The notes under the pieces are model-generated. The model did not search any database. It saw only the letters and a program-made list of their open reading frames with translations, and was not told where the DNA came from. Positions 1 to 64,000 of a DNA stretch of 64,000 bases are shown piece after piece. The position numbers and the translations under genes are program-made. Every line of letters starts with the position of its first letter. The stretch's first letter is position 1. The stretch lies in NCBI GenBank assembly GCA_026390595.1, contig JAPLFQ010000020.1, positions 375,763 through 439,762 on the forward strand. Reading direction: 5' to 3'. The stretch comes from Ignavibacteriales bacterium (lineage in GTDB: Bacteria; Bacteroidota; Ignavibacteria; UBA10030).

Positions 1-1
1 A

Positions 2-253
2 GTTTTTAGGGAGCATCTTGCGGCGGATTCCACCAGGAAAAAGCAGTTGAGTCCCGGTGAAGCGGTCAACATCAACGCCGCGTCCAAAGAGGAACTTGTC
101 GCGCTCCCGGGTATAGGCACGACACTGGCGGAGAGAATCGTTTCATTCAGGGAGCAAGAGGGGGAGTTTGGGTCCGTTGAGGATTTGCAGAAGGTCAAAG
201 GGATCAGCAAAAAGAAACTGGAAAAGCTCAAACCACACGTCACCGTTCGATAA
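2..253 (+). CDS. ComEA-type helix-hairpin-helix protein (5' truncated)
   Basis: The frame is open from the first bases of the window, so this is the C-terminal part (about 83 residues) of a longer gene. The visible part carries the ComEA-like double helix-hairpin-helix: an NINAASKEEL motif, then LPGIGTTLAERI and VKGISKKKLEKL, the two G-x-G hairpins that bind the DNA backbone. In ComEA family proteins this domain binds incoming DNA during competence, but the same fold occurs in general secretion and unknown proteins. A PilM-like gene follows 54 bp downstream, which fits a type IV pilus or competence context. An internal TTG at 47 is not needed as a start because the frame continues upstream of it. 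Confidence 0.8.
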   Translation, partial: VFREHLAADSTRKKQLSPGEAVNINAASKEELVALPGIGTTLAERIVSFREQEGEFGSVEDLQKVKGISKKKLEKLKPHVTVR

Positions 254-307
254 TCTTGCAGGGGTTCATGTCCTGCACATGACGAACGGGAAAGGTACCG
301 TGAACCT

Positions 308-1222
308 ATGAGATCCTCTTACTATGTCGGCGTATCCCTCTACAAGGGACAGATCCAACTTGCCGAACTCGACCACGGAAAGAACAAGACCGTCACCGCT
401 CTGTCCGAGCGAAGCACGGCGATCGATTTCAGCCAGGACAACAATTTCTCTGCCGACCATCCCCAGGTCAACACATTCGTGTATGAGCTTGAAGAGCTTC
501 TCAAGGAGAACAAGATCCACTCCAAGACCATCTCGTTCGCGCTTCCCACGGAACCGATCCTTCTCACGGTCATTCCCGTGGATGCAGCGCTTCAGGGAAA
601 CGAGTTGAACGCGCATGTGCAGTGGGAATTCGAGCAATATTATCCCAATGTTGCCGTCAAGGATTACATGGTCAGCGCCTACCCCATTCCGGGACCCAAG
701 GATAGCGCGAAAGAAGTGTTTCTCGTCGGAGTCCGGAGAGGACTCATCGCGTTCCTGAAACGGGCTGCGAGTGAGCTCCGGATGCAGGTGCACGTTATCG
801 ACATCGATCATTTCAGCGCCGAGAAGACGCTGCGGTTCTGCCATCCCGAAGTCCTAAAGGAGAACGTATTGCTGTTCGGCCTCCGCGGCAGCTCCGCCGA
901 TGCAAGCATGGTTGCACAAGGGCAATATACCGACTATCGCGGATTCACCGTGGACGGCCTGGACGATCTGAAGAAATGTGTACTCACGTACAAGCAGCAC
1001 CTTGAGCAGAAGGGGGGCGTTGCGTCTCCGACAAAGATCATCCTCTACGGATTCGACGTAACTTCCCAGATCATCAATCAGATTCAGAAAGAAACGGGGA
1101 TCGCCACGCTGGCTCTCGATTGCGTGCGCAATCTGGTTCCATCCAAAAAGCTCTACGAGGCGTACGTAAAAGACAGTTCTCGTTTTGCTGCAGCCATCGG
1201 ACTGGCTCTGCGAACTCAATGA
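308..1222 (+). CDS. PilM-like actin-fold protein (putative type IV pilus or competence)
   Basis: A protein of 304 residues beginning at ATG 308 with an AAAGG ribosome site at about 290. The start (SSYYVGVSLYKGQIQLAEL) resembles the first beta hairpin of the actin/PilM fold (a G-V-x-L-x-K-G phosphate-1-like loop), and the later segments NVLLFGLRG and KIILYGFD look like further strands of that fold. PilM is a cytoplasmic actin-like protein that links the pilus motor to the inner-membrane complex. The neighbouring helix-hairpin-helix gene supports a pilus or DNA-uptake role. Its stop overlaps the start of rsmD as ATGA. The family assignment is by fold pattern only and no ATPase residue could be confirmed. 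Confidence 0.5.
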   Translation: MRSSYYVGVSLYKGQIQLAELDHGKNKTVTALSERSTAIDFSQDNNFSADHPQVNTFVYELEELLKENKIHSKTISFALPTEPILLTVIPVDAALQGNELNAHVQWEFEQYYPNVAVKDYMVSAYPIPGPKDSAKEVFLVGVRRGLIAFLKRAASELRMQVHVIDIDHFSAEKTLRFCHPEVLKENVLLFGLRGSSADASMVAQGQYTDYRGFTVDGLDDLKKCVLTYKQHLEQKGGVASPTKIILYGFDVTSQIINQIQKETGIATLALDCVRNLVPSKKLYEAYVKDSSRFAAAIGLALRTQ

Positions 1223-1782
1223 GAATCATTGCCGGACAGTACCGCGGCCGAACTCTCTCCACCGTCCGTGATCTTTCTGTACGACCAACCACAGATCGGG
1301 CAAAACAGACGATCTTTGATATTCTGTCGAATCGACTGGATTTCGACGGTATCGAGGTTCTCGACCTTTTTGCCGGGAGCGGAAGCCTGGGATTGGAGGC
1401 TGTCAGTCGTGGCGCCGCCCACGTTACATTCGTCGACAAAGCACAACAGACACTCCGGGTGCTCGAGTCCAACGTCACTACGCTCGGCTGTTCGGATCAG
1501 TGCACAGCATACACTGCGGATGTCTTCTGGTATCTGAAGAACACGCGCAAAGCGTTCGATCTCGTCTTCGTCGATCCTCCCTATCGCTTGGAGCGCATTG
1601 AAGAACTTCCGAATGCCATCTATGAATCCCCCATCGTGAAGGAGGGGACATATGTGGTCATGGAGCACAGCAAGGAAAGTCAGGTAATCGTCTCAGACTT
1701 GATGTATGACGTCACGCGCAAACCGTTCGGCCAAACGACAGTGCTGATCATGCAGGTTAGAGCGAAAACCCTGCAATTGTGA
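1219..1782 (+). CDS. rsmD: 16S rRNA (guanine966-N2)-methyltransferase RsmD
   Basis: This protein of 187 residues methylates the N2 of G966 in 16S rRNA of the assembled small subunit using S-adenosylmethionine. The start chosen is ATG 1219, giving the family-typical MRIIAGQYRGR N-terminus and an ATGA overlap with the preceding gene; the frame is open further upstream, but those residues do not look like the family. The SAM motif LDLFAGSGSLG lies at about residues 48-58 and the catalytic DPPY motif at 119-122. Length is normal for RsmD. coaD follows after 69 bp, the common rsmD-coaD arrangement. Confidence 0.95.
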   Translation: MRIIAGQYRGRTLSTVRDLSVRPTTDRAKQTIFDILSNRLDFDGIEVLDLFAGSGSLGLEAVSRGAAHVTFVDKAQQTLRVLESNVTTLGCSDQCTAYTADVFWYLKNTRKAFDLVFVDPPYRLERIEELPNAIYESPIVKEGTYVVMEHSKESQVIVSDLMYDVTRKPFGQTTVLIMQVRAKTLQL

Positions 1783-1840
1783 ATGGTCAACGGCCAATGG
1801 ACAAGCGTCAATTGATTGTTCACAATTGACCATTTGATAC
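1770..1840 (+). repeat. Nested CAATTG/TGGTCAA inverted repeats
   Basis: The spacer between rsmD and coaD is built from short related words: CAATTGTGAATGGTCAA, then GTCAATTG and CAATTGAC separated by 8 bases, then TTGACCATT. GTCAATTG/CAATTGAC is a perfect 8-bp inverted repeat, and AATGGTCAA/TTGACCATT is a second 9-bp pair around it. There is no T run, so it is not a simple terminator. It may be a dispersed intergenic repeat. Confidence 0.55.
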
Positions 1841-1851
1841 GAGGAACCACC

Positions 1852-2358
1852 ATGAGAACAGCCATATACCCCGGCAGCTTCGACCCCATTACCAATGGCC
1901 ATCTGGACATATTGAAGCGCGCACTGAAGCTCTTCGACAAGGTGATTATTACAATCGCGAGGAACTCTGCCAAGAATCCATTGTTTTCAGAAGAGGATCG
2001 GCTGGCGATGATCAAGGAGTCGGTCAAAAACCTCAAAGGGGTCGAAATCGACTGCTTTGACGGCCTGCTGGTCGACTACGCACGAAAAAAGAAAGCGACG
2101 GCCGTCGTCCGTGGACTCCGGGCCATTTCTGACTTTGAATACGAGCTCCAAATGGCACTGATGAACCGGAAGCTCGATGAGCACCTGGTGACGGTATTCC
2201 TTATGCCGAACGAGAAATACACGTACCTCAATTCGAGCATCGTACGCGAGATAGCCAGGCATAAGGGTAATATTCGGGAATTCGTTCAGCCCCACGTGCT
2301 CCGCGCCCTGGAGAACAAGCTTCACAAAACAAAGAACACGAAACGAGTCAAGCGATAG
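1852..2358 (+). CDS. coaD: Phosphopantetheine adenylyltransferase CoaD
   Basis: This protein of 168 residues transfers AMP from ATP to 4'-phosphopantetheine, the penultimate step of coenzyme A synthesis, in the cytoplasm. The start is ATG 1852, preceded by GAGG at 1841, and gives the family N-terminus MRTAIYPGSFDPITNGH, which holds the nucleotidyltransferase T/HxGH-type signature. The C-terminal NSSIVREIA motif is the second conserved adenylyl-binding segment. An in-frame upstream TTG at 1816 lies in the repeat-filled spacer and is unlikely. Length is normal for the hexameric enzyme. Confidence 0.96.
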   Translation: MRTAIYPGSFDPITNGHLDILKRALKLFDKVIITIARNSAKNPLFSEEDRLAMIKESVKNLKGVEIDCFDGLLVDYARKKKATAVVRGLRAISDFEYELQMALMNRKLDEHLVTVFLMPNEKYTYLNSSIVREIARHKGNIREFVQPHVLRALENKLHKTKNTKRVKR

Positions 2359-2470
2359 CGGATAACGTCTCCGCCACATGGCTGAGAAAACTGAAGCATC
2401 AAGAACATTTGATAGTGGTCAGCAATGATCATCTGGATTGAAAGGTTTTCTAGAGGGAGTTGACAAAGGA

Positions 2471-2815
2471 ATGCCGACGTACGATTACAAATGCAAAGAG
2501 TGCGGACACCTGTTTGAAGAATTCCAGTCGATGAGTTCTGATTTCCTCGTCACATGCCCGTCATGCGGCAAACCCGGGCTCGTCCGTCTGATGGCAGGCG
2601 GGGCGGGATTGGTTTTCAAAGGCAGCGGATTCTATCTGACAGACTACAAGAAGGCAGGCTCTTCAACAAGCTCGTCAAATTCGAAATCCGAGCCGTCTTC
2701 CAAGTCAGAGTCTTCTTCCAGCGACAAGAGCTCCGACTCTTCAACGGATTCTGGGAAATCCGATTCAAAGCCATCGACCCCGCCCGCCGCTCCGCCAAAA
2801 CCGGATCAGAAGTAG
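2471..2815 (+). CDS. FmdB-family zinc ribbon protein with Ser-rich tail
   Basis: This small protein (114 residues) starts MPTYDYKCKECGH, the FmdB/CxxC_CxxC regulatory-protein N-terminus. Two CxxC knuckles (CKEC at about 8-11, CPSC near 35) form one zinc ribbon. After about residue 65 the chain becomes a low-complexity Ser/Lys/Asp tail ending in Pro-rich sequence, probably disordered. The function of the family is unknown despite its name. The start at ATG 2471 is backed by AGAGGGAG at 2452-2459; a TTG at 2438 is a weaker alternative. It is the last gene of the + run before the hairpin at 3015. Confidence 0.85.
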   Translation: MPTYDYKCKECGHLFEEFQSMSSDFLVTCPSCGKPGLVRLMAGGAGLVFKGSGFYLTDYKKAGSSTSSSNSKSEPSSKSESSSSDKSSDSSTDSGKSDSKPSTPPAAPPKPDQK

Positions 2816-3014
2816 TTGTCGATTTTCGATTAGCGACTGTTGACATGTACCCGCCTGTTGAGAAGACAGCTCTCGAGATGCATTCCCCAAAGTCCTTGAC
2901 TGGACGGGCTGTTCCGTCTGAGTCCCGGGACATGAAGACCCGCCAAGACACGGAGAACTCAGCAAATCCCTCGAATGACGCCTGGCGAATGTGACGAACT
3001 TCCCCCAAAGCACA

Positions 3015-3056
3015 ATGCCCGACGCTTGCTCGTGAAACACGGCAAGCACCGGGCAT
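3015..3056. terminator. Candidate bidirectional hairpin between fmdB-like gene and pckA
   Basis: The arms 3015-3029 and 3042-3056 pair over 15 positions with two imperfect ones (GCCCGACGCTTGC with GCAAGCACCGGGC), leaving a 12-base loop. It lies between convergent genes, 18 bp from the pckA stop. There is no long T run, so efficiency is uncertain. The rest of the spacer 2816-3014 shows nothing recognisable. Confidence 0.5.
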
Positions 3057-3073
3057 CGTCATGGAATACGGGA

Positions 3074-4714
3074 TCAGATCTTCGGACCTGCCTTCATCAC
3101 TTCCGGAGGACAGCCCTCCTCGAACTTCTTGAAGTTCTCGACAAAACGGGATGCGAGCTGCTTGTACTTCTGCATATATACTACTTTGCTCGGCCAGGAA
3201 GCCGAAGGGTCCAGGATATTTGCCGGGACACCTTCACACGTTTTCGGAACGCTGAAGCCAAAGACTGGGTCTGTCACGAACTCTGAATTCAACAACTCTC
3301 CCGTCAGAGCCGCTTCCAGGAGACGCCGCGTATGCCCGATGCTGATGCGCTTCCCAACCCCGTACGCTCCGCCAATCCAGCCGGTGTTGACGAGCCAGCA
3401 GTTCGAGCCGTGCTTCAAAATCTTCCTCTTCAGGAGGTCGGCGTAGAACGACGGATGATGCACCATGAACGGGGCGCCAAAACAGGTGCTGAACGTCATC
3501 TCGGGTTCCTTCCCCAGCCCAACTTCAGTCCCTGCGATCTTGGAGGTGTAGCCCGAGATAAACTGATACATCGTCTGATCAGGCGAGAGCCTGGCAATGG
3601 GAGGCATCACGCCGGAAGCGTCGCACGTCAGCAGGATGATGCTCTTCGGATGCCCGGCCATTTTCTCGGGGATTGCGTTGCTGATGTATTCGAGCGGATA
3701 GGAGGCTCGTGTGTTCTCCGTGATGGCGTCGTCATCAAGATCGATGAGGCGCGTGACCGGATCATGCACAACGTTTTCCAGGATCGTTCCGAACATTCTT
3801 GTTGTTGCATATATCTGCGGTTCCGCCGACGCTGAGAGTCGGATCACCTTCGCGTAGCATCCCCCTTCGATGTTGAACACGCCCTCATCACTCCATCCAT
3901 GCTCGTCATCACCAATGAGGCCGCGTTTCGGGTCGGCCGATAGCGTGGTTTTCCCCGTCCCCGAGAGTCCGAAGAAGATCGCCGAATCCCCTTCTTTGCC
4001 CACGTTCGCCGACGCGTGCATTGACATGACACCGTCGAGAGGAAGAACGTAGTTCAGGATCGTAAAGATCGACTTCTTGATCTCTCCCGCGTACGCCGTG
4101 TTGCCGATGAGGCACAGCTTCTGTGCAAAGTTCAGTACGATGAACGTATTCGCATTCGTTCCGTCGATCTGTGGCATCCCTTTGAACGAGGGGATTGCCA
4201 TGACCGTGTATTCGGGAATGTGGCGGCGATATTCCTCGTTCGTCTTCGGCAATATGAACATATTGCGGGCGAACAATGCATGCCACGCGTGCTCGCAGAT
4301 GATACGAATCGGCATCCTGTAGTTCGGGTCTGCTCCGGCATAGCAATCCTGGACAAACAGATCCCTTCCCTGAAGAAAACCCTGCATACGATTGTAGAGG
4401 TCATGGAACTTGTCCGGACTGTACGGGCGGTTGTATTGACCCCACCAGATCTTGTCCTGTGTCGAAGCTTCCTTCACCACGAACTTATCGTTCGCAGAAC
4501 GGGCGGTGTGCTTGCCGGTGTTTGCGACGATCGGGCCCATCTGCGTGATGCGGGCTTCCCTCCTGAACGATATCTCTTCATACAAAGCTTCGGACGGCAG
4601 GTTCCAGTACACCATCCGCAGATTCGACAGCCCGTGGTTCTCGAGGCCGTAGTCGCTCTTCAGCGCGGAGGCTTCACTTTGAGCCGGGGTTTTGATGTCA
4701 AGAATATTGTTCAT
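3074..4714 (-). CDS. pckA: Phosphoenolpyruvate carboxykinase (ATP)
   Basis: A cytoplasmic enzyme of 546 residues that converts oxaloacetate and ATP to phosphoenolpyruvate, CO2 and ADP, the entry to gluconeogenesis (or the reverse, fixing CO2, in some anaerobes). The ATP-type signature is clear: GLSGTGKTTLSADPKR at 249-264 (kinase-1a loop) and GDDEHGW at 268-274 (metal-binding kinase-2 loop). Length matches the ATP-dependent family, not the longer GTP type. The ATG at 4714 overlaps the aminotransferase stop as ATGA, with GAGG upstream, so the two are translationally coupled; a TTG two codons earlier is possible but less likely. Confidence 0.97.
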   Translation of the reverse strand: MNNILDIKTPAQSEASALKSDYGLENHGLSNLRMVYWNLPSEALYEEISFRREARITQMGPIVANTGKHTARSANDKFVVKEASTQDKIWWGQYNRPYSPDKFHDLYNRMQGFLQGRDLFVQDCYAGADPNYRMPIRIICEHAWHALFARNMFILPKTNEEYRRHIPEYTVMAIPSFKGMPQIDGTNANTFIVLNFAQKLCLIGNTAYAGEIKKSIFTILNYVLPLDGVMSMHASANVGKEGDSAIFFGLSGTGKTTLSADPKRGLIGDDEHGWSDEGVFNIEGGCYAKVIRLSASAEPQIYATTRMFGTILENVVHDPVTRLIDLDDDAITENTRASYPLEYISNAIPEKMAGHPKSIILLTCDASGVMPPIARLSPDQTMYQFISGYTSKIAGTEVGLGKEPEMTFSTCFGAPFMVHHPSFYADLLKRKILKHGSNCWLVNTGWIGGAYGVGKRISIGHTRRLLEAALTGELLNSEFVTDPVFGFSVPKTCEGVPANILDPSASWPSKVVYMQKYKQLASRFVENFKKFEEGCPPEVMKAGPKI

Positions 4715-5928
4715 TTCCAATCCCTCACGAGTTTGCGGTCGCCAATATATATTTCATTAGGTGAGTTGGGGTCGAGTGCCCATTTGATCCGCGCAACGCC
4801 TTCCGTGACGTCCTTGATCGAGCCAGCATAGCTGAGCCGGAGATGCCCTTCCATGCCAAACTCCTTGCCTGGCACGGTGACGACGAGCGCCTTCTTCAGC
4901 AACAGCTGCGAGAGTTTGACGGAATCGTTTGAGAACGCCCGGAAATCAGGTAAACAGTAATACGTCCCGTTTGGTTTCGTAATTTTCACTCCGGAAAACG
5001 ATTTCAGCTCCTGCATCATGACGTCGCGGTTGTTCTCAAGAGTCATACGCAGGGTGTCGATATGGCTCTGGAGTCCGGTAAGGGCCCCCTCCGCCGCTGC
5101 CTGGAGGAGAACCGAGGTGGTGGTCGTGATCTGTCCCTGGACGTTTGTCATGATCGACACGAGTTCCTTCGGAGCAACCGCCCAGCCGATCCGGAAGCCG
5201 GTCATGCCATACAACTTCGACACACCATTGACGACAACGATATGGCTCGACTCCAGATCCTTTTTTGTGAACCTGTAGCACGCAGGCCACTTCTTGCCAT
5301 CGAAGACGAGCTTGTGATAAATGTCGTCCATGATGACATAGATCCCCTTCTTCTCGCAGTATTCGATGATCTGAGCGATGAACTCGTCCGAGTAAACCAC
5401 CCCCGAAGGATTGTTGGGGCTGTTGATGATGATCGCTTTCGTGTACGAACTGACCGCCTTCAGGATATCTTCCATCCTCGGGTGGAAACCGCCATCCTCG
5501 GGAGTCACTATCACGGGAACACCGTACACCATGCGCACCATCTCAGGGTAGCTCACCCAGTACGGTGCAAGGATGATCACCTCGTCCTGAGGGTTGAGTA
5601 TCGAGTAGAGGATGTTGTACACCGACTGCTTCGCTCCGGCCGAGACGATGATGTTCTCCGGGGAGACGACCTTGTCGTAGTTTTCCTCGGTGTACTTGAT
5701 AATCGCTTTCTTGAGGGATGGTGTTCCGTCCGCCGGCGTGTACTTGACATCACCTGTATTGAGCTTTGCTGCCGAACTGAGAATAGCGGACATCGGCGCT
5801 CGATTCTTCGGCTCACCTGCTCCAAGGTGGATCACGGCTTCCCCCTTCTCACGCAGAAGCCTCGCTTCCTCGTTCAGCTTCAACGTAGGAGATTCGGCTA
5901 TCGATTTTGCTAGCTGGCTGACTGTCAT
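4711..5928 (-). CDS. PLP-dependent class I aminotransferase (aspartate/aromatic type)
   Basis: A fold-type I aminotransferase of 405 residues, probably of the Igamma aspartate aminotransferase group, which moves the amino group of aspartate or aromatic amino acids to 2-oxoglutarate. Visible marks are SPNNPSG (171-177, cofactor-binding Asn), DDIYHKL (about 201-207, with Asp and Tyr ligands of PLP) and SKLYGMTGFRIGW with the Schiff-base Lys near 238. Start ATG 5928 has a strong AAAGGAGG site about ten bases upstream. It lies in a run with DAHP synthase and tyrA, so a role as the tyrosine/phenylalanine transaminase is plausible, but substrate cannot be read from sequence alone. Confidence 0.9.
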   Translation of the reverse strand: MTVSQLAKSIAESPTLKLNEEARLLREKGEAVIHLGAGEPKNRAPMSAILSSAAKLNTGDVKYTPADGTPSLKKAIIKYTEENYDKVVSPENIIVSAGAKQSVYNILYSILNPQDEVIILAPYWVSYPEMVRMVYGVPVIVTPEDGGFHPRMEDILKAVSSYTKAIIINSPNNPSGVVYSDEFIAQIIEYCEKKGIYVIMDDIYHKLVFDGKKWPACYRFTKKDLESSHIVVVNGVSKLYGMTGFRIGWAVAPKELVSIMTNVQGQITTTTSVLLQAAAEGALTGLQSHIDTLRMTLENNRDVMMQELKSFSGVKITKPNGTYYCLPDFRAFSNDSVKLSQLLLKKALVVTVPGKEFGMEGHLRLSYAGSIKDVTEGVARIKWALDPNSPNEIYIGDRKLVRDWK

Positions 5929-6177
5929 GTTCTAACATCCTCCTTTTCCTGTTCCTGCCACTTCGGATAATACCTTCTGAAATCAACATTTATGCCATCG
6001 AAACACTCTTGTTGTTCAGGAGTATTGCACTTCCCGCAGCGCTGTTTCGCACGCCTGAAAGAGGTAGTTCCAATTTCTGATAACGAATTGCTGGTAACGA
6101 GACAGACGACCGCATTTGGATGCAGTGCAACAAGACTGCTGTCTTCGGTGCTCCTTCCGATCCATCAGCATTTTCAT
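5925..6177 (-). pseudogene. Possible small coupled gene with a frameshift (between tyrA and aminotransferase)
   Basis: An open frame of 79 codons (5925-6164) ends in a TGA that overlaps the aminotransferase ATG as ATGA, yet it has no ATG, GTG or TTG start. A second frame starts with ATG at 6177, nine bases after the tyrA stop, and reads MKMLMDRKEH before diverging. Joining them by a one-base shift near 6150 gives a natural-looking protein of roughly 84 residues with a LVALHPNAVVCLVTSN segment, an RCGKC pair of cysteines plus one more Cys, and a charged C-terminus. I do not recognise the family. It may be a pseudogene, a sequence error or programmed frameshifting. Confidence 0.4.
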
Positions 6178-6186
6178 GTACAGAGA

Positions 6187-7299
6187 TCAATCCCCGATCT
6201 CGAATCCCGCCTTTTTTAGGATCACCACTGCGCGCGCGGACATCTCCTTAGACTCAAACGCGAGTCGGAACGTACCGCCTCTCCCTTCGCGAACCTTTAC
6301 AAGCTCGATGTCCTTGATGTTGATCTCCGCCTTTGCCAGCACCGAAGTCATCTTCGCCATCATGCCCGGCTTGTCCTTCACGAACACGTACAATTCCGCG
6401 AGCGGGTGCAGGAAGCCCTTCATCGACTTCGGAATGCCGTCGCGAATCGTCCTGGCCGATCTGAACCTGGCCGCGAGATCAGTTGTTCCTTTGCGAAGAT
6501 ATGTCCGATAACGCTCAAGTTCCCGTATCAAGAGCACGAGCGACTTGTCGATCTCGTCGCGATTGAATTCAAGAATATCCTTCCATATCTCGGGTCTGCT
6601 CGAAGCGATGCGTGTCAGGTCGCGGAAACCGCCCGCCGCAAGCCTCAGATGCCGCCGGCCCGAACGATGCTCTTTCCCTGCCACGTTCGTAAGAGCCACG
6701 GCTGTGAGTTGGGGAAGGTGACTTACCACCGAAGCGACTTCATCATGAGTGTCCGGATCAAGCAGAACGATCCGCGCTCCCAGTTCCTTCAGGAAGTCGG
6801 CGCACTGCTGCATCATCAAGGGAGGTGTGGATTTCATCGGAGAAAGGACGTAGACCGCATTTTCGAACAGCAGCGGATGAGCAGCATCCACGCCTGAAAG
6901 CTCCACGCCTGCCATCGGATGCCCGCCGATGAAATTACCGTATGGAAACAGTCTCGACGCGCGTCGCATGATGCTCCGCTTCACACTTCCGACATCCGTG
7001 ACGACTGTGCGTGAAGGAGCAAACGCTGCCACTTTCGGAAGGACCCGCTGGATGACAGAGACCGGGGTAGCGAGAAACACAAGGTCGGATCCGGAGAGAG
7101 CTTTCCGGAGATCTGTCGCCGCTTCGTCAATTGCGCCCCTCTTGAGGGCCTTCCCCAACACGCTTCCCTTGTCAACGCCGACGATTCGTACGTCGGGATA
7201 GTGCTTCTTGATCGCAAGACCAAGGGAGCCGCCGATGACACCAACACCGATGATGGTGATCCTTTTGAAAGAACTTTGTATACGAAGACGAGAATTCAT
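6187..7299 (-). CDS. tyrA: Prephenate dehydrogenase TyrA with C-terminal ACT domain
   Basis: A protein of 370 residues that oxidatively decarboxylates prephenate to 4-hydroxyphenylpyruvate with NAD(P)+, the committed step of tyrosine synthesis. An N-terminal Rossmann fold shows ITIIGVGVIGGSLG (about 14-27), followed by the TDVGSVK and GGHPMAGVELSG motifs typical of the catalytic domain and an alpha-helical dimer domain. From about residue 295 there is an ACT domain (LAELYVFVKDKPGMMAKM), the usual site for tyrosine feedback inhibition. It sits 99 bp downstream of DAHP synthase, forming an aromatic amino acid pair. Confidence 0.94.
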   Translation of the reverse strand: MNSRLRIQSSFKRITIIGVGVIGGSLGLAIKKHYPDVRIVGVDKGSVLGKALKRGAIDEAATDLRKALSGSDLVFLATPVSVIQRVLPKVAAFAPSRTVVTDVGSVKRSIMRRASRLFPYGNFIGGHPMAGVELSGVDAAHPLLFENAVYVLSPMKSTPPLMMQQCADFLKELGARIVLLDPDTHDEVASVVSHLPQLTAVALTNVAGKEHRSGRRHLRLAAGGFRDLTRIASSRPEIWKDILEFNRDEIDKSLVLLIRELERYRTYLRKGTTDLAARFRSARTIRDGIPKSMKGFLHPLAELYVFVKDKPGMMAKMTSVLAKAEINIKDIELVKVREGRGGTFRLAFESKEMSARAVVILKKAGFEIGD

Positions 7300-7398
7300 T
7301 CAGTTTGGCTGAAGGGTCGATGTGTTCCAGGGATTTGTAAAAGTCCGGGCGCGATGCAGATTCGGGGTACGAATGCCACCATCAGGATCTTGGATTTC

Positions 7399-8415
7399 TC
7401 AATTCAGCGTTCTCCCGATGGCTACTGCAATCATGCGGACTTCTTTCATCATTTGCGCAAACTGGTCCGGGAAGAGAGACTGTGCGCCGTCGGATTTTGC
7501 GTGGTCGGGATCGTTGTGGACTTCCACCATGATCCCGTCTGCCCCCGCGGCCACACAGGCGCGGGCCATGGGGATCACCTTGTCGCGGATACCGATACCA
7601 TGTGACGGATCGGCGAAGACAGGGAGGTGACTCTTCTTCTTCACGACTGGAATTGCGCTGATGTCGAGTGTGTTGCGCGTTGCCGTTTCAAACGTTCTGA
7701 TTCCCCGCTCGCACATGATCACCTGGTGGTTTCCGCCGGAAAGAATGTATTCTGCCGACATCAGCCATTCGTCTATCGTCGCAGCGAGGCCGCGCTTCAG
7801 GAACACCGGTTTCGACGCTGTACCGAGCTCACGGAGAAACGTGAAGTTCTGCATATTCCGTGCGCCGATTTGAAGAATGTCGGCGTACTTTTCGACCAAC
7901 GTGATGTGGCTCTTGTCCATCACTTCCGTAATAACCTTCAGTTTGTACTCGTCGGCGGCGGCGCGCAGAAGTTTGAGGCCCTCCTCTCCCATTCCCTGGA
8001 ACGAGTAAGGCGACGTGCGCGGTTTGAATGCACCTCCGCGCAGGACTTTCGCTCCGGCATCTGCGACAGCTTTCGCGATCGTGAATATCTGCTTCTCGCT
8101 TTCGACAGAGCAAGGCCCCGCCATGACGACAACGTTCTCGCCCCCCAGTTTGAGGCCTCCGATGTCAAAAACCGAACCCTCCCTCTTGAACGTCCGGCTC
8201 GCAAGCTTGTACGGCTCCGTAATGCGCAGGACCTCTGCGACACCGGGAAGCAGCTCGATCTGGCGATGATCGAATTCCGGATGCACCCCGATCGCCCCCA
8301 ACACAGTCTGCTGTATTCCCGTCGAGCGATGGACATCGAAGCCATGCTCGTTGAGCGCGCGAATGATCTCTTCTATCTGCTTTTCAGATACTCCAGGTTC
8401 GGTAACGACGACCAT
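7399..8415 (-). CDS. aroF: 3-deoxy-7-phosphoheptulonate (DAHP) synthase, type I-beta
   Basis: This protein of 338 residues condenses phosphoenolpyruvate and erythrose 4-phosphate to DAHP, the first step of the shikimate pathway. Residues 1-70 form the ferredoxin/ACT-like regulatory domain seen in the Thermotoga-type enzyme (MVVVTEPGVSEKQIEEII). The barrel starts with VVVMAGPCSVES and carries KPRTSPYSFQG, GARNMQNF, KRGL, ERGIRTF and DPSHGIG, all active-site segments of the I-beta family. The short upstream region between the lptB stop and this ATG (92 bp) shows no clear promoter, so it may be transcribed from the LPS operon. Confidence 0.95.
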   Translation of the reverse strand: MVVVTEPGVSEKQIEEIIRALNEHGFDVHRSTGIQQTVLGAIGVHPEFDHRQIELLPGVAEVLRITEPYKLASRTFKREGSVFDIGGLKLGGENVVVMAGPCSVESEKQIFTIAKAVADAGAKVLRGGAFKPRTSPYSFQGMGEEGLKLLRAAADEYKLKVITEVMDKSHITLVEKYADILQIGARNMQNFTFLRELGTASKPVFLKRGLAATIDEWLMSAEYILSGGNHQVIMCERGIRTFETATRNTLDISAIPVVKKKSHLPVFADPSHGIGIRDKVIPMARACVAAGADGIMVEVHNDPDHAKSDGAQSLFPDQFAQMMKEVRMIAVAIGRTLN

Positions 8416-8507
8416 GACGTTTACTTGCCTGTGACATTGTGATTAGAATGAGAGCTAAGTTCGTGTGTCGGTCTGCGGACCAGAAGCCACGTTCCAGGAT
8501 CGACAAT

Positions 8508-9446
8508 CTAAAGTTGCCTGCGCTTGCCGGGGATCTTGACCACCTTTGCGATCCTGGCAGTCTTCACAGTCTTTGCGACCCTGGCAACCTTGACAGTCTT
8601 TGCGGTCTTGGCAACCCGCGGAGCTTTGACGGTCTTGGAAATCCCAGAACTCTTGTCAGCGGCGGAGGGCGTTTCCGCTCTACCCGTACTGTACCGATCG
8701 AGCTTGAACTCTTCGCCCAGATAGAGCCTCTTGGCTTCCGGGTCGTTGGCCAGGTACTCTGCGGTGCCCGCTTTCAGAATCCTACCCTCGAAGAGAAGAT
8801 ACGAATGGTCCGTAATGGACAAGGTCTCATGGACGTTGTGGTCCGTCACAAGCACACCGATGTTCTTTTCCTTCAGTCTGGTGACGATCTTCATTATTTC
8901 TTCAACTGCGATGGGGTCGATGCCGGCGAACGGTTCGTCAAGCAGCATGAATTTCGGATCGAGTGCCAACGCGCGCGCGATCTCCGTACGGCGACGCTCA
9001 CCCCCTGAGAGCACATATCCTTTGCTCTTGACGAGGTGCGTCAGTCCGAAATCCTCCAGGAGTTGATCGCATTTCTCTTGACGCTCCTTCTTCGAAAGGT
9101 TGCTGATCTCGAGCACTGCAAGCAGATTCTCCTTCACCGTCAGCCGCCGGAAGACAGACGCCTCCTGCGGTAGATAGCCGATCCCCAGACGCGCCCTCTC
9201 ATACATCGGCATCGTCGTAATCTCGGCTTCGTTGAGAAACACCTTTCCCCCGTTCGGTTTGATCATCCCGACAATCATATAAAACGTCGTCGTCTTTCCC
9301 GCGCCATTCGGCCCGAGCAGACCGACGATCTCCCCCTGTCGGACTTGAATGGTCACCTCGTTCACGACGATCCGCTTCTTGTATTTCTTTACGAGAGCCG
9401 AAGAGCGGAGAACATTTGGCTCTGTCTGCGTCACTGTATTAGTCAT
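8508..9446 (-). CDS. lptB: LPS export ABC transporter ATP-binding protein LptB with basic repeat tail
   Basis: This ATPase powers extraction of lipopolysaccharide from the inner membrane through LptFG and its passage to LptC and LptA. From the ATG at 9446 it has 312 residues: Walker A GPNGAGKT at 45-52, Q-loop YLPQE near 91-95, the LptB-type signature LSGGERRR at 146-153, Walker B FMLLDEP at 166-172 and switch His in TDHN near 203. LptB is usually about 240 residues; here residues 271-312 are an added Lys/Ala/Val/Arg tail made of repeats. The start overlaps the ostA-like stop by 8 bases; a longer frame upstream reads through that gene and is rejected. Confidence 0.93.
   Translation of the reverse strand: MTNTVTQTEPNVLRSSALVKKYKKRIVVNEVTIQVRQGEIVGLLGPNGAGKTTTFYMIVGMIKPNGGKVFLNEAEITTMPMYERARLGIGYLPQEASVFRRLTVKENLLAVLEISNLSKKERQEKCDQLLEDFGLTHLVKSKGYVLSGGERRRTEIARALALDPKFMLLDEPFAGIDPIAVEEIMKIVTRLKEKNIGVLVTDHNVHETLSITDHSYLLFEGRILKAGTAEYLANDPEAKRLYLGEEFKLDRYSTGRAETPSAADKSSGISKTVKAPRVAKTAKTVKVARVAKTVKTARIAKVVKIPGKRRQL
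8544..8624 (-). repeat. Three tandem 27-bp repeats coding the LptB basic tail
   Basis: On the + strand the word CTTTGCG recurs at 8544, 8571 and 8598, exactly 27 bp apart, within three similar units; the third is the most diverged. On the coding strand each unit gives nine residues of the type KTVKxARxA. The units differ at scattered bases, so the array is not a fresh duplication. Confidence 0.75.
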
Positions 9447-10752
9447 AAGATTCGTGCACGATGGATAATTGTTTCCGCCGGGGTCGATCGGTGATCCAGC
9501 GAAATCCGTCAAGATTGTAGTCCCTCTCATGTTTCGCAATCATTTTCTCAGGGAAGTATCTCCCCTCGACGCCACCGACGATCTTGATCTTGTTGATCGT
9601 TCCGGCGACGATTTCCATGACGATTCGATCTCCGCTTGAGCGATTGGCGCCGTTTGGCAATGCGCCGTCGAACAGATAGTATAGGCTCGTCGCTGTGCGA
9701 TCGGCATCGATCTGGTTGATCTTTCCTTCATTGAACCGAAGCGTCAACTCTCGGGCAGAGAGTTGATTGAACCTCGTCCTGTTCAGAGAATCAGCCAGCG
9801 AAACGGCCATCGCACGTCCACGCACGTAGACACTCTGCAACTTCCGATTCCGCGTCATGACGACGATGGAATCTCCCGAAACTTGATTCCCGACATTCCA
9901 GACCACTGGCTGCTGCCGGAGGATGATTCGGTCCCTCTTATAGAAATACGTTGCCTCACCGCATCGGGCAGCGAAGTCCGTCCGCGCCATTTCCACCTTG
10001 CCCACAGCAACAAACCGCTGGAGGGAGTCCTGATATGCCTCCATCCGTGACCCGACAATCATCAGCGTATCGAGTCCTCCGTTTGCGGCCGAGTCAATCT
10101 GCATCAGTCGGGGGTTCTTCGGTACGAGGCTGTATTTTTGCTTCTCAAAATGTATCAGTGAGTCGCCAAAAACCGTCAGATTATTCTCCAGGCTCGATAC
10201 CCTGACCTGACCGACAGCAATCGACTTGTCTTCATTCTCGAAGTACGTAAGCTCGTCGGACGTGGTTGTAGAAGCTGAATCGACGATGTGTACGTCGCCG
10301 CGAAAGTACGCACGCTTGTCATTCGCCCAATACTCGCCGTATTTCGAGGTCAGAACCATACGACCGCGGTTGAGACGCACATTGTTTGGCAACACCGTCC
10401 GACGGTCGTTGCCTGAATAGGTTCCTTCTGTCGAAGTCAGCGTCATGCTATCCCGGACGATCTTCACATGGCCGAAGAGGTCCACCACGTTTGTCTGCAA
10501 GTTGCGAAACGCCGAGTCGCACCAGATCTTGATGTCGCCCGATGCCGAAGGCTGCACCATGTGAACGTTCCCAATGAGGGCTTGTATCTGTTGCGCACCT
10601 ATATGCCTGACATTGAGCACGTCGGCGGAGCGAATCTCGAAGTTCTTTTGCTGGGCGGACAATCGGCCCGCGACGACGCCAACCAGGATACACAGCGCAA
10701 CGATAAGCATTTGGAATGCGACACGTGAAGCACGAAACACGAATCTCGACAT
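9439..10752 (-). CDS. OstA/LptA-family periplasmic LPS transport protein
   Basis: A protein of about 437 residues from ATG 10752, beginning with a basic stretch and a hydrophobic signal segment (FQMLIVALCILVGVVAG) followed by SAQQ. The mature part is rich in short beta strands of the OstA/LptA jellyroll type, e.g. GNVHMVQPSAS, CDSAF, VDLFGHVKIVRDS and GEYWANDKRAYFRGDV. It is longer than LptA (about 180 residues), with several jellyroll-like stretches, but I see no LptD barrel. Between lptC and lptB it most likely forms the periplasmic bridge for LPS. ATG at 10854 or 10953 would add 34-67 residues from repeat-like sequence and is less likely. Confidence 0.8.
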   Translation of the reverse strand: MSRFVFRASRVAFQMLIVALCILVGVVAGRLSAQQKNFEIRSADVLNVRHIGAQQIQALIGNVHMVQPSASGDIKIWCDSAFRNLQTNVVDLFGHVKIVRDSMTLTSTEGTYSGNDRRTVLPNNVRLNRGRMVLTSKYGEYWANDKRAYFRGDVHIVDSASTTTSDELTYFENEDKSIAVGQVRVSSLENNLTVFGDSLIHFEKQKYSLVPKNPRLMQIDSAANGGLDTLMIVGSRMEAYQDSLQRFVAVGKVEMARTDFAARCGEATYFYKRDRIILRQQPVVWNVGNQVSGDSIVVMTRNRKLQSVYVRGRAMAVSLADSLNRTRFNQLSARELTLRFNEGKINQIDADRTATSLYYLFDGALPNGANRSSGDRIVMEIVAGTINKIKIVGGVEGRYFPEKMIAKHERDYNLDGFRWITDRPRRKQLSIVHESYD

Positions 10753-10793
10753 CCTGAACAAATCCGAAGCACAAAATCCATACTTCGAAGCAC
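10727..10793. repeat. GAAGCAC-rich intergenic repeat between lptC and ostA-like gene
   Basis: The word GAAGCAC occurs at 10727, 10766 and 10787 within variants of GAAGCACGAAACACGAATC. It overlaps the N-terminal codons of the ostA-like gene and the spacer before it. It resembles low-complexity spacer repeats and makes the ostA-like start uncertain. Confidence 0.45.
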
Positions 10794-10861
10794 GACGTGT
10801 GCCTTTCCCTTTCGGATTGTGGATATCGTATTTGCAGACGGAACCGTCGTGCATCGTAGTT

Positions 10862-11410
10862 TCAATTTCCGCGAACTTGTGCAGTGACCTTGAAAATTCT
10901 GTAATTGCGTAAACGTTGATCCGATTCGAAACCCCGCCCCTGGACATTCTCACGCGGCGACGTCACAGACACATAGTCGTTCGTGTGAACCAACTTATGT
11001 TTGTTGTCCCAGAACAGACGCTCGGTTCGGAGTTTCGTGCTGTCATCCGAGACAACGAGCACATCCCCTTCCGCCTCTATGCTGTACGTCTGTTCGTTCA
11101 CCTTTCCCGTCCTGGCTGTCATCACGGAAGTCTGCTTCCCGACATCGTTGTAGAAAAAGACCGTTATCCCGTCGCTCATTTGCGTTTCCTGCGGACCATC
11201 ATATTTCTGGATGTAACCCGCCAAGATCCTGGCCTGAATATGCCCGGAATCTGAGACGACGATTGTGCTGTTCCAACTCTCCTGCTGTGGGATAGTTTTG
11301 GAATCGAGCCCCGGCAGCACCGACGGCTTGATCTTGTCTTCGCAGCCCGGCGTTGTCATCATCAAGAGAACAGCGGACAATATCCCAGCTATAAGACGCA
11401 GTGCACTCAT
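10862..11410 (-). CDS. lptC: LptC-like LPS export lipoprotein
   Basis: A protein of 182 residues with a lipoprotein signal peptide: hydrophobic residues 4-20 and a lipobox ending in MTTPGC with Cys near 23. The mature part follows the LptC/YrbK pattern, with DGITVFFYN, MTARTGKVNEQ and an EAEGDVLVVSDDSTKLRTERLFWD segment typical of the single jellyroll that receives LPS from LptFG. E. coli LptC is anchored by a transmembrane helix; a lipoprotein form is common in Bacteroidota. The start overlaps the kdsD stop as ATGA. Short families of this type are divergent, so the assignment rests on motif and place. Confidence 0.82.
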   Translation of the reverse strand: MSALRLIAGILSAVLLMMTTPGCEDKIKPSVLPGLDSKTIPQQESWNSTIVVSDSGHIQARILAGYIQKYDGPQETQMSDGITVFFYNDVGKQTSVMTARTGKVNEQTYSIEAEGDVLVVSDDSTKLRTERLFWDNKHKLVHTNDYVSVTSPRENVQGRGFESDQRLRNYRIFKVTAQVRGN

Positions 11411-12387
11411 CCCGCACTCTCGCTCCTCAGACCGGCTTTCACGAGATCATGAAGGTGCAGCATGCCGACCGGACGCTGCTCGTCGTCCACGACAATAAGC
11501 TGCGTGATGGTGTACGACTCCATCTCCTCCAATGCCGTCGCCGCCAGAAGAGATTTGCGAATGGTTTTTGGATTCTTCGACATGGCCTCGGCAGCGGTCA
11601 CGTTGGTCACGTTCTTCGTCCGCTGCAGCAAACGGCGCAGGTCGCCGTCCGTGATAATGCCGCGCAACTTCCCCGTTGCATCGACAACGCACGTTGCTCC
11701 GAGGCGCTTTGACGTCATCTCGACGATTGCGTCCGAAAGTGGAACCTCCTCACGTACAATCGGAACGTTTGGCCCGCCGACCATCATTTCTTCGACCTTG
11801 AGAAGGAGTCTCTTTCCCAGGTTCCCCCCAGGATGAAACATCGCGAATTCCTCTTTCGTGAATCCGCGCTTGTCCAGGAGCGCAACAGCGAGCGCATCGC
11901 CCAGCACCAGCGCAGCCGTCGTCGATGCCGTCGGCGCCAGGTCATGAGGACATGCTTCTTCCTTCACGCTCGCGTCGAGGACGATGTCACTTTGAAGCGC
12001 GAGATGCGATGACGTATTGCCGATCATCGAAATGACCTTTACGCCGATGCGCCGGAAAAGAGGAATCAATTCGCGGATTTCTTCCGTGTCGCCGCTCTTC
12101 GAAAGACAGATCACCACATCTTCCGCCCTCACCATGCCGAGGTCTCCGTGGACCGCATCGGAAGGATGGAGGAAAATCGCAGCGGTACCCGTCGAATTCA
12201 TTGTCGCGACAATCTTGCGGGCGACAAGTCCCGACTTGCCCAGGCCCGTGACGATGACGCGCCCTGTGCAATTGAAGATCAGGTCAACTGCGGCGGAAAA
12301 GTTCTCGTCGATTTTCGATTCGAGGGCCTGAATGGCCTCCGCTTCGATGCGGACGACTTCCTTGCCTCGTCTGATTGCAGTATCCAT
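11407..12387 (-). CDS. kdsD: Arabinose 5-phosphate isomerase KdsD/KpsF
   Basis: This enzyme (326 residues) converts ribulose 5-phosphate to arabinose 5-phosphate, the first step toward Kdo of LPS. The N-terminal SIS domain shows VIVTGLGKSGLVARK (about 44-58), HPSDAVHGDLGM and SKSGDTEEI, with the conserved GxGKSG and SxSGxT sugar-phosphate loops. Two CBS domains follow from about residue 205. The order SIS-CBS-CBS and the length match KdsD/KpsF/GutQ. Presence with kdsC and kdsA in the same operon supports the Kdo role. Confidence 0.95.
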   Translation of the reverse strand: MDTAIRRGKEVVRIEAEAIQALESKIDENFSAAVDLIFNCTGRVIVTGLGKSGLVARKIVATMNSTGTAAIFLHPSDAVHGDLGMVRAEDVVICLSKSGDTEEIRELIPLFRRIGVKVISMIGNTSSHLALQSDIVLDASVKEEACPHDLAPTASTTAALVLGDALAVALLDKRGFTKEEFAMFHPGGNLGKRLLLKVEEMMVGGPNVPIVREEVPLSDAIVEMTSKRLGATCVVDATGKLRGIITDGDLRRLLQRTKNVTNVTAAEAMSKNPKTIRKSLLAATALEEMESYTITQLIVVDDEQRPVGMLHLHDLVKAGLRSESAG

Positions 12388-12429
12388 TCTGTGACTCCGG
12401 AGATAACTGGACCGCGCTCGATTCTACGA

Positions 12430-13206
12430 TCACATCCCTGTCTTTCCCTGCCTGAAGAGCCGGCGCGTGGCTCGTCTGAACCAGTTGAAACCTGCCTCCG
12501 ACTGAACAACCAGAGGTTCCCCCAGAAAAACTTTTGTGCGCAACCTGTTGTAGGACGAAAAGGCGCCCGTCAAGGCCGCGTCGCTGTGCGTATCAAGGTC
12601 GGTGAAAAGGCGCTTTGAATCAGGGACAGTCCTGCGATCCTGCGCCCGGTTCTGAAGCATCAACTCATTGTAGAAACTCGTGACGGGTATCGGGTGATTG
12701 ACTCCGGTCTGAGCGTCAAACACCCAGAGCCGATGATCCTCCGCACAGACAGCGAGAATCAGTGAATGACCTGATACCGTTTTCATCTCCACTTCCCTCA
12801 GAGCAGCGCCACAGTTCGGACAAGGCCGGTTCGGCAGCCATTCCGACAGCGTCCACCGGCGATACGACTCGATTCCGAGGGATAGATCCGCCTCAGAAGG
12901 CCCGGAGATCTCGTATTCCAGCTGGTCCTAAAGACGTTCCCGCACACTGATCGTTACATCCTCTTTCCCAAGTTTCACGGTACCGAATGCGAATATCTGC
13001 GGAAGCGGAGACTCAACGTCAGGCGTCAGACCATGTGAACCGAGGATGTAGTTTCCCTCTTCCCTCCGACCTTTTCCCACAACCATCCATTGACTCACAA
13101 GCCTGCGATACTGAGCGTATCCCGGCCGATCCTCCGGAAGCACCCACAGGAGCAATGCACGCTCGGGCTCCGAGAGTCGACGGGGAAAGGACTCCTCAAG
13201 CCCCAT
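12430..13206 (-). pseudogene. Unknown LPS-cluster gene interrupted by an in-frame TAG
   Basis: One continuous frame of 259 codons is broken by a single TAG at 12928-12930: the first part (13206-12931) codes for 92 residues, the second (12927-12433) for 165. Translation across the stop is natural (VRERL-stop-DQLEYEISG), and the second half holds a single RPCPNCGAAL zinc-knuckle-like motif. A CAG-to-TAG change would restore Gln. The start is well supported: ATG 13206 lies 11 bases after the kdsC stop with AAGGAG seven bases before it. I do not recognise the family. It may be a recent pseudogene, a read-through gene, two proteins, or a sequence error. Confidence 0.6.
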
Positions 13207-13217
13207 GACGGGCTCCT

Positions 13218-13718
13218 TCAGGATTGAGCGTCGAGAATGAGATCGATCACTTCGCGCACGGCGCCTTTACCGCCTGAGCGCACGCAAACATAGTCGACCT
13301 GAGAAAGTACGCGCCGCACCGCGTCCGCAGGAGCAGCTGAGAATCCAACGCACTGGAGCACGGGAAGATCGGGTTCGTCATCTCCCATGTATGCCACCTG
13401 GGAATCGGTGAGTGCCATTTTCTTCTTGATTTTCCCGTAGGCCGCTAGCTTGTTGTCGAGATTCTGGTGGAGTTCCGTGATCCCAAGCTCCTTCGCTCTT
13501 ACTTTGACGATCGATGACACTCTTCCGGTGATGATGCCAACCTTCACGCCCCTTCGCTGGAGCATAACGATTCCGTATCCATCCTTCGTGTTAAACTGCT
13601 TGAGCTCTTCGCCCCGGCCGGAATAATAGATTCCGCCGTCGGTCATCACTCCATCCACATCAAGAAGGAGGAGTCTGATCCTGCGAAGCACTGAGCGTTG
13701 TGGGATTTTCGTTGGCAA
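13218..13718 (-). CDS. kdsC: 3-deoxy-D-manno-octulosonate 8-phosphate phosphatase KdsC
   Basis: A HAD-superfamily phosphatase (166 residues) that hydrolyses Kdo 8-phosphate to free Kdo. Motif I is LLLLDVDGVMTDG with nucleophile and acid Asp near 20 and 22; ITGR is motif II; YMGDDEPDLPVL is motif IV with the metal-binding aspartates. The small size without a cap is typical of tetrameric KdsC. The frame begins at TTG 13718, 17 bases after the kdsA stop; a GTG at 13691 is the alternative, and neither has a good ribosome site. Confidence 0.94.
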   Translation of the reverse strand: MPTKIPQRSVLRRIRLLLLDVDGVMTDGGIYYSGRGEELKQFNTKDGYGIVMLQRRGVKVGIITGRVSSIVKVRAKELGITELHQNLDNKLAAYGKIKKKMALTDSQVAYMGDDEPDLPVLQCVGFSAAPADAVRRVLSQVDYVCVRSGGKGAVREVIDLILDAQS

Positions 13719-13735
13719 GGTCGGTCTTTGAAGGT

Positions 13736-14566
13736 CTACCGCTCTTTCAGATCCTTTTTCACGACGGCGTCGATCGCCATCACCTGCTTGACCAGGTCGT
13801 CAAGCAGATCGAGCCTGAGCTGGCTTGCAGGGTCACTGAGAGCCTTTGACGGGTTCGGATGCGCTTCGACAAAGAGCGCGTCGCATCCGGCTGCGACCCC
13901 GGCCCGCGCAATGGGGAAGATGAATTCGGGCTGACCACCGCTCCGGGTCTTGTCTCCTCCGGGCAACTGGACTGAGTGGGTTGCATCGAGCACAACGGGG
14001 AATCCGAATCGCCTCATAATCGGAAGCGAGCGCATGTCGACAACCAGGTTGTTGTATCCGAATGTCGTGCCGCGTTCCGTCAGGAGCACCTTCTTGTTGC
14101 CGGTCATCGCCACTTTTTCGGCTGCCAGGCGCATATCAGCCGGCGCCAGAAACTGCCCCTTCTTGATATTGACGACTTTTCCCGTTCTCCCGGCGGCCTG
14201 CAGAAGCTCCGTCTGTCGGGACAGAAACGCGGGTATCTGGAGAACGTCCACAACTTGGGCTGCTTTCACCGCGTCTTCTGCGGTGTGGATGTCGGTCAGT
14301 ACCGGTATACCAAACCGCGTACGGACCTCGGCGAGAATCTCGAGGGCATCCTCATCACCTATTGAAACAAAGGAATGAGCGCTTGTGCGGTTTGCTTTCT
14401 TGTAGGAAGACTTGAAGATCAGCGGGATGCCGCGGCGTTCTGCAATGTGAACGATTTTCTCTGCTGTCGAGAGAATCATCTTTCTGCTTTCGACAACGCA
14501 CGGCCCGGCGATCAGGACGAGCGGACCATTGCCACCGATTCGTATGTCACCTATCCGGACTATCAA
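13736..14566 (-). CDS. kdsA: 3-deoxy-8-phosphooctulonate (Kdo 8-phosphate) synthase KdsA
   Basis: This enzyme (276 residues) condenses arabinose 5-phosphate with phosphoenolpyruvate to give Kdo 8-phosphate. Motifs seen are LIAGPCVVES, FKSSYKKANRTS, TDIHT, KKGQFLAP and DATHSVQLPGG, all from the PEP-binding barrel of the KdsA family, which is related to DAHP synthase. The first codon appears to be TTG (14566) behind an AGAGGG stretch; no ATG occurs before the conserved core. A TTG-N20-TAGGTT promoter lies at 14622-14650, making this the likely first gene of the LPS operon. Confidence 0.94.
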   Translation of the reverse strand: MIVRIGDIRIGGNGPLVLIAGPCVVESRKMILSTAEKIVHIAERRGIPLIFKSSYKKANRTSAHSFVSIGDEDALEILAEVRTRFGIPVLTDIHTAEDAVKAAQVVDVLQIPAFLSRQTELLQAAGRTGKVVNIKKGQFLAPADMRLAAEKVAMTGNKKVLLTERGTTFGYNNLVVDMRSLPIMRRFGFPVVLDATHSVQLPGGDKTRSGGQPEFIFPIARAGVAAGCDALFVEAHPNPSKALSDPASQLRLDLLDDLVKQVMAIDAVVKKDLKER

Positions 14567-14621
14567 GAAACCCTCTGGAAAATCGTTCAGAGACTCTTAC
14601 CTGAATGACCCTGTGATTTTT

Positions 14622-14650
14622 AACCTACGAAAAATTGCCACAACAATCAA
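14622..14650 (-). promoter_or_regulatory. Candidate promoter of kdsA operon
   Basis: On the minus strand TTGATT, 17 bases, TAGGTT (equivalently TTG-N20-TAGGTT). It sits 56 bp upstream of the kdsA start, back to back with the ispE promoter. Confidence 0.4.
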
Positions 14651-14673
14651 AAAAGACTGATTTTATTGCTTTC

Positions 14674-14702
14674 TTGCATCTCCTCCGTTATTCACGTATT
14701 TT
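14674..14702 (+). promoter_or_regulatory. Candidate promoter of ispE
   Basis: TTGCAT, 17 bases, TATTTT (TTG-N20-TATTTT), ending 25 bp before the ispE ATG, which predicts a leader of only about 20 bases. No clear Shine-Dalgarno site precedes the ATG. Confidence 0.45.
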
Positions 14703-14727
14703 AGCGTTTGAATATATCTACTTCTGA

Positions 14728-15582
14728 ATGAAAGTCCGGGCATACGCGAAAATCAACCTTGGACTCCACGTCCTCGGTAAGCGATCCGACGGGTATCACT
14801 CCATCGAGACCGTCTTCCGGCTCATTGATCTCTACGACGATTTGGAGATGGTTCAGAACGATCAGGGAATTCAGTTCTCCTCCAACAGACCCGAGCTGTC
14901 TGACGACAACACCAACCTCTGTGTGCGCGCAGCGCACGTCCTCCGGGATCTCACCGGGTGTCACACCGGTGTTGAAATGAAACTGACAAAACGCATCCCC
15001 ATCGGCGCGGGGCTCGGCGGGGGGAGCGCGGATGCGGCAGCCACTCTCCGGGGACTGACAAAACTCTGGTCACTCGACATCAGCCCGGACGAGCTGCAGA
15101 CCATCGGCGAGACGCTGGGATCAGATGTCCCGTTCTTCTTCACAGGACAAACAGCATTCGCCACAGGAAGAGGAGAAATCCTGGAGAGCTTCGTGTTGCC
15201 GCTTCCCTACACCATCCTGGTGGCCACTCCGCCAATCCACGTTTCCACCGCCTGGGCCTATTCCTCACTTCGACTCGCCGAGAACAGAAAACGACCGAAA
15301 TTGAAAGAGCTGCTCTCCGGCAACACTCGCGACATCCCGACGCTTCGCCGGGAGCTTTCGAACGACTTCGAAGCGACGATTTTCGAGAGGCATCCTGAGA
15401 TCGCGAAGCTGAAAGAGGCCTTCATGTCCGGGGGCGCTGACATAGCCCTTATGAGCGGCAGCGGATCGTCTGTGTTCGGGCTTTTTTCTGCTGCCGAAAC
15501 AGCCAGAGGGCTCGCATCTGATCTTTCGAAACAGTATTTCACATCGGTCACAGAGCCGCAGTTCAAACCAGAGATCAACTAA
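14728..15582 (+). CDS. ispE: 4-diphosphocytidyl-2-C-methyl-D-erythritol kinase IspE
   Basis: A GHMP-superfamily kinase (284 residues) that phosphorylates 4-diphosphocytidyl-methylerythritol in the non-mevalonate isoprenoid pathway. The N-terminus AYAKINLGLHVLGKRSDGYH is the family start signature, PIGAGLGGGSADAAA (about 91-105) is the GHMP ATP loop, and LMSGSGSSVFG near 231-241 is the third GHMP motif. Length is normal. It begins a + strand group; the next gene starts 3 bases after its stop. Confidence 0.96.
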   Translation: MKVRAYAKINLGLHVLGKRSDGYHSIETVFRLIDLYDDLEMVQNDQGIQFSSNRPELSDDNTNLCVRAAHVLRDLTGCHTGVEMKLTKRIPIGAGLGGGSADAAATLRGLTKLWSLDISPDELQTIGETLGSDVPFFFTGQTAFATGRGEILESFVLPLPYTILVATPPIHVSTAWAYSSLRLAENRKRPKLKELLSGNTRDIPTLRRELSNDFEATIFERHPEIAKLKEAFMSGGADIALMSGSGSSVFGLFSAAETARGLASDLSKQYFTSVTEPQFKPEIN

Positions 15583-15585
15583 CAA

Positions 15586-17586
15586 GTGACTGATCGAGTG
15601 CAGATCCGACATTCTCCCCGCCCAAACTTCGTTTACCAAAAGGTCATTCGGTCTGCTTTTCTCCTTGTTTGCCTGGTCTCCGCCGCCAGCGCTCAGGATA
15701 TCCAGATTCCCGATTCGGTGAAAGCACAGCGGCTCGACTCCCTGCGCGCTGACACACGTAAGCGGTTCATCCCAGGTATTGGCAATCTCGGCCGACCTGT
15801 CGATACTTCGAGCGCTCTCCACCACTATCAATTTCTCCATACTGATGCCGTCTATGTCGGGGATTTGCTCTGGAAAATACCGGGAGTGCTTCTGCGCGAG
15901 TTTGGGGAGCCGGGCCAGGCCGGACAATTGAGCAAGACCGGGGTTGACACCCGTGGAATTTCGCTCCAGCTCGATGGCCGTCCGCTGAACGATCCGGTGA
16001 CGGGACTGTACAACCTGTATGATATTCCTCTCGAGTATTTGAATGAAATCGAATCCTCTGATGGCATGGGTGCGCTCTTCCAATCACCAAATTCTGCGGC
16101 CGGGAGGATCAATTTCGTCTCCCATCAATACAACAGTTCCAGACCGCTCACGAAGCTGCGGTTCTTCCAGGGGGCGTTTGATCACATTTTGTCAGACGGG
16201 ATCTTCGCCCAGAACGTAAGCCGCGGGATGAACGCCGTATTCGGCTTCCAACGGCATGTGACAAATGGCCGATTCAAGAACTCCGCGTACGACTCCTGGA
16301 ATTTCCGGTTGCGCCTCCGTTACAACGTGTCGGAGGATCTTAACATGTGGATCGGGGACTTTTACACAAAGTCGACCATTGGCCTCAACGACGGCGTGGA
16401 TGCGTCCAAGAGCGCTTCGCTGTACGATGAGCTGAATGCCACCGTGAAGGACCTCGCCTCCTATCAGATCTCGTCCAGGCACGATCTTACGGTCGGAGTC
16501 ATCGGGAGGTTTTTCTCCGATACGACTTCCCTCTCGAAAGCCACACTTTATTTTTCCTCCATCGACAGGGAATATTCGAATGGTAACCCGCTCGGGGGGC
16601 AGCCCCTGTTTTCCAATAATCAAGTCAGTTCCTTCTGGGGCATGAAGCTACAGCAGAACATCACTTTCCCGGTCGGTTCCCTTGATCTGGGAGCGGAGAT
16701 GGAATCGCGCCATACGAGGCAGGATCACTACCTCGCAGACCGCACTGAGAATTATGCCGCAGGAAGCGCAATGACAATGCTCCGGGCGGGCCAATGGATC
16801 GAAGGAGCGTTCTCTGCCCGATTTGAAGGGCTTCGCGGGGACCACGGTCTTTCGTGGGGTGTTAATCTGAAATCTCGACCGACTTTGTGGCTTGAAGTGT
16901 GGGGAGATCAGTCAAGAAGCTACCGATTCCCAACGATTCAGGAATTGTTCTGGGTGGATTCGGACCTTGAACGTGCTGACAATCTGACGAAAGAGACTCA
17001 TTCCCTGATCCAGGCCGGAACTCGCATCCGGACAAGCTCATTTGAACTGGGGCTGACGGGCTTCATCAAGAAAATAGAAAACTCCATCAGCCTGACGCCT
17101 TGGACTAATGGAGAGGCAGGATATTCGTTCGTCTCGACTCCGGTGCTTGATTATAGCGGTGTGACAGCCGATCTGAAGCTCCGTGTCTCGGTATTCGAAC
17201 TCGCAGGCAACATCACTTTCACACGAAGCAAAAAGAACGGGAGCGATCCTCCAGTCATCCCGCAGATTACGTCGGTCAGCGAATTGTCGTACAGGGACCA
17301 ATTTGCTGGAGGCGAGCTGGACCTGAAGGGGGCTATCCGGTTAAAGGCTGTGACACGCCATCGGGGACTTCAGTTCCTGCCACGCCTTGGCTTGTTTGCG
17401 GAGCAAGGCGTTGCTGAGATGCCTGCGTTCGCGTCTCTCGATTTCTACTGTGTGGCGAAAATCGGGGATGCCTATCTCACATTCGAGTGGGAGAATCCGC
17501 TCAGCGTCAACAGGATGATGATTCCCTATTATCCTCTGATGGACCGAAACATCAAGTTGGGAGTGAATTGGGTTTTCACCGATTAA
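15586..17586 (+). CDS. TonB-dependent-receptor-like outer membrane protein
   Basis: A protein of 666 residues with a signal peptide (hydrophobic SAFLLVCLVSAASA, cleavage near residue 36). The region 80-175 resembles a TonB-receptor plug: VGDLLWKIPGVLLREFG, GVDTRGISLQLDGRPLND and LEYLNEIESSDG. The rest alternates aromatic and polar residues as expected for a beta barrel, and the chain ends LGVNWVFTD, a near-terminal Phe typical of outer membrane insertion. No TonB box is evident and the substrate is unknown. The GTG at 15586 is the likely start, 3 bases from the ispE stop. Confidence 0.78.
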   Translation: MTDRVQIRHSPRPNFVYQKVIRSAFLLVCLVSAASAQDIQIPDSVKAQRLDSLRADTRKRFIPGIGNLGRPVDTSSALHHYQFLHTDAVYVGDLLWKIPGVLLREFGEPGQAGQLSKTGVDTRGISLQLDGRPLNDPVTGLYNLYDIPLEYLNEIESSDGMGALFQSPNSAAGRINFVSHQYNSSRPLTKLRFFQGAFDHILSDGIFAQNVSRGMNAVFGFQRHVTNGRFKNSAYDSWNFRLRLRYNVSEDLNMWIGDFYTKSTIGLNDGVDASKSASLYDELNATVKDLASYQISSRHDLTVGVIGRFFSDTTSLSKATLYFSSIDREYSNGNPLGGQPLFSNNQVSSFWGMKLQQNITFPVGSLDLGAEMESRHTRQDHYLADRTENYAAGSAMTMLRAGQWIEGAFSARFEGLRGDHGLSWGVNLKSRPTLWLEVWGDQSRSYRFPTIQELFWVDSDLERADNLTKETHSLIQAGTRIRTSSFELGLTGFIKKIENSISLTPWTNGEAGYSFVSTPVLDYSGVTADLKLRVSVFELAGNITFTRSKKNGSDPPVIPQITSVSELSYRDQFAGGELDLKGAIRLKAVTRHRGLQFLPRLGLFAEQGVAEMPAFASLDFYCVAKIGDAYLTFEWENPLSVNRMMIPYYPLMDRNIKLGVNWVFTD

Positions 17587-17638
17587 TCCGCTCCTCTTAT
17601 TACTTACCTGAGCACTGCAACCAACCGAAAAGATCCCA

Positions 17639-18184
17639 ATGAAGAAAGTCGTTACTGTATTCGGAAGTCTCAGGCCCCATGAAGACGACCCTGAATATGT
17701 CGAGGCCAGGAAACTCGGGAACGCCCTGGCGCAGGCAGGTTTCATTGTCTGTAATGGCGGCTATGGCGGAATCATGGAAGCTTCTGCGCGGGGTGCGAAG
17801 GAAGCGGGTGGAGAGACTATCGGCGTCACAGTTGAGACGTTCACCAGAAAGGCAAACCGGTGGGTCGATACGGAAATCAGAATGAGGACGCTCGTTGAAC
17901 GAATAGAGGTGTTGGTTGACAAGGCGGACGCTTATGTCATCCTCAAGGGAGGAACCGGCACACTCCTCGAACTTGCCTACGTCTGGGAGTTCATCAACAA
18001 GAAATTCATTCCCGAGAAGCCGATCATCATCGTAGGGAACTTCTGGGGACAAGTGGTTGATACACTGAAGGACGAGCTGTTGTGGGAAGGGCTTGGCGAC
18101 TGTACGAAGTTCGTTCAGAAAGTCGCGACATCGGAGGAATGTGCGGCGTTGCTCACGCAGAGGCTTTTGAGATCAGGGGACTGA
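17639..18184 (+). CDS. LOG-family protein (putative nucleoside-5'-monophosphate phosphoribohydrolase)
   Basis: A protein of 181 residues with the LOG/lysine-decarboxylase-like fold: VTVFGS near the start, GGYGGIMEASARGAKEAGG (the GGxxGxM motif) and LKGGTGTLLEL, equivalent to the PGGxGTxxE motif. LOG proteins release free base from nucleoside monophosphates, e.g. cytokinin activation in plants. The leading Pro of PGG is Lys here, a variant known in the broader TIGR00725-like group, so activity cannot be assumed. The 3' end overlaps the convergent glycosyltransferase by 12 bases. Confidence 0.8.
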   Translation: MKKVVTVFGSLRPHEDDPEYVEARKLGNALAQAGFIVCNGGYGGIMEASARGAKEAGGETIGVTVETFTRKANRWVDTEIRMRTLVERIEVLVDKADAYVILKGGTGTLLELAYVWEFINKKFIPEKPIIIVGNFWGQVVDTLKDELLWEGLGDCTKFVQKVATSEECAALLTQRLLRSGD

Positions 18185-19300
18185 ACGCACCCTCTTCCGC
18201 TCGATCACTCCTTCGAGGAAACCGATCATTTTCCCCGCTGATTCTTCCCAATTGAACGAACGCCCCCATGCAATCGCATTCACCCGCATCCTATTCCGGA
18301 GGTTCTCGTCCCGAAGCACCAACGTGATCTTCTGCGCCAGCTGCTCAATGTTGCCGAACTCGTACAAGAAACCGGTCTTCTCATCGACCACGGAATCGCG
18401 TAACCCCGGCACATCGCTCGCCACGACAGGGACGCCGCACGCATTCGCCTCGATCACCGTCAATCCCCATCCTTCCTTCGCAGAACAGTTCACCGCGAGG
18501 GTCATCTGATGAAGCTGCCGCACTTTTTCACTCTCGCTTACATATCCCGTGAACTCAACCCGTTCGGCAATACCGAGCTCACCAGCGAGCCGCTGCAGTT
18601 CCGCCCGGAAATCACCATCGCCGATGATTTTGAGCTGCGCATCGGGAACGTCTTTCAGTACTATCTGAAACGCCCTGAGCAGATGGTCCACGCTCTTGTA
18701 TTTCTTCAACCGACCGAGATGACCGACCAACGGTTGCCCCGGCAAGAGATCTTCTGACGGCTTGTAGATCTTATCGTTGACTGCATTGGGAACTATGACG
18801 ATGTTCGCCGCAGGGAATCCGAGGTCAATAAGCTCCAGGCGGGTGCTTTCAGAGACAACCGCCATCGGAGTGTTCTTGTACACCTTTGCTGCGACTTTTT
18901 CGGCAAGGTAGACATACGACGCCGGGACAAAGGGCGCCTGCAGGAAAATCGCTTTCCCAAACAGGTGGTGGACGATCCCCGCGAGCGGCCTGTCGACAAA
19001 CCAGGGGGTGTAGAAGGGAATCTTGTTGATGTCATCGACAATGACATCGTATCCTTCTTTCCGAAACTGCGATTGGTACCGGAGAGGGACATGGAAGTTG
19101 AAGAGATATCGTCCCCCTTCACGAATGACACGGAGGCCATCGATGTCCTCCGTATCAGGTGATCCGGGAAACTTTGAGCAGTACAACGTCACCGAATGTC
19201 CCTGCGCCACGACTCTCTTGAAAATCTCATGGAGATGGACTTCGGCGCCGCCGCCAAGCGGGTTCTTGATATCTTGCCAGTTCAGGACGAGGATCTTCAT
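18173..19300 (-). CDS. Glycosyltransferase family 4 (GT-B)
   Basis: A GT-B glycosyltransferase of 375 residues from ATG 19300 (MKILVLNWQDIKNPLGGGAE, the usual GT4 glycine loop). The C-terminal half has GHLGRLKKYKSVDHLL, IIGDGDF and the nucleotide-sugar motif EGWGLTVIEANACGVPVVAS with the E-x7-E retaining-enzyme pattern. The frame is open for 99 codons upstream but that part is shadow of the methyltransferase end. It lies 14 bases after a SAM methyltransferase and downstream of a DUF2723 protein, so the three probably act on the same surface glycan or glycoprotein. Confidence 0.9.
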   Translation of the reverse strand: MKILVLNWQDIKNPLGGGAEVHLHEIFKRVVAQGHSVTLYCSKFPGSPDTEDIDGLRVIREGGRYLFNFHVPLRYQSQFRKEGYDVIVDDINKIPFYTPWFVDRPLAGIVHHLFGKAIFLQAPFVPASYVYLAEKVAAKVYKNTPMAVVSESTRLELIDLGFPAANIVIVPNAVNDKIYKPSEDLLPGQPLVGHLGRLKKYKSVDHLLRAFQIVLKDVPDAQLKIIGDGDFRAELQRLAGELGIAERVEFTGYVSESEKVRQLHQMTLAVNCSAKEGWGLTVIEANACGVPVVASDVPGLRDSVVDEKTGFLYEFGNIEQLAQKITLVLRDENLRNRMRVNAIAWGRSFNWEESAGKMIGFLEGVIERKRVRSVP

Positions 19301-19314
19301 CAGGCTCCCGGCTG

Positions 19315-20109
19315 CTACTTTCTGCCCATGACGCCTATCGAGATGCCGGTATAGAGAGGCAGCGGCGTTTCGAGAAGAGCCATCCGAACACCCTTTCGGA
19401 AGCGTGATACGGATTTGAACGGTTGAGGGTTGAGCGGCAGCGTCAGGCCAACGGCCTTCATCGCTTCTCGGAAGGAGCGATAAAAGAAACTCGGGTACAT
19501 CCATTCGCCGTAGGCATAGACAGGCGTTAATCCGAGCGTTTGCATGCGGTTTTTCAGCTCGCCTACGGAGAACGATCGCTCCCAGCCTGCGAACCACTTG
19601 TCCACGGCCATCAGGAGATGTTTGGCGAGCGTATACAAGTGATACCGCTGCGGGACATCCACCAGCAGTATGCCGCCGGTTTTGAGAACTCGGATGTTCT
19701 CCTTCAGAAGGGCCTCGGCCTGCGGATGACGGAAGTGTTCCAGCAATCCCTGGTGGAACACAACGTCGAACGTCTCAGCCTGAAATGGCAGTTGGAACGT
19801 ATCGCCGCCGACAATTCTCGCGGGAAGCTGCAAATTTTCCGCCAGGCGTTTGAGAATCCGGAGTGAATTCTCAGCATAGTCGAGTTGGACGACCTCCGCC
19901 CCATACTTCATGAGCGGAAAGCTATCCCTCCCCGTTCCGGCTCCGATCTCGAGTATTTTCATCCCGCGCAGATCGCCCACACGTTGGAGGTTTCGAAGAA
20001 TCCGGTCCTCGTTCGAATAGACGTGTGCGACATTCTCCTTTTCTTCCCAAAACGTCTCCCAGTGTTCCCGTCTTGATTCTTTTTCAGGCGGCTGCGTTCT
20101 TCCCTCCAT
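19315..20109 (-). CDS. Class I SAM-dependent methyltransferase
   Basis: A protein of 264 residues with a class I SAM fold: motif I ILEIGAGTGRDSFPL near 52-66, the acidic post-I loop VVQLDYAENSL and motif IV-like FDVVFHQGLLEHFRHP. The N-terminal HWETFWEEK stretch is common in methyltransferases of glycan or polyketide gene clusters. The start is 2 bases from the DUF2723 gene stop. Substrate is unknown; the context (glycosyltransferase on one side, GT-C protein on the other) suggests sugar or lipid-linked glycan methylation. Confidence 0.85.
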   Translation of the reverse strand: MEGRTQPPEKESRREHWETFWEEKENVAHVYSNEDRILRNLQRVGDLRGMKILEIGAGTGRDSFPLMKYGAEVVQLDYAENSLRILKRLAENLQLPARIVGGDTFQLPFQAETFDVVFHQGLLEHFRHPQAEALLKENIRVLKTGGILLVDVPQRYHLYTLAKHLLMAVDKWFAGWERSFSVGELKNRMQTLGLTPVYAYGEWMYPSFFYRSFREAMKAVGLTLPLNPQPFKSVSRFRKGVRMALLETPLPLYTGISIGVMGRK

Positions 20110-20111
20110 GC

Positions 20112-22856
20112 CTACTTCCCTTTCACCGGCGCACGTGTGGCAAGTGAGTCCTTTTGCTGCGCCGCGGATTTCTCCGCCATGAGGCGGGCTCGCAGCTGTC
20201 CTGTGATCTGTTCAATCCCTTGTTCGCGCGGGTACGTCGAGCGGATCACATCGACAAGCTTGAGAGCATCGTCGTACTGATGCAGGGTCTCATAGGTCTG
20301 GAGTAGCACCACATACGGATTTTCATACGAGAGCGGCTCGGCGGTTCCGCGCTCGACGATCGGCTTCAGCTCCCCAACGATCTCATTGCACATCAGGCGG
20401 AACTTGTCGTCTCTTCCCGCGGCCGCATACAGGTTTGCGACATAGATCTTTGTCCGGTAGTCCATCGCAATGACCTTCCGGGGAACGACCTGCTCCATCC
20501 TGTCAAGCGGTTCTGAGACCTTCGACATCATACCCGGCGTATTGGCGTAGTATTGCGACAGGAGGACAAAGGCCTGCCGGTAGTTTGTCATCAGGCGGCG
20601 AATGTCCTCATCAAAATACGTCGTGCTGTCCTGCAATCCCCTCCACCGATATCCAACTGCGGGAGTCTTGGATGGATTCTGGATATCTGTGAAGAACTGT
20701 GCGCGCATCTTGGGTTCATTGATATTGCTGACGAGCGACGTCCCCTTCCTGGGAATCAGGTGGAACGCAAGTCCTTCGAGTTGCAGATATTCTTTCAGGC
20801 CGATCTGGCCGTCAGGGGAAACAGTCATCGCGAAATAGATGGGGCGCTGCCAGTTGGACGATGCAACGATATCGAAAACCATGATATCCTGCACGCGGAT
20901 GGCCTTCACCTTGCCGAATTCGAGTGAGTTCGGCATGTAGAAAGACATGGTATCGGTCACATCCTGCACCTTCGTCTTGGCATCAAGTGTCGCGGCGGTC
21001 CCTTCCACGCTGTACTTTCGCATGATTTCGCCGGGGACTGGAAGCTTGATCACACGCGGCTGGAATTCCCTCGGCCTAATGACCTCAATATCGCCGTCGG
21101 GGGTTGTGATCGGGACTTTCTTCGCGCCGTACGGCTCCCTGTGTTTGAGCTCTTTGATGTACCAGCTCGTGTTCAAAAGGCTGAGGCAGACGACACGGAC
21201 GTCGCGCCGGACACCTTCCACGTCTTGCAGGTACCAGAGAGGGAATGTGTCATTGTCACCGTTGGTGAACAGAATTGCATCCTGTTCACACGTCTGCAGA
21301 AGGTTGTACGAATAATCCCACGCGACGTAATTCCCCTTCCGGTCCGCCTGATGATAGTTGGTCCGGAACATATTCACAGGGACAAACAGGACTGCAAGGA
21401 CGAGGACCGCGTATCCCATGTATTCGTGACTGCCGTTCGACTTGTATTTCTCTTTGATCCAATCGATGGCTCCGAGCACGCCCATACCAATCCACATAGA
21501 AAATATGAAGAACGAACCCACGTAGAAGTAGTCACGCTCCCGGGGCTGGGGTTCCTGCATGTTGAAGTACACTACCAGGGCGAGCCCCATCACGAGAAAC
21601 GTAGCACTTGCAACCGCGGCCATCTTTGGATCGCGGCGCCAGTGAAAGAAGGCTCCCAGCAATCCCAGGAACAGAGGTATACCGTAGAGCTGCTTCCAAT
21701 TGACCCCCGCATCTTTGAAATCGCCTTCCGAACCAACGTAGTTCCATCCGAAATATCGCAGATACATGTGATTCAGCTGATACTTCCAGAAGTAGTCCAG
21801 ATCGCCCGCGTATTTTGCTGCGGCAGCCGACTGTTCGGGTTCGGTGTTCCATCGCCGGTTGATCAGCGGGGCCTCGCCATACTGCTCACGATTGAGGTAC
21901 GAGACCAGGCGCGCCATCGTACTCGGATCGTTTTCGTTCATCGGGGGATTTGCATTCGCGCGGATGTACACCATCGTGTAGGTGGAGTACCCGAGGATGA
22001 TCAGCAGGAAACTCAGGAGTGCGAGGTTGAGGAGGCGGTTCTGTTTCTTGACAGAATAGTAAATGCCGTAGAAAGCTGCACCGATCAACGCGATTGGCAT
22101 GAATGTGAACAATTCACTCTTTGTTCCTCCAAATTCCCCGTCGAGCAGGGACGGCAGCACTTTCACCACACCGGGATAGATGATCCCGAAAATTATCATC
22201 GCCGCGACGCCGAACTTGAGGAACGACGGAATCGAAAACTCGTTGTACCGGAAATAGTAGAACAGCATCACAGGGAAGAGCGCCAGTATGGCCAGCAGAT
22301 GGACACCAACCGCCAGGCCGACGAGGTAGGCGATGAACAGCAAATACATGTCTCCCCGCTTGAAATCCGCCCGTTCATACCATCGCATTCCCAACCAGAT
22401 GATGCCACTGACGAACAGCATGCTCATGCCGTACACTTCGGCTTCCACCGCGTTAAACCAGAATGTCGGGCTGAAGGTCAGCGACAACGCTCCGACAACC
22501 GCCGATCCAAACACGACAATCCGGTCGTACGTTGTCCCCGGTATGCCTCTCCACGTCACGATGAACTTGACTGAAAGAAGATACAGCAAACCGCATGACA
22601 AGGCGCTCGCGAGCCCGGAAACAAAGTGCATCCGGACAGCAATATCAGGCACAAAAGGCACCATCGACGCCAGGCGGGCCAGAAGAAGAAACAGCGGAGC
22701 TCCCGGCGGATGGGGTACCTGCAATGAAAATGCTGCAGCGGAGAACTCTCCTACATCCCAGAACACGACGGTGGGAGAAAGGGTAGCCATATATGTAATA
22801 AGGGAGACAAGAAAAACGCCTCCGGCGATGACGCGGTTCAGCTTTTTGTGTTCCAT
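20112..22856 (-). CDS. DUF2723 membrane glycosyltransferase-like protein (GT-C fold)
   Basis: A large inner membrane protein (914 residues). The N-terminal half has a first membrane segment, then the DUF2723 hallmark TLSPTVVFWDVGEFSAAA with an acidic pair after the first helix, VPHPPGAPLF, and about ten more hydrophobic segments. The C-terminal half (from about 470) is soluble-like, with a NGDNDTFPLWYLQ region and helical tail. The architecture matches protein O-mannosyltransferase-like GT-C enzymes widespread in Bacteroidota; a role in protein or glycan glycosylation is inference. A TTG-N20-TAGATTTTG promoter lies at 22906-22934. Confidence 0.88.
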   Translation of the reverse strand: MEHKKLNRVIAGGVFLVSLITYMATLSPTVVFWDVGEFSAAAFSLQVPHPPGAPLFLLLARLASMVPFVPDIAVRMHFVSGLASALSCGLLYLLSVKFIVTWRGIPGTTYDRIVVFGSAVVGALSLTFSPTFWFNAVEAEVYGMSMLFVSGIIWLGMRWYERADFKRGDMYLLFIAYLVGLAVGVHLLAILALFPVMLFYYFRYNEFSIPSFLKFGVAAMIIFGIIYPGVVKVLPSLLDGEFGGTKSELFTFMPIALIGAAFYGIYYSVKKQNRLLNLALLSFLLIILGYSTYTMVYIRANANPPMNENDPSTMARLVSYLNREQYGEAPLINRRWNTEPEQSAAAAKYAGDLDYFWKYQLNHMYLRYFGWNYVGSEGDFKDAGVNWKQLYGIPLFLGLLGAFFHWRRDPKMAAVASATFLVMGLALVVYFNMQEPQPRERDYFYVGSFFIFSMWIGMGVLGAIDWIKEKYKSNGSHEYMGYAVLVLAVLFVPVNMFRTNYHQADRKGNYVAWDYSYNLLQTCEQDAILFTNGDNDTFPLWYLQDVEGVRRDVRVVCLSLLNTSWYIKELKHREPYGAKKVPITTPDGDIEVIRPREFQPRVIKLPVPGEIMRKYSVEGTAATLDAKTKVQDVTDTMSFYMPNSLEFGKVKAIRVQDIMVFDIVASSNWQRPIYFAMTVSPDGQIGLKEYLQLEGLAFHLIPRKGTSLVSNINEPKMRAQFFTDIQNPSKTPAVGYRWRGLQDSTTYFDEDIRRLMTNYRQAFVLLSQYYANTPGMMSKVSEPLDRMEQVVPRKVIAMDYRTKIYVANLYAAAGRDDKFRLMCNEIVGELKPIVERGTAEPLSYENPYVVLLQTYETLHQYDDALKLVDVIRSTYPREQGIEQITGQLRARLMAEKSAAQQKDSLATRAPVKGK

Positions 22857-22905
22857 GCACTCCTCGTTATCAATCTGGACAGATGCGACGAGTCAAAACC
22901 TGCAA

Positions 22906-22934
22906 AATCTATCAGGAAATGCCCTGAACTGCAA
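22906..22934 (-). promoter_or_regulatory. Candidate promoter of the DUF2723 gene
   Basis: Minus strand TTG, 20 bases, TAGATT followed by TTG, an excellent fit to the Bacteroidota TAnnTTTG element. It is 50 bp upstream of the start and partly free of hemW. Confidence 0.55.
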
Positions 22935-22942
22935 CAGCGTTT

Positions 22943-24109
22943 TCAGACGCGCAGCGAAGCGCATATCTCATCGCAAACCATGTACCCTTTGGATGTAAGC
23001 CTCAATTTGCCGTCCTGCACAATCGCCATCCGGCTTTCAATGAGATCATTGAGTCGGGAGCGATGCTCTGCCATCAGATCCTTCCCATAGCGCCCGCGAA
23101 AACCGGCGATGTCAATCCCTTCACTCCGAAGACCGAGAAAGATCTCCTCTTCCACAAGTTGTTTCGTCGTCAGGTGCTCCTGCCCCGCGACAGGAAGCGA
23201 TCCCTGATCGAGTTTGTCGAGATAACCAACGATGCTTGATACATTCCACCAGCGGACGGAGCCTTCTGCACCGCCGGAGGACCAGAATGAATGAGCGGAA
23301 GGTCCGAACCCGAGATAGTTCGAGTGATTCCAGTAGTTGCCGTTGTGCCGTGACTTCAGCCCCAGGCGGGCGAAGTTCGATACCTCGTATTGCTCAAAAC
23401 CGTGTGCGGCGAGATACTGAATCGTCAACTCGTACATCGACGCATCCTCATCGGTGGTCAGAAGCGAAATCTGCCGTGACTCGACCATCCTGGCAAGGGG
23501 CGTGTTCGGCTCCACAATCAGGCTGTAACAAGAAATGTGCGCGGGGCTCAGCTCCATTGCCTGCTCGAGGTTTGCACGCCACCGTTCCTTCGTCTGGTTC
23601 GGAAGCGAGAACATCAGGTCAAGGCTGACATTGTCGAACCCCGCATTCTGCGCATCACGGACACACTGCTTTGCCTCATCCGATGAATGGATGCGAGTCA
23701 GGAATTTCAGGTCGTCATCGTGAAATGATTGGATCCCTATGCTCAGTCGGTTGATCCCGAGCCTTCGGAAAGAGTCGAGCTTCTGCCGATCCACCGTCCC
23801 GGGATTGGTCTCGACAGTGATCTCAGCATCTGCCGTTATGTGGAACGAACTCGTGACTTTGTCGAGTATGAGCTTGAGGTCTTCCACAGAGAGCAACGAA
23901 GGAGTTCCGCCGCCCAGAAAGACAGTCTCATAAGGCACCTGGAATCGCTCTTCGCGGGCCCGGATATCAAGTTCCTTGAGCAACGTCTCAACGAACCGCG
24001 TCGTCGGCAGCTCGGAACGCGACGCGGTCTCGTTCGGGGCGATCGAATAGAAATCGCAGTAGATGCACTTGTGTTCACAGAACGGAATATGGATGTAAAG
24101 GCTCGCCAC
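22943..24109 (-). CDS. hemW: Radical SAM protein HemW (coproporphyrinogen III oxidase-like)
   Basis: A radical SAM protein of 388 residues: the Cx3Cx2C cluster motif is C11, C15, C18 in HIPFCEHKCIYCDF, followed by the GGGTPS motif and the ETNPGT and GINRLSIGIQS segments of the HemN/HemW family. HemW is thought to be a heme chaperone rather than the anaerobic oxidase HemN; the short length favours HemW. The likely start is GTG 24109 (VASLYIHIPFC); residues read further upstream overlap the lepB end and have no conserved content. Confidence 0.92.
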   Translation of the reverse strand: MASLYIHIPFCEHKCIYCDFYSIAPNETASRSELPTTRFVETLLKELDIRAREERFQVPYETVFLGGGTPSLLSVEDLKLILDKVTSSFHITADAEITVETNPGTVDRQKLDSFRRLGINRLSIGIQSFHDDDLKFLTRIHSSDEAKQCVRDAQNAGFDNVSLDLMFSLPNQTKERWRANLEQAMELSPAHISCYSLIVEPNTPLARMVESRQISLLTTDEDASMYELTIQYLAAHGFEQYEVSNFARLGLKSRHNGNYWNHSNYLGFGPSAHSFWSSGGAEGSVRWWNVSSIVGYLDKLDQGSLPVAGQEHLTTKQLVEEEIFLGLRSEGIDIAGFRGRYGKDLMAEHRSRLNDLIESRMAIVQDGKLRLTSKGYMVCDEICASLRV

Positions 24110-24159
24110 TCTTCTGTCCAGTTCCTCACTTCGTGTGCGGTACTGACTGCCGATGACTG

Positions 24160-25119
24160 CTATCGAATCAACATCCCAACCCGCGACCACCTGATCTTGC
24201 TCACCCTCTCCTTGAGGCCACTCCCCGGATCTTCGGGATCCCATGACCAGTACACCACGAGCGCCGCTCCGACGATGTTTCTCTCGGGGACGAACCCCCA
24301 GAACCGGCTGTCAAGACTGTTGCCGCGATTGTCCCCGAGCATGAAGTAATAGTTCTGTTGGACCGTGTAGGTAGATGACGTGATCCCATCGACCAGCACT
24401 GTTCCACTCGAATCCATGTCCAACCGGTGATGCTCACGCTCAATGAAATCTCTCCACCGCGAAACAGACGCCGGCGTCAGTGCAACCACGTCACCTTTCT
24501 TTGGGACTATGATCGGGCCGTAATTGTTCCCATCGATCGGCTCCCGTCCCTCCCCTCGTGCGGGTTCCGGCCAGAGAGACCGCCCCGGGAAAGAGGATTT
24601 CCCGTGCGACGGAGGAAGCACCATCCTTCGGTCAACAAGAACGTCACCCGACTGTATCGCAACAGTGTCTCCTGGAATCCCGATGCAACGTTTGATGTAG
24701 TAGACGGGTTCGTTTCCTTCAGTCTCACTATGCCTACCGGGATACTCGAAGACAACGACATCCCCACGCCCGACAGAACCGAAAGCGGGAAACGTCAGCG
24801 AAGGGATCGCAAGGTTGGTAAGTGGAACGTACCGCGGGGTCTTCAATCCATACGCGAGCTTGTTGACCAGAAGGAAGTCGCCGACGAGAAGAGTGTTCTC
24901 CATCGATCCGGAAGGGATCCGAAACGCCTCTACGACAAACGTCTTCAGCAGGAAGGCAATGAAGATCGTGAAGAGAATCGCCCTGGCAAAGCTCATCGCC
25001 CGACGCCCGAGGGGAGGCTCGGGCGTCGAAGGAATTACAGTCGATTCATGCGGCGTGCCGGGAGGCTTCGCGTCCGGTGACGCATTCATTGATATGTGTC
25101 GGTTCTCCTCGTCCACCAT
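24160..25119 (-). CDS. lepB: Signal peptidase I (second tandem copy)
   Basis: This inner membrane peptidase removes signal peptides from exported proteins. From ATG 25119 it has 319 residues: one membrane helix (about 43-62), catalytic Ser 72 in PSGSMENTLL, catalytic Lys 143 in YYIKRCIGIPGD, and the C-terminal GDNRGNSLDSRFWG motif. A roughly 100-residue insertion between the Lys box and the GDN box contains a Pro/Gly-rich stretch. The ATG is two bases after the stop of the upstream copy; another ATG at 25089 with GAGGAG upstream is a possible start. Confidence 0.93.
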   Translation of the reverse strand: MVDEENRHISMNASPDAKPPGTPHESTVIPSTPEPPLGRRAMSFARAILFTIFIAFLLKTFVVEAFRIPSGSMENTLLVGDFLLVNKLAYGLKTPRYVPLTNLAIPSLTFPAFGSVGRGDVVVFEYPGRHSETEGNEPVYYIKRCIGIPGDTVAIQSGDVLVDRRMVLPPSHGKSSFPGRSLWPEPARGEGREPIDGNNYGPIIVPKKGDVVALTPASVSRWRDFIEREHHRLDMDSSGTVLVDGITSSTYTVQQNYYFMLGDNRGNSLDSRFWGFVPERNIVGAALVVYWSWDPEDPGSGLKERVSKIRWSRVGMLIR

Positions 25120-25121
25120 CC

Positions 25122-26027
25122 CTACTTGATAAGCGTTCCTATCCGGCCCAAACGAACCGAAGCGATCTTGGAGAAAATGTTGTAGATCGGGATGTTGGTG
25201 TCCCACGACCAATAGACAACCAGGGGTGTACCGACGAGGTTTTCTTTGGGGATGAACCCCCAATAACGACCGTCGAGGCTGTTATCCCGATGGTCTCCCA
25301 TGCCAAACACATAGTCACGCTGGACCGTGTACTCCGTGGCCTCCTTGCCGTCGATTTCGATACGATTGCCGCTGACAGTGACCGTGTGCCCCTCCCTGCG
25401 AATGAACGTATCCCACGCCTCGATCGTCGTCGGGTCGATGCGGAGCGTCATCCCTTGCTTCGGAATCACAAGAGGGCCATAGTTGTCTTCGTTCCAGGAA
25501 GCCCCTTTCGGGAAAATCCGATCATCCACACCGCTTGCACTCACCATCCGCGGGAAACTGAAGTGTATGTTCCGCGGCACCGGAGCAACCTTGCCATTCA
25601 CGTGGAGAACCCTCTTGATCACTTGCAGCGTATCTCCCGGAAGTGCCACGCAGCGCTTCAGGTAGAACGTAAAATCTTCCGGCTTCACTTCATCCCGATA
25701 GCCGGGAAACACAAAAACGATCACATCGCCCCGCTCAACCTCCCTGAACCCTGGAATCCGAAACCAGGGTAGACGCACATTCGTGAAGGGTATGTTGCGC
25801 GGCGAGGTGCCGCCGTAGATGAACTTGTTCACGAAGAGCAGGTCACCGGTCATCACTTCATTCTCCATCGATCCGGTCGGGACCAGGAAGGAGGCGATGA
25901 CGAAATTATTGAGAACCAGAAAAGCCCCAAAGACTATACCAAACTCCTTTAGAAAGGCCAGCACCTTCGCCTTCAAGGGTCTGTCGTCCCGTGGCTCTTC
26001 CTGTTTCACTTTGCGTGCATCGTTCAT
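25122..26027 (-). CDS. lepB: Signal peptidase I
   Basis: A protein of 301 residues with one N-terminal membrane helix (about 28-48), catalytic Ser 53 in PTGSMENEVMTGD, catalytic Lys 124 in FYLKRCVALPGD, and GDHRDNSLDGRYWG with the GDxRDNS box. It directly follows lepA (TGA then ATG with no gap), the classical lepA-lepB order. The copy downstream shares motif order and the same insertion, indicating tandem duplication with divergence. Confidence 0.95.
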   Translation of the reverse strand: MNDARKVKQEEPRDDRPLKAKVLAFLKEFGIVFGAFLVLNNFVIASFLVPTGSMENEVMTGDLLFVNKFIYGGTSPRNIPFTNVRLPWFRIPGFREVERGDVIVFVFPGYRDEVKPEDFTFYLKRCVALPGDTLQVIKRVLHVNGKVAPVPRNIHFSFPRMVSASGVDDRIFPKGASWNEDNYGPLVIPKQGMTLRIDPTTIEAWDTFIRREGHTVTVSGNRIEIDGKEATEYTVQRDYVFGMGDHRDNSLDGRYWGFIPKENLVGTPLVVYWSWDTNIPIYNIFSKIASVRLGRIGTLIK

Positions 26028-27827
26028 TCATTCCTCCATCGACAAGACAGCCAGGAAGGCTTCCTGGGGGATCTCCACCCGGCCGACCTGTTTCATCCGT
26101 TTTTTGCCTTCTTTTTGTTTTTCCAGGAGCTTCCGCTTGCGGCTGATGTCTCCCCCATAGCACTTGGCGATGACGTTTTTTCGCATCGCGCTGATGGTTT
26201 CCCGTGCGATGACCTTACTGCCGATCGCGGCCTGGATTGCAACCTCAAACATTTGACGTGGGATGAGCTCGCGAAGTTTCCCGCACATCTTCCGGCCCCA
26301 GTCATACGATTTCGCCCTATGTACAATGGTCGATAACGCATCGACAGACTCCCCGTTCAGCAGAATATCGAGCTTCACGAGGTCCGATTCCCGGTTTTCC
26401 AGGAAGTCGTAATCGAACGAGGCGTAACCCCGGGAAATGGACTTCAGCTTGTCATAGAAATCGAAGATGATTTCAGCCAGAGGGAGCTCATAGTGGATAT
26501 CGGCACGCTCGGGGGACAGATAAGTAGTATTACGATGGATTCCGCGCCGGTCCATGCAGAGCTTCATGATTGGACCGATGTACTCGGTCGGCGTGATAAT
26601 CTGTCCCTTGATGTAAGGCTCTTCGACCCTCTCGATTTCGCCTGGGGTAGGCATGAACGCGGGGTTATCCACGAGCATGACTTTGCCATCGAGCTTGATA
26701 ACGCTGTATTCGACGTTCGGAACAGTATTGATGAGGGATTGATTGTATTCTCGCTCGAGCCTCTCACGGATGATCTCCATGTGCAGAAGCCCAAGAAAAC
26801 CGCACCGGAAGCCGAACCCGAGGGCCAGCGAACTCTCTGGTTCGAACGTCAGCGAGGCGTCGTTCAGGCGGAGTTTCTCTAACGCTTCCCTCAATTCACC
26901 AAACGCGTCACTGTTGGACGGATACATACCGCTGAAGACCATTGGCTTCGCTTCTTTGTAACCGGGAAGCGGCCCTGCAGCAGGCTTGTCTGCGTGTGTG
27001 ATGGTGTCTCCCACCTTGGTATCGTGGACATCCTTCACATTGGCGATGACGTATCCGACGTTGCCGGCGGAAATACTGCCTACACGTTTTCGCTGCATTT
27101 CCAGGATTCCGACATCTTCGGCCTGGAACTGCTTGTCATTCGAGAAGAACTTGATGTGTTCCTTTTCGTTCAACGTCCCATCAATCACCCTCACGTATGC
27201 CACTGCGCCGCGGTACTCGTCAAACACGGAGTCGAATATCAGCGCTCTCAACGGCGCGTCGGGGTCTCCCTTGGGAGCAGACACTCTATGCACGATCGCT
27301 TCGACGACTTCGTGCGTCCCCAATCCGGACTTCGCGCTCCCGAGCAGGATTTCTTCTTCTGTGCATCCAAGGAGATCTACGACCTGGCGCTTGACCGTGT
27401 CGATCATCGTCTTTGCGCTGGGCAGGTCGACCTTGTTGATGAAAGGTATGATCTCAAGCCCCGCGTCGATGGCGAGATAGAGGTTGGAAATTGTCTGCGC
27501 CTCCACCCCCTGCGTCGCGTCCACAACAAGAATCGCCCCTTCGCACGCTGCGAGAGAACGTGAGACCTCATACGTAAAATCGACGTGCCCGGGCGTATCG
27601 ATCAGGTTAAGCGTGTATTGCTCTCCATCGAGTGCCTTGTACTGCATCTGGATAGCGTGGAGCTTGATGGTAATGCCGCGCTCCTGTTCAAGCTCCATAT
27701 CATCCAGCACCTGCTTGGTCATGTTGCGGGAAGAGATTGCTCCGGTAAGCTCGAGGATCCTGTCGGCGAGGGTGGATTTGCCGTGATCGATATGTGCGAC
27801 TATGCAAAAATTTCGGATGTGCTTCAT
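26028..27827 (-). CDS. lepA: Elongation factor 4 (LepA) GTPase
   Basis: A translational GTPase (599 residues) that acts on ribosomes in unusual states (back-translocation or biogenesis). G1 is AHIDHGKST near 10-18, the switch I region ends in QERGITI, G3 is DTPGH and G4 is NKVD. The C-terminal half carries the LepA-specific CTD, including the [22 protein letters not shown] type sequence near residues 560-585. Length is typical. A promoter candidate lies at 27929-27957. Confidence 0.97.
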
Positions 27828-27928
27828 GAACCTTCAGTGACTCGATTGCGAATCAAGTGCTCCAAAAAAAGAAAAAGTAAAGAGTGGAAGTGCAATCAAA
27901 TCACCCTTTACTCCCCGTTCGGACAAGA

Positions 27929-27957
27929 AATATAGCGTAAAATCGCCGTAAGAGCAA
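27929..27957 (-). promoter_or_regulatory. Candidate promoter of lepA operon
   Basis: Minus strand TTGCTC, 17 bases, TATATT (TTG-N20-TATATT), predicting a leader of roughly 95 bases before lepA. The remaining divergent spacer to 28027 shows no clear promoter for the epimerase gene. Confidence 0.5.
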
Positions 27958-28027
27958 GGTGGAGGTCGGTGCATCCGACTCAAGGCATGATCTGGAATTC
28001 CACGGAAATTCTGATTATGTACATCGT

Positions 28028-28954
28028 ATGGATACTCCATTGGGAACGGTCATAGTCGCCGGCGCTACGGGATTGATCGGTCGGAAATTGACATCAAGTC
28101 TGGTCGAGAGTCGGACAAAAGTTGTTGTCCTCACAAGAAGCCAGGACGCGATGCGAGCGCCCGTTCATCCCCTGGTACGGTATGTTCGCTGGGATGGAAA
28201 GAACCAGGGCGAATGGACACAGTATGTTGAGTCCGCAGAAGCGATTGTAAATCTTTCGGGACAGTCGATTGGCGAGAAGAGGTGGTCGGAAACCCGCAAG
28301 CAAGAACTCCTTCTGAGCCGCACAGAGCCGACGGGGGCACTGGTGGAAGCTATCCGGCATTCGAGCAAAAAACCGAAAGCCCTCGTCAACGCGTCTGCCG
28401 TTGGGTTTTACGGCAACGTCCCCCGGGGAAACGTTGTCGAGAATCATCCACCCGGACAGGATTTTCTCGGAAGAACATGTGTCGCATGGGAATCGTCCGC
28501 GCTGGAGGCGCAAGAACTTGGTGTTCGGGTTGTCCTGCTTCGATCCGGCATCGTCCTGGATTCTCGGGGCGGCGCTCTCAAGAAAATGCTCCTTCCATTC
28601 AGGCTTTTTGTCGGCGGCCCGCTTGGCTCCGGAGATCAGTGGTTTCCATGGATTCACCATGAAGACGAGGTGCGGGCAATTCGGTTCGCGCTCGATACAA
28701 CAGCGCTTTCAGGGGCTTTGAATCTGGCAGCGCCGCAAGCCACGACGATGCGCGATTTTGCTCAAACCCTCGGAGCAGTTATGCACCGCCCGTCAATATT
28801 CCCGGTGCCGTCTTTTGTTCTGAGAGCGATTCTCGGAGAGATGTCGGCCATAGTCCTCAACGGCCAGTGTGCAAAGCCGGAGAAGCTCCTCAAAGCGGGG
28901 TTTGAATTCCGGTTTCCTGCTCTGACCGGAGCACTCAAGGACATACTGGGGTAG
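28028..28954 (+). CDS. TIGR01777-family NAD(P)-dependent epimerase
   Basis: A protein of 308 residues from ATG 28028: Rossmann motif VIVAGATGLIGRKL, then LVNASAVGFYGN with the SDR Tyr region of the family, GIVLDSRGGALKKMLLPFRL and a C-terminal DUF1731 region (about 255-308). Members of this family (YfcH/SulA-like) are of uncertain substrate; some plant and cyanobacterial members act on cell division. The gene faces away from lepA and converges with the DUF5683 gene 10 bases from its stop. An earlier GTG at 27959 is in frame but the extra residues are not conserved-looking. Confidence 0.87.
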   Translation: MDTPLGTVIVAGATGLIGRKLTSSLVESRTKVVVLTRSQDAMRAPVHPLVRYVRWDGKNQGEWTQYVESAEAIVNLSGQSIGEKRWSETRKQELLLSRTEPTGALVEAIRHSSKKPKALVNASAVGFYGNVPRGNVVENHPPGQDFLGRTCVAWESSALEAQELGVRVVLLRSGIVLDSRGGALKKMLLPFRLFVGGPLGSGDQWFPWIHHEDEVRAIRFALDTTALSGALNLAAPQATTMRDFAQTLGAVMHRPSIFPVPSFVLRAILGEMSAIVLNGQCAKPEKLLKAGFEFRFPALTGALKDILG

Positions 28955-28964
28955 TGGACCAGAC

Positions 28965-29555
28965 CTAGCGGATTGGGATGCTGATCTTGAGAGAAGTTCC
29001 GCCAAGATTATCCCCGACATCGAAACCGTAGAGGCTGGCTCCGACGTATGCGTCGACGAGGTTTAGCAGATAAGTGATTGCAAAATAGAACGCGAACCTG
29101 TCGCGCTCATCGTGGTAGAAGTCCCTCTCGTAGAGCAGTTGCGCATCCCCCTGCCCATTGTTAGCCCCGAGCTTTACAGACTCGTCGTATCTCGATCGGG
29201 ATTCGGTATAGCGGTCATTCATACGAAACCACTGCGTCCCGAAATACCCTCCGAATCCGAGAATGAGCGGAACCTTCCAATATCTCCCCGTGTAAATCTG
29301 GCCGGCACCGGGGAGAATAGCCGAAAGCAGTACCGCAGTTGTCGGAGACTTCGAACGAATGAACACGACGCTGGCAGAATCAGCCTTCAGGGAATCCGGC
29401 AGGAGGCGGAAGAACGGTGTTTGCGAAACCGGGTCCGCCTTGAACAACGCCGACGAGACTCGCTCCTGACTAACGGCAGGGCCGATCAGAAGAGAGAGGA
29501 GACCACACAGAAGAGCGACCCGCGAATGGATGAGAGAATGCGTCCAAGCTTTCAT
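28965..29555 (-). CDS. DUF5683 exported protein
   Basis: A protein of 196 residues from ATG 29555 with a signal peptide (SRVALLCGLLSLLIGPAVS). The core AVLLSAILPGAGQIYTGRYW is the mark of DUF5683, a small family with two or three hydrophobic helices found in Bacteroidota and Ignavibacteria. The next hydrophobic stretch ILGFGGYFG and FYFAITYLLNLVDAYVGA support membrane association. Function is unknown. A GTG at 29573, directly after the ridA stop, is an alternative start. Confidence 0.8.
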   Translation of the reverse strand: MKAWTHSLIHSRVALLCGLLSLLIGPAVSQERVSSALFKADPVSQTPFFRLLPDSLKADSASVVFIRSKSPTTAVLLSAILPGAGQIYTGRYWKVPLILGFGGYFGTQWFRMNDRYTESRSRYDESVKLGANNGQGDAQLLYERDFYHDERDRFAFYFAITYLLNLVDAYVGASLYGFDVGDNLGGTSLKISIPIR

Positions 29556-29573
29556 TATGCAAGGCACAACCAC

Positions 29574-29963
29574 CTACTTCTCGATGACCGCTACAGCTTC
29601 GATTTCGACCTTCATGTCTCGCGGGAGCCGGCCCACTTCGACGGTGCTTCGAGCCGGAGCGGCTGACGAGAAAAACTCCGCATAGACTTCGTTCATCGCC
29701 GCAAAGTCATTGAAGTCCTTCAGGAAGACTGTTGTCTTCACGACGGCATTCATGGACGTGCCGGCTGCGTTCAGCACAGCTTCGATGTTTTTCAGGACCT
29801 GCCTGGTCTGCGCCTTGATATCTCCCTCGATGACCTTATTCGTCGCAGGATCGATGGCAACCTGACCAGCCGTGTAGACAAATCGTCCGTCAACAATGAT
29901 TCCCTGGCTGTACGGCCCGATTGGTTTCGGCGCCTTGTCGGTGAGAACTTTCTGATTGGCCAT
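29574..29963 (-). CDS. ridA: RidA-family reactive enamine/imine deaminase
   Basis: A protein of 129 residues that hydrolyses enamine and imine intermediates from PLP enzymes, protecting the cell from 2-aminoacrylate. Family marks are [12 protein letters not shown] near 11-22, [10 protein letters not shown], and near the C-terminus [21 protein letters not shown] with the conserved Arg that binds the carboxylate. Start is ATG 29963 (MANQKV); the frame extends upstream through a repeat-like spacer that is not conserved. Confidence 0.95.
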
Positions 29964-30017
29964 GGTATCTTCCAGATGATTCAAGAAACGTTGAGCAGGC
30001 ACACCGCAGACATCTCT

Positions 30018-30041
30018 TCGTGCCTTTGTGCCTTTGCGTGA
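30018..30041. repeat. GTGCCTTTG spacer repeat between parB and ridA
   Basis: The words GTGCCTTTG, TGCCTTTGC follow each other in the 97-bp spacer between parB and ridA. The motif is of a type common in spacers of Bacteroidota and Chlorobi-like genomes (from general knowledge); only one instance is seen here. Confidence 0.3.
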
Positions 30042-30060
30042 CTTCTTGTTGAAATGACTT

Positions 30061-30981
30061 CTAGTGAAATTTCTCGAGTGATGCGAAGAGGTCGAGCAGG
30101 CGATCCAGATCATCGAGCGAATAGTACTCGATGACGATTTCCCCTTTTCCGCCGACACGTTCCTTTACGCTCACCTTCGTGCCGAGCGTCTGTCGCAGTT
30201 TCGCTTCCACGCTCTGAACGCTGGCCGAGCCTTCTGTCGGAAGGGTCTTCCGGCCGGTCCCTTGTGTTGTTTTACCCGTCGCTTTCGCGAGGAGCTCGAT
30301 CTTGCGGACAGAGATACCTGAATCGACGATTTTCTGATAAAGACGGAGTTGCATGCCCTCTGTCGGCACGTTGATCAGCGCCCGCGCGTGCCCCATCGTG
30401 ATGAGGTTCTTCCGCAACCCTACCTGGATCTCGATAGGCAGTTTGAGCAAGCGGATGAAATTCGTAACCGTCGTGCGGTCCTTGCCGACTTTGTCTGCCA
30501 CCTCTTCCTGCGTCAGATGGCACTCGTCGATGAGGCGTTTGTAACCGTGGGCAATTTCGATAGGGTTCAGCGTCTCGCGCTGGATGTTCTCGATGAGAGC
30601 GAGTTCCAGCATTTCCTCATCGGATTCCACCGTGATGATGTAAGCGGGGATCTCTGTGAGTCCGGCGTTCTGCGCCGCGCGCAATCGCCGTTCGCCCGTT
30701 ACAAGCTGATATCCGCCGTCCACGCGCCGGACAGTAATCGGCTGTATGATCCCTTTTTCGACGATCGAACGGGTGAGTTCCGCTAACGCCTCAACGTCAA
30801 ATTCCGTCCGGGGCTGGAATGGGTTGGGCCGTATGAGCTCCATCGCGACCCGGGCTATAATGCCTACCTCTCCCGTGTCTGCTCCAATCTCATCGTGCCG
30901 GTAGCTCACTTCTTTCGGTGGCGCCTTCGGTATCAAAGCGCTCAACCCCCGTCCAAGAACTGATTTCTTTTGAGTAGACAT
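30061..30981 (-). CDS. parB: Chromosome partitioning protein ParB
   Basis: This protein (306 residues) binds parS sites, spreads on DNA as a CTP-dependent clamp and works with ParA to segregate the origin. N-terminal [14 protein letters not shown] is the ParA-contact peptide; the CTPase/ParB-Srx region shows [14 protein letters not shown] and GERRLRAAQ (GERRxRA motif), followed by [14 protein letters not shown] and a helix-turn-helix with [21 protein letters not shown]. The C-terminal dimer domain is present. No parS site (TGTTTCACGTGAAACA type) was found in the window. Confidence 0.97.
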
Positions 30982-30982
30982 A

Positions 30983-31792
30983 TCAGGATCCGGTAACAGA
31001 GTGTGATTGCGGGATCGACTCGGGCGTCAGCGCATCGTTGTTCGCCAGCACCTCTTTGGCCAGGTCCATATGGTGCCGGGTGCCTGAGCAGATGGCGTCG
31101 TACAGAATAATTGGCTTGCCGAAACTCGGAGCTTCGCTCAAACGGATGTTGCGGGAGATAACCGTCTTGAACACCTTGTTTCCAAAATATCGTTTGACCT
31201 CATCGACGATCTGATTCGACAACCGCAGGCGCGAGTCGAACATCGTCAACAACACCCCCTCGATGTCAAGGTTCGGATTGAGCGTCTTCTTCACGAGATT
31301 GATCGTGCTGAAGAGCTGACCCAGTCCTTCGAGAGCGAAGTATTCGCATTGCACCGGGATCAGAATGGAATCGGCTGCGGTGAGTGCGTTCAGCGTCAGA
31401 AGTCCAAGCGAGGGAGGGCAATCGATGACAACAAAATCGTACAGCTCACGCACAGGTTGAATAGCTGTCAAGAGTCTCCGCTCCCTGTTTTCCAGGGCCA
31501 CCATCTCAATCTCTGCGCCGACGAGATTGATATGGGATGGGACACAGGAGAGAAACGGCATCTGGGTCTCGACAATTGTCGATCCCATGTTCAGTCCGTC
31601 GACGATCACTTCGTAAATGGTGCGGCCTTCGAGAGGAGAGATGCCGATTCCGCTGGTCGCGTTCGCCTGCGGATCCATATCAACAAGAAGTGTACGCTTT
31701 TCGGCCACAGCGAGAGACGCAGCCAGGTTCACGGCCGTTGTTGTCTTCCCTACGCCGCCCTTTTGATTCGCAATAACAATGACTTTTGACAT
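30983..31792 (-). CDS. parA: Chromosome partitioning ATPase ParA/Soj
   Basis: A deviant Walker ATPase of 269 residues that forms the gradient for ParB-DNA movement. The deviant Walker A KGGVGKTT (about 11-18) and DMDPQANAT motif are clear, as is VVIDCPPSLG (Walker B). It lacks the N-terminal HTH of plasmid ParA proteins, so it is the chromosomal type. Start ATG 31792 gives MSKVIVIANQ; a longer frame to 31867 lacks conserved content. parB begins one base after its stop. Confidence 0.97.
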   Translation of the reverse strand: MSKVIVIANQKGGVGKTTTAVNLAASLAVAEKRTLLVDMDPQANATSGIGISPLEGRTIYEVIVDGLNMGSTIVETQMPFLSCVPSHINLVGAEIEMVALENRERRLLTAIQPVRELYDFVVIDCPPSLGLLTLNALTAADSILIPVQCEYFALEGLGQLFSTINLVKKTLNPNLDIEGVLLTMFDSRLRLSNQIVDEVKRYFGNKVFKTVISRNIRLSEAPSFGKPIILYDAICSGTRHHMDLAKEVLANNDALTPESIPQSHSVTGS

Positions 31793-31838
31793 CGACGAGT
31801 TATCGGTTCTCTCTGACTGGGGGGCAAATGAATGTGCG

Positions 31839-31867
31839 AATATAATCCTTTTTCGGAGAGTATGCAA
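31839..31867 (-). promoter_or_regulatory. Candidate promoter of parAB
   Basis: Minus strand TTTG, then 20 bases after TTG, then TATATT. It lies about 47 bp upstream of the parA start in the spacer after fmt. Confidence 0.5.
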
Positions 31868-31900
31868 ACAACCGCAGTCGGGGGAGCCGCCGCAGGACGT

Positions 31901-32842
31901 TCAGGTTTTGCCGAACCGGTCACCCGCTTTGAGCGGATAGCCGCGTATGAATTCTGCGATCGCCATTCGCTTCCTCCCCTCCTGTTGAACTTCGGTGAGT
32001 CCGAGCAAACCTGTCTGAGTTCCGACCAGTACTTTCGTGGCGGTCGTGTCCGCTACGACACCCGGTTCGCACGCATGGACCAGTCCGTAATCATCGACAC
32101 GTTCCGTCCCATAGATCCGAACGATCTTTCCATGATGCCTCGTCCAGGCACACGGACTGGGAGAAAGACCGCGCACAAAATCGTGAATTTGCTGCGCAGG
32201 TTTCTTCCAGTCGATTTCACAATTCTCACGCCAGATCTTGGGGGCAAGCGATGCGGAGGATTCGTCCTGGGCCATGGGTTTGGCATTGCCGAGCTCGATT
32301 GCACGGACAGTCTGAAGGACAACCTGGGCTCCCAGATCCGACAACCTGTCGTGCAATTCGCCGGCGGTCTCGTCACGCCCGATGCGAACGCGGGCCTGCA
32401 GAAGCACCGCGCCTGTATCCACTTTCTCGCGCAGGAAGAACGTTGTGACTCCCGTTTCCTCTTCCCCTTTGATGATCGCCCAGTTGATCGGCGCGGCACC
32501 CCTGAACTTTGGGAGGAGCGACGCATGCAGATTGAATGCACCAAACCGGGGGATTGTGAACACTTCTGGCGGGAGAATGCGGAACGCCACGACTGCGATG
32601 AGATCCGGTTGGAGACTGGCAACGGCGGAAACGAACGCCGGGTCTTTCAAGCTTTGTGGTTGGAGAAGAGGGAGGCTTCTCTCATCGGCAAATTCTTTGA
32701 CGGGGGATGGGGCGACTTTCTGTCCTCGCCCCTGAGGCATATCGGGCGATGTCACGACGGAGACAACATTGTAGCCATGCTCCAACAGCGTCTTGAGGCT
32801 GGGGATGGCAAACTCCGGCGTGCCCATGAAGAGAATTCGCAT
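31901..32842 (-). CDS. fmt: Methionyl-tRNA formyltransferase
   Basis: A protein of 313 residues that formylates initiator methionyl-tRNA using 10-formyltetrahydrofolate. Signature segments: MRILFMGTPEFA at the start, GRGQKVAPSPVK, NLHASLLPKFRGAAPINWAI (the catalytic Asn/His region) and GVTTFFLREKVDTGAVL. The C-terminal OB-like domain begins near 208. def lies 9 bases upstream in the same operon, the classical def-fmt pair. Confidence 0.97.
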   Translation of the reverse strand: MRILFMGTPEFAIPSLKTLLEHGYNVVSVVTSPDMPQGRGQKVAPSPVKEFADERSLPLLQPQSLKDPAFVSAVASLQPDLIAVVAFRILPPEVFTIPRFGAFNLHASLLPKFRGAAPINWAIIKGEEETGVTTFFLREKVDTGAVLLQARVRIGRDETAGELHDRLSDLGAQVVLQTVRAIELGNAKPMAQDESSASLAPKIWRENCEIDWKKPAQQIHDFVRGLSPSPCAWTRHHGKIVRIYGTERVDDYGLVHACEPGVVADTTATKVLVGTQTGLLGLTEVQQEGRKRMAIAEFIRGYPLKAGDRFGKT

Positions 32843-32851
32843 GGTGAAGGC

Positions 32852-33442
32852 TCATACCTCGTCAGAACTGATGGAAGGATACGACGTGTCTACCTCACCC
32901 TTTTCAATCTTTTTCAGCTCGCTGCGGAGAAGCGCCCGGCGCGTTCTTCCAACACGGTCCACGAACATGACGCCATCCAGATGATCGGCTTCGTGCTGTA
33001 TAACCCTGGCGAGCAGGCCGTCGGCTGTTATTTCTGCCTCCTGGAAATTTACATCCCGGTATTTCACGCCAATTCTCTCAGGCCGATCCACTTCTGCGCG
33101 AAGATCGGGGATGCTGAGACACCCCTCTTCCATCGAGATTGACCCCTCCATGACCTTGATGACAGGATTGATCATCACAAGTACTTTGGACTCCGAATCG
33201 TGTTCAGCGGGCTTTCCTTCATCTTCCTCCCGCACTCCCCTCTCAATTGCGCCTACATCAACGACGAGCATCCGTCGGAGATCCCCCACCTGGGTGGCAG
33301 CGAGTCCGATGCCGTTCGCTCTGTGCATTGTCTCGGCCAGATCGTACATCAGCTTGATCGCAGAATCATCGAGCTTCTGGACAGGCTTCGCCTTCTTGCG
33401 CAGCACCTCAGTCCCATACAGATAGATAGGCAATCTGGACAT
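32852..33442 (-). CDS. def: Peptide deformylase
   Basis: A metalloenzyme of 196 residues that removes the formyl group from nascent proteins. Motif 1 GIGLAATQVG at 44-53, motif 2 EGCLSIP at 106-112 (metal Cys) and motif 3 HEADH at 150-154 (two metal His and catalytic Glu). An acidic insertion between motifs 1 and 2 (about 70-87) lengthens it slightly. The ATG at 33442 is chosen over a TTG at 33463. Confidence 0.97.
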   Translation of the reverse strand: MSRLPIYLYGTEVLRKKAKPVQKLDDSAIKLMYDLAETMHRANGIGLAATQVGDLRRMLVVDVGAIERGVREEDEGKPAEHDSESKVLVMINPVIKVMEGSISMEEGCLSIPDLRAEVDRPERIGVKYRDVNFQEAEITADGLLARVIQHEADHLDGVMFVDRVGRTRRALLRSELKKIEKGEVDTSYPSISSDEV

Positions 33443-33519
33443 TCTTGTTTTCTGCCGCCCCAAATGTAGAAATTCAACTTCGATAAGAAAATATACTCAG
33501 CACATCGCTTGAATGCAAC

Positions 33520-34233
33520 CTACTCCACAACCCGACGCGCTCCCTCGTATCGTTGTTTGAAATAGTAGCTTTCAAGTGACGAAATCGTTACGCCCAGCGA
33601 GACGCTTGCATGAGCAAAGAGATCATCACCGAGATAGATCCCAACGTGCGAGGCTGTCTCGCCGGTCGTATTGAAGAATACGAGATCGCCGAACTTCAGA
33701 TCGTCGTTGGTCACCGGAATTCCAGTCTTGAACTGCTCAGCACTGCTTCGAGGCAGCAGCTTCCCGATCGATTTCTTGTAGACCGTCATCGTATAGGCGG
33801 AACAATCGATTCCATCTTCATCCATTCCGCCGAGTTTGTACGACACTCCCATCAGTTTCGATATCTCGCGCATCACCTTCGCCTGATCGAGATTCGAGAT
33901 CGCCGAATTCTTCTCTGTCCGGAAACTCCGCTTTCCCGCCAACACGTTTTCAGCTGCGTCGGAAGCAGTCTCGACGTCCTCATCTCGTGCCTGAACCGAG
34001 TCTTTGCCGGAACGTGCTGGTTCTGTCTTCCCGGCAGACTCCGCTCTCTTTGTTTCCCCGCTCTTGAACCGGGGGGACGTCCCACCACAGCCACCGATTG
34101 CCAGAACCGAGGCGAAAAGAAAGGGAGCAGTGATCACGACGGCCAGAGTTTTCGTGTGTTGGACCCTCCGGAACAGCGAAAGCCCCGGCTTACACCGAGG
34201 CTTTCCACTGGTTGCATGTCTCATTCGTTCCAT
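33520..34233 (-). CDS. NlpC/P60 family lipoprotein (putative peptidoglycan hydrolase)
   Basis: A protein of 237 residues. The hydrophobic stretch TLAVVITAPFLFASVLAIG and lipobox AIGGC (Cys 49) mark a lipoprotein. Residues 55-110 are charged and probably disordered. The NlpC/P60 domain follows: catalytic Cys 144 in GIDCSAY, His 196 in SHVGIYLGDD and His 208 in LFAHAS, the Cys-His-polar triad of cell-wall endopeptidases cutting D-Glu to diamino acid bonds. The start overlaps the sigma factor stop as TAATG. Confidence 0.9.
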   Translation of the reverse strand: MERMRHATSGKPRCKPGLSLFRRVQHTKTLAVVITAPFLFASVLAIGGCGGTSPRFKSGETKRAESAGKTEPARSGKDSVQARDEDVETASDAAENVLAGKRSFRTEKNSAISNLDQAKVMREISKLMGVSYKLGGMDEDGIDCSAYTMTVYKKSIGKLLPRSSAEQFKTGIPVTNDDLKFGDLVFFNTTGETASHVGIYLGDDLFAHASVSLGVTISSLESYYFKQRYEGARRVVE

Positions 34234-35090
34234 TATCCCAGGTAAGCCCTCAGAGCTTTGCTCCGGGAGGCATGCCGCAAACGCCGGATCGCTTTCTCTT
34301 TGATTTGTCGAACGCGTTCCCGCGTGAGATTGAACTTCTCGCCGATCTCTTCAAGAGTCAGCGAGTGCTCCTGATCGAGCCCAAAATATAACCTGATGAC
34401 CTGTGCTTCCCGCTCGCTCAGCGTGTTCAAGGCACGTCGCACTTCAACCTTCAGGGATTCTTCCATCAACTGGTGATCAGGAGATGGCTGGCGCTGATCC
34501 TGGATAACATCCAGGAGCCGGTTATCCTCTCCCTGTGCAAACGGTGCATCCATCGAAAGGTGGCGCCCGGAAATCTTCAGCGTGTCGGAGACTTCGAAGA
34601 GCGACATGTCCAGCTCTTCCGCAAGCTCGCTGGCGCTCGGTTCACGCTCGAATTCCTGTTCAAGCGTGCTGAATGCTTTGCCAATCTTGTTCAGCGCACC
34701 GACGCGGTTCAGCGGCAGACGCACGATACGGGACTGCTCAGCCAGGGCTTGCAAAATCGATTGGCGAATCCACCACACGGCATACGAGATGAACTTGAAT
34801 CCACGCGTCTCATCGAACCGTTTGGCAGCTTTTATCAGCCCGAGATTCCCCTCGTTGATCAGGTCGCCGAGGGACAGTCCCTGGTTCTGATACTGCTTTG
34901 CGACGCTGACGACGAAGCGGAGGTTGGCCTTCGTCAGTTTCTCAAGCGCCTTCTGGTCCCCCTTCTTGATGCGTCGGGCAAGATCGATTTCCTCCTGCGG
35001 TGTGAGCAGGTCGACCTTGCCGATCTCCTGAAGGTACTTGTCGAGAGACTGGCTTTCCCGATTCGTGTATTGTTTACTGATTTTTACCAT
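34233..35090 (-). CDS. rpoD: RNA polymerase sigma-70 family factor, primary type (RpoD/SigA-like)
   Basis: A group 1/2 sigma factor of 285 residues. It lacks region 1.1 but has region 1.2 ([27 protein letters not shown]), 2 ([12 protein letters not shown] to WWIRQSI with the -10 recognition helix), 3 and 4.2 ([24 protein letters not shown]). This short form is the primary sigma factor in Bacteroidota, where it reads a TAnnTTTG -7 element; candidate promoters in this window fit that. A TTG-N20-TAGGGT element at 35140-35168 may be its own weak promoter. Confidence 0.93.
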
Positions 35091-35139
35091 GTACTGTCGC
35101 GCCTCTTTCCAATGGGACTATGCAGGTAGTCTGAGCCCT

Positions 35140-35168
35140 ACCCTATCAACATCACTCAGATACAACAA
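35140..35168 (-). promoter_or_regulatory. Weak candidate promoter of rpoD
   Basis: Minus strand TTG, 20 bases, TAGGGT, 50 bp before the sigma factor start. The -7 element is a poor match; spacing is right. Confidence 0.25.
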
Positions 35169-35246
35169 AGTTCGGTATTTCCCGAATCTACTTCGTGTTT
35201 CGTCGGAGAACCGAAGCTTCCGACTCCCCCTTCGCGCTCTTCTTGA

Positions 35247-36431
35247 TTAGACCATCGATTGAAGAAAACTGTTCCCTGCAAGCAATGATGATTTCTTCAA
35301 GGAGAAGTACTCTGCAACCGTTTTTGCAGCATCCGCGAACGTCTGGCGAATTCCCAGGTCCACGTTTTGCTTCCCGCCCTTCACAAAGCTCAGCAGCGGC
35401 ACGTATTCCCTCGAATGGTCCGTGCTCTGATCCGTCGGATCATTGCCATGATCGGCCGTCATGATAAGCAAATCCCCCTCATGCATCGCATCGAGCAGCG
35501 AGGGAAGTCCTCGGTCGAATTGCTCCAGGGCCGCCCCCATCCCTTTCGGGTCCTGACGATGTCCGTACAGCATGTCGAAATCGACCAGGTTTGTCATAAC
35601 AAACCCATGCCGCAATGCTGCTGCGGCCTCGACCGTCCTGCGAAGACCTTCCGCGTTCGAGGTCGTATGGATCTTCTGCTTCAGTCCGCGTCCACAGAAC
35701 AGATCATCGATTTTCCCGACGCCGATCGTCTCGATCCCTTCATCGTGCAGAAGATCCAAAAGCATGGGCGCCGGAGGATTGAGAGCAAAATCCCTTCGGT
35801 TTGTGGTGCGGACATATGCACCGCTTGAACCCACAAATGGCCGGGCGATGACTCGTCCGACAGCGTGAATCCCCGTCATCACTTCATGACGAGTTCGCGT
35901 ACAAATCTCATAGAGCCGTTCAAGCGGGATCACCCCTTCGTGAGCGGCGATCTGGAATACTGAATCGCCGGAAGTATAGACGATCGGGTTCCTCGTGCGA
36001 ACGTGTTCATCACCGAGTTCCACAAGGATATCGGTGCCTGACGCAGGCTTGTTACCCAGGACTCCGCTGCAACCTGCAACGTCCATAAAACTCCGGAGGA
36101 CATCAGCAGGGAATCCTCCCGGATACAACGGAAACGCCTTTTCTGTTATGACACCCGCAAGTTCCCAATGACCAGTCGTGCTGTCTTTTCCGGCCGAACG
36201 CTCGGCCATTTTTCCGAAACAGCTCTCTGCATTTTTGACTGGCGGCACACCCTGCGCATCGACGATATTTCCGAGCCCGAGTTTCTGCAGGTTCGGGAGC
36301 TTCAGACCTCCGATTGCTCTCGCCGTATTCCCAACCGTATTCGTTCCCTCGTCTCCGTACGCACGAGCATCGGGCAGTGCGCCGACACCAACGCTATCGA
36401 GGACCATGAAGACAACTTTCCCTGGCTTCAA
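35247..36431 (-). CDS. deoB: Phosphopentomutase DeoB
   Basis: A metal-dependent mutase of the alkaline phosphatase superfamily (394 residues) that interconverts ribose 1-phosphate and ribose 5-phosphate (and the deoxy forms) in nucleoside salvage. The N-terminus VFMVLDSVGVGALPDA holds the first metal Asp, and SAGKDSTTGHWELAGV holds the phosphoThr nucleophile. ITADHGNDPT and STDHSREYVPLL give the remaining metal ligands. Length is normal for DeoB. Confidence 0.95.
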   Translation of the reverse strand: MKPGKVVFMVLDSVGVGALPDARAYGDEGTNTVGNTARAIGGLKLPNLQKLGLGNIVDAQGVPPVKNAESCFGKMAERSAGKDSTTGHWELAGVITEKAFPLYPGGFPADVLRSFMDVAGCSGVLGNKPASGTDILVELGDEHVRTRNPIVYTSGDSVFQIAAHEGVIPLERLYEICTRTRHEVMTGIHAVGRVIARPFVGSSGAYVRTTNRRDFALNPPAPMLLDLLHDEGIETIGVGKIDDLFCGRGLKQKIHTTSNAEGLRRTVEAAAALRHGFVMTNLVDFDMLYGHRQDPKGMGAALEQFDRGLPSLLDAMHEGDLLIMTADHGNDPTDQSTDHSREYVPLLSFVKGGKQNVDLGIRQTFADAAKTVAEYFSLKKSSLLAGNSFLQSMV

Positions 36432-36526
36432 GATAGCAGTCTCCCTTCCACGACTCGACCCACCACAGCCCGCAGAGATTCCAGATAGAACCGACTACTG
36501 AGGATTACGAGGAATGAGAACAAATG

Positions 36527-36721
36527 TTAGGCTAATACCTGTTTTTCGTTGCACTTGCAGATCTGAACGCGCGAACGGTTGAAACGATAGGAACCATGCG
36601 CTGATCGAATCGACTGAACGAAGAGGGTGGGGACCCTGACAGTCCCACACTTAGGACATTTGGTGCCTTTTTCCTGTGCGGCTTTTTTAGCTTTTTCTGC
36701 AAAATCGGTCTGTTTTGCCAT
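36527..36721 (-). CDS. Small zinc-ribbon protein of unknown function
   Basis: A protein of 64 residues with a Lys/Ala-rich N-terminal helix (MAKQTDFAEKAKKAAQ), then CPKC (Cys 22 and 25) and CKC (Cys 55 and 57), enough ligands for one zinc site. The middle is basic, with SYRFNRSRVQI. The ribosome site GAGGAG sits at ideal spacing before the ATG, so it is very probably translated. It lies between a GAF/GGDEF-like gene and deoB. I do not recognise the family; a ribosome- or RNA-associated role is only a guess. Confidence 0.75.
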   Translation of the reverse strand: MAKQTDFAEKAKKAAQEKGTKCPKCGTVRVPTLFVQSIRSAHGSYRFNRSRVQICKCNEKQVLA

Positions 36722-36745
36722 ACTTATCTCCTCACCATATTCTCA

Positions 36746-38665
36746 TTAATTAAAAATCCGAACAACATTTCCTCCCGCCTCGACCGCCTTTTTCAACGTC
36801 TGGCCAACATTTTCCAGCAACTCGATGTCACTTGTCTGGCTCACGGCGCCACAAACTCCAATGCTCACGGTAACAGAAAAGCTCTTCTGGTCGACATTGA
36901 TGATATTGCTCGCGATGTTCTTGCGCAGCTTCTCAGCCCACAAATGGGCCTCCTTCGCAGCCGTGCTTACCAGCAATACCGCAAACCTGTTGAAATCAAA
37001 CCGCCCCACGAGATCGTACGGTCGAACAGACGATTTGATCATTCGGCCGATATTTTGAAGGACGAAATCGAATCCGTCCTTGCCATAGCGATGCAAATGC
37101 TCGTTCATCGAGTCAATCGACAACATCACAAGAGTCAGATCCGTTCCGAAATCATTGGCACGATGCACTTCTTCCTGCACGCGGCTCGCGAAGTAGCTTC
37201 TCGTCGCCACTCCCGTTGTCTCGTCCATCAGGACGTAGTTGTTGACAACATCGGTAAGGTTCAGCACTTCAAGACCCACCGCTGTTGTCTCGACGAGCTT
37301 CTCGAGCAACTTGACCTCGGGGTCTGAGTACGTTTTAGTGTCCTTACTTTCGACAGCCAATACACCGTAGCAGCGGCTCGTCGAGATGATTGGAAGGATG
37401 ATACAAGCGCCCTTGGAATCAACCCGTTCCGCTTTGTAAAACCGGGGCAGCTCGATGCCTGCCATAGAGTCGATAATCCGGGAAACGCCTGACTGAATAA
37501 CGCCCCCCACAAGGCTCTGGTGAGGGTCAATTTCCTGGGTTGCAGTAACATACGAATCGTTCATCCGATTGAGAACAAACTGGACGACCCACGATTTCCG
37601 GTTTTCATCGAACAGAACCACGGAGACGTAATCCCACGTTACCAGCCGGGATGTCTCTTCAGCCAACGTCCGCACGACATTGTGCAGACTGAACTCGATT
37701 TTCAACTGCTCCCGCATCCTGGAAATTGATCGCAGAACTTCCGAATCGAGAAGCAAATCATACTTGTCGGTATAGCTTCTAATCAACGCAGAGATCAACT
37801 TCGTGAACTGGCCCAGCGAGCTCAGCGTCTCCGGTCCATATGCGTCCTCATCGATACAATCGAGGGTCAGGACCGCAACGGGCTCATGAGGAACCGTCGT
37901 CGATTTGGCATAGAAAATCGGGACGGCGACAAACGTCTTGACAGGTTCCACAGCCTCGTAGTAGCCGAGCATCTCGAGCTGTCCAGCCGCATTGACCTGG
38001 TTGAGAATTCTGGGATGTCCCGTGAAAGCGACCTGACTGATGACGTCGGTCCCAAGCTCCCGGCGGCGATGCGTCATGAACTTGTCGCTATCGGAAACAA
38101 AGCTCTCCAGGACAATCTGGTTCTTGTCCTTGTTCACCCAGAAAAAGGCCACCGAATGCGCGAAGTTCACTTCTTTCACGACGGTGAGAACCTTTTTCAT
38201 AAGGAACCCGAATTCCGATTTCGGCCCCCCCTCGCGAACGAAAACATCTTCGTTCACATCAAAGAAATCAGAAGGCTGAAACTCATACTCTGCAACAGCC
38301 GAAATCTGGCCGCGTTTTGATGCTGCGGATTTCGGCTTCCCGGCGGGATCCTCCACAATATCCACCTTGAATTTCTTGTCTGACGGCTGAAAATCGTCGA
38401 AGACGAGTTTTTTCATTTCGGCTTCTTGCTCCTGTGCAGTGACTAAAATCCTGGAACCGTCACCCTCCGAATGCTCCTTCGGCCTCGGCCGCCATCGAGA
38501 CACGATGACATACGCAAAGAGCGAGCCTGAGAGCAAAAACGCCACAATCCTCAATAGCGGTGAGGAGAAAAACAGGCCAGCTAAAAACAGTACGACGCCC
38601 GATAACACAACTAGTTCCTGTCTTGATAAATACCACTCAGTCCAGGAACGAATTGTCTTTGACAT
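36746..38665 (-). CDS. Membrane-anchored GAF-GAF protein with degenerate GGDEF domain
   Basis: A protein of 639 residues. Two hydrophobic segments near 18-57 anchor it. Two GAF-like domains lie roughly at 155-300 and 320-470 (e.g. YVSVVLFDENRKSW and GACIILPIISTSRCYGVLAVES). The C-terminal domain follows the diguanylate cyclase fold (MDETTGVATRSYFASRV, VMLSIDSMNEHLHRYG, VSIGVCG), but the GGDEF motif is DFNRF (GRFDFNRFAVLL), so cyclase activity is not expected. It may sense a ligand by GAF and signal by protein contact. A TTGACT-N17-TAAATT promoter lies upstream. Confidence 0.85.
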   Translation of the reverse strand: MSKTIRSWTEWYLSRQELVVLSGVVLFLAGLFFSSPLLRIVAFLLSGSLFAYVIVSRWRPRPKEHSEGDGSRILVTAQEQEAEMKKLVFDDFQPSDKKFKVDIVEDPAGKPKSAASKRGQISAVAEYEFQPSDFFDVNEDVFVREGGPKSEFGFLMKKVLTVVKEVNFAHSVAFFWVNKDKNQIVLESFVSDSDKFMTHRRRELGTDVISQVAFTGHPRILNQVNAAGQLEMLGYYEAVEPVKTFVAVPIFYAKSTTVPHEPVAVLTLDCIDEDAYGPETLSSLGQFTKLISALIRSYTDKYDLLLDSEVLRSISRMREQLKIEFSLHNVVRTLAEETSRLVTWDYVSVVLFDENRKSWVVQFVLNRMNDSYVTATQEIDPHQSLVGGVIQSGVSRIIDSMAGIELPRFYKAERVDSKGACIILPIISTSRCYGVLAVESKDTKTYSDPEVKLLEKLVETTAVGLEVLNLTDVVNNYVLMDETTGVATRSYFASRVQEEVHRANDFGTDLTLVMLSIDSMNEHLHRYGKDGFDFVLQNIGRMIKSSVRPYDLVGRFDFNRFAVLLVSTAAKEAHLWAEKLRKNIASNIINVDQKSFSVTVSIGVCGAVSQTSDIELLENVGQTLKKAVEAGGNVVRIFN

Positions 38666-38721
38666 CCGGGCGTCAGTCCTATATAAGTAAGAAATATGAA
38701 TCTGGCCCTTAAATTACGCTA

Positions 38722-38750
38722 AATTTACCCATTTAGGCCAACAAAGTCAA
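38722..38750 (-). promoter_or_regulatory. Candidate promoter of the GAF/GGDEF-like gene
   Basis: Minus strand TTGACT, 17 bases, TAAATT (then TA), 57 bp upstream of the start. The best sigma-70-like match in the window. Confidence 0.55.
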
Positions 38751-38841
38751 GGTGAAAAATGAGATGAACTTCCAAACTATATCTCATCTCGTCTCTTAGT
38801 TTTCTATCAATCGTATTCGTTCAGACAGACGGACAATCGCC

Positions 38842-38870
38842 TTGCAGCAGAAGCTTTTTTTGTCTAATTT
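38842..38870 (+). promoter_or_regulatory. Candidate promoter of the nucleotidyltransferase-PMM fusion operon
   Basis: TTGCAG, 17 bases, TAATTT followed by TTG, predicting a leader of about 42 bases before ATG 38919. It is divergent to the promoter at 38722-38750. Confidence 0.5.
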
Positions 38871-38918
38871 TTGACTTATCGATTGCTTTATCATCAACCA
38901 CTCCGAGACCACATCTCA

Positions 38919-41426
38919 ATGAAAGCTGTGATCATGGCGGGTGGCTTTGGAACCCGCCTAAGGCCGCTTACCTGCAATATCCCCAAGCCCATGGTACCAA
39001 TGCTGAACAGGCCGATGATGGAGCACATCGTCGAACTGCTCAAACACCATGGCGTTACCGACATCATAGCAACCCTCTATTATCAGCCGGATGTTATCTC
39101 GGGCTACTTCGATGACGGCCACCGATTCGGCGTCTCGATGCAGTATTTGAGGGCCGAGGCCGACTTTGGCACCGCAGGAAGCGTCCGCAACGCAAAGGAC
39201 TTCCTCGACGAACGGTTTCTCATCATTAGCGGGGACGTCTTCACCGATTTTGACCTTTCAGCGGCTGTTCGCTTCCACGAAGAAAAGAAGGCAAAAGCAA
39301 CAATCATCCTGACGCATGCCCCCAACCCTCTCCAGTATGGCGTGGTTCTGACCCATGACAATGGAAAGATCTCGCGCTTCCTCGAGAAGCCTTCATGGGG
39401 AGAGGTCTTCAGCGATACGATTAACACTGGGATTTATATTCTCGAACCGGAAGTTCTCGACCTCATTCCCCCCAAAGAGGAATTCGACTTTAGCAAGAAT
39501 CTCTTCCCCATCCTGCTCGAGCAGGATATGGGACTGTATGGCTATATCGCAGAAGGCTACTGGAAAGACGTCGGGAACCTGAACGAATACCAGGACGCTC
39601 ATTCCGATGCGCTGCGAGGCCAGGTGAAAGCAGCTCTCCCGGGAGAGAAGCGCGGTAACATTTATGTGGGACCGAACAGCCGGGTCGAAACGGACCCCAA
39701 AAGCCTCTCGGGCACAGTCATCATCGGCAAGAATACGCATGTTCACGACAACGTTACGATCGCGAACTCCGTAATCGGAGACGACTGCGACATCCAGGCA
39801 GGAAGCGTCATCCGCAACTGCGTCATCTGGAACGGCACAAAGATCGGGACAAATGTTGAGATGTCCACGGATGTGATCGGGACGGACTGCGTGATCGGAG
39901 ATGATGTGGTCATTTCCGAGAACGTGTTCATGAGCGATCGGTGCACGGTTGGCAAACGCAGTCGTCTGTCTGCCAACATCAAGCTGTGGCCTGAAAAGAT
40001 TGTGGAAGAAGGTGCGGTGGTCACACGAAGTCTGGTCTGGGAAGACCGGTGGCTTCGGGAACTGTTTCGCGACGCGAGAGTTACCGGCGTTTCGAATGTC
40101 GAAATGAATCCCGAGTTTGCCGCCAAACTCGGAGCAGCGTTTGGTGCACTCGCCGGTTCCGGCTCAACAGTCGTCACGAGCCGCGATTCTGACAATGTGT
40201 CCCGGATGATCAACCGCGCCTTTATGACCGGCCTGATGTCTTCCGGCGTCCACTGCGCAGATCTGAGAATATCCTCCATTCCCATTGTTCGCCACGAGCT
40301 CCGGAGCGCTACCGAGCGCGGAGGGATCCATGTCCGGAAATCGCCCCACGACAAAAATCTCACAGATATCATCTTCTTCGACGCCGATGGAAAAGACCTC
40401 CCGAGCGGGAAGTCGAAATCTGTCGAGCGATTGTTCTTCGGCGAAGACTTCACACGTTCGAGCCACGACGCGGTCGGCACGATCAGGTTCCCCGAGCGAT
40501 CAACTGAGAGCTACGTTGAGCGCGAGTACGCTGCACTCGACGTGCATGCAATCCGCTCCGGCGGCATCAAACTTGTCATCGACTATTCGAACGGCATAGC
40601 ATCCACCATCTTCCCGAACGTCCTCGGAAACCTCAACGTGCAGGTTGTTTCGTTGAACGCGTATCTCGACAGTCAGAAACTGACGCGGACCAGGGAGCTT
40701 ACCGAGCGGACGGTGAAGGAGTTGTCGCACGTCGTGACTTCGCTTCAGTACGATGTCGGATGCATGCTTGACCCCGGAGCCGAGAAGCTCATTGTCGTGG
40801 ATGAACGCGGTCACGCGATTGAAAATGATCGTTTGCTGACACTGATGACAAAGCTGGTCATCCTCGCTCATCCTGAGATCAAGAAAATTGCCGTTCCGAT
40901 TTCAGCGTCTGCCGAGGTTGACATGCTCGCCGAGGAGTACGGGCTCACGGTGGTGAAAACCCGGGACAGTCATCTTGCTCTCATGGAAGCAGCATCCAAC
41001 AAACAGATCAGGTTTGTAGGCGGGACCAAGGGCGGGTTTATTTTCAACGATTTCCTGTTCGCCTCAGACGGCATGTTCTGCGTGGCGAAGCTGCTTGAAT
41101 GTCTCTCTCTGACCAAGAAACGCTTTGGCGAACTCGACCGCGAGACGCCCAGACTGCACATGATCAAGCGTGCCACCGCGTGTGCCTGGAACCTCAAAGG
41201 GCAGGTGATGCGGTATCTGATGAAGGATACAGAACGGCTGCCGCGGGAATTGATCGACGGGGTAAAGATCTACCCAAATCAGGATGACCGGCTCACATCG
41301 GTGCTGCTGATTCCCGACCGGACCCGACCCGAGTTCCACATCAATGCTGAATCACCGGATGCTGCGATCGCGCAGCAGCTGTCCAATGAATACGAGGTAA
41401 AACTGCACGTGTGGATGAATTCGTAG
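38919..41426 (+). CDS. Nucleotidyltransferase / phosphomannomutase-like fusion (ManC-ManB type)
   Basis: A protein of 835 residues. Residues 1-235 are a sugar-nucleotide transferase with GGFGTRLRP (8-16) and SGDVFTDFD; 245-370 form a left-handed beta-helix of hexapeptide repeats; 385-830 resemble phosphomannomutase/phosphoglucomutase. In the last part the usual ASHNP loop reads KSPHD (Ser 475 kept) and the DGDxDR metal loop reads DPGAEKL (618-), so mutase activity is doubtful. Such fusions in other bacteria are called mannose-1-phosphate guanylyltransferase. The start ATG 38919 gives MKAVIMAGG; TTG 38871 is rejected. Confidence 0.85.
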   Translation: MKAVIMAGGFGTRLRPLTCNIPKPMVPMLNRPMMEHIVELLKHHGVTDIIATLYYQPDVISGYFDDGHRFGVSMQYLRAEADFGTAGSVRNAKDFLDERFLIISGDVFTDFDLSAAVRFHEEKKAKATIILTHAPNPLQYGVVLTHDNGKISRFLEKPSWGEVFSDTINTGIYILEPEVLDLIPPKEEFDFSKNLFPILLEQDMGLYGYIAEGYWKDVGNLNEYQDAHSDALRGQVKAALPGEKRGNIYVGPNSRVETDPKSLSGTVIIGKNTHVHDNVTIANSVIGDDCDIQAGSVIRNCVIWNGTKIGTNVEMSTDVIGTDCVIGDDVVISENVFMSDRCTVGKRSRLSANIKLWPEKIVEEGAVVTRSLVWEDRWLRELFRDARVTGVSNVEMNPEFAAKLGAAFGALAGSGSTVVTSRDSDNVSRMINRAFMTGLMSSGVHCADLRISSIPIVRHELRSATERGGIHVRKSPHDKNLTDIIFFDADGKDLPSGKSKSVERLFFGEDFTRSSHDAVGTIRFPERSTESYVEREYAALDVHAIRSGGIKLVIDYSNGIASTIFPNVLGNLNVQVVSLNAYLDSQKLTRTRELTERTVKELSHVVTSLQYDVGCMLDPGAEKLIVVDERGHAIENDRLLTLMTKLVILAHPEIKKIAVPISASAEVDMLAEEYGLTVVKTRDSHLALMEAASNKQIRFVGGTKGGFIFNDFLFASDGMFCVAKLLECLSLTKKRFGELDRETPRLHMIKRATACAWNLKGQVMRYLMKDTERLPRELIDGVKIYPNQDDRLTSVLLIPDRTRPEFHINAESPDAAIAQQLSNEYEVKLHVWMNS

Positions 41427-41467
41427 ATGTCTAGATAACGAGTGTCTCAGATTTTTCGGAGTAACGA

Positions 41468-41938
41468 ATGCGTATTGTAGACTTACTGAATGAAAGCGTT
41501 GTCAGAACAAATCTCGCTGGAACGTCCAAGAACGAAATCATTAACGCAATCATCGATGTCGCTGCAGCACAGGAACGGGTACTTGACAAGGAGAAAGTGC
41601 GCGAGGCAATTTTCGAACGCGAGAAAATCATGTCAACGGGTGTCGGCGCGGGGTTTGCGATCCCGCATGCAAAATCAGACGCTGTCAGCGACATTGTTGC
41701 CGCATTCGCCGTTACCGCACAACCCATCGACTATCAGTCACTCGACGATCAGCCTGTCAGAATTGTCTTCCTCCTTGTCGGCCGCGAAAACATGGTGGGA
41801 CCGCACATCAAGCTGCTGAGCCGGATCTCCCGCCTCATGAATAACGAAGACTTCCGTAAACGCCTCCTGGATGCTCCAACGCCGAAAGACATTCTCGAAA
41901 TCTTCCGTCAGGAAGAAGCTACACATTTTGAAGCGTAG
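41468..41938 (+). CDS. PTS EIIA domain protein (fructose/nitrogen type)
   Basis: A protein of 156 residues with the EIIA fructose/mannitol/Ntr fold. The phospho-acceptor is His 67 in GFAIPHAKSD, and the second conserved His region VGPHIKLLSRISRLM follows. It stands alone, with no EIIB or EIIC in the window, so it is more likely a regulatory EIIA (PtsN-like) than a transport part. Placed between the ManC-like fusion and hisS. Which partner phosphorylates it is unknown. Confidence 0.85.
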   Translation: MRIVDLLNESVVRTNLAGTSKNEIINAIIDVAAAQERVLDKEKVREAIFEREKIMSTGVGAGFAIPHAKSDAVSDIVAAFAVTAQPIDYQSLDDQPVRIVFLLVGRENMVGPHIKLLSRISRLMNNEDFRKRLLDAPTPKDILEIFRQEEATHFEA

Positions 41939-42055
41939 CGACGGCAATGCAACTCTGACCACCCGCAACCGCCGGGCAGCGCGCCACCACCGAACGATAG
42001 CGTGGACGCGCTGGACGGGAAATGTCAAACGCCGACTCATGGAACGGACACACCA

Positions 42056-43309
42056 TTGAAATTCAGATCAATCAGGGGGACAAAAGACGTTCTCCCCGGA
42101 GAAACGGAAGCGTGGCAGTACGTCGAAGAGACCATTCGACGTGTCATGGGTATTTTCAACTACCGCGAGATCCGGACTCCCGTATTTGAACAGACCGGGT
42201 TGTTCGCCCGGAGTATTGGCGAGCTGACCGACATCGTGAGCAAGGAGATGTATACCTTCAGCGACAGGAGCGAAGAGAGCCTGACGCTGAGACCTGAAGG
42301 AACGGCATCCGCGTTGCGCGCATACATCCAGCACAACGTCGGCGAACAGACACCGCTGACAAAACTCTACTATATCGGACCGATGTTCCGGCAGGAGCGA
42401 CCGCAGGCAGGGCGTCTGCGCCAGTTCCACCAGTTCGGGGCCGAAGCGCTGGGGAGTTCCTCCCCGCAGCTCGACGCCGAGATGATGCTTCTCGCGTTGA
42501 GTGTGTACCGGGAACTGGGGATTCAGGAGTTCTCGCTCAAGATCAATTCCGTCGGCTGTGAGCAATGCCGCCCTCCATACAAACTGAAACTGATCGAATC
42601 ACTTCAGACAGTGCGAAACCAGCTATCGCCTGAGAGCCAGGCGCGTATCGATCAGAACCCGCTGCGTGTGCTCGATTCGAAGGACGAACATGATCAGGCG
42701 TTGACGAACCAGGTGCCGCTCATGAAGGACCATCTGTGCCCGGAATGCAGCCGGCATTTTGCAGAAGTCCAGACACTGCTGCAGGCAACGGCAACTCCTT
42801 TCGTCATTGACGGCAGGCTCGTGCGCGGTCTCGACTACTATACGAAAACAGCATTCGAAATCACGAGCACAGCTCTCGGTTCACAGGATGCTCTCGCCGG
42901 CGGGGGTCGTTACGATCTCCTCGTCGAAGAACTCGGCGGGAAGCAAACCCCGGGCGTCGGATTCGCCGCCGGGATAGAACGGCTCCTGATGGTCCTTGCG
43001 AAAATTGGTCCGCAGCGAACGACCGATCTCCGTCCGCTGCTGTTCATCGTTACGATTGATGAAGAAGCACGGCGATGGGCTTTCGCCAAAGCACACGCAC
43101 TGCGGACAAAAGGCATGCGGATTGAAGTCGATTACCTTGGCCGGAGCGTGAAGGCACAAATGCGCGAGGCGAACCGTCAGGAAGCACTCTACACCGTCGT
43201 GATCGGAGAAACCGAACTCCGGTCGGGTTCCGCGAAACTTAAGAATATGCGGACCGGTGACGATGTCCCCGTCAATTTGAACGAGATCGATTCCGCACTC
43301 CAGACCTGA
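42056..43309 (+). CDS. hisS: Histidyl-tRNA synthetase
   Basis: A class II synthetase of 417 residues that charges tRNA-His. Class motif 2 FRQERPQAGRLRQFHQFG and motif 3 GVGFAAGIERLLMVL are clear, as are HisS-specific RGLDYYTKTAFE and LAGGGRYDLL. The start is read at TTG 42056 (KFRSIRGTKDVLPGE follows, the family N-terminus); a GTG at 42002 would add 18 unconserved residues. The stop shares one base with the next ATG (TGATG). Confidence 0.95.
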   Translation: MKFRSIRGTKDVLPGETEAWQYVEETIRRVMGIFNYREIRTPVFEQTGLFARSIGELTDIVSKEMYTFSDRSEESLTLRPEGTASALRAYIQHNVGEQTPLTKLYYIGPMFRQERPQAGRLRQFHQFGAEALGSSSPQLDAEMMLLALSVYRELGIQEFSLKINSVGCEQCRPPYKLKLIESLQTVRNQLSPESQARIDQNPLRVLDSKDEHDQALTNQVPLMKDHLCPECSRHFAEVQTLLQATATPFVIDGRLVRGLDYYTKTAFEITSTALGSQDALAGGGRYDLLVEELGGKQTPGVGFAAGIERLLMVLAKIGPQRTTDLRPLLFIVTIDEEARRWAFAKAHALRTKGMRIEVDYLGRSVKAQMREANRQEALYTVVIGETELRSGSAKLKNMRTGDDVPVNLNEIDSALQT

Positions 43310-43713
43310 TGCCACGCAAGCGGAAACACCGAAATCCCGAATACTCGCTTCACGTGTTTCATTATTTCGATGAACGGATCCGCAAGGTCCTGCAGGTATT
43401 CCTTGTGCAGACAGTCAAGGAGTTTACGAGTTTCCACTACGAGATCCTCCTGGATGTGGCCCTTCGGGAAAGGACAATTCAGGTGAAGATCCTGGGTCTT
43501 CGCACAACGCCTCTGACGATGCCCGGCGTAGGCCCGGCGCGGGGACGGGAGGATTTCTCTGACCTGCGCGGCTCGTATCAGCTCAATATCGCCAAGCTCG
43601 ATGGCGAGCTGAACGAATTCCAGATTGACCTGTCTCCCTCGAGCATTGTCATCTCGGGGTCTCCAGCTTCGCCTTTCATCACAGTATCCAATACGCCGGT
43701 GATGCTTCAGTGA
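43309..43713 (+). CDS. Protein of unknown function downstream of hisS
   Basis: A protein of 134 residues, coupled to hisS by a TGATG overlap. N-terminus is basic (MPRKRKHRNPEYS), followed by HYFDERIRKVLQVFLVQTVKEF, a helical stretch, and then mostly strand-like sequence (YEILLDVALRERTIQVKILGL, SPSSIVISG). No signal peptide, membrane segment or Cys motif. I do not recognise the family; conserved-looking composition and exact coupling make it a real gene. Confidence 0.75.
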   Translation: MPRKRKHRNPEYSLHVFHYFDERIRKVLQVFLVQTVKEFTSFHYEILLDVALRERTIQVKILGLRTTPLTMPGVGPARGREDFSDLRGSYQLNIAKLDGELNEFQIDLSPSSIVISGSPASPFITVSNTPVMLQ

Positions 43714-43751
43714 TGCCGGGCTTCTCTCGTGTATCAACTATCTCTTGAACT

Positions 43752-44576
43752 ATGTGCCCTCGACTCCTGCAAATCGGACCCTTTACAATCTACGGCTACG
43801 GCCTCATGTTAGCGGTGGGTTTCATTGTCGGCAGCTACCTGATTACGAACGACATGAAACGGCGGGGGATGGATCCGAATCTTGGCAATACAATTACCCT
43901 GATCGCGCTCATCGCGGGCGTCGCCGGTTCGAAGATCCTCTTCCTGATTGAGAACTGGAGCTACTTCCTCGATGATCCGGCAGGCATGGCCTTTTCTCCG
44001 AGCGGGCTGACCTTCTACGGGGGGTTTCTGCTTGCGACATTGGCAATCTATCTCTATCTCCGGAAGCGCGGGATTCGATTCCTCCTCGCTGCCGATGCGA
44101 TCGCTCCCGGCCTGTTGCTCGCATACGGAATCGCACGGATTGGATGCCACCTTGCGGGAGACGGAGATTACGGCTTTCCGACGACCCTCCCCTGGGGAAC
44201 CGACTATTCCAAAGGCACATACCCTCCTTCTATTGCATTCAGAAACGTTCCGGAGATCGCAAGCAAATACCCCGGCGGCATCGTACCCGACACGACGCTG
44301 TGCCACCCGGCCCCTATCTACGAATTCCTCATTTGCGGAATTCTCTTTTTGGTCTTATGGCGGCTTCGTACGAAACTGCAACCGGCGGGAAAGCTCTTCA
44401 TGCTGTATCTCGTCCTGGCCGGGATGGAGCGATTCTTCATCGAGTTTATTCGCGTCAATCCGCGTTCCTCGCTTGGACTTTCAGAAGCACAATTCATCGC
44501 CCTTGGGCTCTTTCTCGTCGGTGCGTTTGGTTGGTTCTTCCTCACGAAGAGTCATGACACGCATCAGACGACGTGA
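43752..44576 (+). CDS. lgt: Prolipoprotein diacylglyceryl transferase Lgt
   Basis: An inner membrane enzyme of 274 residues that transfers diacylglycerol to the lipobox Cys of prolipoproteins. It has about seven hydrophobic segments. The start has IYGYGLMLAVGFIVG (the family H/Y-G region), and the Lgt signature around the catalytic Arg reads RIGCHLAGDGDYG, the form typical of Bacteroidota-like Lgt; HPAPIYE and FIEFIR are further conserved contacts. Length is normal. Lipoproteins in this window (LptC-like, NlpC/P60) are likely substrates. Confidence 0.95.
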   Translation: MCPRLLQIGPFTIYGYGLMLAVGFIVGSYLITNDMKRRGMDPNLGNTITLIALIAGVAGSKILFLIENWSYFLDDPAGMAFSPSGLTFYGGFLLATLAIYLYLRKRGIRFLLAADAIAPGLLLAYGIARIGCHLAGDGDYGFPTTLPWGTDYSKGTYPPSIAFRNVPEIASKYPGGIVPDTTLCHPAPIYEFLICGILFLVLWRLRTKLQPAGKLFMLYLVLAGMERFFIEFIRVNPRSSLGLSEAQFIALGLFLVGAFGWFFLTKSHDTHQTT

Positions 44577-44609
44577 CCCTGGCATGGTACTGACATCACC
44601 GAGGTACTC

Positions 44610-45353
44610 GTGGAAAACCTGATCGCCGGGAGACAGCCGGTACTCGAAGCACTCCGATCGGATACACCTCTCGAAAAAATCTATATTCTTTTCGGAACTC
44701 ACGGCGCTGCGATCCAGGCAATCCAGAAGATCGCGAAACGACGCGGCGTCTCGGTAAAGGAAATTGACCGGCAGCGTTTTCTGGAACTGTGTCCGGACGT
44801 GAACGCTCAGGGGGTTGTCGCCGTCTCATCGACGGCATCGTATGTCGACGTGGATACTATGCTCGCAGCCGCCGCGCAGAAAGGCGAACCGCCGTTCCTG
44901 CTCATCCTCGACGAGATCGAAGACCCGCACAATCTGGGAGCTTTGTTGCGATCGGGTGAATGCGCCGGCGTTCACGGGGCGATCATCCCCCGCCACCATT
45001 CGGCTTCTCTGAATGAAACCGTGACGAAGAGCTCAGCCGGGGCATCCCTCCACCTGCCCATTGCCAAAGTCACCAACATCGCAGCAACCATGGATGAACT
45101 GAAGGAACGCGGCGTGTGGATAGTTGGTACAGACATGGCCGCGGCGCGGACGTACGACGTCCAGGACTATGCAGGTCCTCTCGCAATCGTTGTTGGGAAC
45201 GAAGGGAAGGGTATTCGGAAGCTGGTAAAAGAGAAATGCGACTTCCTCGTGAAGATCCCGATGTACGGTAAGATTGAATCGTTGAATGCTTCTGTGGCTG
45301 GCGGGTTAGTGCTGTTTGAAGCGGCAAAGAAGCGACATCAACAAGCTAGTTAA
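44610..45353 (+). CDS. rlmB: 23S rRNA (guanosine-2'-O-)-methyltransferase RlmB-like
   Basis: A SpoU-family (trefoil knot) methyltransferase of 247 residues. N-terminal substrate-binding domain with ENLIAGRQPVLEAL; SpoU motif 1 LDEIEDPHNLGALLRSGE, motif 2 VVGNEGKGI and motif 3 IPMYGKIESLNASVAGG are all intact. RlmB methylates the 2'-O of G2251 in the peptidyl transferase centre. Starts at GTG 44610. It is the last gene of the + run. Confidence 0.94.
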   Translation: MENLIAGRQPVLEALRSDTPLEKIYILFGTHGAAIQAIQKIAKRRGVSVKEIDRQRFLELCPDVNAQGVVAVSSTASYVDVDTMLAAAAQKGEPPFLLILDEIEDPHNLGALLRSGECAGVHGAIIPRHHSASLNETVTKSSAGASLHLPIAKVTNIAATMDELKERGVWIVGTDMAAARTYDVQDYAGPLAIVVGNEGKGIRKLVKEKCDFLVKIPMYGKIESLNASVAGGLVLFEAAKKRHQQAS

Positions 45354-45364
45354 ACCCCAAAAAG

Positions 45365-45421
45365 CTAGAAGGACAAAGCCGGCGGTCCGATCGCACATCC
45401 CCGGCGCAGGCATCGTTCTAG
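45365..45421. terminator. Nested inverted repeat between rlmB and the small minus ORF
   Basis: CTAGAA (45365) pairs with TTCTAG (45416), enclosing GCCGG/CCGGC, a nested hairpin 12 bp after the rlmB stop. There is no T run. It overlaps the stop codon of the small minus-strand frame. Confidence 0.25.
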
Positions 45422-45543
45422 GGCTTGTTTCTGTTCACACCCCTCTTCTTGACCAATCGTCCCCCTTCACGGGTCGCAGACCGCTGAAGATCCTTCAGTT
45501 GGGAGACGTATTTCTGTGCACTCTCCCGGGGCTTCACAATCAT
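45418..45543 (-). CDS. Possible small basic protein (41 aa)
   Basis: A frame of 41 codons starts with ATG 45543, 10 bases after the stop of the sigma-54 regulator on the same strand. The product (MIVKPRESAQKYVSQLKDLQ...) is Lys/Arg/Gln-rich, with one likely amphipathic helix and no membrane segment. The ribosome site is weak (AGGCAG). The composition is plausible for a real small protein, but nothing else supports it. Confidence 0.35.
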   Translation of the reverse strand: MIVKPRESAQKYVSQLKDLQRSATREGGRLVKKRGVNRNKP

Positions 45544-45553
45544 TTTCTGCCTG

Positions 45554-46930
45554 TTACTGATCCCCTTCATCCGGCTCCCCCTCCTTCATCAACCCGTACC
45601 GCTTCATCTTCGTGTACAGGTGGCTGCGTTGGATATCGAGAGATTCCGCTGTCTTTGAGATGTTCCACTTGTGCCGGTCCAGCTGGCGGCGGATAAAGGC
45701 AGCCTCGGCATGTTCCTTGAACAATTGAAATGTGCCCCCCTGGGCGAGAATATCCTCGAACTCTCCGTGCCCCCCCTGAACACCCACTTCCAGCAGGGAG
45801 ATGTCGATGCTGGTGCCCTGAGACAGGATAACCAGCCGTTCGACTGTATTCCGCAACTCACGAACATTTCCACGCCATTCCTGCATTGCAAGCCGGCGTA
45901 GCGCATCCTCCGATGCCGTCTTGAGCGCCATGCCATTGCGAGTACAGACATCGTCGATGAAAGATTTCACAAGTATCGGGATGTCGTCCCTGCGCTCACG
46001 GAGCGCGGGCACGTGAATCGGAATAACCCTCAGTCGATGATACAAATCGTCCCGGAAATTCCCCTTCTTTATTTCTTCTTCCAGGTTCTTGTTCGTCGCG
46101 GCGATCACACGCACGTCGACTTTGATGAGCCTGGTGCCGCCGACCCGTTCGATCGTCCCCTCCTCGAGGGCGCGTAGAACTTTTGCCTGTGAGCGGAAGC
46201 TCATGTCACCAATCTCGTCGAGGAACAACGTCCCGCCGTCGGCCTGCTCGAACTTGCCGATACGCTGGGCTGTCGCACCTGTGAAGGAGCCCTTTTCGTG
46301 TCCGAACAATTCCGACTCGATCAATTCCGAAGGGATGGCGGCGCAGTTGACTTCGACGAATGACTTGGAAGACCGTTTGCTCAGGCGTTGTACTGCGCGT
46401 GCAACGAGTTCCTTCCCGGTACCGTTTTCCCCTGTCACGAGCACACGGACATCCGTCGGCGCCACGCGTTCGATGACTCCAAGGATCTCTTTGATCTTCG
46501 GGCTCTCCCCGAGGATCTGCCACTTTCCCTCGACCGATTCGCGCAACTGGCGGTACTCTTCCGATATTTTCGCCTGGTGCAGCGCATTGCGGACGGTGAC
46601 AAGCAGCTTGTCCCTGTCGAGCGGCTTCGGAAGGAAGTCGAACGCTCCGAGCTTCGTGGCTTCGACGGCGGTTTCGATTGTTCCATGACCGGAGATCATG
46701 ATGACCGGGAGTTCCACTCTCTTCTCCCGGACTCGTTGAAGGACTTCAAGTCCATCCATTCCGGCCATCTTGACATCAAGCAGTATCAAGTCGACCGGCG
46801 ATGCCGCCAGCTGGTGCAACGCGTCCTGTCCATTTTGGGCGAAGAGCACCTCGTACGCTTCGAATTCGAGTACCATTTTCAACGAATCACGGACGCTCTT
46901 CTCATCATCAACAACAAGGATCGATTTCAT
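45554..46930 (-). CDS. Sigma-54-dependent response regulator (NtrC family)
   Basis: A protein of 458 residues with three domains: receiver (1-120; phospho-acceptor Asp 52, conserved Lys in PKP near 102), sigma-54 AAA+ domain (140-370; Walker A GENGTGKE at 167-174, GSFTGA loop at 214-219, Walker B GGTLFLDE at 232-239), and a Fis-type HTH (about 410-448, WNISKTAESLDIQRSHLYTKM). The sigma-54-contact loop has Ser in place of the first Ala of GAFTGA. No kinase is adjacent. It sits at the end of a long operon. Confidence 0.93.
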   Translation of the reverse strand: MKSILVVDDEKSVRDSLKMVLEFEAYEVLFAQNGQDALHQLAASPVDLILLDVKMAGMDGLEVLQRVREKRVELPVIMISGHGTIETAVEATKLGAFDFLPKPLDRDKLLVTVRNALHQAKISEEYRQLRESVEGKWQILGESPKIKEILGVIERVAPTDVRVLVTGENGTGKELVARAVQRLSKRSSKSFVEVNCAAIPSELIESELFGHEKGSFTGATAQRIGKFEQADGGTLFLDEIGDMSFRSQAKVLRALEEGTIERVGGTRLIKVDVRVIAATNKNLEEEIKKGNFRDDLYHRLRVIPIHVPALRERRDDIPILVKSFIDDVCTRNGMALKTASEDALRRLAMQEWRGNVRELRNTVERLVILSQGTSIDISLLEVGVQGGHGEFEDILAQGGTFQLFKEHAEAAFIRRQLDRHKWNISKTAESLDIQRSHLYTKMKRYGLMKEGEPDEGDQ

Positions 46931-46938
46931 GGTGCACG

Positions 46939-47706
46939 CTATTCTTGAAATGGAAGGTTCAAATAATCCGACGGCAGGAGGTTTTTGACCGTCAGGAGAT
47001 CATGGCCGAACTGTTCGCCGTGTTTGTTTGAGCGGCGGTCTCGAGGGTCGTCCACACCACCGACAACGAACTGTGCCTCTCCCCATTCCACAAGATTTCC
47101 ACCAGTCCGGGCAAGTTCACGAGATTCGGATGAGTATGCGATATACGCCGACGCAAAGAAATGCTGCAACTTGTCCCGGTCACCTTCCGGCGGCGTGTCA
47201 ACATACAAACGTGACGGGAGATTGCGAAAACGGGCGTTGAACATGCTGTCCGCTTCGAAGGTAAGAGGCACCCCAATGGGACCGATGATAGGGACCTTCA
47301 GGTCCACGTCGCGATGCTCGAGTGTCCCCATCAAGGAGAGGAACAACGCGCGGGCAATATTGTGCTCCGCGATCTTCAATGCCTTGAGGTAGATTTCGTC
47401 AATCGCCCGGGCATCGCCGCACCGTTTCATCAGAACTCCGAACCGCGCATCGCGGACATATTCGCGGATCTGGCGCGTCTCCTTGATCAAATCAGGCGTG
47501 AACGCGTTCCCAATAAACTTGAACAGCGAGAAGGACTCTTTCGCCCCACCGTCGTAGTCCCAGGTGAGACCGTCCGGACCCGGCTTGCCGTCGCACTGGG
47601 CACTGGAAATGCCGTGAATCAGCAGCAGAAGAAACCCGGCTGCGAAGAATATCCTCACGGAGTTGCCAGAAGCTTCAACAGGTCTTATGGCACTGCGAGA
47701 GACCAT
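46939..47706 (-). CDS. Exported protein of unknown function
   Basis: From ATG 47706 the product has 255 residues with a signal peptide (VRIFFAAGFLLLLIHGISSA, then QC; a GTG at 47658 may be the true start). A long charged helix (LIKETRQIREYVRDARFG) and the C-terminal DKLQHFFASAYIAYSSES stretch with adjacent His and Asp are the notable parts; the latter recalls families that carry a DKxxHF motif, but I cannot name one. The gene lies 8 bases upstream of the NtrC-type regulator. The frame upstream of 47706 is the remnant of a carboxyltransferase, not part of this gene. Confidence 0.65.
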   Translation of the reverse strand: MVSRSAIRPVEASGNSVRIFFAAGFLLLLIHGISSAQCDGKPGPDGLTWDYDGGAKESFSLFKFIGNAFTPDLIKETRQIREYVRDARFGVLMKRCGDARAIDEIYLKALKIAEHNIARALFLSLMGTLEHRDVDLKVPIIGPIGVPLTFEADSMFNARFRNLPSRLYVDTPPEGDRDKLQHFFASAYIAYSSESRELARTGGNLVEWGEAQFVVGGVDDPRDRRSNKHGEQFGHDLLTVKNLLPSDYLNLPFQE

Positions 47707-48133
47707 CAGGTTTGGATGACTCCAGAATTGAATTTCGGTATTGTGGGCTGCTATCTCTATTCCACGGGAAATGATGCCGCGAGTTTCAGCCGGATCGGTG
47801 TAGCCGTCAATCCAAAGCCGGGCGGCAGCAAAGAGCGGATCCAACCCCGCCTCATACCGATCCTGAGTGTCATTGAGCAGCCTCCCCTGCTTTTCCTTCG
47901 AGATCCGCTTTCCGCCCATTCTCCATCGCCTGAACCTTGATACTCAGGAGTGTCTCGCTCGTCTACTTGCCTCCCATCAAGGCGATCTGGGCGCATGGCC
48001 ACGCGAATATCATCCGCGGGTCATAGACCTTGCCGCACATCGCGCTGTTCCCCGCACCGTAGGGATTTCTCACCATGAAGCTGAATTTCGGGACCACACT
48101 GCTCGCCCCTGCGCTCACCATTTTTTCGCCAGA
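47707..48133 (-). pseudogene. Remnant of an acyl-CoA carboxylase carboxyltransferase subunit
   Basis: Three reading-frame pieces in order on the minus strand match the C-terminal domain of propionyl/methylcrotonyl/acyl-CoA carboxyltransferases. The first (48133-47966) reads KMVSAGASSVVPKF, NPYGAGNSAMCGKVYDPR, FAWPCAQIALMGGK; a TAG (47963-47965) follows where family members have Gln, then the same frame goes on TSETLLSIKVQAMENGRK. A frameshift near 47900 leads into RYEAGLDPLFAAARLW and DPAETRGIISRGIEIAAHN. The whole N-terminal two thirds is missing. It lies just below the transporter/spermidine-synthase fusion. Confidence 0.85.
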
Positions 48134-48212
48134 CCTGCCTGCTGCTGGCTCTTCTGAAACGTGGCGTCTGCTTTGATAGCGCTTCCGATGCGGGCCATGG
48201 AGGAGTCATCCC

Positions 48213-51200
48213 TCACTGTTTTGCTGTCGTGTCGCGCGTCCCCGTTCCACCGAAAAGGAAGATCGAGTAGAACAGTTCACGTGCTTCTTCGTTCGTCGGG
48301 TTGATATTGATGGCCTGGAGCGCATACCCCGCCGCCCTTCCCGGATCTCCCAACCGACGATAACATTTCGCGAGCTGCAGGAGCAAGACATCCTGCCGCA
48401 CTCGTCGGTCAGCAAAATACCGCTCTCTGAGTTGAAGGGCTTTCTTGTAGTTTTCAAATGCGGGCTGGAATTCCTGGATGTCAAAATACATGTCGGCAAG
48501 GCGGATGCGATAGAAATCAACAGTGTCTGCAGAGAGCTCAATGCAGCGCTTGAGAAGCTTCTCCGTCTTCGACACATCAAATGCGCCGAACTGCGTTGCC
48601 ACGATGCGCTCGCGGGTAAACCTCACCCACGCATATTGTTCAAGCAGCACCGGATCGTTCGGCGAGAGTTCAACCGCCCGCGCGAGCATCTGAACCTGCT
48701 CTTCCCGCCTTCCCAAGCGATCTGCCAAACCGGCCATGGCAGTGACAGCGCGAAGATCCTTCGGATGCGCCTCAAGGTAGCTGGAGAGCATAGAATATCC
48801 GAGGGACAGATTTCCCCTCCCCATATCCGAATGCAGGAGCCCGATGTTCAGCCGTTCCTCATCGGTGAGAGCACGCTGCTTCACCAGTTGGTTGAGGAAG
48901 AGTGCTGTCCGATTGAAAGCCAGTCGTTCATCGTAGCGGGCGATCTCGTTAGCACCCTTGTTGACGAAAAATGCCCGCGGAGCCCAATGTTCAAGCAATG
49001 GCTTGTCTTCCGTGTTCACAGGGCCATCGCTCGCGTATTCCCTGGTTGGGTTCTCAGAGATCATCTGAAGAGAAGCCAGGGTTGCCGCATCGGGGATCTT
49101 GATGCGTTCCAAATCCTTCTTCACCGCGGCGTTTGCCAGCTTCCGCGACAGCTGGTTCTCATCAAGGATCAGGGAGTCCTTCGATCCGACGAGCAGAAGA
49201 TCGGGAGTCAACGATTGCCACACGACAACATGCGGAAACACTGTTCGGAATGTCCGGACGACGAGCTTGAAGGTTGGGTCGTCGATTTCGTACAGGTGAA
49301 ACCACTGGACCATGACTCCATTGGGCCGCAGCCTACCTTTGCACATCTCAAAGAAATCGATTGTGTAGAGATTGCCGATGCCCGCGATCCAAGGATTGGA
49401 CGGCTCACTGATGATCGCATCGTAGTTTGTCTGTGAAAGCTTGAGAAAGGCCAGGGCATCATCGATGTACAACCTAGCCCGCGGATCCTCGAGAGGCTTG
49501 TTGTTGACATGCTCGAAGTACTTCGCCCCCGCGATCACCTCCGGCGAAATCTCAACACAATCCACGCGCTTGATCGGATGAGTGAGCACGCTTCCCGTAG
49601 TCACACCGCTCCCAAAACCAATCACGAGGACGGTGTCGGGGTGGGGATGAAGCATCATCGGCACCTGGCCCAGGAGTACCTGAGTGGGGAGGTCTCCAAC
49701 GGACGACGCATCGGCCTTTCCATTAATGATCAGGACATTCTGCACTCCAGTCCCCGCCTGATTCTGGACAACGCCAACCGTGGCGGAGGCTCCTTCCTTG
49801 TAGTAAAGGACCTTGTTGGCTCTCACTCCTCGCACGAACTCCTCATAGGTCGCCGGAGCCTGCCGATTGTTGCCGAATTGCCTGAACACGCCCGAAAGTG
49901 TTACGATCTGATTCCAATCGGAGCCGAACACAAACGTGAGAGCTCCCACAAGTGTAGCGAAGATCACCAGCACACCGCGGCGGATTTTCGGGACGCCCGC
50001 ATCGACTAATGTCAGGACGATGCCGCTCACGAGGTTCAGAACGAGCCCGACTTCCATGGCGTGTCGCACGCCGATGACCGGGATCAACACAAGACCCGCT
50101 GCCAGCGAACCAAGGACGGTGCCGATCGTATTCACGGAGAACACGGTGCCGACAGATTTCCCGAGCACTTTCACAGACCGTGTAGCGATGCGGCTCGCCA
50201 GCGGCAGGGACATTCCAAGGAAGATCGTCGGAATGATCATGAGCGTCAGGCCGATGATGAACTGGATCGCGAGAAAGATCGGGTAGCTTGTATCCGATCG
50301 CGTAAGAACCGAGCCGACCTGCCAGAAGAGGTACGGAACCCGCCCGTAGAGCGGAAGCATCAGCGCCATCGAAGCACCGATAAGGAGCTGGCATACGGCG
50401 AGAACGGCGAACAGGTTCTTCCATCTTTCGATGAGAACCGACACCAACCAGCTGCCGATGGTGATCCCGGATATGAACGCGACAAGCATGAGGGTGTAGG
50501 AGTATGTTGACGAACCCAGGACGGGGATCAACAGCCGGACCCATGCGACTTCATAAATCATGGCTGCGAGGCCGGACACACCTGCGACACCGACGGCGAG
50601 CGAGACAAAGTGAGGAGGAAACGAGGGGAGTTCGGTTTCATGTTCTGACGCACTCTCAGCGGGAGAGAGCCTGTTTCCTGAGCCAAGGGCATACGCTGCG
50701 GAAGCGATGACAATGTTCACGCATCCTGCCGAAAGGACTGTGGCCTGAAGTCCGGCCATCGGAACAAGGAAGAATCCCCCGAGCAGCGATCCGACAACCG
50801 CCCCGAAGCTGTTGAGGAAGTACAGAGTCGCAACATTCTTTCCAGAATCTTCGACATTGGAAGAAATGAAGCGAACAAGGACTGGCAGCGTTCCTCCCAT
50901 GAGAATCGTGGGGAAAAGAAGCGTCAGCACACTGATCAAGAGCTTCAACAGCAGCACCGCGTTTCCGTCGCTGGGCAGATTGAATGCGTGTACGGTCACC
51001 ACGAAAAGATACTTCACAGCGCTCATCAGCCAGGGATACAACAAGCAGTAGAGGCCGATGAAGAACTCCAGGAGGGCATACAGGCGGATTGGTGATTTTG
51101 CCCTATCTGCACGACGGCCCCACAGCGACGCACCGATGGCGAGTCCTCCCATAAATGTCGCCAAGACAATGGTTTGCGCGTATGTCGTGTTGCCGAGGAA

Positions 51201-51302
51201 GAGGGAGAGATACTTGAACCACGCTACCTGATAGATGAGACCCGTGGCTCCGGAGACAATAAAGAGAATTGCGATGATACTGTACGAAGTCTGCTTGGTC
51301 AT
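48213..51302 (-). CDS. Fused MFS-like transporter / spermidine-synthase-like / TPR protein
   Basis: A protein of 1029 residues. The first 455 or so residues carry about a dozen hydrophobic segments in two similar halves, each starting with a G-L-x-Y-x-V-A-W motif ([14 protein letters not shown] and [13 protein letters not shown]). Residues about 490-730 are a spermidine-synthase-like Rossmann fold ([36 protein letters not shown]), with the glycine loop altered from the polyamine enzymes, so methyl- or aminopropyl-transfer is unproven. A TPR-like helical tail runs from about 800. The ATG overlaps an acyl-CoA dehydrogenase stump stop as ATGA. Confidence 0.9.
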
Positions 51303-51454
51303 GAGGTCCTTTGAGAGAGAAGAGCGTGGTTAGTCCGGAACAGATTCTTTGCGATCACCATCTTCTGCACTTCGGACGTCCCCTCACCAATGGCGAGGAA
51401 CTTGACGTCACGATAGAATTTTTCGACCGGGAAGTCTTTGATGAATCCGTGTTT
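51299..51454 (-). pseudogene. C-terminal stump of an acyl-CoA dehydrogenase
   Basis: A frame of 51 codons opens just after a TGA and reads [15 protein letters not shown], then [20 protein letters not shown], the FAD-binding and C-terminal helix of short/medium-chain acyl-CoA dehydrogenases (family: [32 protein letters not shown]). There is no N-terminal or middle part. Its TGA overlaps the ATG of the next gene, so operon coupling has been kept although the gene is lost. Confidence 0.88.
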
Positions 51455-51527
51455 TCATGTCGTACGTGTAGCTGAAATTCATCGATTGCGCGTTGTCGCT
51501 CAATGGCACTTCCCGTTCGTATCCCAC
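51408..51527 (-). other. Short unassigned frame directly after meaB
   Basis: GTG at 51525-51527 shares a base with the meaB TAG. The 39-codon frame (GYEREVPLSDNAQSMNFSY start) overlaps the dehydrogenase stump in another frame. It may be the 5' end of the lost gene joined to its 3' end by deletion. I could not assign the sequence. Confidence 0.3.
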
Positions 51528-52489
51528 TACACCCCTTCCGTCCGAAAATCCTCCAGAAGTCCGGCTGCAACGTCGTACGGATTTGACTGGCGCTGTAACA
51601 AAAGATCCAGTTTCTCATGAAGCTTACGGGAACGTTCGCGGTTCCAGAATTCGATGTGGAGTTGGTTCTCGATGATCTCCCGGATCCTGCTTTCGAGGCG
51701 CGACTTCCGTTTCCGTTCGAGCTCACCGGACGATTCCAGAAACTCCCTGTGTTTCTGAACATATGCAGCAACCTCCTCGATTCCCTTCCCCTCGCTCGCC
51801 TGAGTCTTCAGAACATCCGGCATCCAACTCTCCGCAGTATGCGAACGAAATCCGAGAATCATCTTGAGGGACATCACAGCCTGATCGGCACCGGGGCGAT
51901 CGGCCTTGTTCAGCACAAAGAAATCGGCAATCTCCATCAGCCCTGCCTTCATGGCCTGTATGCCATCCCCCGATTCGGGGACGAGCACGACCACGGTTGT
52001 ATCCGCTGCGCTGGCAATATCGAGCTCGGATTGGCCTACGCCGACGGTTTCCATCAGTACCACGTCATATCCTGCTGCATCGAGAACGTCGGCTGCTTCC
52101 TTGGCCTTTTTGCTCAAGCCTCCCAGGCTTCCGCGGGAAGCCATGCTGCGGATGAAGACCCCCTCGTCCAACTCGACATCGCTCATCCGGACGCGATCGC
52201 CGAGGAGCGCTCCCCCTGTAAACGGACTCGTTGGATCGACCGCGATGATTCCGACTTTTTTCTGCTGGAGGCGATAGTACCGGGCGAGTTTGTTCGTCAG
52301 CGTGCTCTTTCCCGCCCCCGGCGGGCCAGTGATGCCCACCCGATAGGCTCTGCCCGTGCGGGGATAAACGCTGCTGAGGATGTCCTTTGCGAGCGGCGTG
52401 TCGTTCTCCACCTGGGAGATCGCCCGCGCAACGGTCCTGCGATCTCCAGCGAGCAAATGCTCGATCATGGTAGCGGCGATGGATGACAC
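51527..52489 (-). CDS. meaB: Methylmalonyl-CoA mutase-associated GTPase MeaB
   Basis: A G3E-family P-loop GTPase (320 residues) that protects and reloads the adenosylcobalamin cofactor of methylmalonyl-CoA mutase. Walker A GPPGAGKST at 55-63, IAVDPTSPFTGGALLGDRVRM (switch region characteristic of MeaB/ArgK), ETVGVGQSE and NKAD (G4) are intact. Length is typical. No mutase gene lies in the window; fragments of carboxyltransferase and acyl-CoA dehydrogenase genes follow downstream in the same operon. Confidence 0.95.
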   Translation of the reverse strand: MSSIAATMIEHLLAGDRRTVARAISQVENDTPLAKDILSSVYPRTGRAYRVGITGPPGAGKSTLTNKLARYYRLQQKKVGIIAVDPTSPFTGGALLGDRVRMSDVELDEGVFIRSMASRGSLGGLSKKAKEAADVLDAAGYDVVLMETVGVGQSELDIASAADTTVVVLVPESGDGIQAMKAGLMEIADFFVLNKADRPGADQAVMSLKMILGFRSHTAESWMPDVLKTQASEGKGIEEVAAYVQKHREFLESSGELERKRKSRLESRIREIIENQLHIEFWNRERSRKLHEKLDLLLQRQSNPYDVAAGLLEDFRTEGV

Positions 52490-52493
52490 CCTT

Positions 52494-53417
52494 CTATGCT
52501 GAGTTGTTTTTGAAGTACTCCGCTGTCACACGAAGACCCTCGGAAAGCCCCACAGTCGGTTTCCACCCAAGCTCCCGTTCGATCTTCTTGTACGAAATCA
52601 CGCTTCGGCGCTGCTCTCCCTGCTTACCTGGTCCGTGGTTTTCCGCACTGTTCGGGTTCAACCAACCCCGGAGCACACCGAAGAGCTCGTTGACATCTGT
52701 TTCAATCCCGGTACCGATATTGAAGATGTTCGATCCTTTGTAGTCAAGCGCCAGGATACTGCCCCTCACAACGTCGCCGACGAATGTGTAGTCCCTCGTC
52801 TGATTCCCATCACCGTTGATCACCGGGCTTTCCCCTTGGAGCAATTTCTTTGCGAAGATTGCCACCACTCCTGCCTCGCCATGCGGGTTCTGGCGCGGGC
52901 CGTAGACATTTGCATATCGGAGAACGACGTGGTCGATTCCGTGCACCACTTTGTAGTAGAAGAGGTATTTCTCTGTCACGAGTTTCGTGATTCCGTACGG
53001 CGACAAAGGCCGGACAGGATGTTCTTCATCGGCGGGGAAATAGTCCTGCTCACCGTAGATCGCACCACCGGTCGATGAGAAGATGATCTTCTTGACCCCG
53101 TACTGCCTTGCCGCTTCGAAAATGTTAAGTCCCCCCAGCACATTCACGCTTGCGTCGAACTTCGGATCGGCGACAGACCGGCGAACATCCATCTGAGCTG
53201 CATGATGATTCACCACATCGATCGGAGAGCGCTGAAAGACTTGCTCAACTTCCGGGCTCCGGATATCCAGCTGATAAAACTCAGCTCTGGGATTGACATT
53301 CTCCCGCACTCCAGAGGATAAATCATCGATCACGATGACCCGGTGTCCCTCCTTGATGTAGGCATCAACCACATGTGAGCCAATAAACCCTGCACCACCT
53401 GTAACGAGAATATTCAT
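52494..53417 (-). CDS. NAD-dependent sugar epimerase (UDP-glucose 4-epimerase-like)
   Basis: An extended SDR enzyme of 307 residues: Rossmann motif TGGAGFIGSHV near 6-16, catalytic Ser-Thr in FSSTGGAIYGE and YxxxK in YGITKLVTEKY, the usual triad of GalE-type epimerases. Typical products are UDP-galactose or related sugars for surface glycans. ATG 53417 is one base after the purD stop; the frame further upstream is purD shadow. Substrate cannot be told from sequence. Confidence 0.92.
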   Translation of the reverse strand: MNILVTGGAGFIGSHVVDAYIKEGHRVIVIDDLSSGVRENVNPRAEFYQLDIRSPEVEQVFQRSPIDVVNHHAAQMDVRRSVADPKFDASVNVLGGLNIFEAARQYGVKKIIFSSTGGAIYGEQDYFPADEEHPVRPLSPYGITKLVTEKYLFYYKVVHGIDHVVLRYANVYGPRQNPHGEAGVVAIFAKKLLQGESPVINGDGNQTRDYTFVGDVVRGSILALDYKGSNIFNIGTGIETDVNELFGVLRGWLNPNSAENHGPGKQGEQRRSVISYKKIERELGWKPTVGLSEGLRVTAEYFKNNSA

Positions 53418-53418
53418 G

Positions 53419-54729
53419 TCAATGTTCCTGGCCGCTCGGGTTAGACAACCGGCGCAGAGCCTTCTGACCGATATCACTGCGATAGTATGCGCCATCAAAC
53501 GTAATTGAACCAACAGCGCGGTACGCAGCCTCAATGGTCCCTCTGAGGTCATGCGCATATCCGACAGCCGTCACTCCCAACACTCTTCCACCGGATGACA
53601 GGATCTTCTCTCCGTCAGACCGTGTGCCGGCGTGAAACACGACCACGCCTTCCTCCTGTTTCATCTTCTCCAGACCATGGATTTCCTTTCCCGTCTGGTA
53701 GTCATCAGGGTATCCACGCGAAGCCATCACAACGCATACGGCCGACGCGGCGTGGAGTTGGACAGTGGAAGGATCCAGCCGATGCTCGGCGATCGAATAG
53801 AGTATTTCCGCAAGATCTCCTTCGATCAGCGGCACGACAACCTGCGTTTCAGGATCGCCGAATCGGCAGTTGTATTCGATCACTTTCGGCCCCGTCCTGG
53901 TCAGTATCAAGCCGCAATAGAGACATCCGCGGTACGGAGTCCCTGCATCTCTCATACCCTTGAGTGTTGGAACTATGATCTCTATCTCGATTCGTTTGAG
54001 GAGCTCCTGCGTTACAATCGGAGCGTTTGCATACGCCCCCATGCCCCCGGTGTTTTTCCCCCTGTCGCCGTCCAGGATCCGCTTGTGGTCCTGCGCAGAT
54101 GCAAGCGTTGCGAACCGTTCGCCATCGGTGAGCGCGAAAATCGACGCTTCTTCCCCTTCCAGATACTCCTCGATCACCACGTTCTCCCCTGCTGACCCAA
54201 ACGCCTTGTTCAACACCATCTCCCGAATCGCGATCACTGCCGCATCATGGGTTTCGCATATCAGCACACCTTTTCCTGCGGCCAATCCATCCGCTTTGAC
54301 CACAACAGGAACCGGAAGTTCGAGAGCGAACGCTTCAGCCTCATTCAGTTCACCCGAAGAGAAGCTTCTGAACTTGGCCGTCGGGATACCGTTCTGCGCC
54401 ATGAACGATTTGGAGAACACTTTGCTTCCTTCGAGCATCGCCGCCGCCCTGCTTGGACCGAAGATCCGGAGGCCGCTCCGTTCGAATTCGTCAACGATCC
54501 CGTCAACAAGAGGCTGCTCCGGACCAACAACCGTGAGATCGACATCGTTTTCTTTTACGAAGCGCATCAAGCCCTGTATGTCGGTTGGTTTGAGCGATAC
54601 CAGCCGGGCCTGTTGTGCGACGCCGGCATTGCCGGGAGCACAATACAATGCCTTGACGTGTGGACTCTGCCTCAGTTTCCAGACAATTGCATGTTCCCTC
54701 CCGCCGGAGCCGATTACCAGAATGTTCAT
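53419..54729 (-). CDS. purD: Phosphoribosylamine-glycine ligase PurD
   Basis: An ATP-grasp ligase (436 residues) that joins glycine to phosphoribosylamine in the second step of purine synthesis. N-terminal MNILVIGSGGREHAIVWKL, PVVVKADGLAAGKGV (ATP-grasp lysine region), HKRILDGDRGKNTGGMGAYANAP and YCGLILT are family hallmarks. The start overlaps the upstream glycosyltransferase stop as ATGA; the stop is one base before the epimerase ATG. Together with guaB in the same run it adds purine metabolism to this operon. Confidence 0.97.
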   Translation of the reverse strand: MNILVIGSGGREHAIVWKLRQSPHVKALYCAPGNAGVAQQARLVSLKPTDIQGLMRFVKENDVDLTVVGPEQPLVDGIVDEFERSGLRIFGPSRAAAMLEGSKVFSKSFMAQNGIPTAKFRSFSSGELNEAEAFALELPVPVVVKADGLAAGKGVLICETHDAAVIAIREMVLNKAFGSAGENVVIEEYLEGEEASIFALTDGERFATLASAQDHKRILDGDRGKNTGGMGAYANAPIVTQELLKRIEIEIIVPTLKGMRDAGTPYRGCLYCGLILTRTGPKVIEYNCRFGDPETQVVVPLIEGDLAEILYSIAEHRLDPSTVQLHAASAVCVVMASRGYPDDYQTGKEIHGLEKMKQEEGVVVFHAGTRSDGEKILSSGGRVLGVTAVGYAHDLRGTIEAAYRAVGSITFDGAYYRSDIGQKALRRLSNPSGQEH

Positions 54730-56045
54730 CGGATTTCTTCCTCGAGTTTCAGAAAAGCGTTCTTGTCGATATCCGTCAAAGATTCGAAATGACGTGCAAG
54801 CTCTCCAGTCAGAATCTGGCGATTGAAGTGCCCCGAAAAATCTTCCGGCACCTGCTTGAGCTGATTCTTCTCAAACTGTGTGAATAATTCTCTCACCGCG
54901 TCCTCGTGCGCCTGCAGGTTCTTCAGGGGCACACAAAGACCGGCACCGCTCTCGAGGATCAACTGCTTGATGTGTCCTTCATTGAGCGATCCAAGAATGG
55001 GCCTGCGGGCACCGAAATACTCATAGAGCTTCCCCGGTGACTGATAGTCATTGTCGAGCACCAGCCAAAGGGCATCTGATTCCTGGAGACGCCGCGTACA
55101 TTCCTTGTGATCGAGATATCCAAGGAACTTGACCTCATTCTGCAGACCGAGTCTGCTGACGAGATTTTGGTCTTCTTCACGCACGTTTCCGATGAGATCC
55201 AGTTCCAGCCTCCCCCGCATCTGCGGAACGTCCCGGAAGAGGTTGTGCAATGCCTGGAAAATAACAGACGGATTTCGTTCGGCGTAGAAGGTGCCGGCGT
55301 GGGTCATTCGCATCTTTCGCCGGGCCGGCTGCTTCGGAGCTACGCGCGTCTCGAAATCTTCGGGGTCATATCCCTGAGGAATGATAATGACATCATGATA
55401 GTCCAGATTCAGGTAGTGCTTCAGGATGCTCTCCTTGACACGCCTGACTGTAACGACAATCTTATCCGCGACTTTCAGGACGCGTTTCTCCAGACGGTAG
55501 TGGAGGTAACGGTGCAGCGGCGTCGGATAGTACTTGAATGGATAGTCCAGCCAGGCATCCCGATAATCGAGCACGAGAGGGATCCGGAATTCCTTCTTCA
55601 ACGCCTCCCCAATCAGAAAGTCCGTCTGCGGCGGGGCAGTGGCGAAGATCACATCAAAATGCTCCCGGCGCAGAAGCTCCTGTGCGGCTTTCAGAGCCTT
55701 CGATTTCCAGCCAATCTTTGTATCAGGAATGAACAGCGCGTCTCCTCCAAACTGCAGAATCTTCCTCATCCGCTCTGAAGGCATCTTGACGACACCCTGT
55801 TTCTTGAACAACCGGTTGGGATCGAGCGAACTCGCACGAAGGATATCCGTCCCTGCCTCCTCAACCTCGGCAAGCAAGGTGGTATCGACGGCATAATACC
55901 CTGTGGGGGTAACGGTGAGGACAGTAGGCTTCCATCCATACTTTGGAAGGTACTTCACGAACTTGGCGGTCCGCTGGACGCCGCTCAACCCCATCGGGGG
56001 AAAATAGTACGCGATAACCAGAACTTTTCGAAATTCACTATTCAT
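54726..56045 (-). CDS. Glycosyltransferase family 4-like (GT-B)
   Basis: A protein of 439 residues in the GT-B fold: KVLVIAYYFPPMGLSGVQRT near the start (acceptor-binding loop), VVDYRD-like LVLDYRDAW, VTVRRVKE, IIPQGYDPEDF near the hinge, then GFLGYLDH-like EVKFLGYLDHKE and SPGKLYEYFGARRPILGS in the donor domain, where the family E-x7-E is E-Y-F-G-A-R-R-P-I. Likely builds a surface polysaccharide with the neighbouring epimerase. It overlaps the peptidase stop by 4 bases. Confidence 0.88.
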   Translation of the reverse strand: MNSEFRKVLVIAYYFPPMGLSGVQRTAKFVKYLPKYGWKPTVLTVTPTGYYAVDTTLLAEVEEAGTDILRASSLDPNRLFKKQGVVKMPSERMRKILQFGGDALFIPDTKIGWKSKALKAAQELLRREHFDVIFATAPPQTDFLIGEALKKEFRIPLVLDYRDAWLDYPFKYYPTPLHRYLHYRLEKRVLKVADKIVVTVRRVKESILKHYLNLDYHDVIIIPQGYDPEDFETRVAPKQPARRKMRMTHAGTFYAERNPSVIFQALHNLFRDVPQMRGRLELDLIGNVREEDQNLVSRLGLQNEVKFLGYLDHKECTRRLQESDALWLVLDNDYQSPGKLYEYFGARRPILGSLNEGHIKQLILESGAGLCVPLKNLQAHEDAVRELFTQFEKNQLKQVPEDFSGHFNRQILTGELARHFESLTDIDKNAFLKLEEEIR

Positions 56046-57112
56046 ATAATTATCAAGTCTTTCGGTGCGCTTGTCAGAACTTCGCAGCCGCCATCGCGGA
56101 GAACAACATCATCCTCGATTCGTACACCGCCAAAGCCAGGTATATATATCCCTGGCTCGATCGTGACGACATTGCCGACTCTGAGCGTTTCCCTGCTTTG
56201 CGCGGACAACCGGAGTTCCTCGTGGATCTCGATGCCGAGCCCATGCCCGAGTGAATGACTGAAGTACTTGCCCAAGCCTTTGCGGCTGATGGCGCTCCGT
56301 GCGACCCTGTCGAGGGCACTTGTCCTCATGCCGGGACGCGCCGCTTCAATTGCCCTGCACTGTGCATCGAGCACGATTTGATATATTCTCTTCGCGCGGG
56401 GAGAAGGTCGTCCGACCGCGACAGTACGGGTGAGATCGCAGTGGTAACCGTGAAGAACACAACCAAAATCCAGCGTCACCAACTCCCCGGGTTTGATTTT
56501 CTTTGCAGAAGGCCGGGCATGAGGCAAAGCCCCACGGACTCCGGATGCCACGATGGGTTCGAACGCATCCGCGTCCGCTCCGTATCGCCTGTGCCAGTAA
56601 CCGATTTCCGCAGCGACCTCCTGCTCTGTGAGCCCTGGCGCAAGAACGCCCAGAAGCTTCTGAAAAACTCTCTCGGTGATTCGGACGGCAGCCCTGATGC
56701 TTTCGACTTCAGCTTCGTCCTTGACAGCGGCGATGCCCTCGATGAGGGATTTCGTCCGCACCAATGACGAGCCGGGAAACAGCTTCTTCATCGATGCGTG
56801 GGCCTCCACACTCGTATGCACGCTTTCGAAACCAACCCGCCCAGCGCCTTTCAGTAGCCGACGCTTTCCAACCTCCTCGAGGAGACTTTTCGGCGTGACA
56901 TGGATCTCCCATCCTTCAATCTCGGCCCTGGATTGGTCGCGATAACGGCGATCGGTAAGAAAATGCTGCTTCTGGCGGGTGACAACGCACAGGCCATTCG
57001 AGCCGGAGAATCGGGTCAAATAGCGGACATGGGGAATATGGAAGACAAGAAGACCATCCAATCTCAAAGCGGCAAGATGTCTTCGCACCTCGTGAAGCCG
57101 TCGCACGACCAT
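56042..57112 (-). CDS. M24B metallopeptidase (Xaa-Pro aminopeptidase/prolidase type)
   Basis: A protein of 356 residues with the creatinase/prolidase N-terminal domain and the pita-bread catalytic domain. Metal ligands are all present: Asp 215 (LDFGCVLHGYH), Asp 226 (CDLTRT), His 290 (SLGHGLG), Glu 319 (TIEPGIY) and Glu 333 (RIEDD). It cuts the first peptide bond before Pro or dipeptides with Pro. guaB ends 9 bases upstream of the start. Confidence 0.94.
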   Translation of the reverse strand: MVVRRLHEVRRHLAALRLDGLLVFHIPHVRYLTRFSGSNGLCVVTRQKQHFLTDRRYRDQSRAEIEGWEIHVTPKSLLEEVGKRRLLKGAGRVGFESVHTSVEAHASMKKLFPGSSLVRTKSLIEGIAAVKDEAEVESIRAAVRITERVFQKLLGVLAPGLTEQEVAAEIGYWHRRYGADADAFEPIVASGVRGALPHARPSAKKIKPGELVTLDFGCVLHGYHCDLTRTVAVGRPSPRAKRIYQIVLDAQCRAIEAARPGMRTSALDRVARSAISRKGLGKYFSHSLGHGLGIEIHEELRLSAQSRETLRVGNVVTIEPGIYIPGFGGVRIEDDVVLRDGGCEVLTSAPKDLIII

Positions 57113-57121
57113 CGTCGGTTT

Positions 57122-58582
57122 TTACTGGTGATAGTTGGGGGCTTCTTTGGTGATTGCAATATCATGAGGATGGCTTTCGCGGAGTCCGGCATCCGTCATT
57201 CGGACAAACTGCGCTTTCGATTTCATCTCCGGGATTGTCCGGCACCCGCAATACCCCATCGCCGAACGCAGTCCGCCGATCATCTGATGGACAGTCTCGC
57301 TGAGGCTCCCTTTGAAGGGCACTCTCCCCTCGATCCCCTCAGGAACGAGCTTCTGTATATCATCTTCGGCATCCTGGAAATACCGGTCTTTGCTGCCTTG
57401 TTTCATGGCTTCCATCGAACCCATGCCACGGTACATCTTGTAGCTTCTTCCCTCGTACAGCACTTTCTCACCCGGGCTCTCCTCAACGCCTGCAAAGAGG
57501 CTGCCGAGCATCACAGAATCAGCTCCCGCAGCAATAGCCTTGGCAATGTCTCCCGTCTGCTTGATGCCGCCATCTGCAATCAGCGGAACACCGGATCGCG
57601 ATGCGGCCTTCGCACAGTTCATGATCGCCGTGATCTGCGGCACCCCGACTCCCGCGATAACCCGGGTTGTGCAGATCGAGCCGGGCCCGATACCAATCTT
57701 CACTGCATCGGCTCCAGCTCTGATCAAATCACGCGTTGCCTCTTCCGTCGCAATGTTTCCCGCGATCAGCTGAATATCGAATTTCGATTTGATCAGTTTG
57801 ACCATCGTAAGGACCCCCTTCGAATGGCCATGCGCTGTATCCACGATGATGACATCTACACCGGCATCGACAAGCGCGGCAACACGATCGAGTGAGTCGC
57901 TCGTCACTCCCACTGCAGCCCCAGCGCGGAGCCGACCGAGTTTATCCTTACATGCGTGCGGGTGCCGCTTCTTTTTTTGTATATCCTTGAATGTGATCAA
58001 CCCCTTGAGCTTCCCGTTTTTGTCGACCACCGGGAGCTTTTCGATTCGATTCTTCTGCAGGATCGCCTCAGCTTCGACAAGCGTCGTTCCAACCGGCGCC
58101 ACAACGAGGTTCACGGAAGTCATTACTTTGGAGACTTCGAGATCGAGGTTTGGCTCGAAACGAAGATCCCGGTTTGTGAGGATACCCACGAGTTTCTCAT
58201 CCTGGACAATCGGTATGCCCGAGATGCTGTATTTCTTCATCACCTCAAGGGCTTCCCGTACAGTCTGATTCATGTGTAGCGTAATAGGATGGAGGATCAT
58301 GCCACTCTCTGACCTCTTCACCATGTCAACCTCCTCGGCCTGACGATGAATGGTCATGTTCTTGTGCAAAATCCCGATACCCCCTTCGCGCGCCAGGGCA
58401 ATGGCCATCGCGGATTCGGTTACCGTATCCATGGCTGCACTGACAAGCGGTATGTGGAGCTCGATTTCGCGCGTAAGAAGCGTCTTCACTTCAGTCTCTC
58501 GTGGAAGAACCGAGGATTTTGCAGGAAGCAACAACACATCATCATACGTTATCGCTTCGCCGACAATCTTCTTTAAAGGCAT
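57122..58582 (-). CDS. guaB: IMP dehydrogenase GuaB
   Basis: A protein of 486 residues that oxidises IMP to XMP, the committed step of GMP synthesis. Barrel segments include [19 protein letters not shown] and the catalytic loop GPGSICTTR with Cys 304; the monovalent-metal loop and flap follow ([22 protein letters not shown]). A CBS pair is inserted at about 95-205. Length is normal. Confidence 0.97.
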
Positions 58583-58611
58583 AGTGTTAATCCTGTCATG
58601 ACGTGATAGTC

Positions 58612-59781
58612 CTATTCGAACGCCGGTAGGCCGGTGATGTCCTCACCAACGATCAGCGTGTGCATCTCGTGCGTTCCTTCGTACGTCTTTACCGATTCCA
58701 GATTCGCAGCGTGGCGCATCACCGGGTACTCGTTCAGAATTCCGTTAGCGCCCAATATTTCCCTTGATGCTCGGGCAATTTCCAGAGCGTGGTATACATT
58801 GTTGCGTTTGGCCATCGAGATCTGTGTAAACTTGGCCTTCCCCCGGTCTTTCAGCCGCCCCAATTGGAGGCAAAGAAGTTGCGCCTTGGTTATCTCCGTG
58901 ACCATCTCGACAAGCTTGTGCTGCGTCAGTTGAAACGATGCGATAGGCTTACCGAATTGAATTCGTGTTTTGGAGTACTGCAGCGCTGCGTCATAGCATG
59001 CCATGGCAGAACCAACAACTCCCCAAGCAATTCCGTAGCGCGCCTGGCTGAGGCACATCAGCGGACTTTTCAATCCGCCGGATTTCGGAAGGATGTTTTC
59101 TTCCGGGATAAGGCAGTCTTCAAACACCAGCTCCGAGGTGACTGACGCCCTCAGTGAGTGCTTTCCTTTCATCTCCGGGGCTGAAAACCCTCTGGCCCCC
59201 TTCTCAACAAGGAATCCCTTGATTTCTCCATCCAGCTTCGCCCAAACAACAGCAACGTCAGCGATCGTCCCGTTCGTGATCCACATCTTGGCTCCATTGA
59301 GGACGAAACCGCTCGTTGTTCTTTCCGCCCGCGTGATCAGGCCGCCAGGGTTTGAACCGAAATCGGGTTCCGTCAGGCCAAAGCATCCAATGGCCTTCCC
59401 GGAGGCCAGCAATGGCAACCAGCGATCTTTCTGAATTTCGGAGCCAAACGTAAAGATCGGATACATGACGAGAGCGCTTTGCACCGAGGCAAAGCTCCGG
59501 ATCCCGCTGTCGCCCCGTTCCAGTTCCTGCATCACAAGCCCGTACGCGACATTGTTCATTTCTGCGCAGCCGTATCTCGCCGGAAGTGTGGAACCGAAAA
59601 GACCGAGATCAGCCATTTGCGCAACGAGGTGCATCGGAAAGACCCCTTCCTCGTAGTGACTCTCGATTATGGGAAGCACTCTTTCATCGACGAATGCGCG
59701 GACTGTGTTCCGGGCGAGGATCTCGTCTTCCGACAGCAGGTCACTCAAATGGTAGTAGTCGACCCCGTGGAATCCAAGCAT
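58612..59781 (-). CDS. Acyl-CoA dehydrogenase (glutaryl-CoA dehydrogenase-like)
   Basis: An FAD enzyme of 389 residues. Early family segments include [11 protein letters not shown] and [16 protein letters not shown], and the catalytic base is Glu 368 in [10 protein letters not shown], the position and context seen in glutaryl-CoA dehydrogenase. KMWITNG and [15 protein letters not shown] are further ACAD motifs. It probably acts in lysine/tryptophan or aromatic catabolism (glutaryl-CoA to crotonyl-CoA). It is first in the long minus-strand run, with a promoter candidate at 59859-59887. Confidence 0.9.
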
Positions 59782-59858
59782 GTAGCGTCCTTATTGGGAG
59801 CGGCAGAGGTATGTCTATTTTTGACGACAGGCTGACAGAGAGCCTTTGCTGAACAAAA

Positions 59859-59887
59859 AAACTACTCAACAAACGCCCAAAAGTCAA
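59859..59887 (-). promoter_or_regulatory. Candidate promoter of the acyl-CoA dehydrogenase operon
   Basis: Minus strand TTGACT, 17 bases, TAGTTT then TTTTG, with the same -35 word as the promoter at 38722-38750. It lies 78 bp before the start and just beyond the terminator at 59907. Confidence 0.55.
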
Positions 59888-59906
59888 GGAAAGCATTGGA
59901 GAAGGG

Positions 59907-59960
59907 AAAAAAGAAGGCCAGTTTCTCAGTCGTCCCACCATAGGCGACCGATGACTGGCC
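59907..59960 (-). terminator. Intrinsic terminator on the minus strand
   Basis: GGCCAGT (59916-59922) pairs with ACTGGCC (59954-59960); on the minus strand the hairpin is followed by TTCTTTTTT (59907-59915). The 31-base loop can pair further (CGAC with GTCG). It would end transcription from the 60228 regulator gene. Confidence 0.55.
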
Positions 59961-60227
59961 CATCAAGAAGGAGGTAGCGTTATGCTCCCTACATAGTATT
60001 TGACGGCGGTTCAGAGAGAAAGTTGCATCAGATAATCATGATTTATTATTTCTCGCAGCCACTTTCCGTGCGATCATCCCTATTCCTTGTGTTTCCAACC
60101 CTGGATTTCACGATCGTGTGCCGCCCGGGTCATCACGAACTCAACTTCCCAATTGACGGTTCACTTGTGAGCGCACATATTGAGTAGATCTGGTGGGACG
60201 GGGGGGGGTCGGGACGTGTGAGAAGGA

Positions 60228-61613
60228 TCAACTCTCTGTGGAGCCGGAGTTCTTAATCCCGTATTTCTTGATCTTGAGATAGAGTGTTTTTGCGGTGATG
60301 CCGAGGACCTGTGCCGTCCTGAGCCTGTTCCACTGGTTGGCTCGCAGCACTTTCTCGACGTGGATTCTTTCGATCTCTTCAAGGGAGGGAAGAACTCCTT
60401 GATCCTCTTGACGCTCGATCCGTGGAACGTCCGAACTTCCAGAAAGAGACGGATTGATCCATAGATCCCTGGCCTCGATGGTGCCTCCCTGGCTCAGGAC
60501 AGTTGCTCCTTCGATTACGTGTTCCAGTTCACGCACATTTCCCGGCCAATCGTAGCGCATCAAGATCGACATCGCTTCGGGGCTTACTTTCTTGGGACCA
60601 GCCTTGGTCTTTCGCTTCAGGAAGTAATCAACGAGCAGGGGGATGTCCTCTTTTCGTTCCAAGAGAGAAGGAAGCTTGATGCTTACAACATTGAGACGAT
60701 ACAGCAGATCCTCTCGGAAACGTCCGGCCTGTACCTCCTGGGGAAGGAGCTTATTGGTGGCGGACACGACTCTCACATCGACCTTCATGGAATTCGTCCC
60801 GCCGACTCTCCGAAATTCGCCCGTCTCCAGAAATCTGAGCAGCTTGGCCTGAGTTGGCTGGCTGATGTCCCCAACTTCATCAAGAAACAGCGTCCCTCCA
60901 TTTGCGACTTCGACAAGTCCTTGCTTGGCAGCGTAGGCGTTTGTAAACGCCCCTTTTTCATGTCCGAACAGTTCACTCTCGAGGAGTTGATCCGGAATGG
61001 AGGCACAGTTGACAGCGACGAAAGGCTGGTCTTTCCGAGGACTCTCATTATGGAGAAGATGTGCAATAAGCTCTTTGCCCGTCCCGCTCGCACCCTGGAT
61101 CAGAACAAACGCCTCGCTATCCGCGACCTTTCGGGCATTGTCGACAGCCTGACGGAACACGGCACATTCGCCGACCAACCCACTCGGGCCGCTGATGCGA
61201 TTCAGCTCACGTTTCATCACCTCTTTGTCGATGACGAGCTGGCGGCGTTCGGCGGCGCGCCGGACCGTCGCGAGCAGTTGCGGCGTATCGTACGGCTTGC
61301 TGACGAAGTCGTACGCTCCGAGCTTGATCGTTTCGATAGCCGTCTTGTAGTCGCTGACATTTGTTAACATGATGACCTGCGTCGCAGGTGAGTGCTCGTT
61401 GATGAACCTGAGCACATCGATGCCGCTGACGCGGGGCATTTTGATGTCGAGGAGGATAATGTCGTAAATGGTGGACTGAATGAGGTTGATCGCTTCGGTG
61501 CCGTTGAGTGCGACATCGACGTCAAAATCGGAGAGTTCTTCGAGCTCTGTCTTGAGAAGGAAGGTTATTGATTCTTCGTCGTCGACAACCAGGATCCGGT
61601 ACTTCTTCGCCAT
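60228..61613 (-). CDS. Sigma-54-type response regulator with GAFTNA loop
   Basis: A protein of 461 residues: receiver (1-122, Asp 56), AAA+ domain (145-375; Walker A GASGTGKE at 174-181, Walker B GGTLFLDE near 239), and a Fis-type HTH at the end (NRLRTAQVLGITAKTLYLKI). The sigma-54-contact loop reads GAFTNA at 221-226, with Asn in place of the second Gly. This is a known kind of natural variant, and a similar change in NorR is reported to alter control of the AAA+ domain (from memory). A single receiver gene lies 24 bases upstream. Confidence 0.92.
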   Translation of the reverse strand: MAKKYRILVVDDEESITFLLKTELEELSDFDVDVALNGTEAINLIQSTIYDIILLDIKMPRVSGIDVLRFINEHSPATQVIMLTNVSDYKTAIETIKLGAYDFVSKPYDTPQLLATVRRAAERRQLVIDKEVMKRELNRISGPSGLVGECAVFRQAVDNARKVADSEAFVLIQGASGTGKELIAHLLHNESPRKDQPFVAVNCASIPDQLLESELFGHEKGAFTNAYAAKQGLVEVANGGTLFLDEVGDISQPTQAKLLRFLETGEFRRVGGTNSMKVDVRVVSATNKLLPQEVQAGRFREDLLYRLNVVSIKLPSLLERKEDIPLLVDYFLKRKTKAGPKKVSPEAMSILMRYDWPGNVRELEHVIEGATVLSQGGTIEARDLWINPSLSGSSDVPRIERQEDQGVLPSLEEIERIHVEKVLRANQWNRLRTAQVLGITAKTLYLKIKKYGIKNSGSTES

Positions 61614-61637
61614 GGCATCACCGGTTCGTCGTCGAGG

Positions 61638-62009
61638 CTAGAGACCACTCAGGACGCGTTCGACCGTCGTAAGCAGATCGACAAGATCGTACGGTTTGCT
61701 GACGAAATCCTCAGCGCCGAGTTTTTTTGATTCAATTGCGTTTTTCAGGTCGGCAAAACCGGTCAGCATGATGACTTTCGTGGCCGGCTGGGTCTCCTTC
61801 ACGAATTTCAGCACTTCGAATCCATCGACGTTCGGCATCTTGATGTCGAGAAGGATCAAATCGAAGATTTGCCCACGGAGGATATTGATCGCTTCGGCTC
61901 CATCTCCCGCTGACGAGACTCTGTATCCCTCCCCCTCCAGTTCAGCGCTCAAGACCGTCCGGAGAGCGTCTTCGTCATCGACAACCAGAATTCTATTCTT
62001 TTCTGCCAT
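61638..62009 (-). CDS. Stand-alone receiver (CheY-like) protein
   Basis: A protein of 123 residues, only a receiver domain: acidic pair DD at 11-12, phospho-acceptor Asp 55 (LLDIKMP), Thr in MLTGF and Lys in SKPYD. From ATG 62009 with AAGGAG seven bases before it. Co-transcribed with the sigma-54 regulator at 60228, which it resembles in its receiver, so it may compete for or relay phosphate. The longer frame to 62300 runs into the divergent gene's promoter and is rejected. Confidence 0.93.
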   Translation of the reverse strand: MAEKNRILVVDDEDALRTVLSAELEGEGYRVSSAGDGAEAINILRGQIFDLILLDIKMPNVDGFEVLKFVKETQPATKVIMLTGFADLKNAIESKKLGAEDFVSKPYDLVDLLTTVERVLSGL

Positions 62010-62076
62010 AAGAATTCTCCTTGGGAGATCCGCGATCAAGCTGCCAGAGAGCGTTATTGTTGCTCTGAGACAAAAT

Positions 62077-62105
62077 AACATAGAGAAAATCCCACAGAAA
62101 AGCAA
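62077..62105 (-). promoter_or_regulatory. Candidate promoter of the receiver/sigma-54 regulator pair
   Basis: Minus strand TTTG, then 20 bases after TTG, then TATGTT. It lies 68 bp before the receiver start. Confidence 0.45.
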
Positions 62106-62183
62106 ACGAGCAACTTCTGGGCAAACGAATCGCACAACCTTCTTCTGAGATATCGTTTTGGTCTGTGCTCGTCCCCCAACTCG

Positions 62184-62213
62184 TTGCAAATCACACAAAG
62201 AATTTTTACCTTT
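62184..62213 (+). promoter_or_regulatory. Candidate promoter of the receiver-DHp gene
   Basis: TTG (62184-62186), 20 bases, TACCTTT (62207-62213), which would start transcription within a few bases of ATG 62224, so the mRNA may be nearly leaderless. Confidence 0.45.
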
Positions 62214-62223
62214 ATCCCTCACA

Positions 62224-62955
62224 ATGAGCACACCCACACCACAGAAACCCCTGAAAGCAATTAATGTTCTCCTGGCCGATGATGACATCGGCTTTGCCAA
62301 AATCGTCCAACGACAACTCCAACTCTTCCAGAATCGGGAGTTTAATCTGGTTTGGAAAGAGAGTGTGGAAGAGGCGCTTCAGGAGATTCAGTCAAACAAT
62401 GCTATTGACCTGATCCTCACAGACTACGTGTTTCCCGGCTCGAACGGGCTGGAGTTCTGCCTCCAGCTGAATCAGTTGAATTCCGAGATTCCGATCGTCT
62501 TCGTGACAGCGACCCGTGATTTCAAGCTGGCCATCGAAGCAATGAAGCTCGGTGTCGAGGACTTCCTCATCAAGGAAGATTTGGCTGAATCTGTCCTCCC
62601 TCGCACCATCCTGAACGTCCTTGATCGCGTTCGTATGTACAAACAGATCACAGCCGTTGAGAAACGGATGCTCATCGCCGAAAAACGGGCGGAGGCAATC
62701 CGAGAACTCGTCGTCACGGTCTGTCATGAATTCAACAATCCCCTCGCAGCCATCAAAATCAGCGCCGATCTGATCCGCCGCCAGTCCCCGACCGAGGAAG
62801 ACAAGAGCATACTGAAGGAATTCGAAGAGAATTTTCAGAAGATCGAGTCGGAAGTGAAGCGGCTCCGTGACATCAGCTTCGAGCGGATTGACTTCCACGG
62901 CACCACCGTTACGGCCGCCGCTCAGAGTTCTCCAACGCCGTCAAACCGCCAATAG
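62224..62955 (+). CDS. Receiver plus DHp (H-box) protein without an ATPase domain
   Basis: A protein of 243 residues. Residues 10-135 are a receiver (DDD at 19-21, Asp 67 in LTDYVFPG, Thr 95, Lys in FLIKED). Residues 140-165 form a coiled linker, and 157-222 form a histidine kinase dimerisation hairpin with H-box CHEFNNPLAAI (His 168) and a second helix. The protein stops after the hairpin, so the HATPase_c domain is missing. It could be a phosphotransfer protein or a phosphatase for the divergent receiver genes. Start ATG 62224 lies 10 bases after the candidate promoter. Confidence 0.9.
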   Translation: MSTPTPQKPLKAINVLLADDDIGFAKIVQRQLQLFQNREFNLVWKESVEEALQEIQSNNAIDLILTDYVFPGSNGLEFCLQLNQLNSEIPIVFVTATRDFKLAIEAMKLGVEDFLIKEDLAESVLPRTILNVLDRVRMYKQITAVEKRMLIAEKRAEAIRELVVTVCHEFNNPLAAIKISADLIRRQSPTEEDKSILKEFEENFQKIESEVKRLRDISFERIDFHGTTVTAAAQSSPTPSNRQ

Positions 62956-63160
62956 CCTTCCTGCGATTGAACGTTTCCGCGCATTTTCGTCAATGCAAGG
63001 CTCTTGCAAGTAAGCCGGATTTTCTCTATCATGGTGGGTGACAGTAACCGTGTATATGGCAATGTTCTGTTAAGCGTATTCCATTGGCGATGTCGAATCG
63101 GATAAGGCCCAGACAACTCGATCTCAAGTTTCCCAAGTCTCCACAACAGAATTCCCACAA

Positions 63161-63192
63161 GTGTCCCGCCCAGAAGGCGGGACACTTTTTTT
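63161..63192 (+). terminator. Strong intrinsic terminator
   Basis: GTGTCCCGCC / GGCGGGACAC, a perfect 10-bp stem with a 5-base loop followed by seven T. It lies 206 bases after the receiver-DHp stop and 20 bases before the nif3-like start. The bases between (62956-63160) show no convincing gene. Confidence 0.92.
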
Positions 63193-63211
63193 GTCCCGAA
63201 TCCGTACAAGT

Positions 63212-64000
63212 ATGAAACTGGCGGACATAGAACGATTTTTTGAATCATGGGTCCCGCGATGGACCGCGTGGGAGCGTGATAATGTCGGCCTTCAGGTGGG
63301 CCGTCGTTCCCGGAGAGTGAAGAACGTTCTTGTCGCGCTGGACGTCACTCCCGAGATCGTCGGAGAAGCAATCCGGAAGGACATCGACCTCATTGTTTCC
63401 CATCACCCCCTCTTGTTCCGGCCGCCGTCATCGATCTCCGACTCAACACCTGTTGGCTCACTTCTACTCTCTTTGGCAGAACATCGCATCGCTCTTTTCT
63501 CGGCTCACACGAATCTCGATGCCTCTCCGGACGGAGTCAGCTTTGCACTTGCCCGGGCGCTCGGAATACCGAACCCGGTCTTCCTGGCACCCATGAAGGA
63601 CTCGCTTGCAAAACTGGCGGTGTTCGTTCCAGCCGATTACGTCGAAGCGGTGACGGCAGCGATGGCAGAGGCTGGCGCCGGCGTCGTGGGAGAGTATACG
63701 TCATGTTCTTTCCGGTCGGAAGGAATAGGACAATTCCGAGGCTCTGAAAAATCCAGCCCGTTTTCGGGAAAGCCTCTTCGGCTCGAAGAAGTCGACGAGA
63801 CCCGGCTTGAGATGATCGTTCCTCGTGCGCGTCTGCAGGCGGTGGTCGCCGCGATGAAATCAGCGCATCCGTACGAAGAAGTTGCCTACGACATCTATTC
63901 CCTGGAGAATACGAATCCAAATTTCGGGATGGGAGCTCTAGGCGATCTCCCGCGGTCAATTCCGCTGAAAGCGTTTCTTACGAGGCTAAAGAAGGCAATC
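63212..64000 (+). CDS. Nif3-like dinuclear metal centre protein (3' truncated by window end)
   Basis: The frame from ATG 63212 is open to the window end (263 codons). Nif3 family marks are DNVGLQVG near 27-34, VSHHPLLF near 69-76 (metal His pair), and SAHTNLDASPDGV near 106-118. A YqfO-type inserted domain follows (KLAVFVPADYVEAVTAAMAEAGA, SAHPYEEVAYDIY). The family (YqfO/YbgI, GTP cyclohydrolase I type 2-like) has no settled function. There is no ribosome site before the ATG and a strong terminator 20 bases upstream. Confidence 0.9.
   Translation, partial: MKLADIERFFESWVPRWTAWERDNVGLQVGRRSRRVKNVLVALDVTPEIVGEAIRKDIDLIVSHHPLLFRPPSSISDSTPVGSLLLSLAEHRIALFSAHTNLDASPDGVSFALARALGIPNPVFLAPMKDSLAKLAVFVPADYVEAVTAAMAEAGAGVVGEYTSCSFRSEGIGQFRGSEKSSPFSGKPLRLEEVDETRLEMIVPRARLQAVVAAMKSAHPYEEVAYDIYSLENTNPNFGMGALGDLPRSIPLKAFLTRLKKAI

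Follow-up and report, generated by a model that had tools for sequence, protein, structure and literature searches.

A conserved receiver-hairpin protein lacking an ATPase domain accompanies a sigma-54 regulator in Ignavibacteria and relatives

The window, which is the whole 64,000-nucleotide stretch of DNA analyzed here from an Ignavibacteriales bacterium, encodes a protein, called REC-DHp in this report, whose parts follow one another in the order receiver (REC), long helix, HisKA dimerization hairpin (DHp) bearing CHEFNNPLAAIKIS, and short tail (Table 1). Across a gap of exactly 214 bp (62010-62223), its gene faces those for a stand-alone receiver and a sigma-54 response regulator, and we refer to the three genes as a triad. 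A sequence-only reading of this DNA had already given the shared gap this length and assigned the regulator a GAFTNA loop; both statements hold, the loop being found at residue 221 of the sigma-54 protein.

Table 1. Features of the triad locus, in window coordinates
Feature	Position	Strand	Remarks
Receiver-AAA+-Fis sigma-54 response regulator	60228..61613	-	461 aa; loop GAFTNA; phospho-Asp D56
Stand-alone receiver (REC)	61638..62009	-	123 aa; phospho-Asp D55
Promoter-like element TTG-N20-TATGTTA, 5' of stand-alone receiver	62076..62105	-	conserved, 8-sequence alignment
Promoter-like element TTG-N20-TACCTTT, 5' of REC-DHp	62184..62213	+	conserved, 8-sequence alignment
REC-DHp protein gene, without CA domain	62224..62955	+	243 aa, from the most likely start
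Fused receiver domain	62266..62577	+	residues 15-118; D19, D20, D67, T95, K117 all kept in window copy
DHp hairpin	62698..62871	+	residues 159-216; H-box C-HEFNNPLAAIKIS; H168 codon 62725-62727

Pfam analysis of REC-DHp yields a Response_reg match at residues 15-118 (E 4e-19) and a HisKA match (PF00512) at residues 160-217 (E 2.5e-8, above the cut-off). There is no Pfam match to HATPase and no domain after residue 216, which agrees with the previous description of a receiver and a complete hairpin without an ATPase domain. Likewise, the Hpt fold (PF01627) is not matched by Pfam up to E 1, HisKA being matched instead. A CA domain would not fit downstream, since the frame closes at 62955 and the + strand continues with DUF34/NIF3 from about 63212. 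The gene most likely starts at ATG 62224, judging from the limit of the open reading frame, whose earliest possible start is TTG 62158, and from the conserved promoter-like element that lies between the two. The start proposed previously, 62077, is about 147 bases too early; the remainder of that description of the locus holds.

An AlphaFold model built from a 28-sequence alignment (mean pLDDT 87.7) predicts the receiver, a helix at residues 124-185 that carries H168, a turn, and a second helix at residues 191-215, with a disordered tail of low confidence. Structure searches with this model appear to add little to the Pfam assignment of the hairpin. Matches to the whole model are filled by receivers, and the hairpin alone gives no Foldseek match at E <= 0.001, its top rows including, at weak scores, the DHp domains of CpxA, ERS1, EnvZ, GacS, and ZraS. 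The VIA-align rows for the hairpin at Z 8-9 are mixed with unrelated helical bundles, and neither Spo0B nor ChpT is among the rows listed in the hairpin structure searches.

The two conserved elements in the gap share the form TTG-N20-TAnnTT, which we take to be the ordinary Bacteroidota housekeeping promoter type. Autoregulation by sigma-54 through the shared gap was considered and set aside because both elements presumably represent such ordinary promoters.

Pfam divides the sigma-54 regulator into a receiver (PF00072), a Sigma54_activat domain (PF00158), and a Fis helix-turn-helix (PF02954). Its Walker A and B motifs are kept and RpoN (PF04552) was found in all eight genomes searched, so the regulator probably works with sigma-54. 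At the position of the second glycine of the GAFTGA loop, glycine occurs in none of 56 triad rows and in none of eight type B proteins. The triad rows instead carry GAFTNA (29), GSFTSA (11), GAFTSA (7), GSFTNA (6), or GAFTDA (3), and all eight type B proteins carry GAFTDA. The 15 distinct loop motifs of the glycine type in the fetched DNA all lie at loci of other activators, and one open reading frame outside the regulator family also carries GAFTNA. GAFTDA appears among the loop variants listed as keeping activity (PMC4641369), and the G266D and G266N forms of NorR are described as activating, bypassing repression by the regulatory GAF domain (PMC2941729). By analogy with NorR, the triad regulator is perhaps biased toward the ON state.

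Comparison with relatives indicates that REC-DHp is a conserved companion of a gene switch and not a broken gene. When 128 matches were reduced to 95 distinct sequences (the window and some contig-cut fragments included), the tail after the hairpin was found to be at most 37 residues long, and none of the 95 carries a HATPase_c domain after residue 225, the finding that the sequence-only reading had named as the sign of a local deletion. A local deletion or assembly error is ruled out by these relatives with the same short form. More generally, it is scarcely credible that the gene is a local truncation of a normal Rec-controlled histidine kinase, whether by decay or by faulty assembly. Its architecture does resemble that of LvrB (REC-DHp-CA) as far as the hairpin, but the short form with its brief tail is common to all 95 sequences, is drawn from many separate assemblies, and shows low dN.

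The relatives come from several searches. Matches at E 0.001 were obtained in 61 of 61 genomes, some of these being paralogues or receivers only. A scan of named genomes, from which the best 80 of 208 confirmed relatives were taken and which used HEFNNPLA as one of its two patterns, drew on source taxa that include Ignavibacteria/Ignavibacteriae/Ignavibacteriales, Bacteroidetes/Bacteroidota, Chlorobi, and Kryptoniota. Within the class of the window, 78 of 294 genomes match REC-DHp at E <= 1e-20 with paralogues counted, and a phylum-wide draw gave matches in 18 of 395 genomes, all from that class. Within the genus, both domains show few protein changes versus many silent ones. For the closest pair (L132/L133), dN and dS are 0.0035 and 0.305 for the receiver and 0.0062 and 0.392 for the DHp, silent sites being saturated in most other within-genus pairs. 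Low dN in both domains, together with conservation of the triad across an order, argues that REC-DHp is more than a product of chance.

On a quick tree of 104 of 107 distinct sequences (those under 190 residues were left out), the window falls in a clade of 74 rows with an SH-aLRT value of 100. The divergent triad, in which the REC and sigma-54 genes face REC-DHp, is present in 59 of these rows, window included, and homologues with both the same truncation and the same neighbors, for which a search had been suggested, thus exist. Of the 15 remaining rows, L158 and L179 run out of contig after a correctly placed REC start, 11 are members of family f3 or group with it on the tree, genome G006 accounts for one, and L154 has 1.4 kb of upstream DNA without a REC. 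Eight genomes with an unlinked REC-DHp (seven of f3 plus G006) were tested, and each has an intact REC-sigma-54 pair elsewhere (73-83% and 57-61% identity, respectively).

A different arrangement is found in families f12 (Kryptoniota) and f20, where REC-DHp lies directly upstream of the sigma-54 gene in the same direction, with anything from a slight overlap to a gap of about 63 bp. Because REC-DHp and the regulator adjoin both in divergent triads and in these same-direction pairs, their link has outlived rearrangement. There is no free REC in the operon of f12 and f20. That these families have no free REC at all is ruled out by a 64-68% identical REC elsewhere near secretin genes, which branches outside the triad RECs on a weakly resolved tree. 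At L288-L292 this receiver lies near a secretin gene, identified by Pfam in L288 and L290, and L290 also has a type II/IV secretion ATPase gene nearby. Among the Kryptoniota-like loci L196-L205, Pfam analysis of L203 places the REC-DHp and sigma-54 pair directly after ftsQ-ftsA-ftsZ in a division and cell-wall cluster, and genes of a size like ftsQ, ftsA, and ftsZ precede the pair in L198, L199, and L271. In part of f20, a 124-residue protein, possibly helix-turn-helix, is encoded directly upstream of REC-DHp (L267:5547-5921 and L270:6063-6437).

Some lineages do without REC-DHp. In seven genomes, from genera g21, g45, and g46, REC-DHp has no match at E 1e-20 and the REC is kept (about 79-80%), with the sigma-54 gene after it in six of the seven; in G282 this gene was not seen beside the REC. 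G031 and G054, whose contigs end at the REC, were left out of this count. In G035 the gene facing the REC is a GHMP kinase, ispE-like, and four others have a gene of similar size there. All three triad genes are missing at orthologue level from G034, G039, and G044 (family f4) and from G053. Because the REC, and in six of seven cases the sigma-54 gene, stay where REC-DHp is absent, REC-DHp is not the sole source of phosphate for these two proteins.

Conservation within REC-DHp is highest in the H-box, which scores 0.98 versus 0.61 for the whole protein among 55 triad loci plus the window. HEFNNP is found in all 74 clade rows, which comprise 41 from protein-similarity searches, the window itself, and 32 from the scan using HEFNNPLA. 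Because the scan rows were selected with that motif, only the 41 similarity-search rows are unbiased for it, and HEFNNP is present in each of them (41/41). Beyond the clade, the 16 rows that have the histidine likewise retain H, E, N, N, and P.

In contrast, the fused receiver is frequently altered. At least one of its five catalytic residues differs in 21 of 72 clade rows, requiring at the fewest 11 changes on the tree from which the clades were taken (L145 and L181 were left out because of gaps at the receiver site); 11 of the 21 come from similarity searches and the rest from the scan. Eight rows have a substituted or missing phospho-Asp (6 tree changes), and 15 have a change at the second acidic residue (10 tree changes). 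Some changes are mild, such as D20E in three rows; G056 has lost its receiver site entirely and still carries a perfect H-box. All 30 rows outside the clade (12 type B proteins, 14 of type C, and 4 belonging to a third paralogue) retain the five residues. Within the genus of the window, low dN in both domains shows the fused receiver to be under as much constraint as the DHp, so the decay of the receiver belongs to other branches.

Of the three triad proteins, the free receiver has the highest conservation (mean 0.84), and its alpha-4 to alpha-5 face reaches 0.94-1.0. With the window included, the phospho-Asp is kept in 56 of 56 free RECs and in all 55 readable sigma-54 regulators, one further row being cut. 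Helix alpha-1 of a receiver is the usual DHp contact. In the sigma-54 receiver this helix is not especially conserved (0.62 versus 0.74 for the whole protein).

The sequence-only reading had proposed a phosphorelay without a local kinase. The triad is indeed real and conserved, and a custom HATPase profile found no HATPase open reading frame within 6 kb of a triad in flanking DNA that is often shorter than this; the nearest is a kinase about 6.7 kb off in L063/L178. In G006, where REC-DHp is unlinked, such a frame lies about 3 kb away. The companion HisKA profile contains at least one wrong seed. However, the idea that the protein's own receiver always feeds its DHp does not survive as a general rule because the catalytic site of the fused receiver is changed in so many clade members.

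A census of the window's own genome gave 70 HATPase places and 56 HisKA places. At three of the HisKA places, the 900 bp downstream contain no HATPase on that strand; REC-DHp is one of them and a paralogue is another. No full kinase with a related DHp emerged from this genome as a candidate partner, the best match beyond REC-DHp itself and its two paralogues being 19% identical (E 6.5e-4). A CA-only HATPase_c protein (G000:C20:132875-133438; L229:373-939), encoded beside a DRTGG-domain gene, was also considered. It is not a conserved partner, since clear homologues occur in only 7 of 30 genomes, its own included (44-55% identity besides itself). Four of six further HATPase places that were examined look like HATPase_c_2, of the anti-sigma type.

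Paralogues of type C present the mirror image of the window's clade: their DHp-like hairpins are of similar length, the histidine is absent in 14 of 14, and the receiver is intact in 14 of 14. They form one clade on the tree, which implies one change. This set comprises L207-L210, L252-L257, L273, L280, L281, and a copy in the window's own genome (L032:7691-8368; G000:C26), which lies behind a PAS-GAF kinase plus a further REC. In 13 of the 14 rows the gene is directly behind a full kinase, and the proteins have a C-terminal motif like YIKDIKMIDLS.

Without a CA domain REC-DHp would have no autokinase activity, so that phosphate must come from a receiver or from the CA domain of another protein. 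A bare DHp can carry out two reactions with receivers, namely transfer and hydrolysis. On sequence grounds, we read REC-DHp as a DHp protein that works on neighboring receivers without ATP, either as a phosphotransferase or as a phosphatase, and that probably moves phosphate to or from the sigma-54 switch. Our main reading, a tentative one to which we assign a probability of about 0.38, is that it serves as a phosphotransferase in a relay running from REC through DHp to the sigma-54 regulator. We infer that a full histidine kinase encoded elsewhere would phosphorylate the stand-alone REC and perhaps, where it is intact, the fused receiver as well. The phosphoryl group might then pass to H168 of the DHp in what is presumably a REC-DHp dimer, and from there to D56 of the regulator. 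Dimer geometry may be governed by the fused receiver, through phosphorylation in copies with an intact site and through the fold alone in the others. The order for comparison is Spo0F, Spo0B, Spo0A, in which the Spo0B reaction is reversible; if the same were true here, REC-DHp could also drain phosphate. ChpT offers a precedent for phosphotransfer by a DHp (PMC3433190), and a relay from a single-domain receiver through a degenerate kinase to an output regulator is described for SdrG, PhyT, and PhyR (PMC5898713).

This relay is supported by the invariance of HEFNNP, by retention of the phospho-Asp in both REC and regulator, and by a partner linkage that survives rearrangement. It is favored as well by the apparent replaceability of the fused receiver, whose changes are expected if another receiver can substitute for it. 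Several observations weaken the relay. An obligatory step should not be lost alone, as seen in the seven genomes without REC-DHp. Constraint on the fused receiver equals that on the DHp in the window's genus, and transfer by PhyT is described as irreversible (PMC5898713). The HExxN motif fits a phosphatase equally well, alpha-1 of the sigma-54 receiver is not especially conserved, our searches identified no kinase donor, and some receiver changes are conservative. Furthermore, the argument that a missing free REC goes with an intact fused receiver is not clean because f12 and f20 have a REC elsewhere.

One alternative, possible though still doubtful, is that REC-DHp is a dedicated phosphatase, in which case a DHp dimer would hydrolyze the phosphorylated REC, the phosphorylated regulator, or both through H-E-x-x-N and so hold the regulator off, with the fused receiver as a tuner. 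H-E-x-x-N fits the phosphatase signature given for HK853, whose isolated DHp domain is reported to be active as a phosphatase (PMC5727384), and the E/DxxT/N motif is intact in all 74 clade rows (the 32 from the HEFNNPLA-using scan among them). The invariant histidine does not decide between transfer and hydrolysis because the H260A change lowers the phosphatase activity of HK853 (PMC5727384), and an invariant histidine is thus compatible with both. A phosphatase role has also been raised in print for archaeal HisKA proteins without HATPase (PMC5847659). Loss of REC-DHp while REC and mostly the sigma-54 gene are kept is easier to accept for a brake than for a relay step. Because Asp and Asn in the NorR loop bypass GAF repression (PMC2941729), a brake on the phosphate side would be sensible for a regulator whose loop lacks the glycine in all 56 triads. 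However, these points are all indirect, the NorR result concerns a GAF domain rather than a receiver, and sequence does not separate transfer from hydrolysis.

It is unlikely that REC-DHp is half of a split or heterodimeric kinase, receiving phosphate in trans from a full kinase's CA domain in a mixed dimer or from a CA-only protein before donating to REC and the regulator. The kinase-like features of the H-box (HE and Pro) are invariant and the own genome has its 70 HATPase places to draw on, but the flanking DNA of the triads, the distant full kinases, the sparsely distributed CA-only protein, and the anti-sigma type of four of the six other places all speak against it. Less probable still is a non-enzymatic dimeric adaptor in which receiver and hairpin are a docking module only and the histidine is never phosphorylated. 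The 14 type C hairpins demonstrate that a histidine-free role exists in the family, whereas the window's clade never varies in the histidine or its motif, although the rest of the protein changes often.

We speculate, with low confidence, that a duplicated receiver-DHp module has met opposite fates. Type A would keep the hairpin histidine and let its fused receiver decay in many branches, and type C would keep the receiver while its histidine is gone. Type A might then serve a sigma-54 activator with a bypass-like loop, either as a brake or as an exchanger of phosphate that needs no ATP, and type C, behind a full kinase, might be a receiver-driven hairpin output. If this scheme, improbable as it is at present, were true, the family would include a naturally evolved, kinase-free DHp enzyme.

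REC-DHp can be set beside several known systems. Its hairpin with a conserved, putative phosphoacceptor histidine, with no autokinase activity expected, and its location next to genes for a single-domain REC and an output regulator recall Spo0B, as well as ChpT (PMC3433190) and PhyT (PMC5898713). The latter two keep a degenerate CA-like domain, whereas REC-DHp has none and adds an N-terminal receiver. Rec-controlled kinases with a CA domain are well described, and LvrB has REC, long signaling helix, and DHp in the same order (PMC13269768). LvrB is also the best PDB sequence match of REC-DHp (8vc9). However, LvrB possesses a CA domain and autokinase activity (PMC13269768), and the chain of REC-DHp ends after the hairpin. 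The regulator resembles the NtrC family in having REC, an AAA+ domain with Walker A and B, and a Fis helix-turn-helix, in a genome with RpoN, but its loop is never GAFTGA in 56 of 56 triads and its linked partner is REC-DHp, not a kinase.

There is also a likeness to an archaeal class. REC-DHp agrees with the definition of a HisKA domain with conserved histidine and no HATPase, by Pfam and in 74 of 74 clade rows. Archaeal proteins of this kind are presented as nonenzymatic histidine kinase-like proteins for which a phosphotransfer or phosphatase role is raised (PMC5847659). Those of the AF_1472 class ("possible incomplete histidine kinase" in P2CS) share the HisKA-type domain without HATPase, and AF_1472-type proteins also carry REC (PMC5847659). 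They differ in having PAS/GAF sensors and are described there as unstudied, with partners unknown; this 2018 archaeal census likewise states that experiments had yet to address any REC-HisKA response regulator without HATPase (PMC5847659). In contrast, REC-DHp consists only of REC and DHp, is bacterial, and has conserved partners in a sigma-54 regulator and a free REC. Our searches of open-licence papers gave no description of this bacterial lineage or of the triad. A bacterial variant with conserved partners makes this class, in print for archaea, testable. It is easy to dismiss histidine kinase-like proteins without an ATPase domain as fragments, or to annotate them wrongly as kinases. This lineage offers fixed partners, a conserved active-site motif, and natural variants in which the receiver site is changed, the histidine is lost, or the gene is lost, and these variants are ready controls for asking whether a bare DHp is a phosphotransferase or a phosphatase in nature.

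Two further types of protein were observed in the window's own genome. A third REC-DHp paralogue (L033:2963-3706), with counterparts in L278 and L279, has the motif HHELNNPM or similar; L279 carries a tandem pair, and no kinase was found in the DNA covered at the L033 and L279 loci. Another gene (L236:1235-1867; G000:C25:203351-203512) encodes a 210-residue HisKA protein without HATPase, with the H-box HQINNPL and an N-terminus that looks membrane-spanning by eye.
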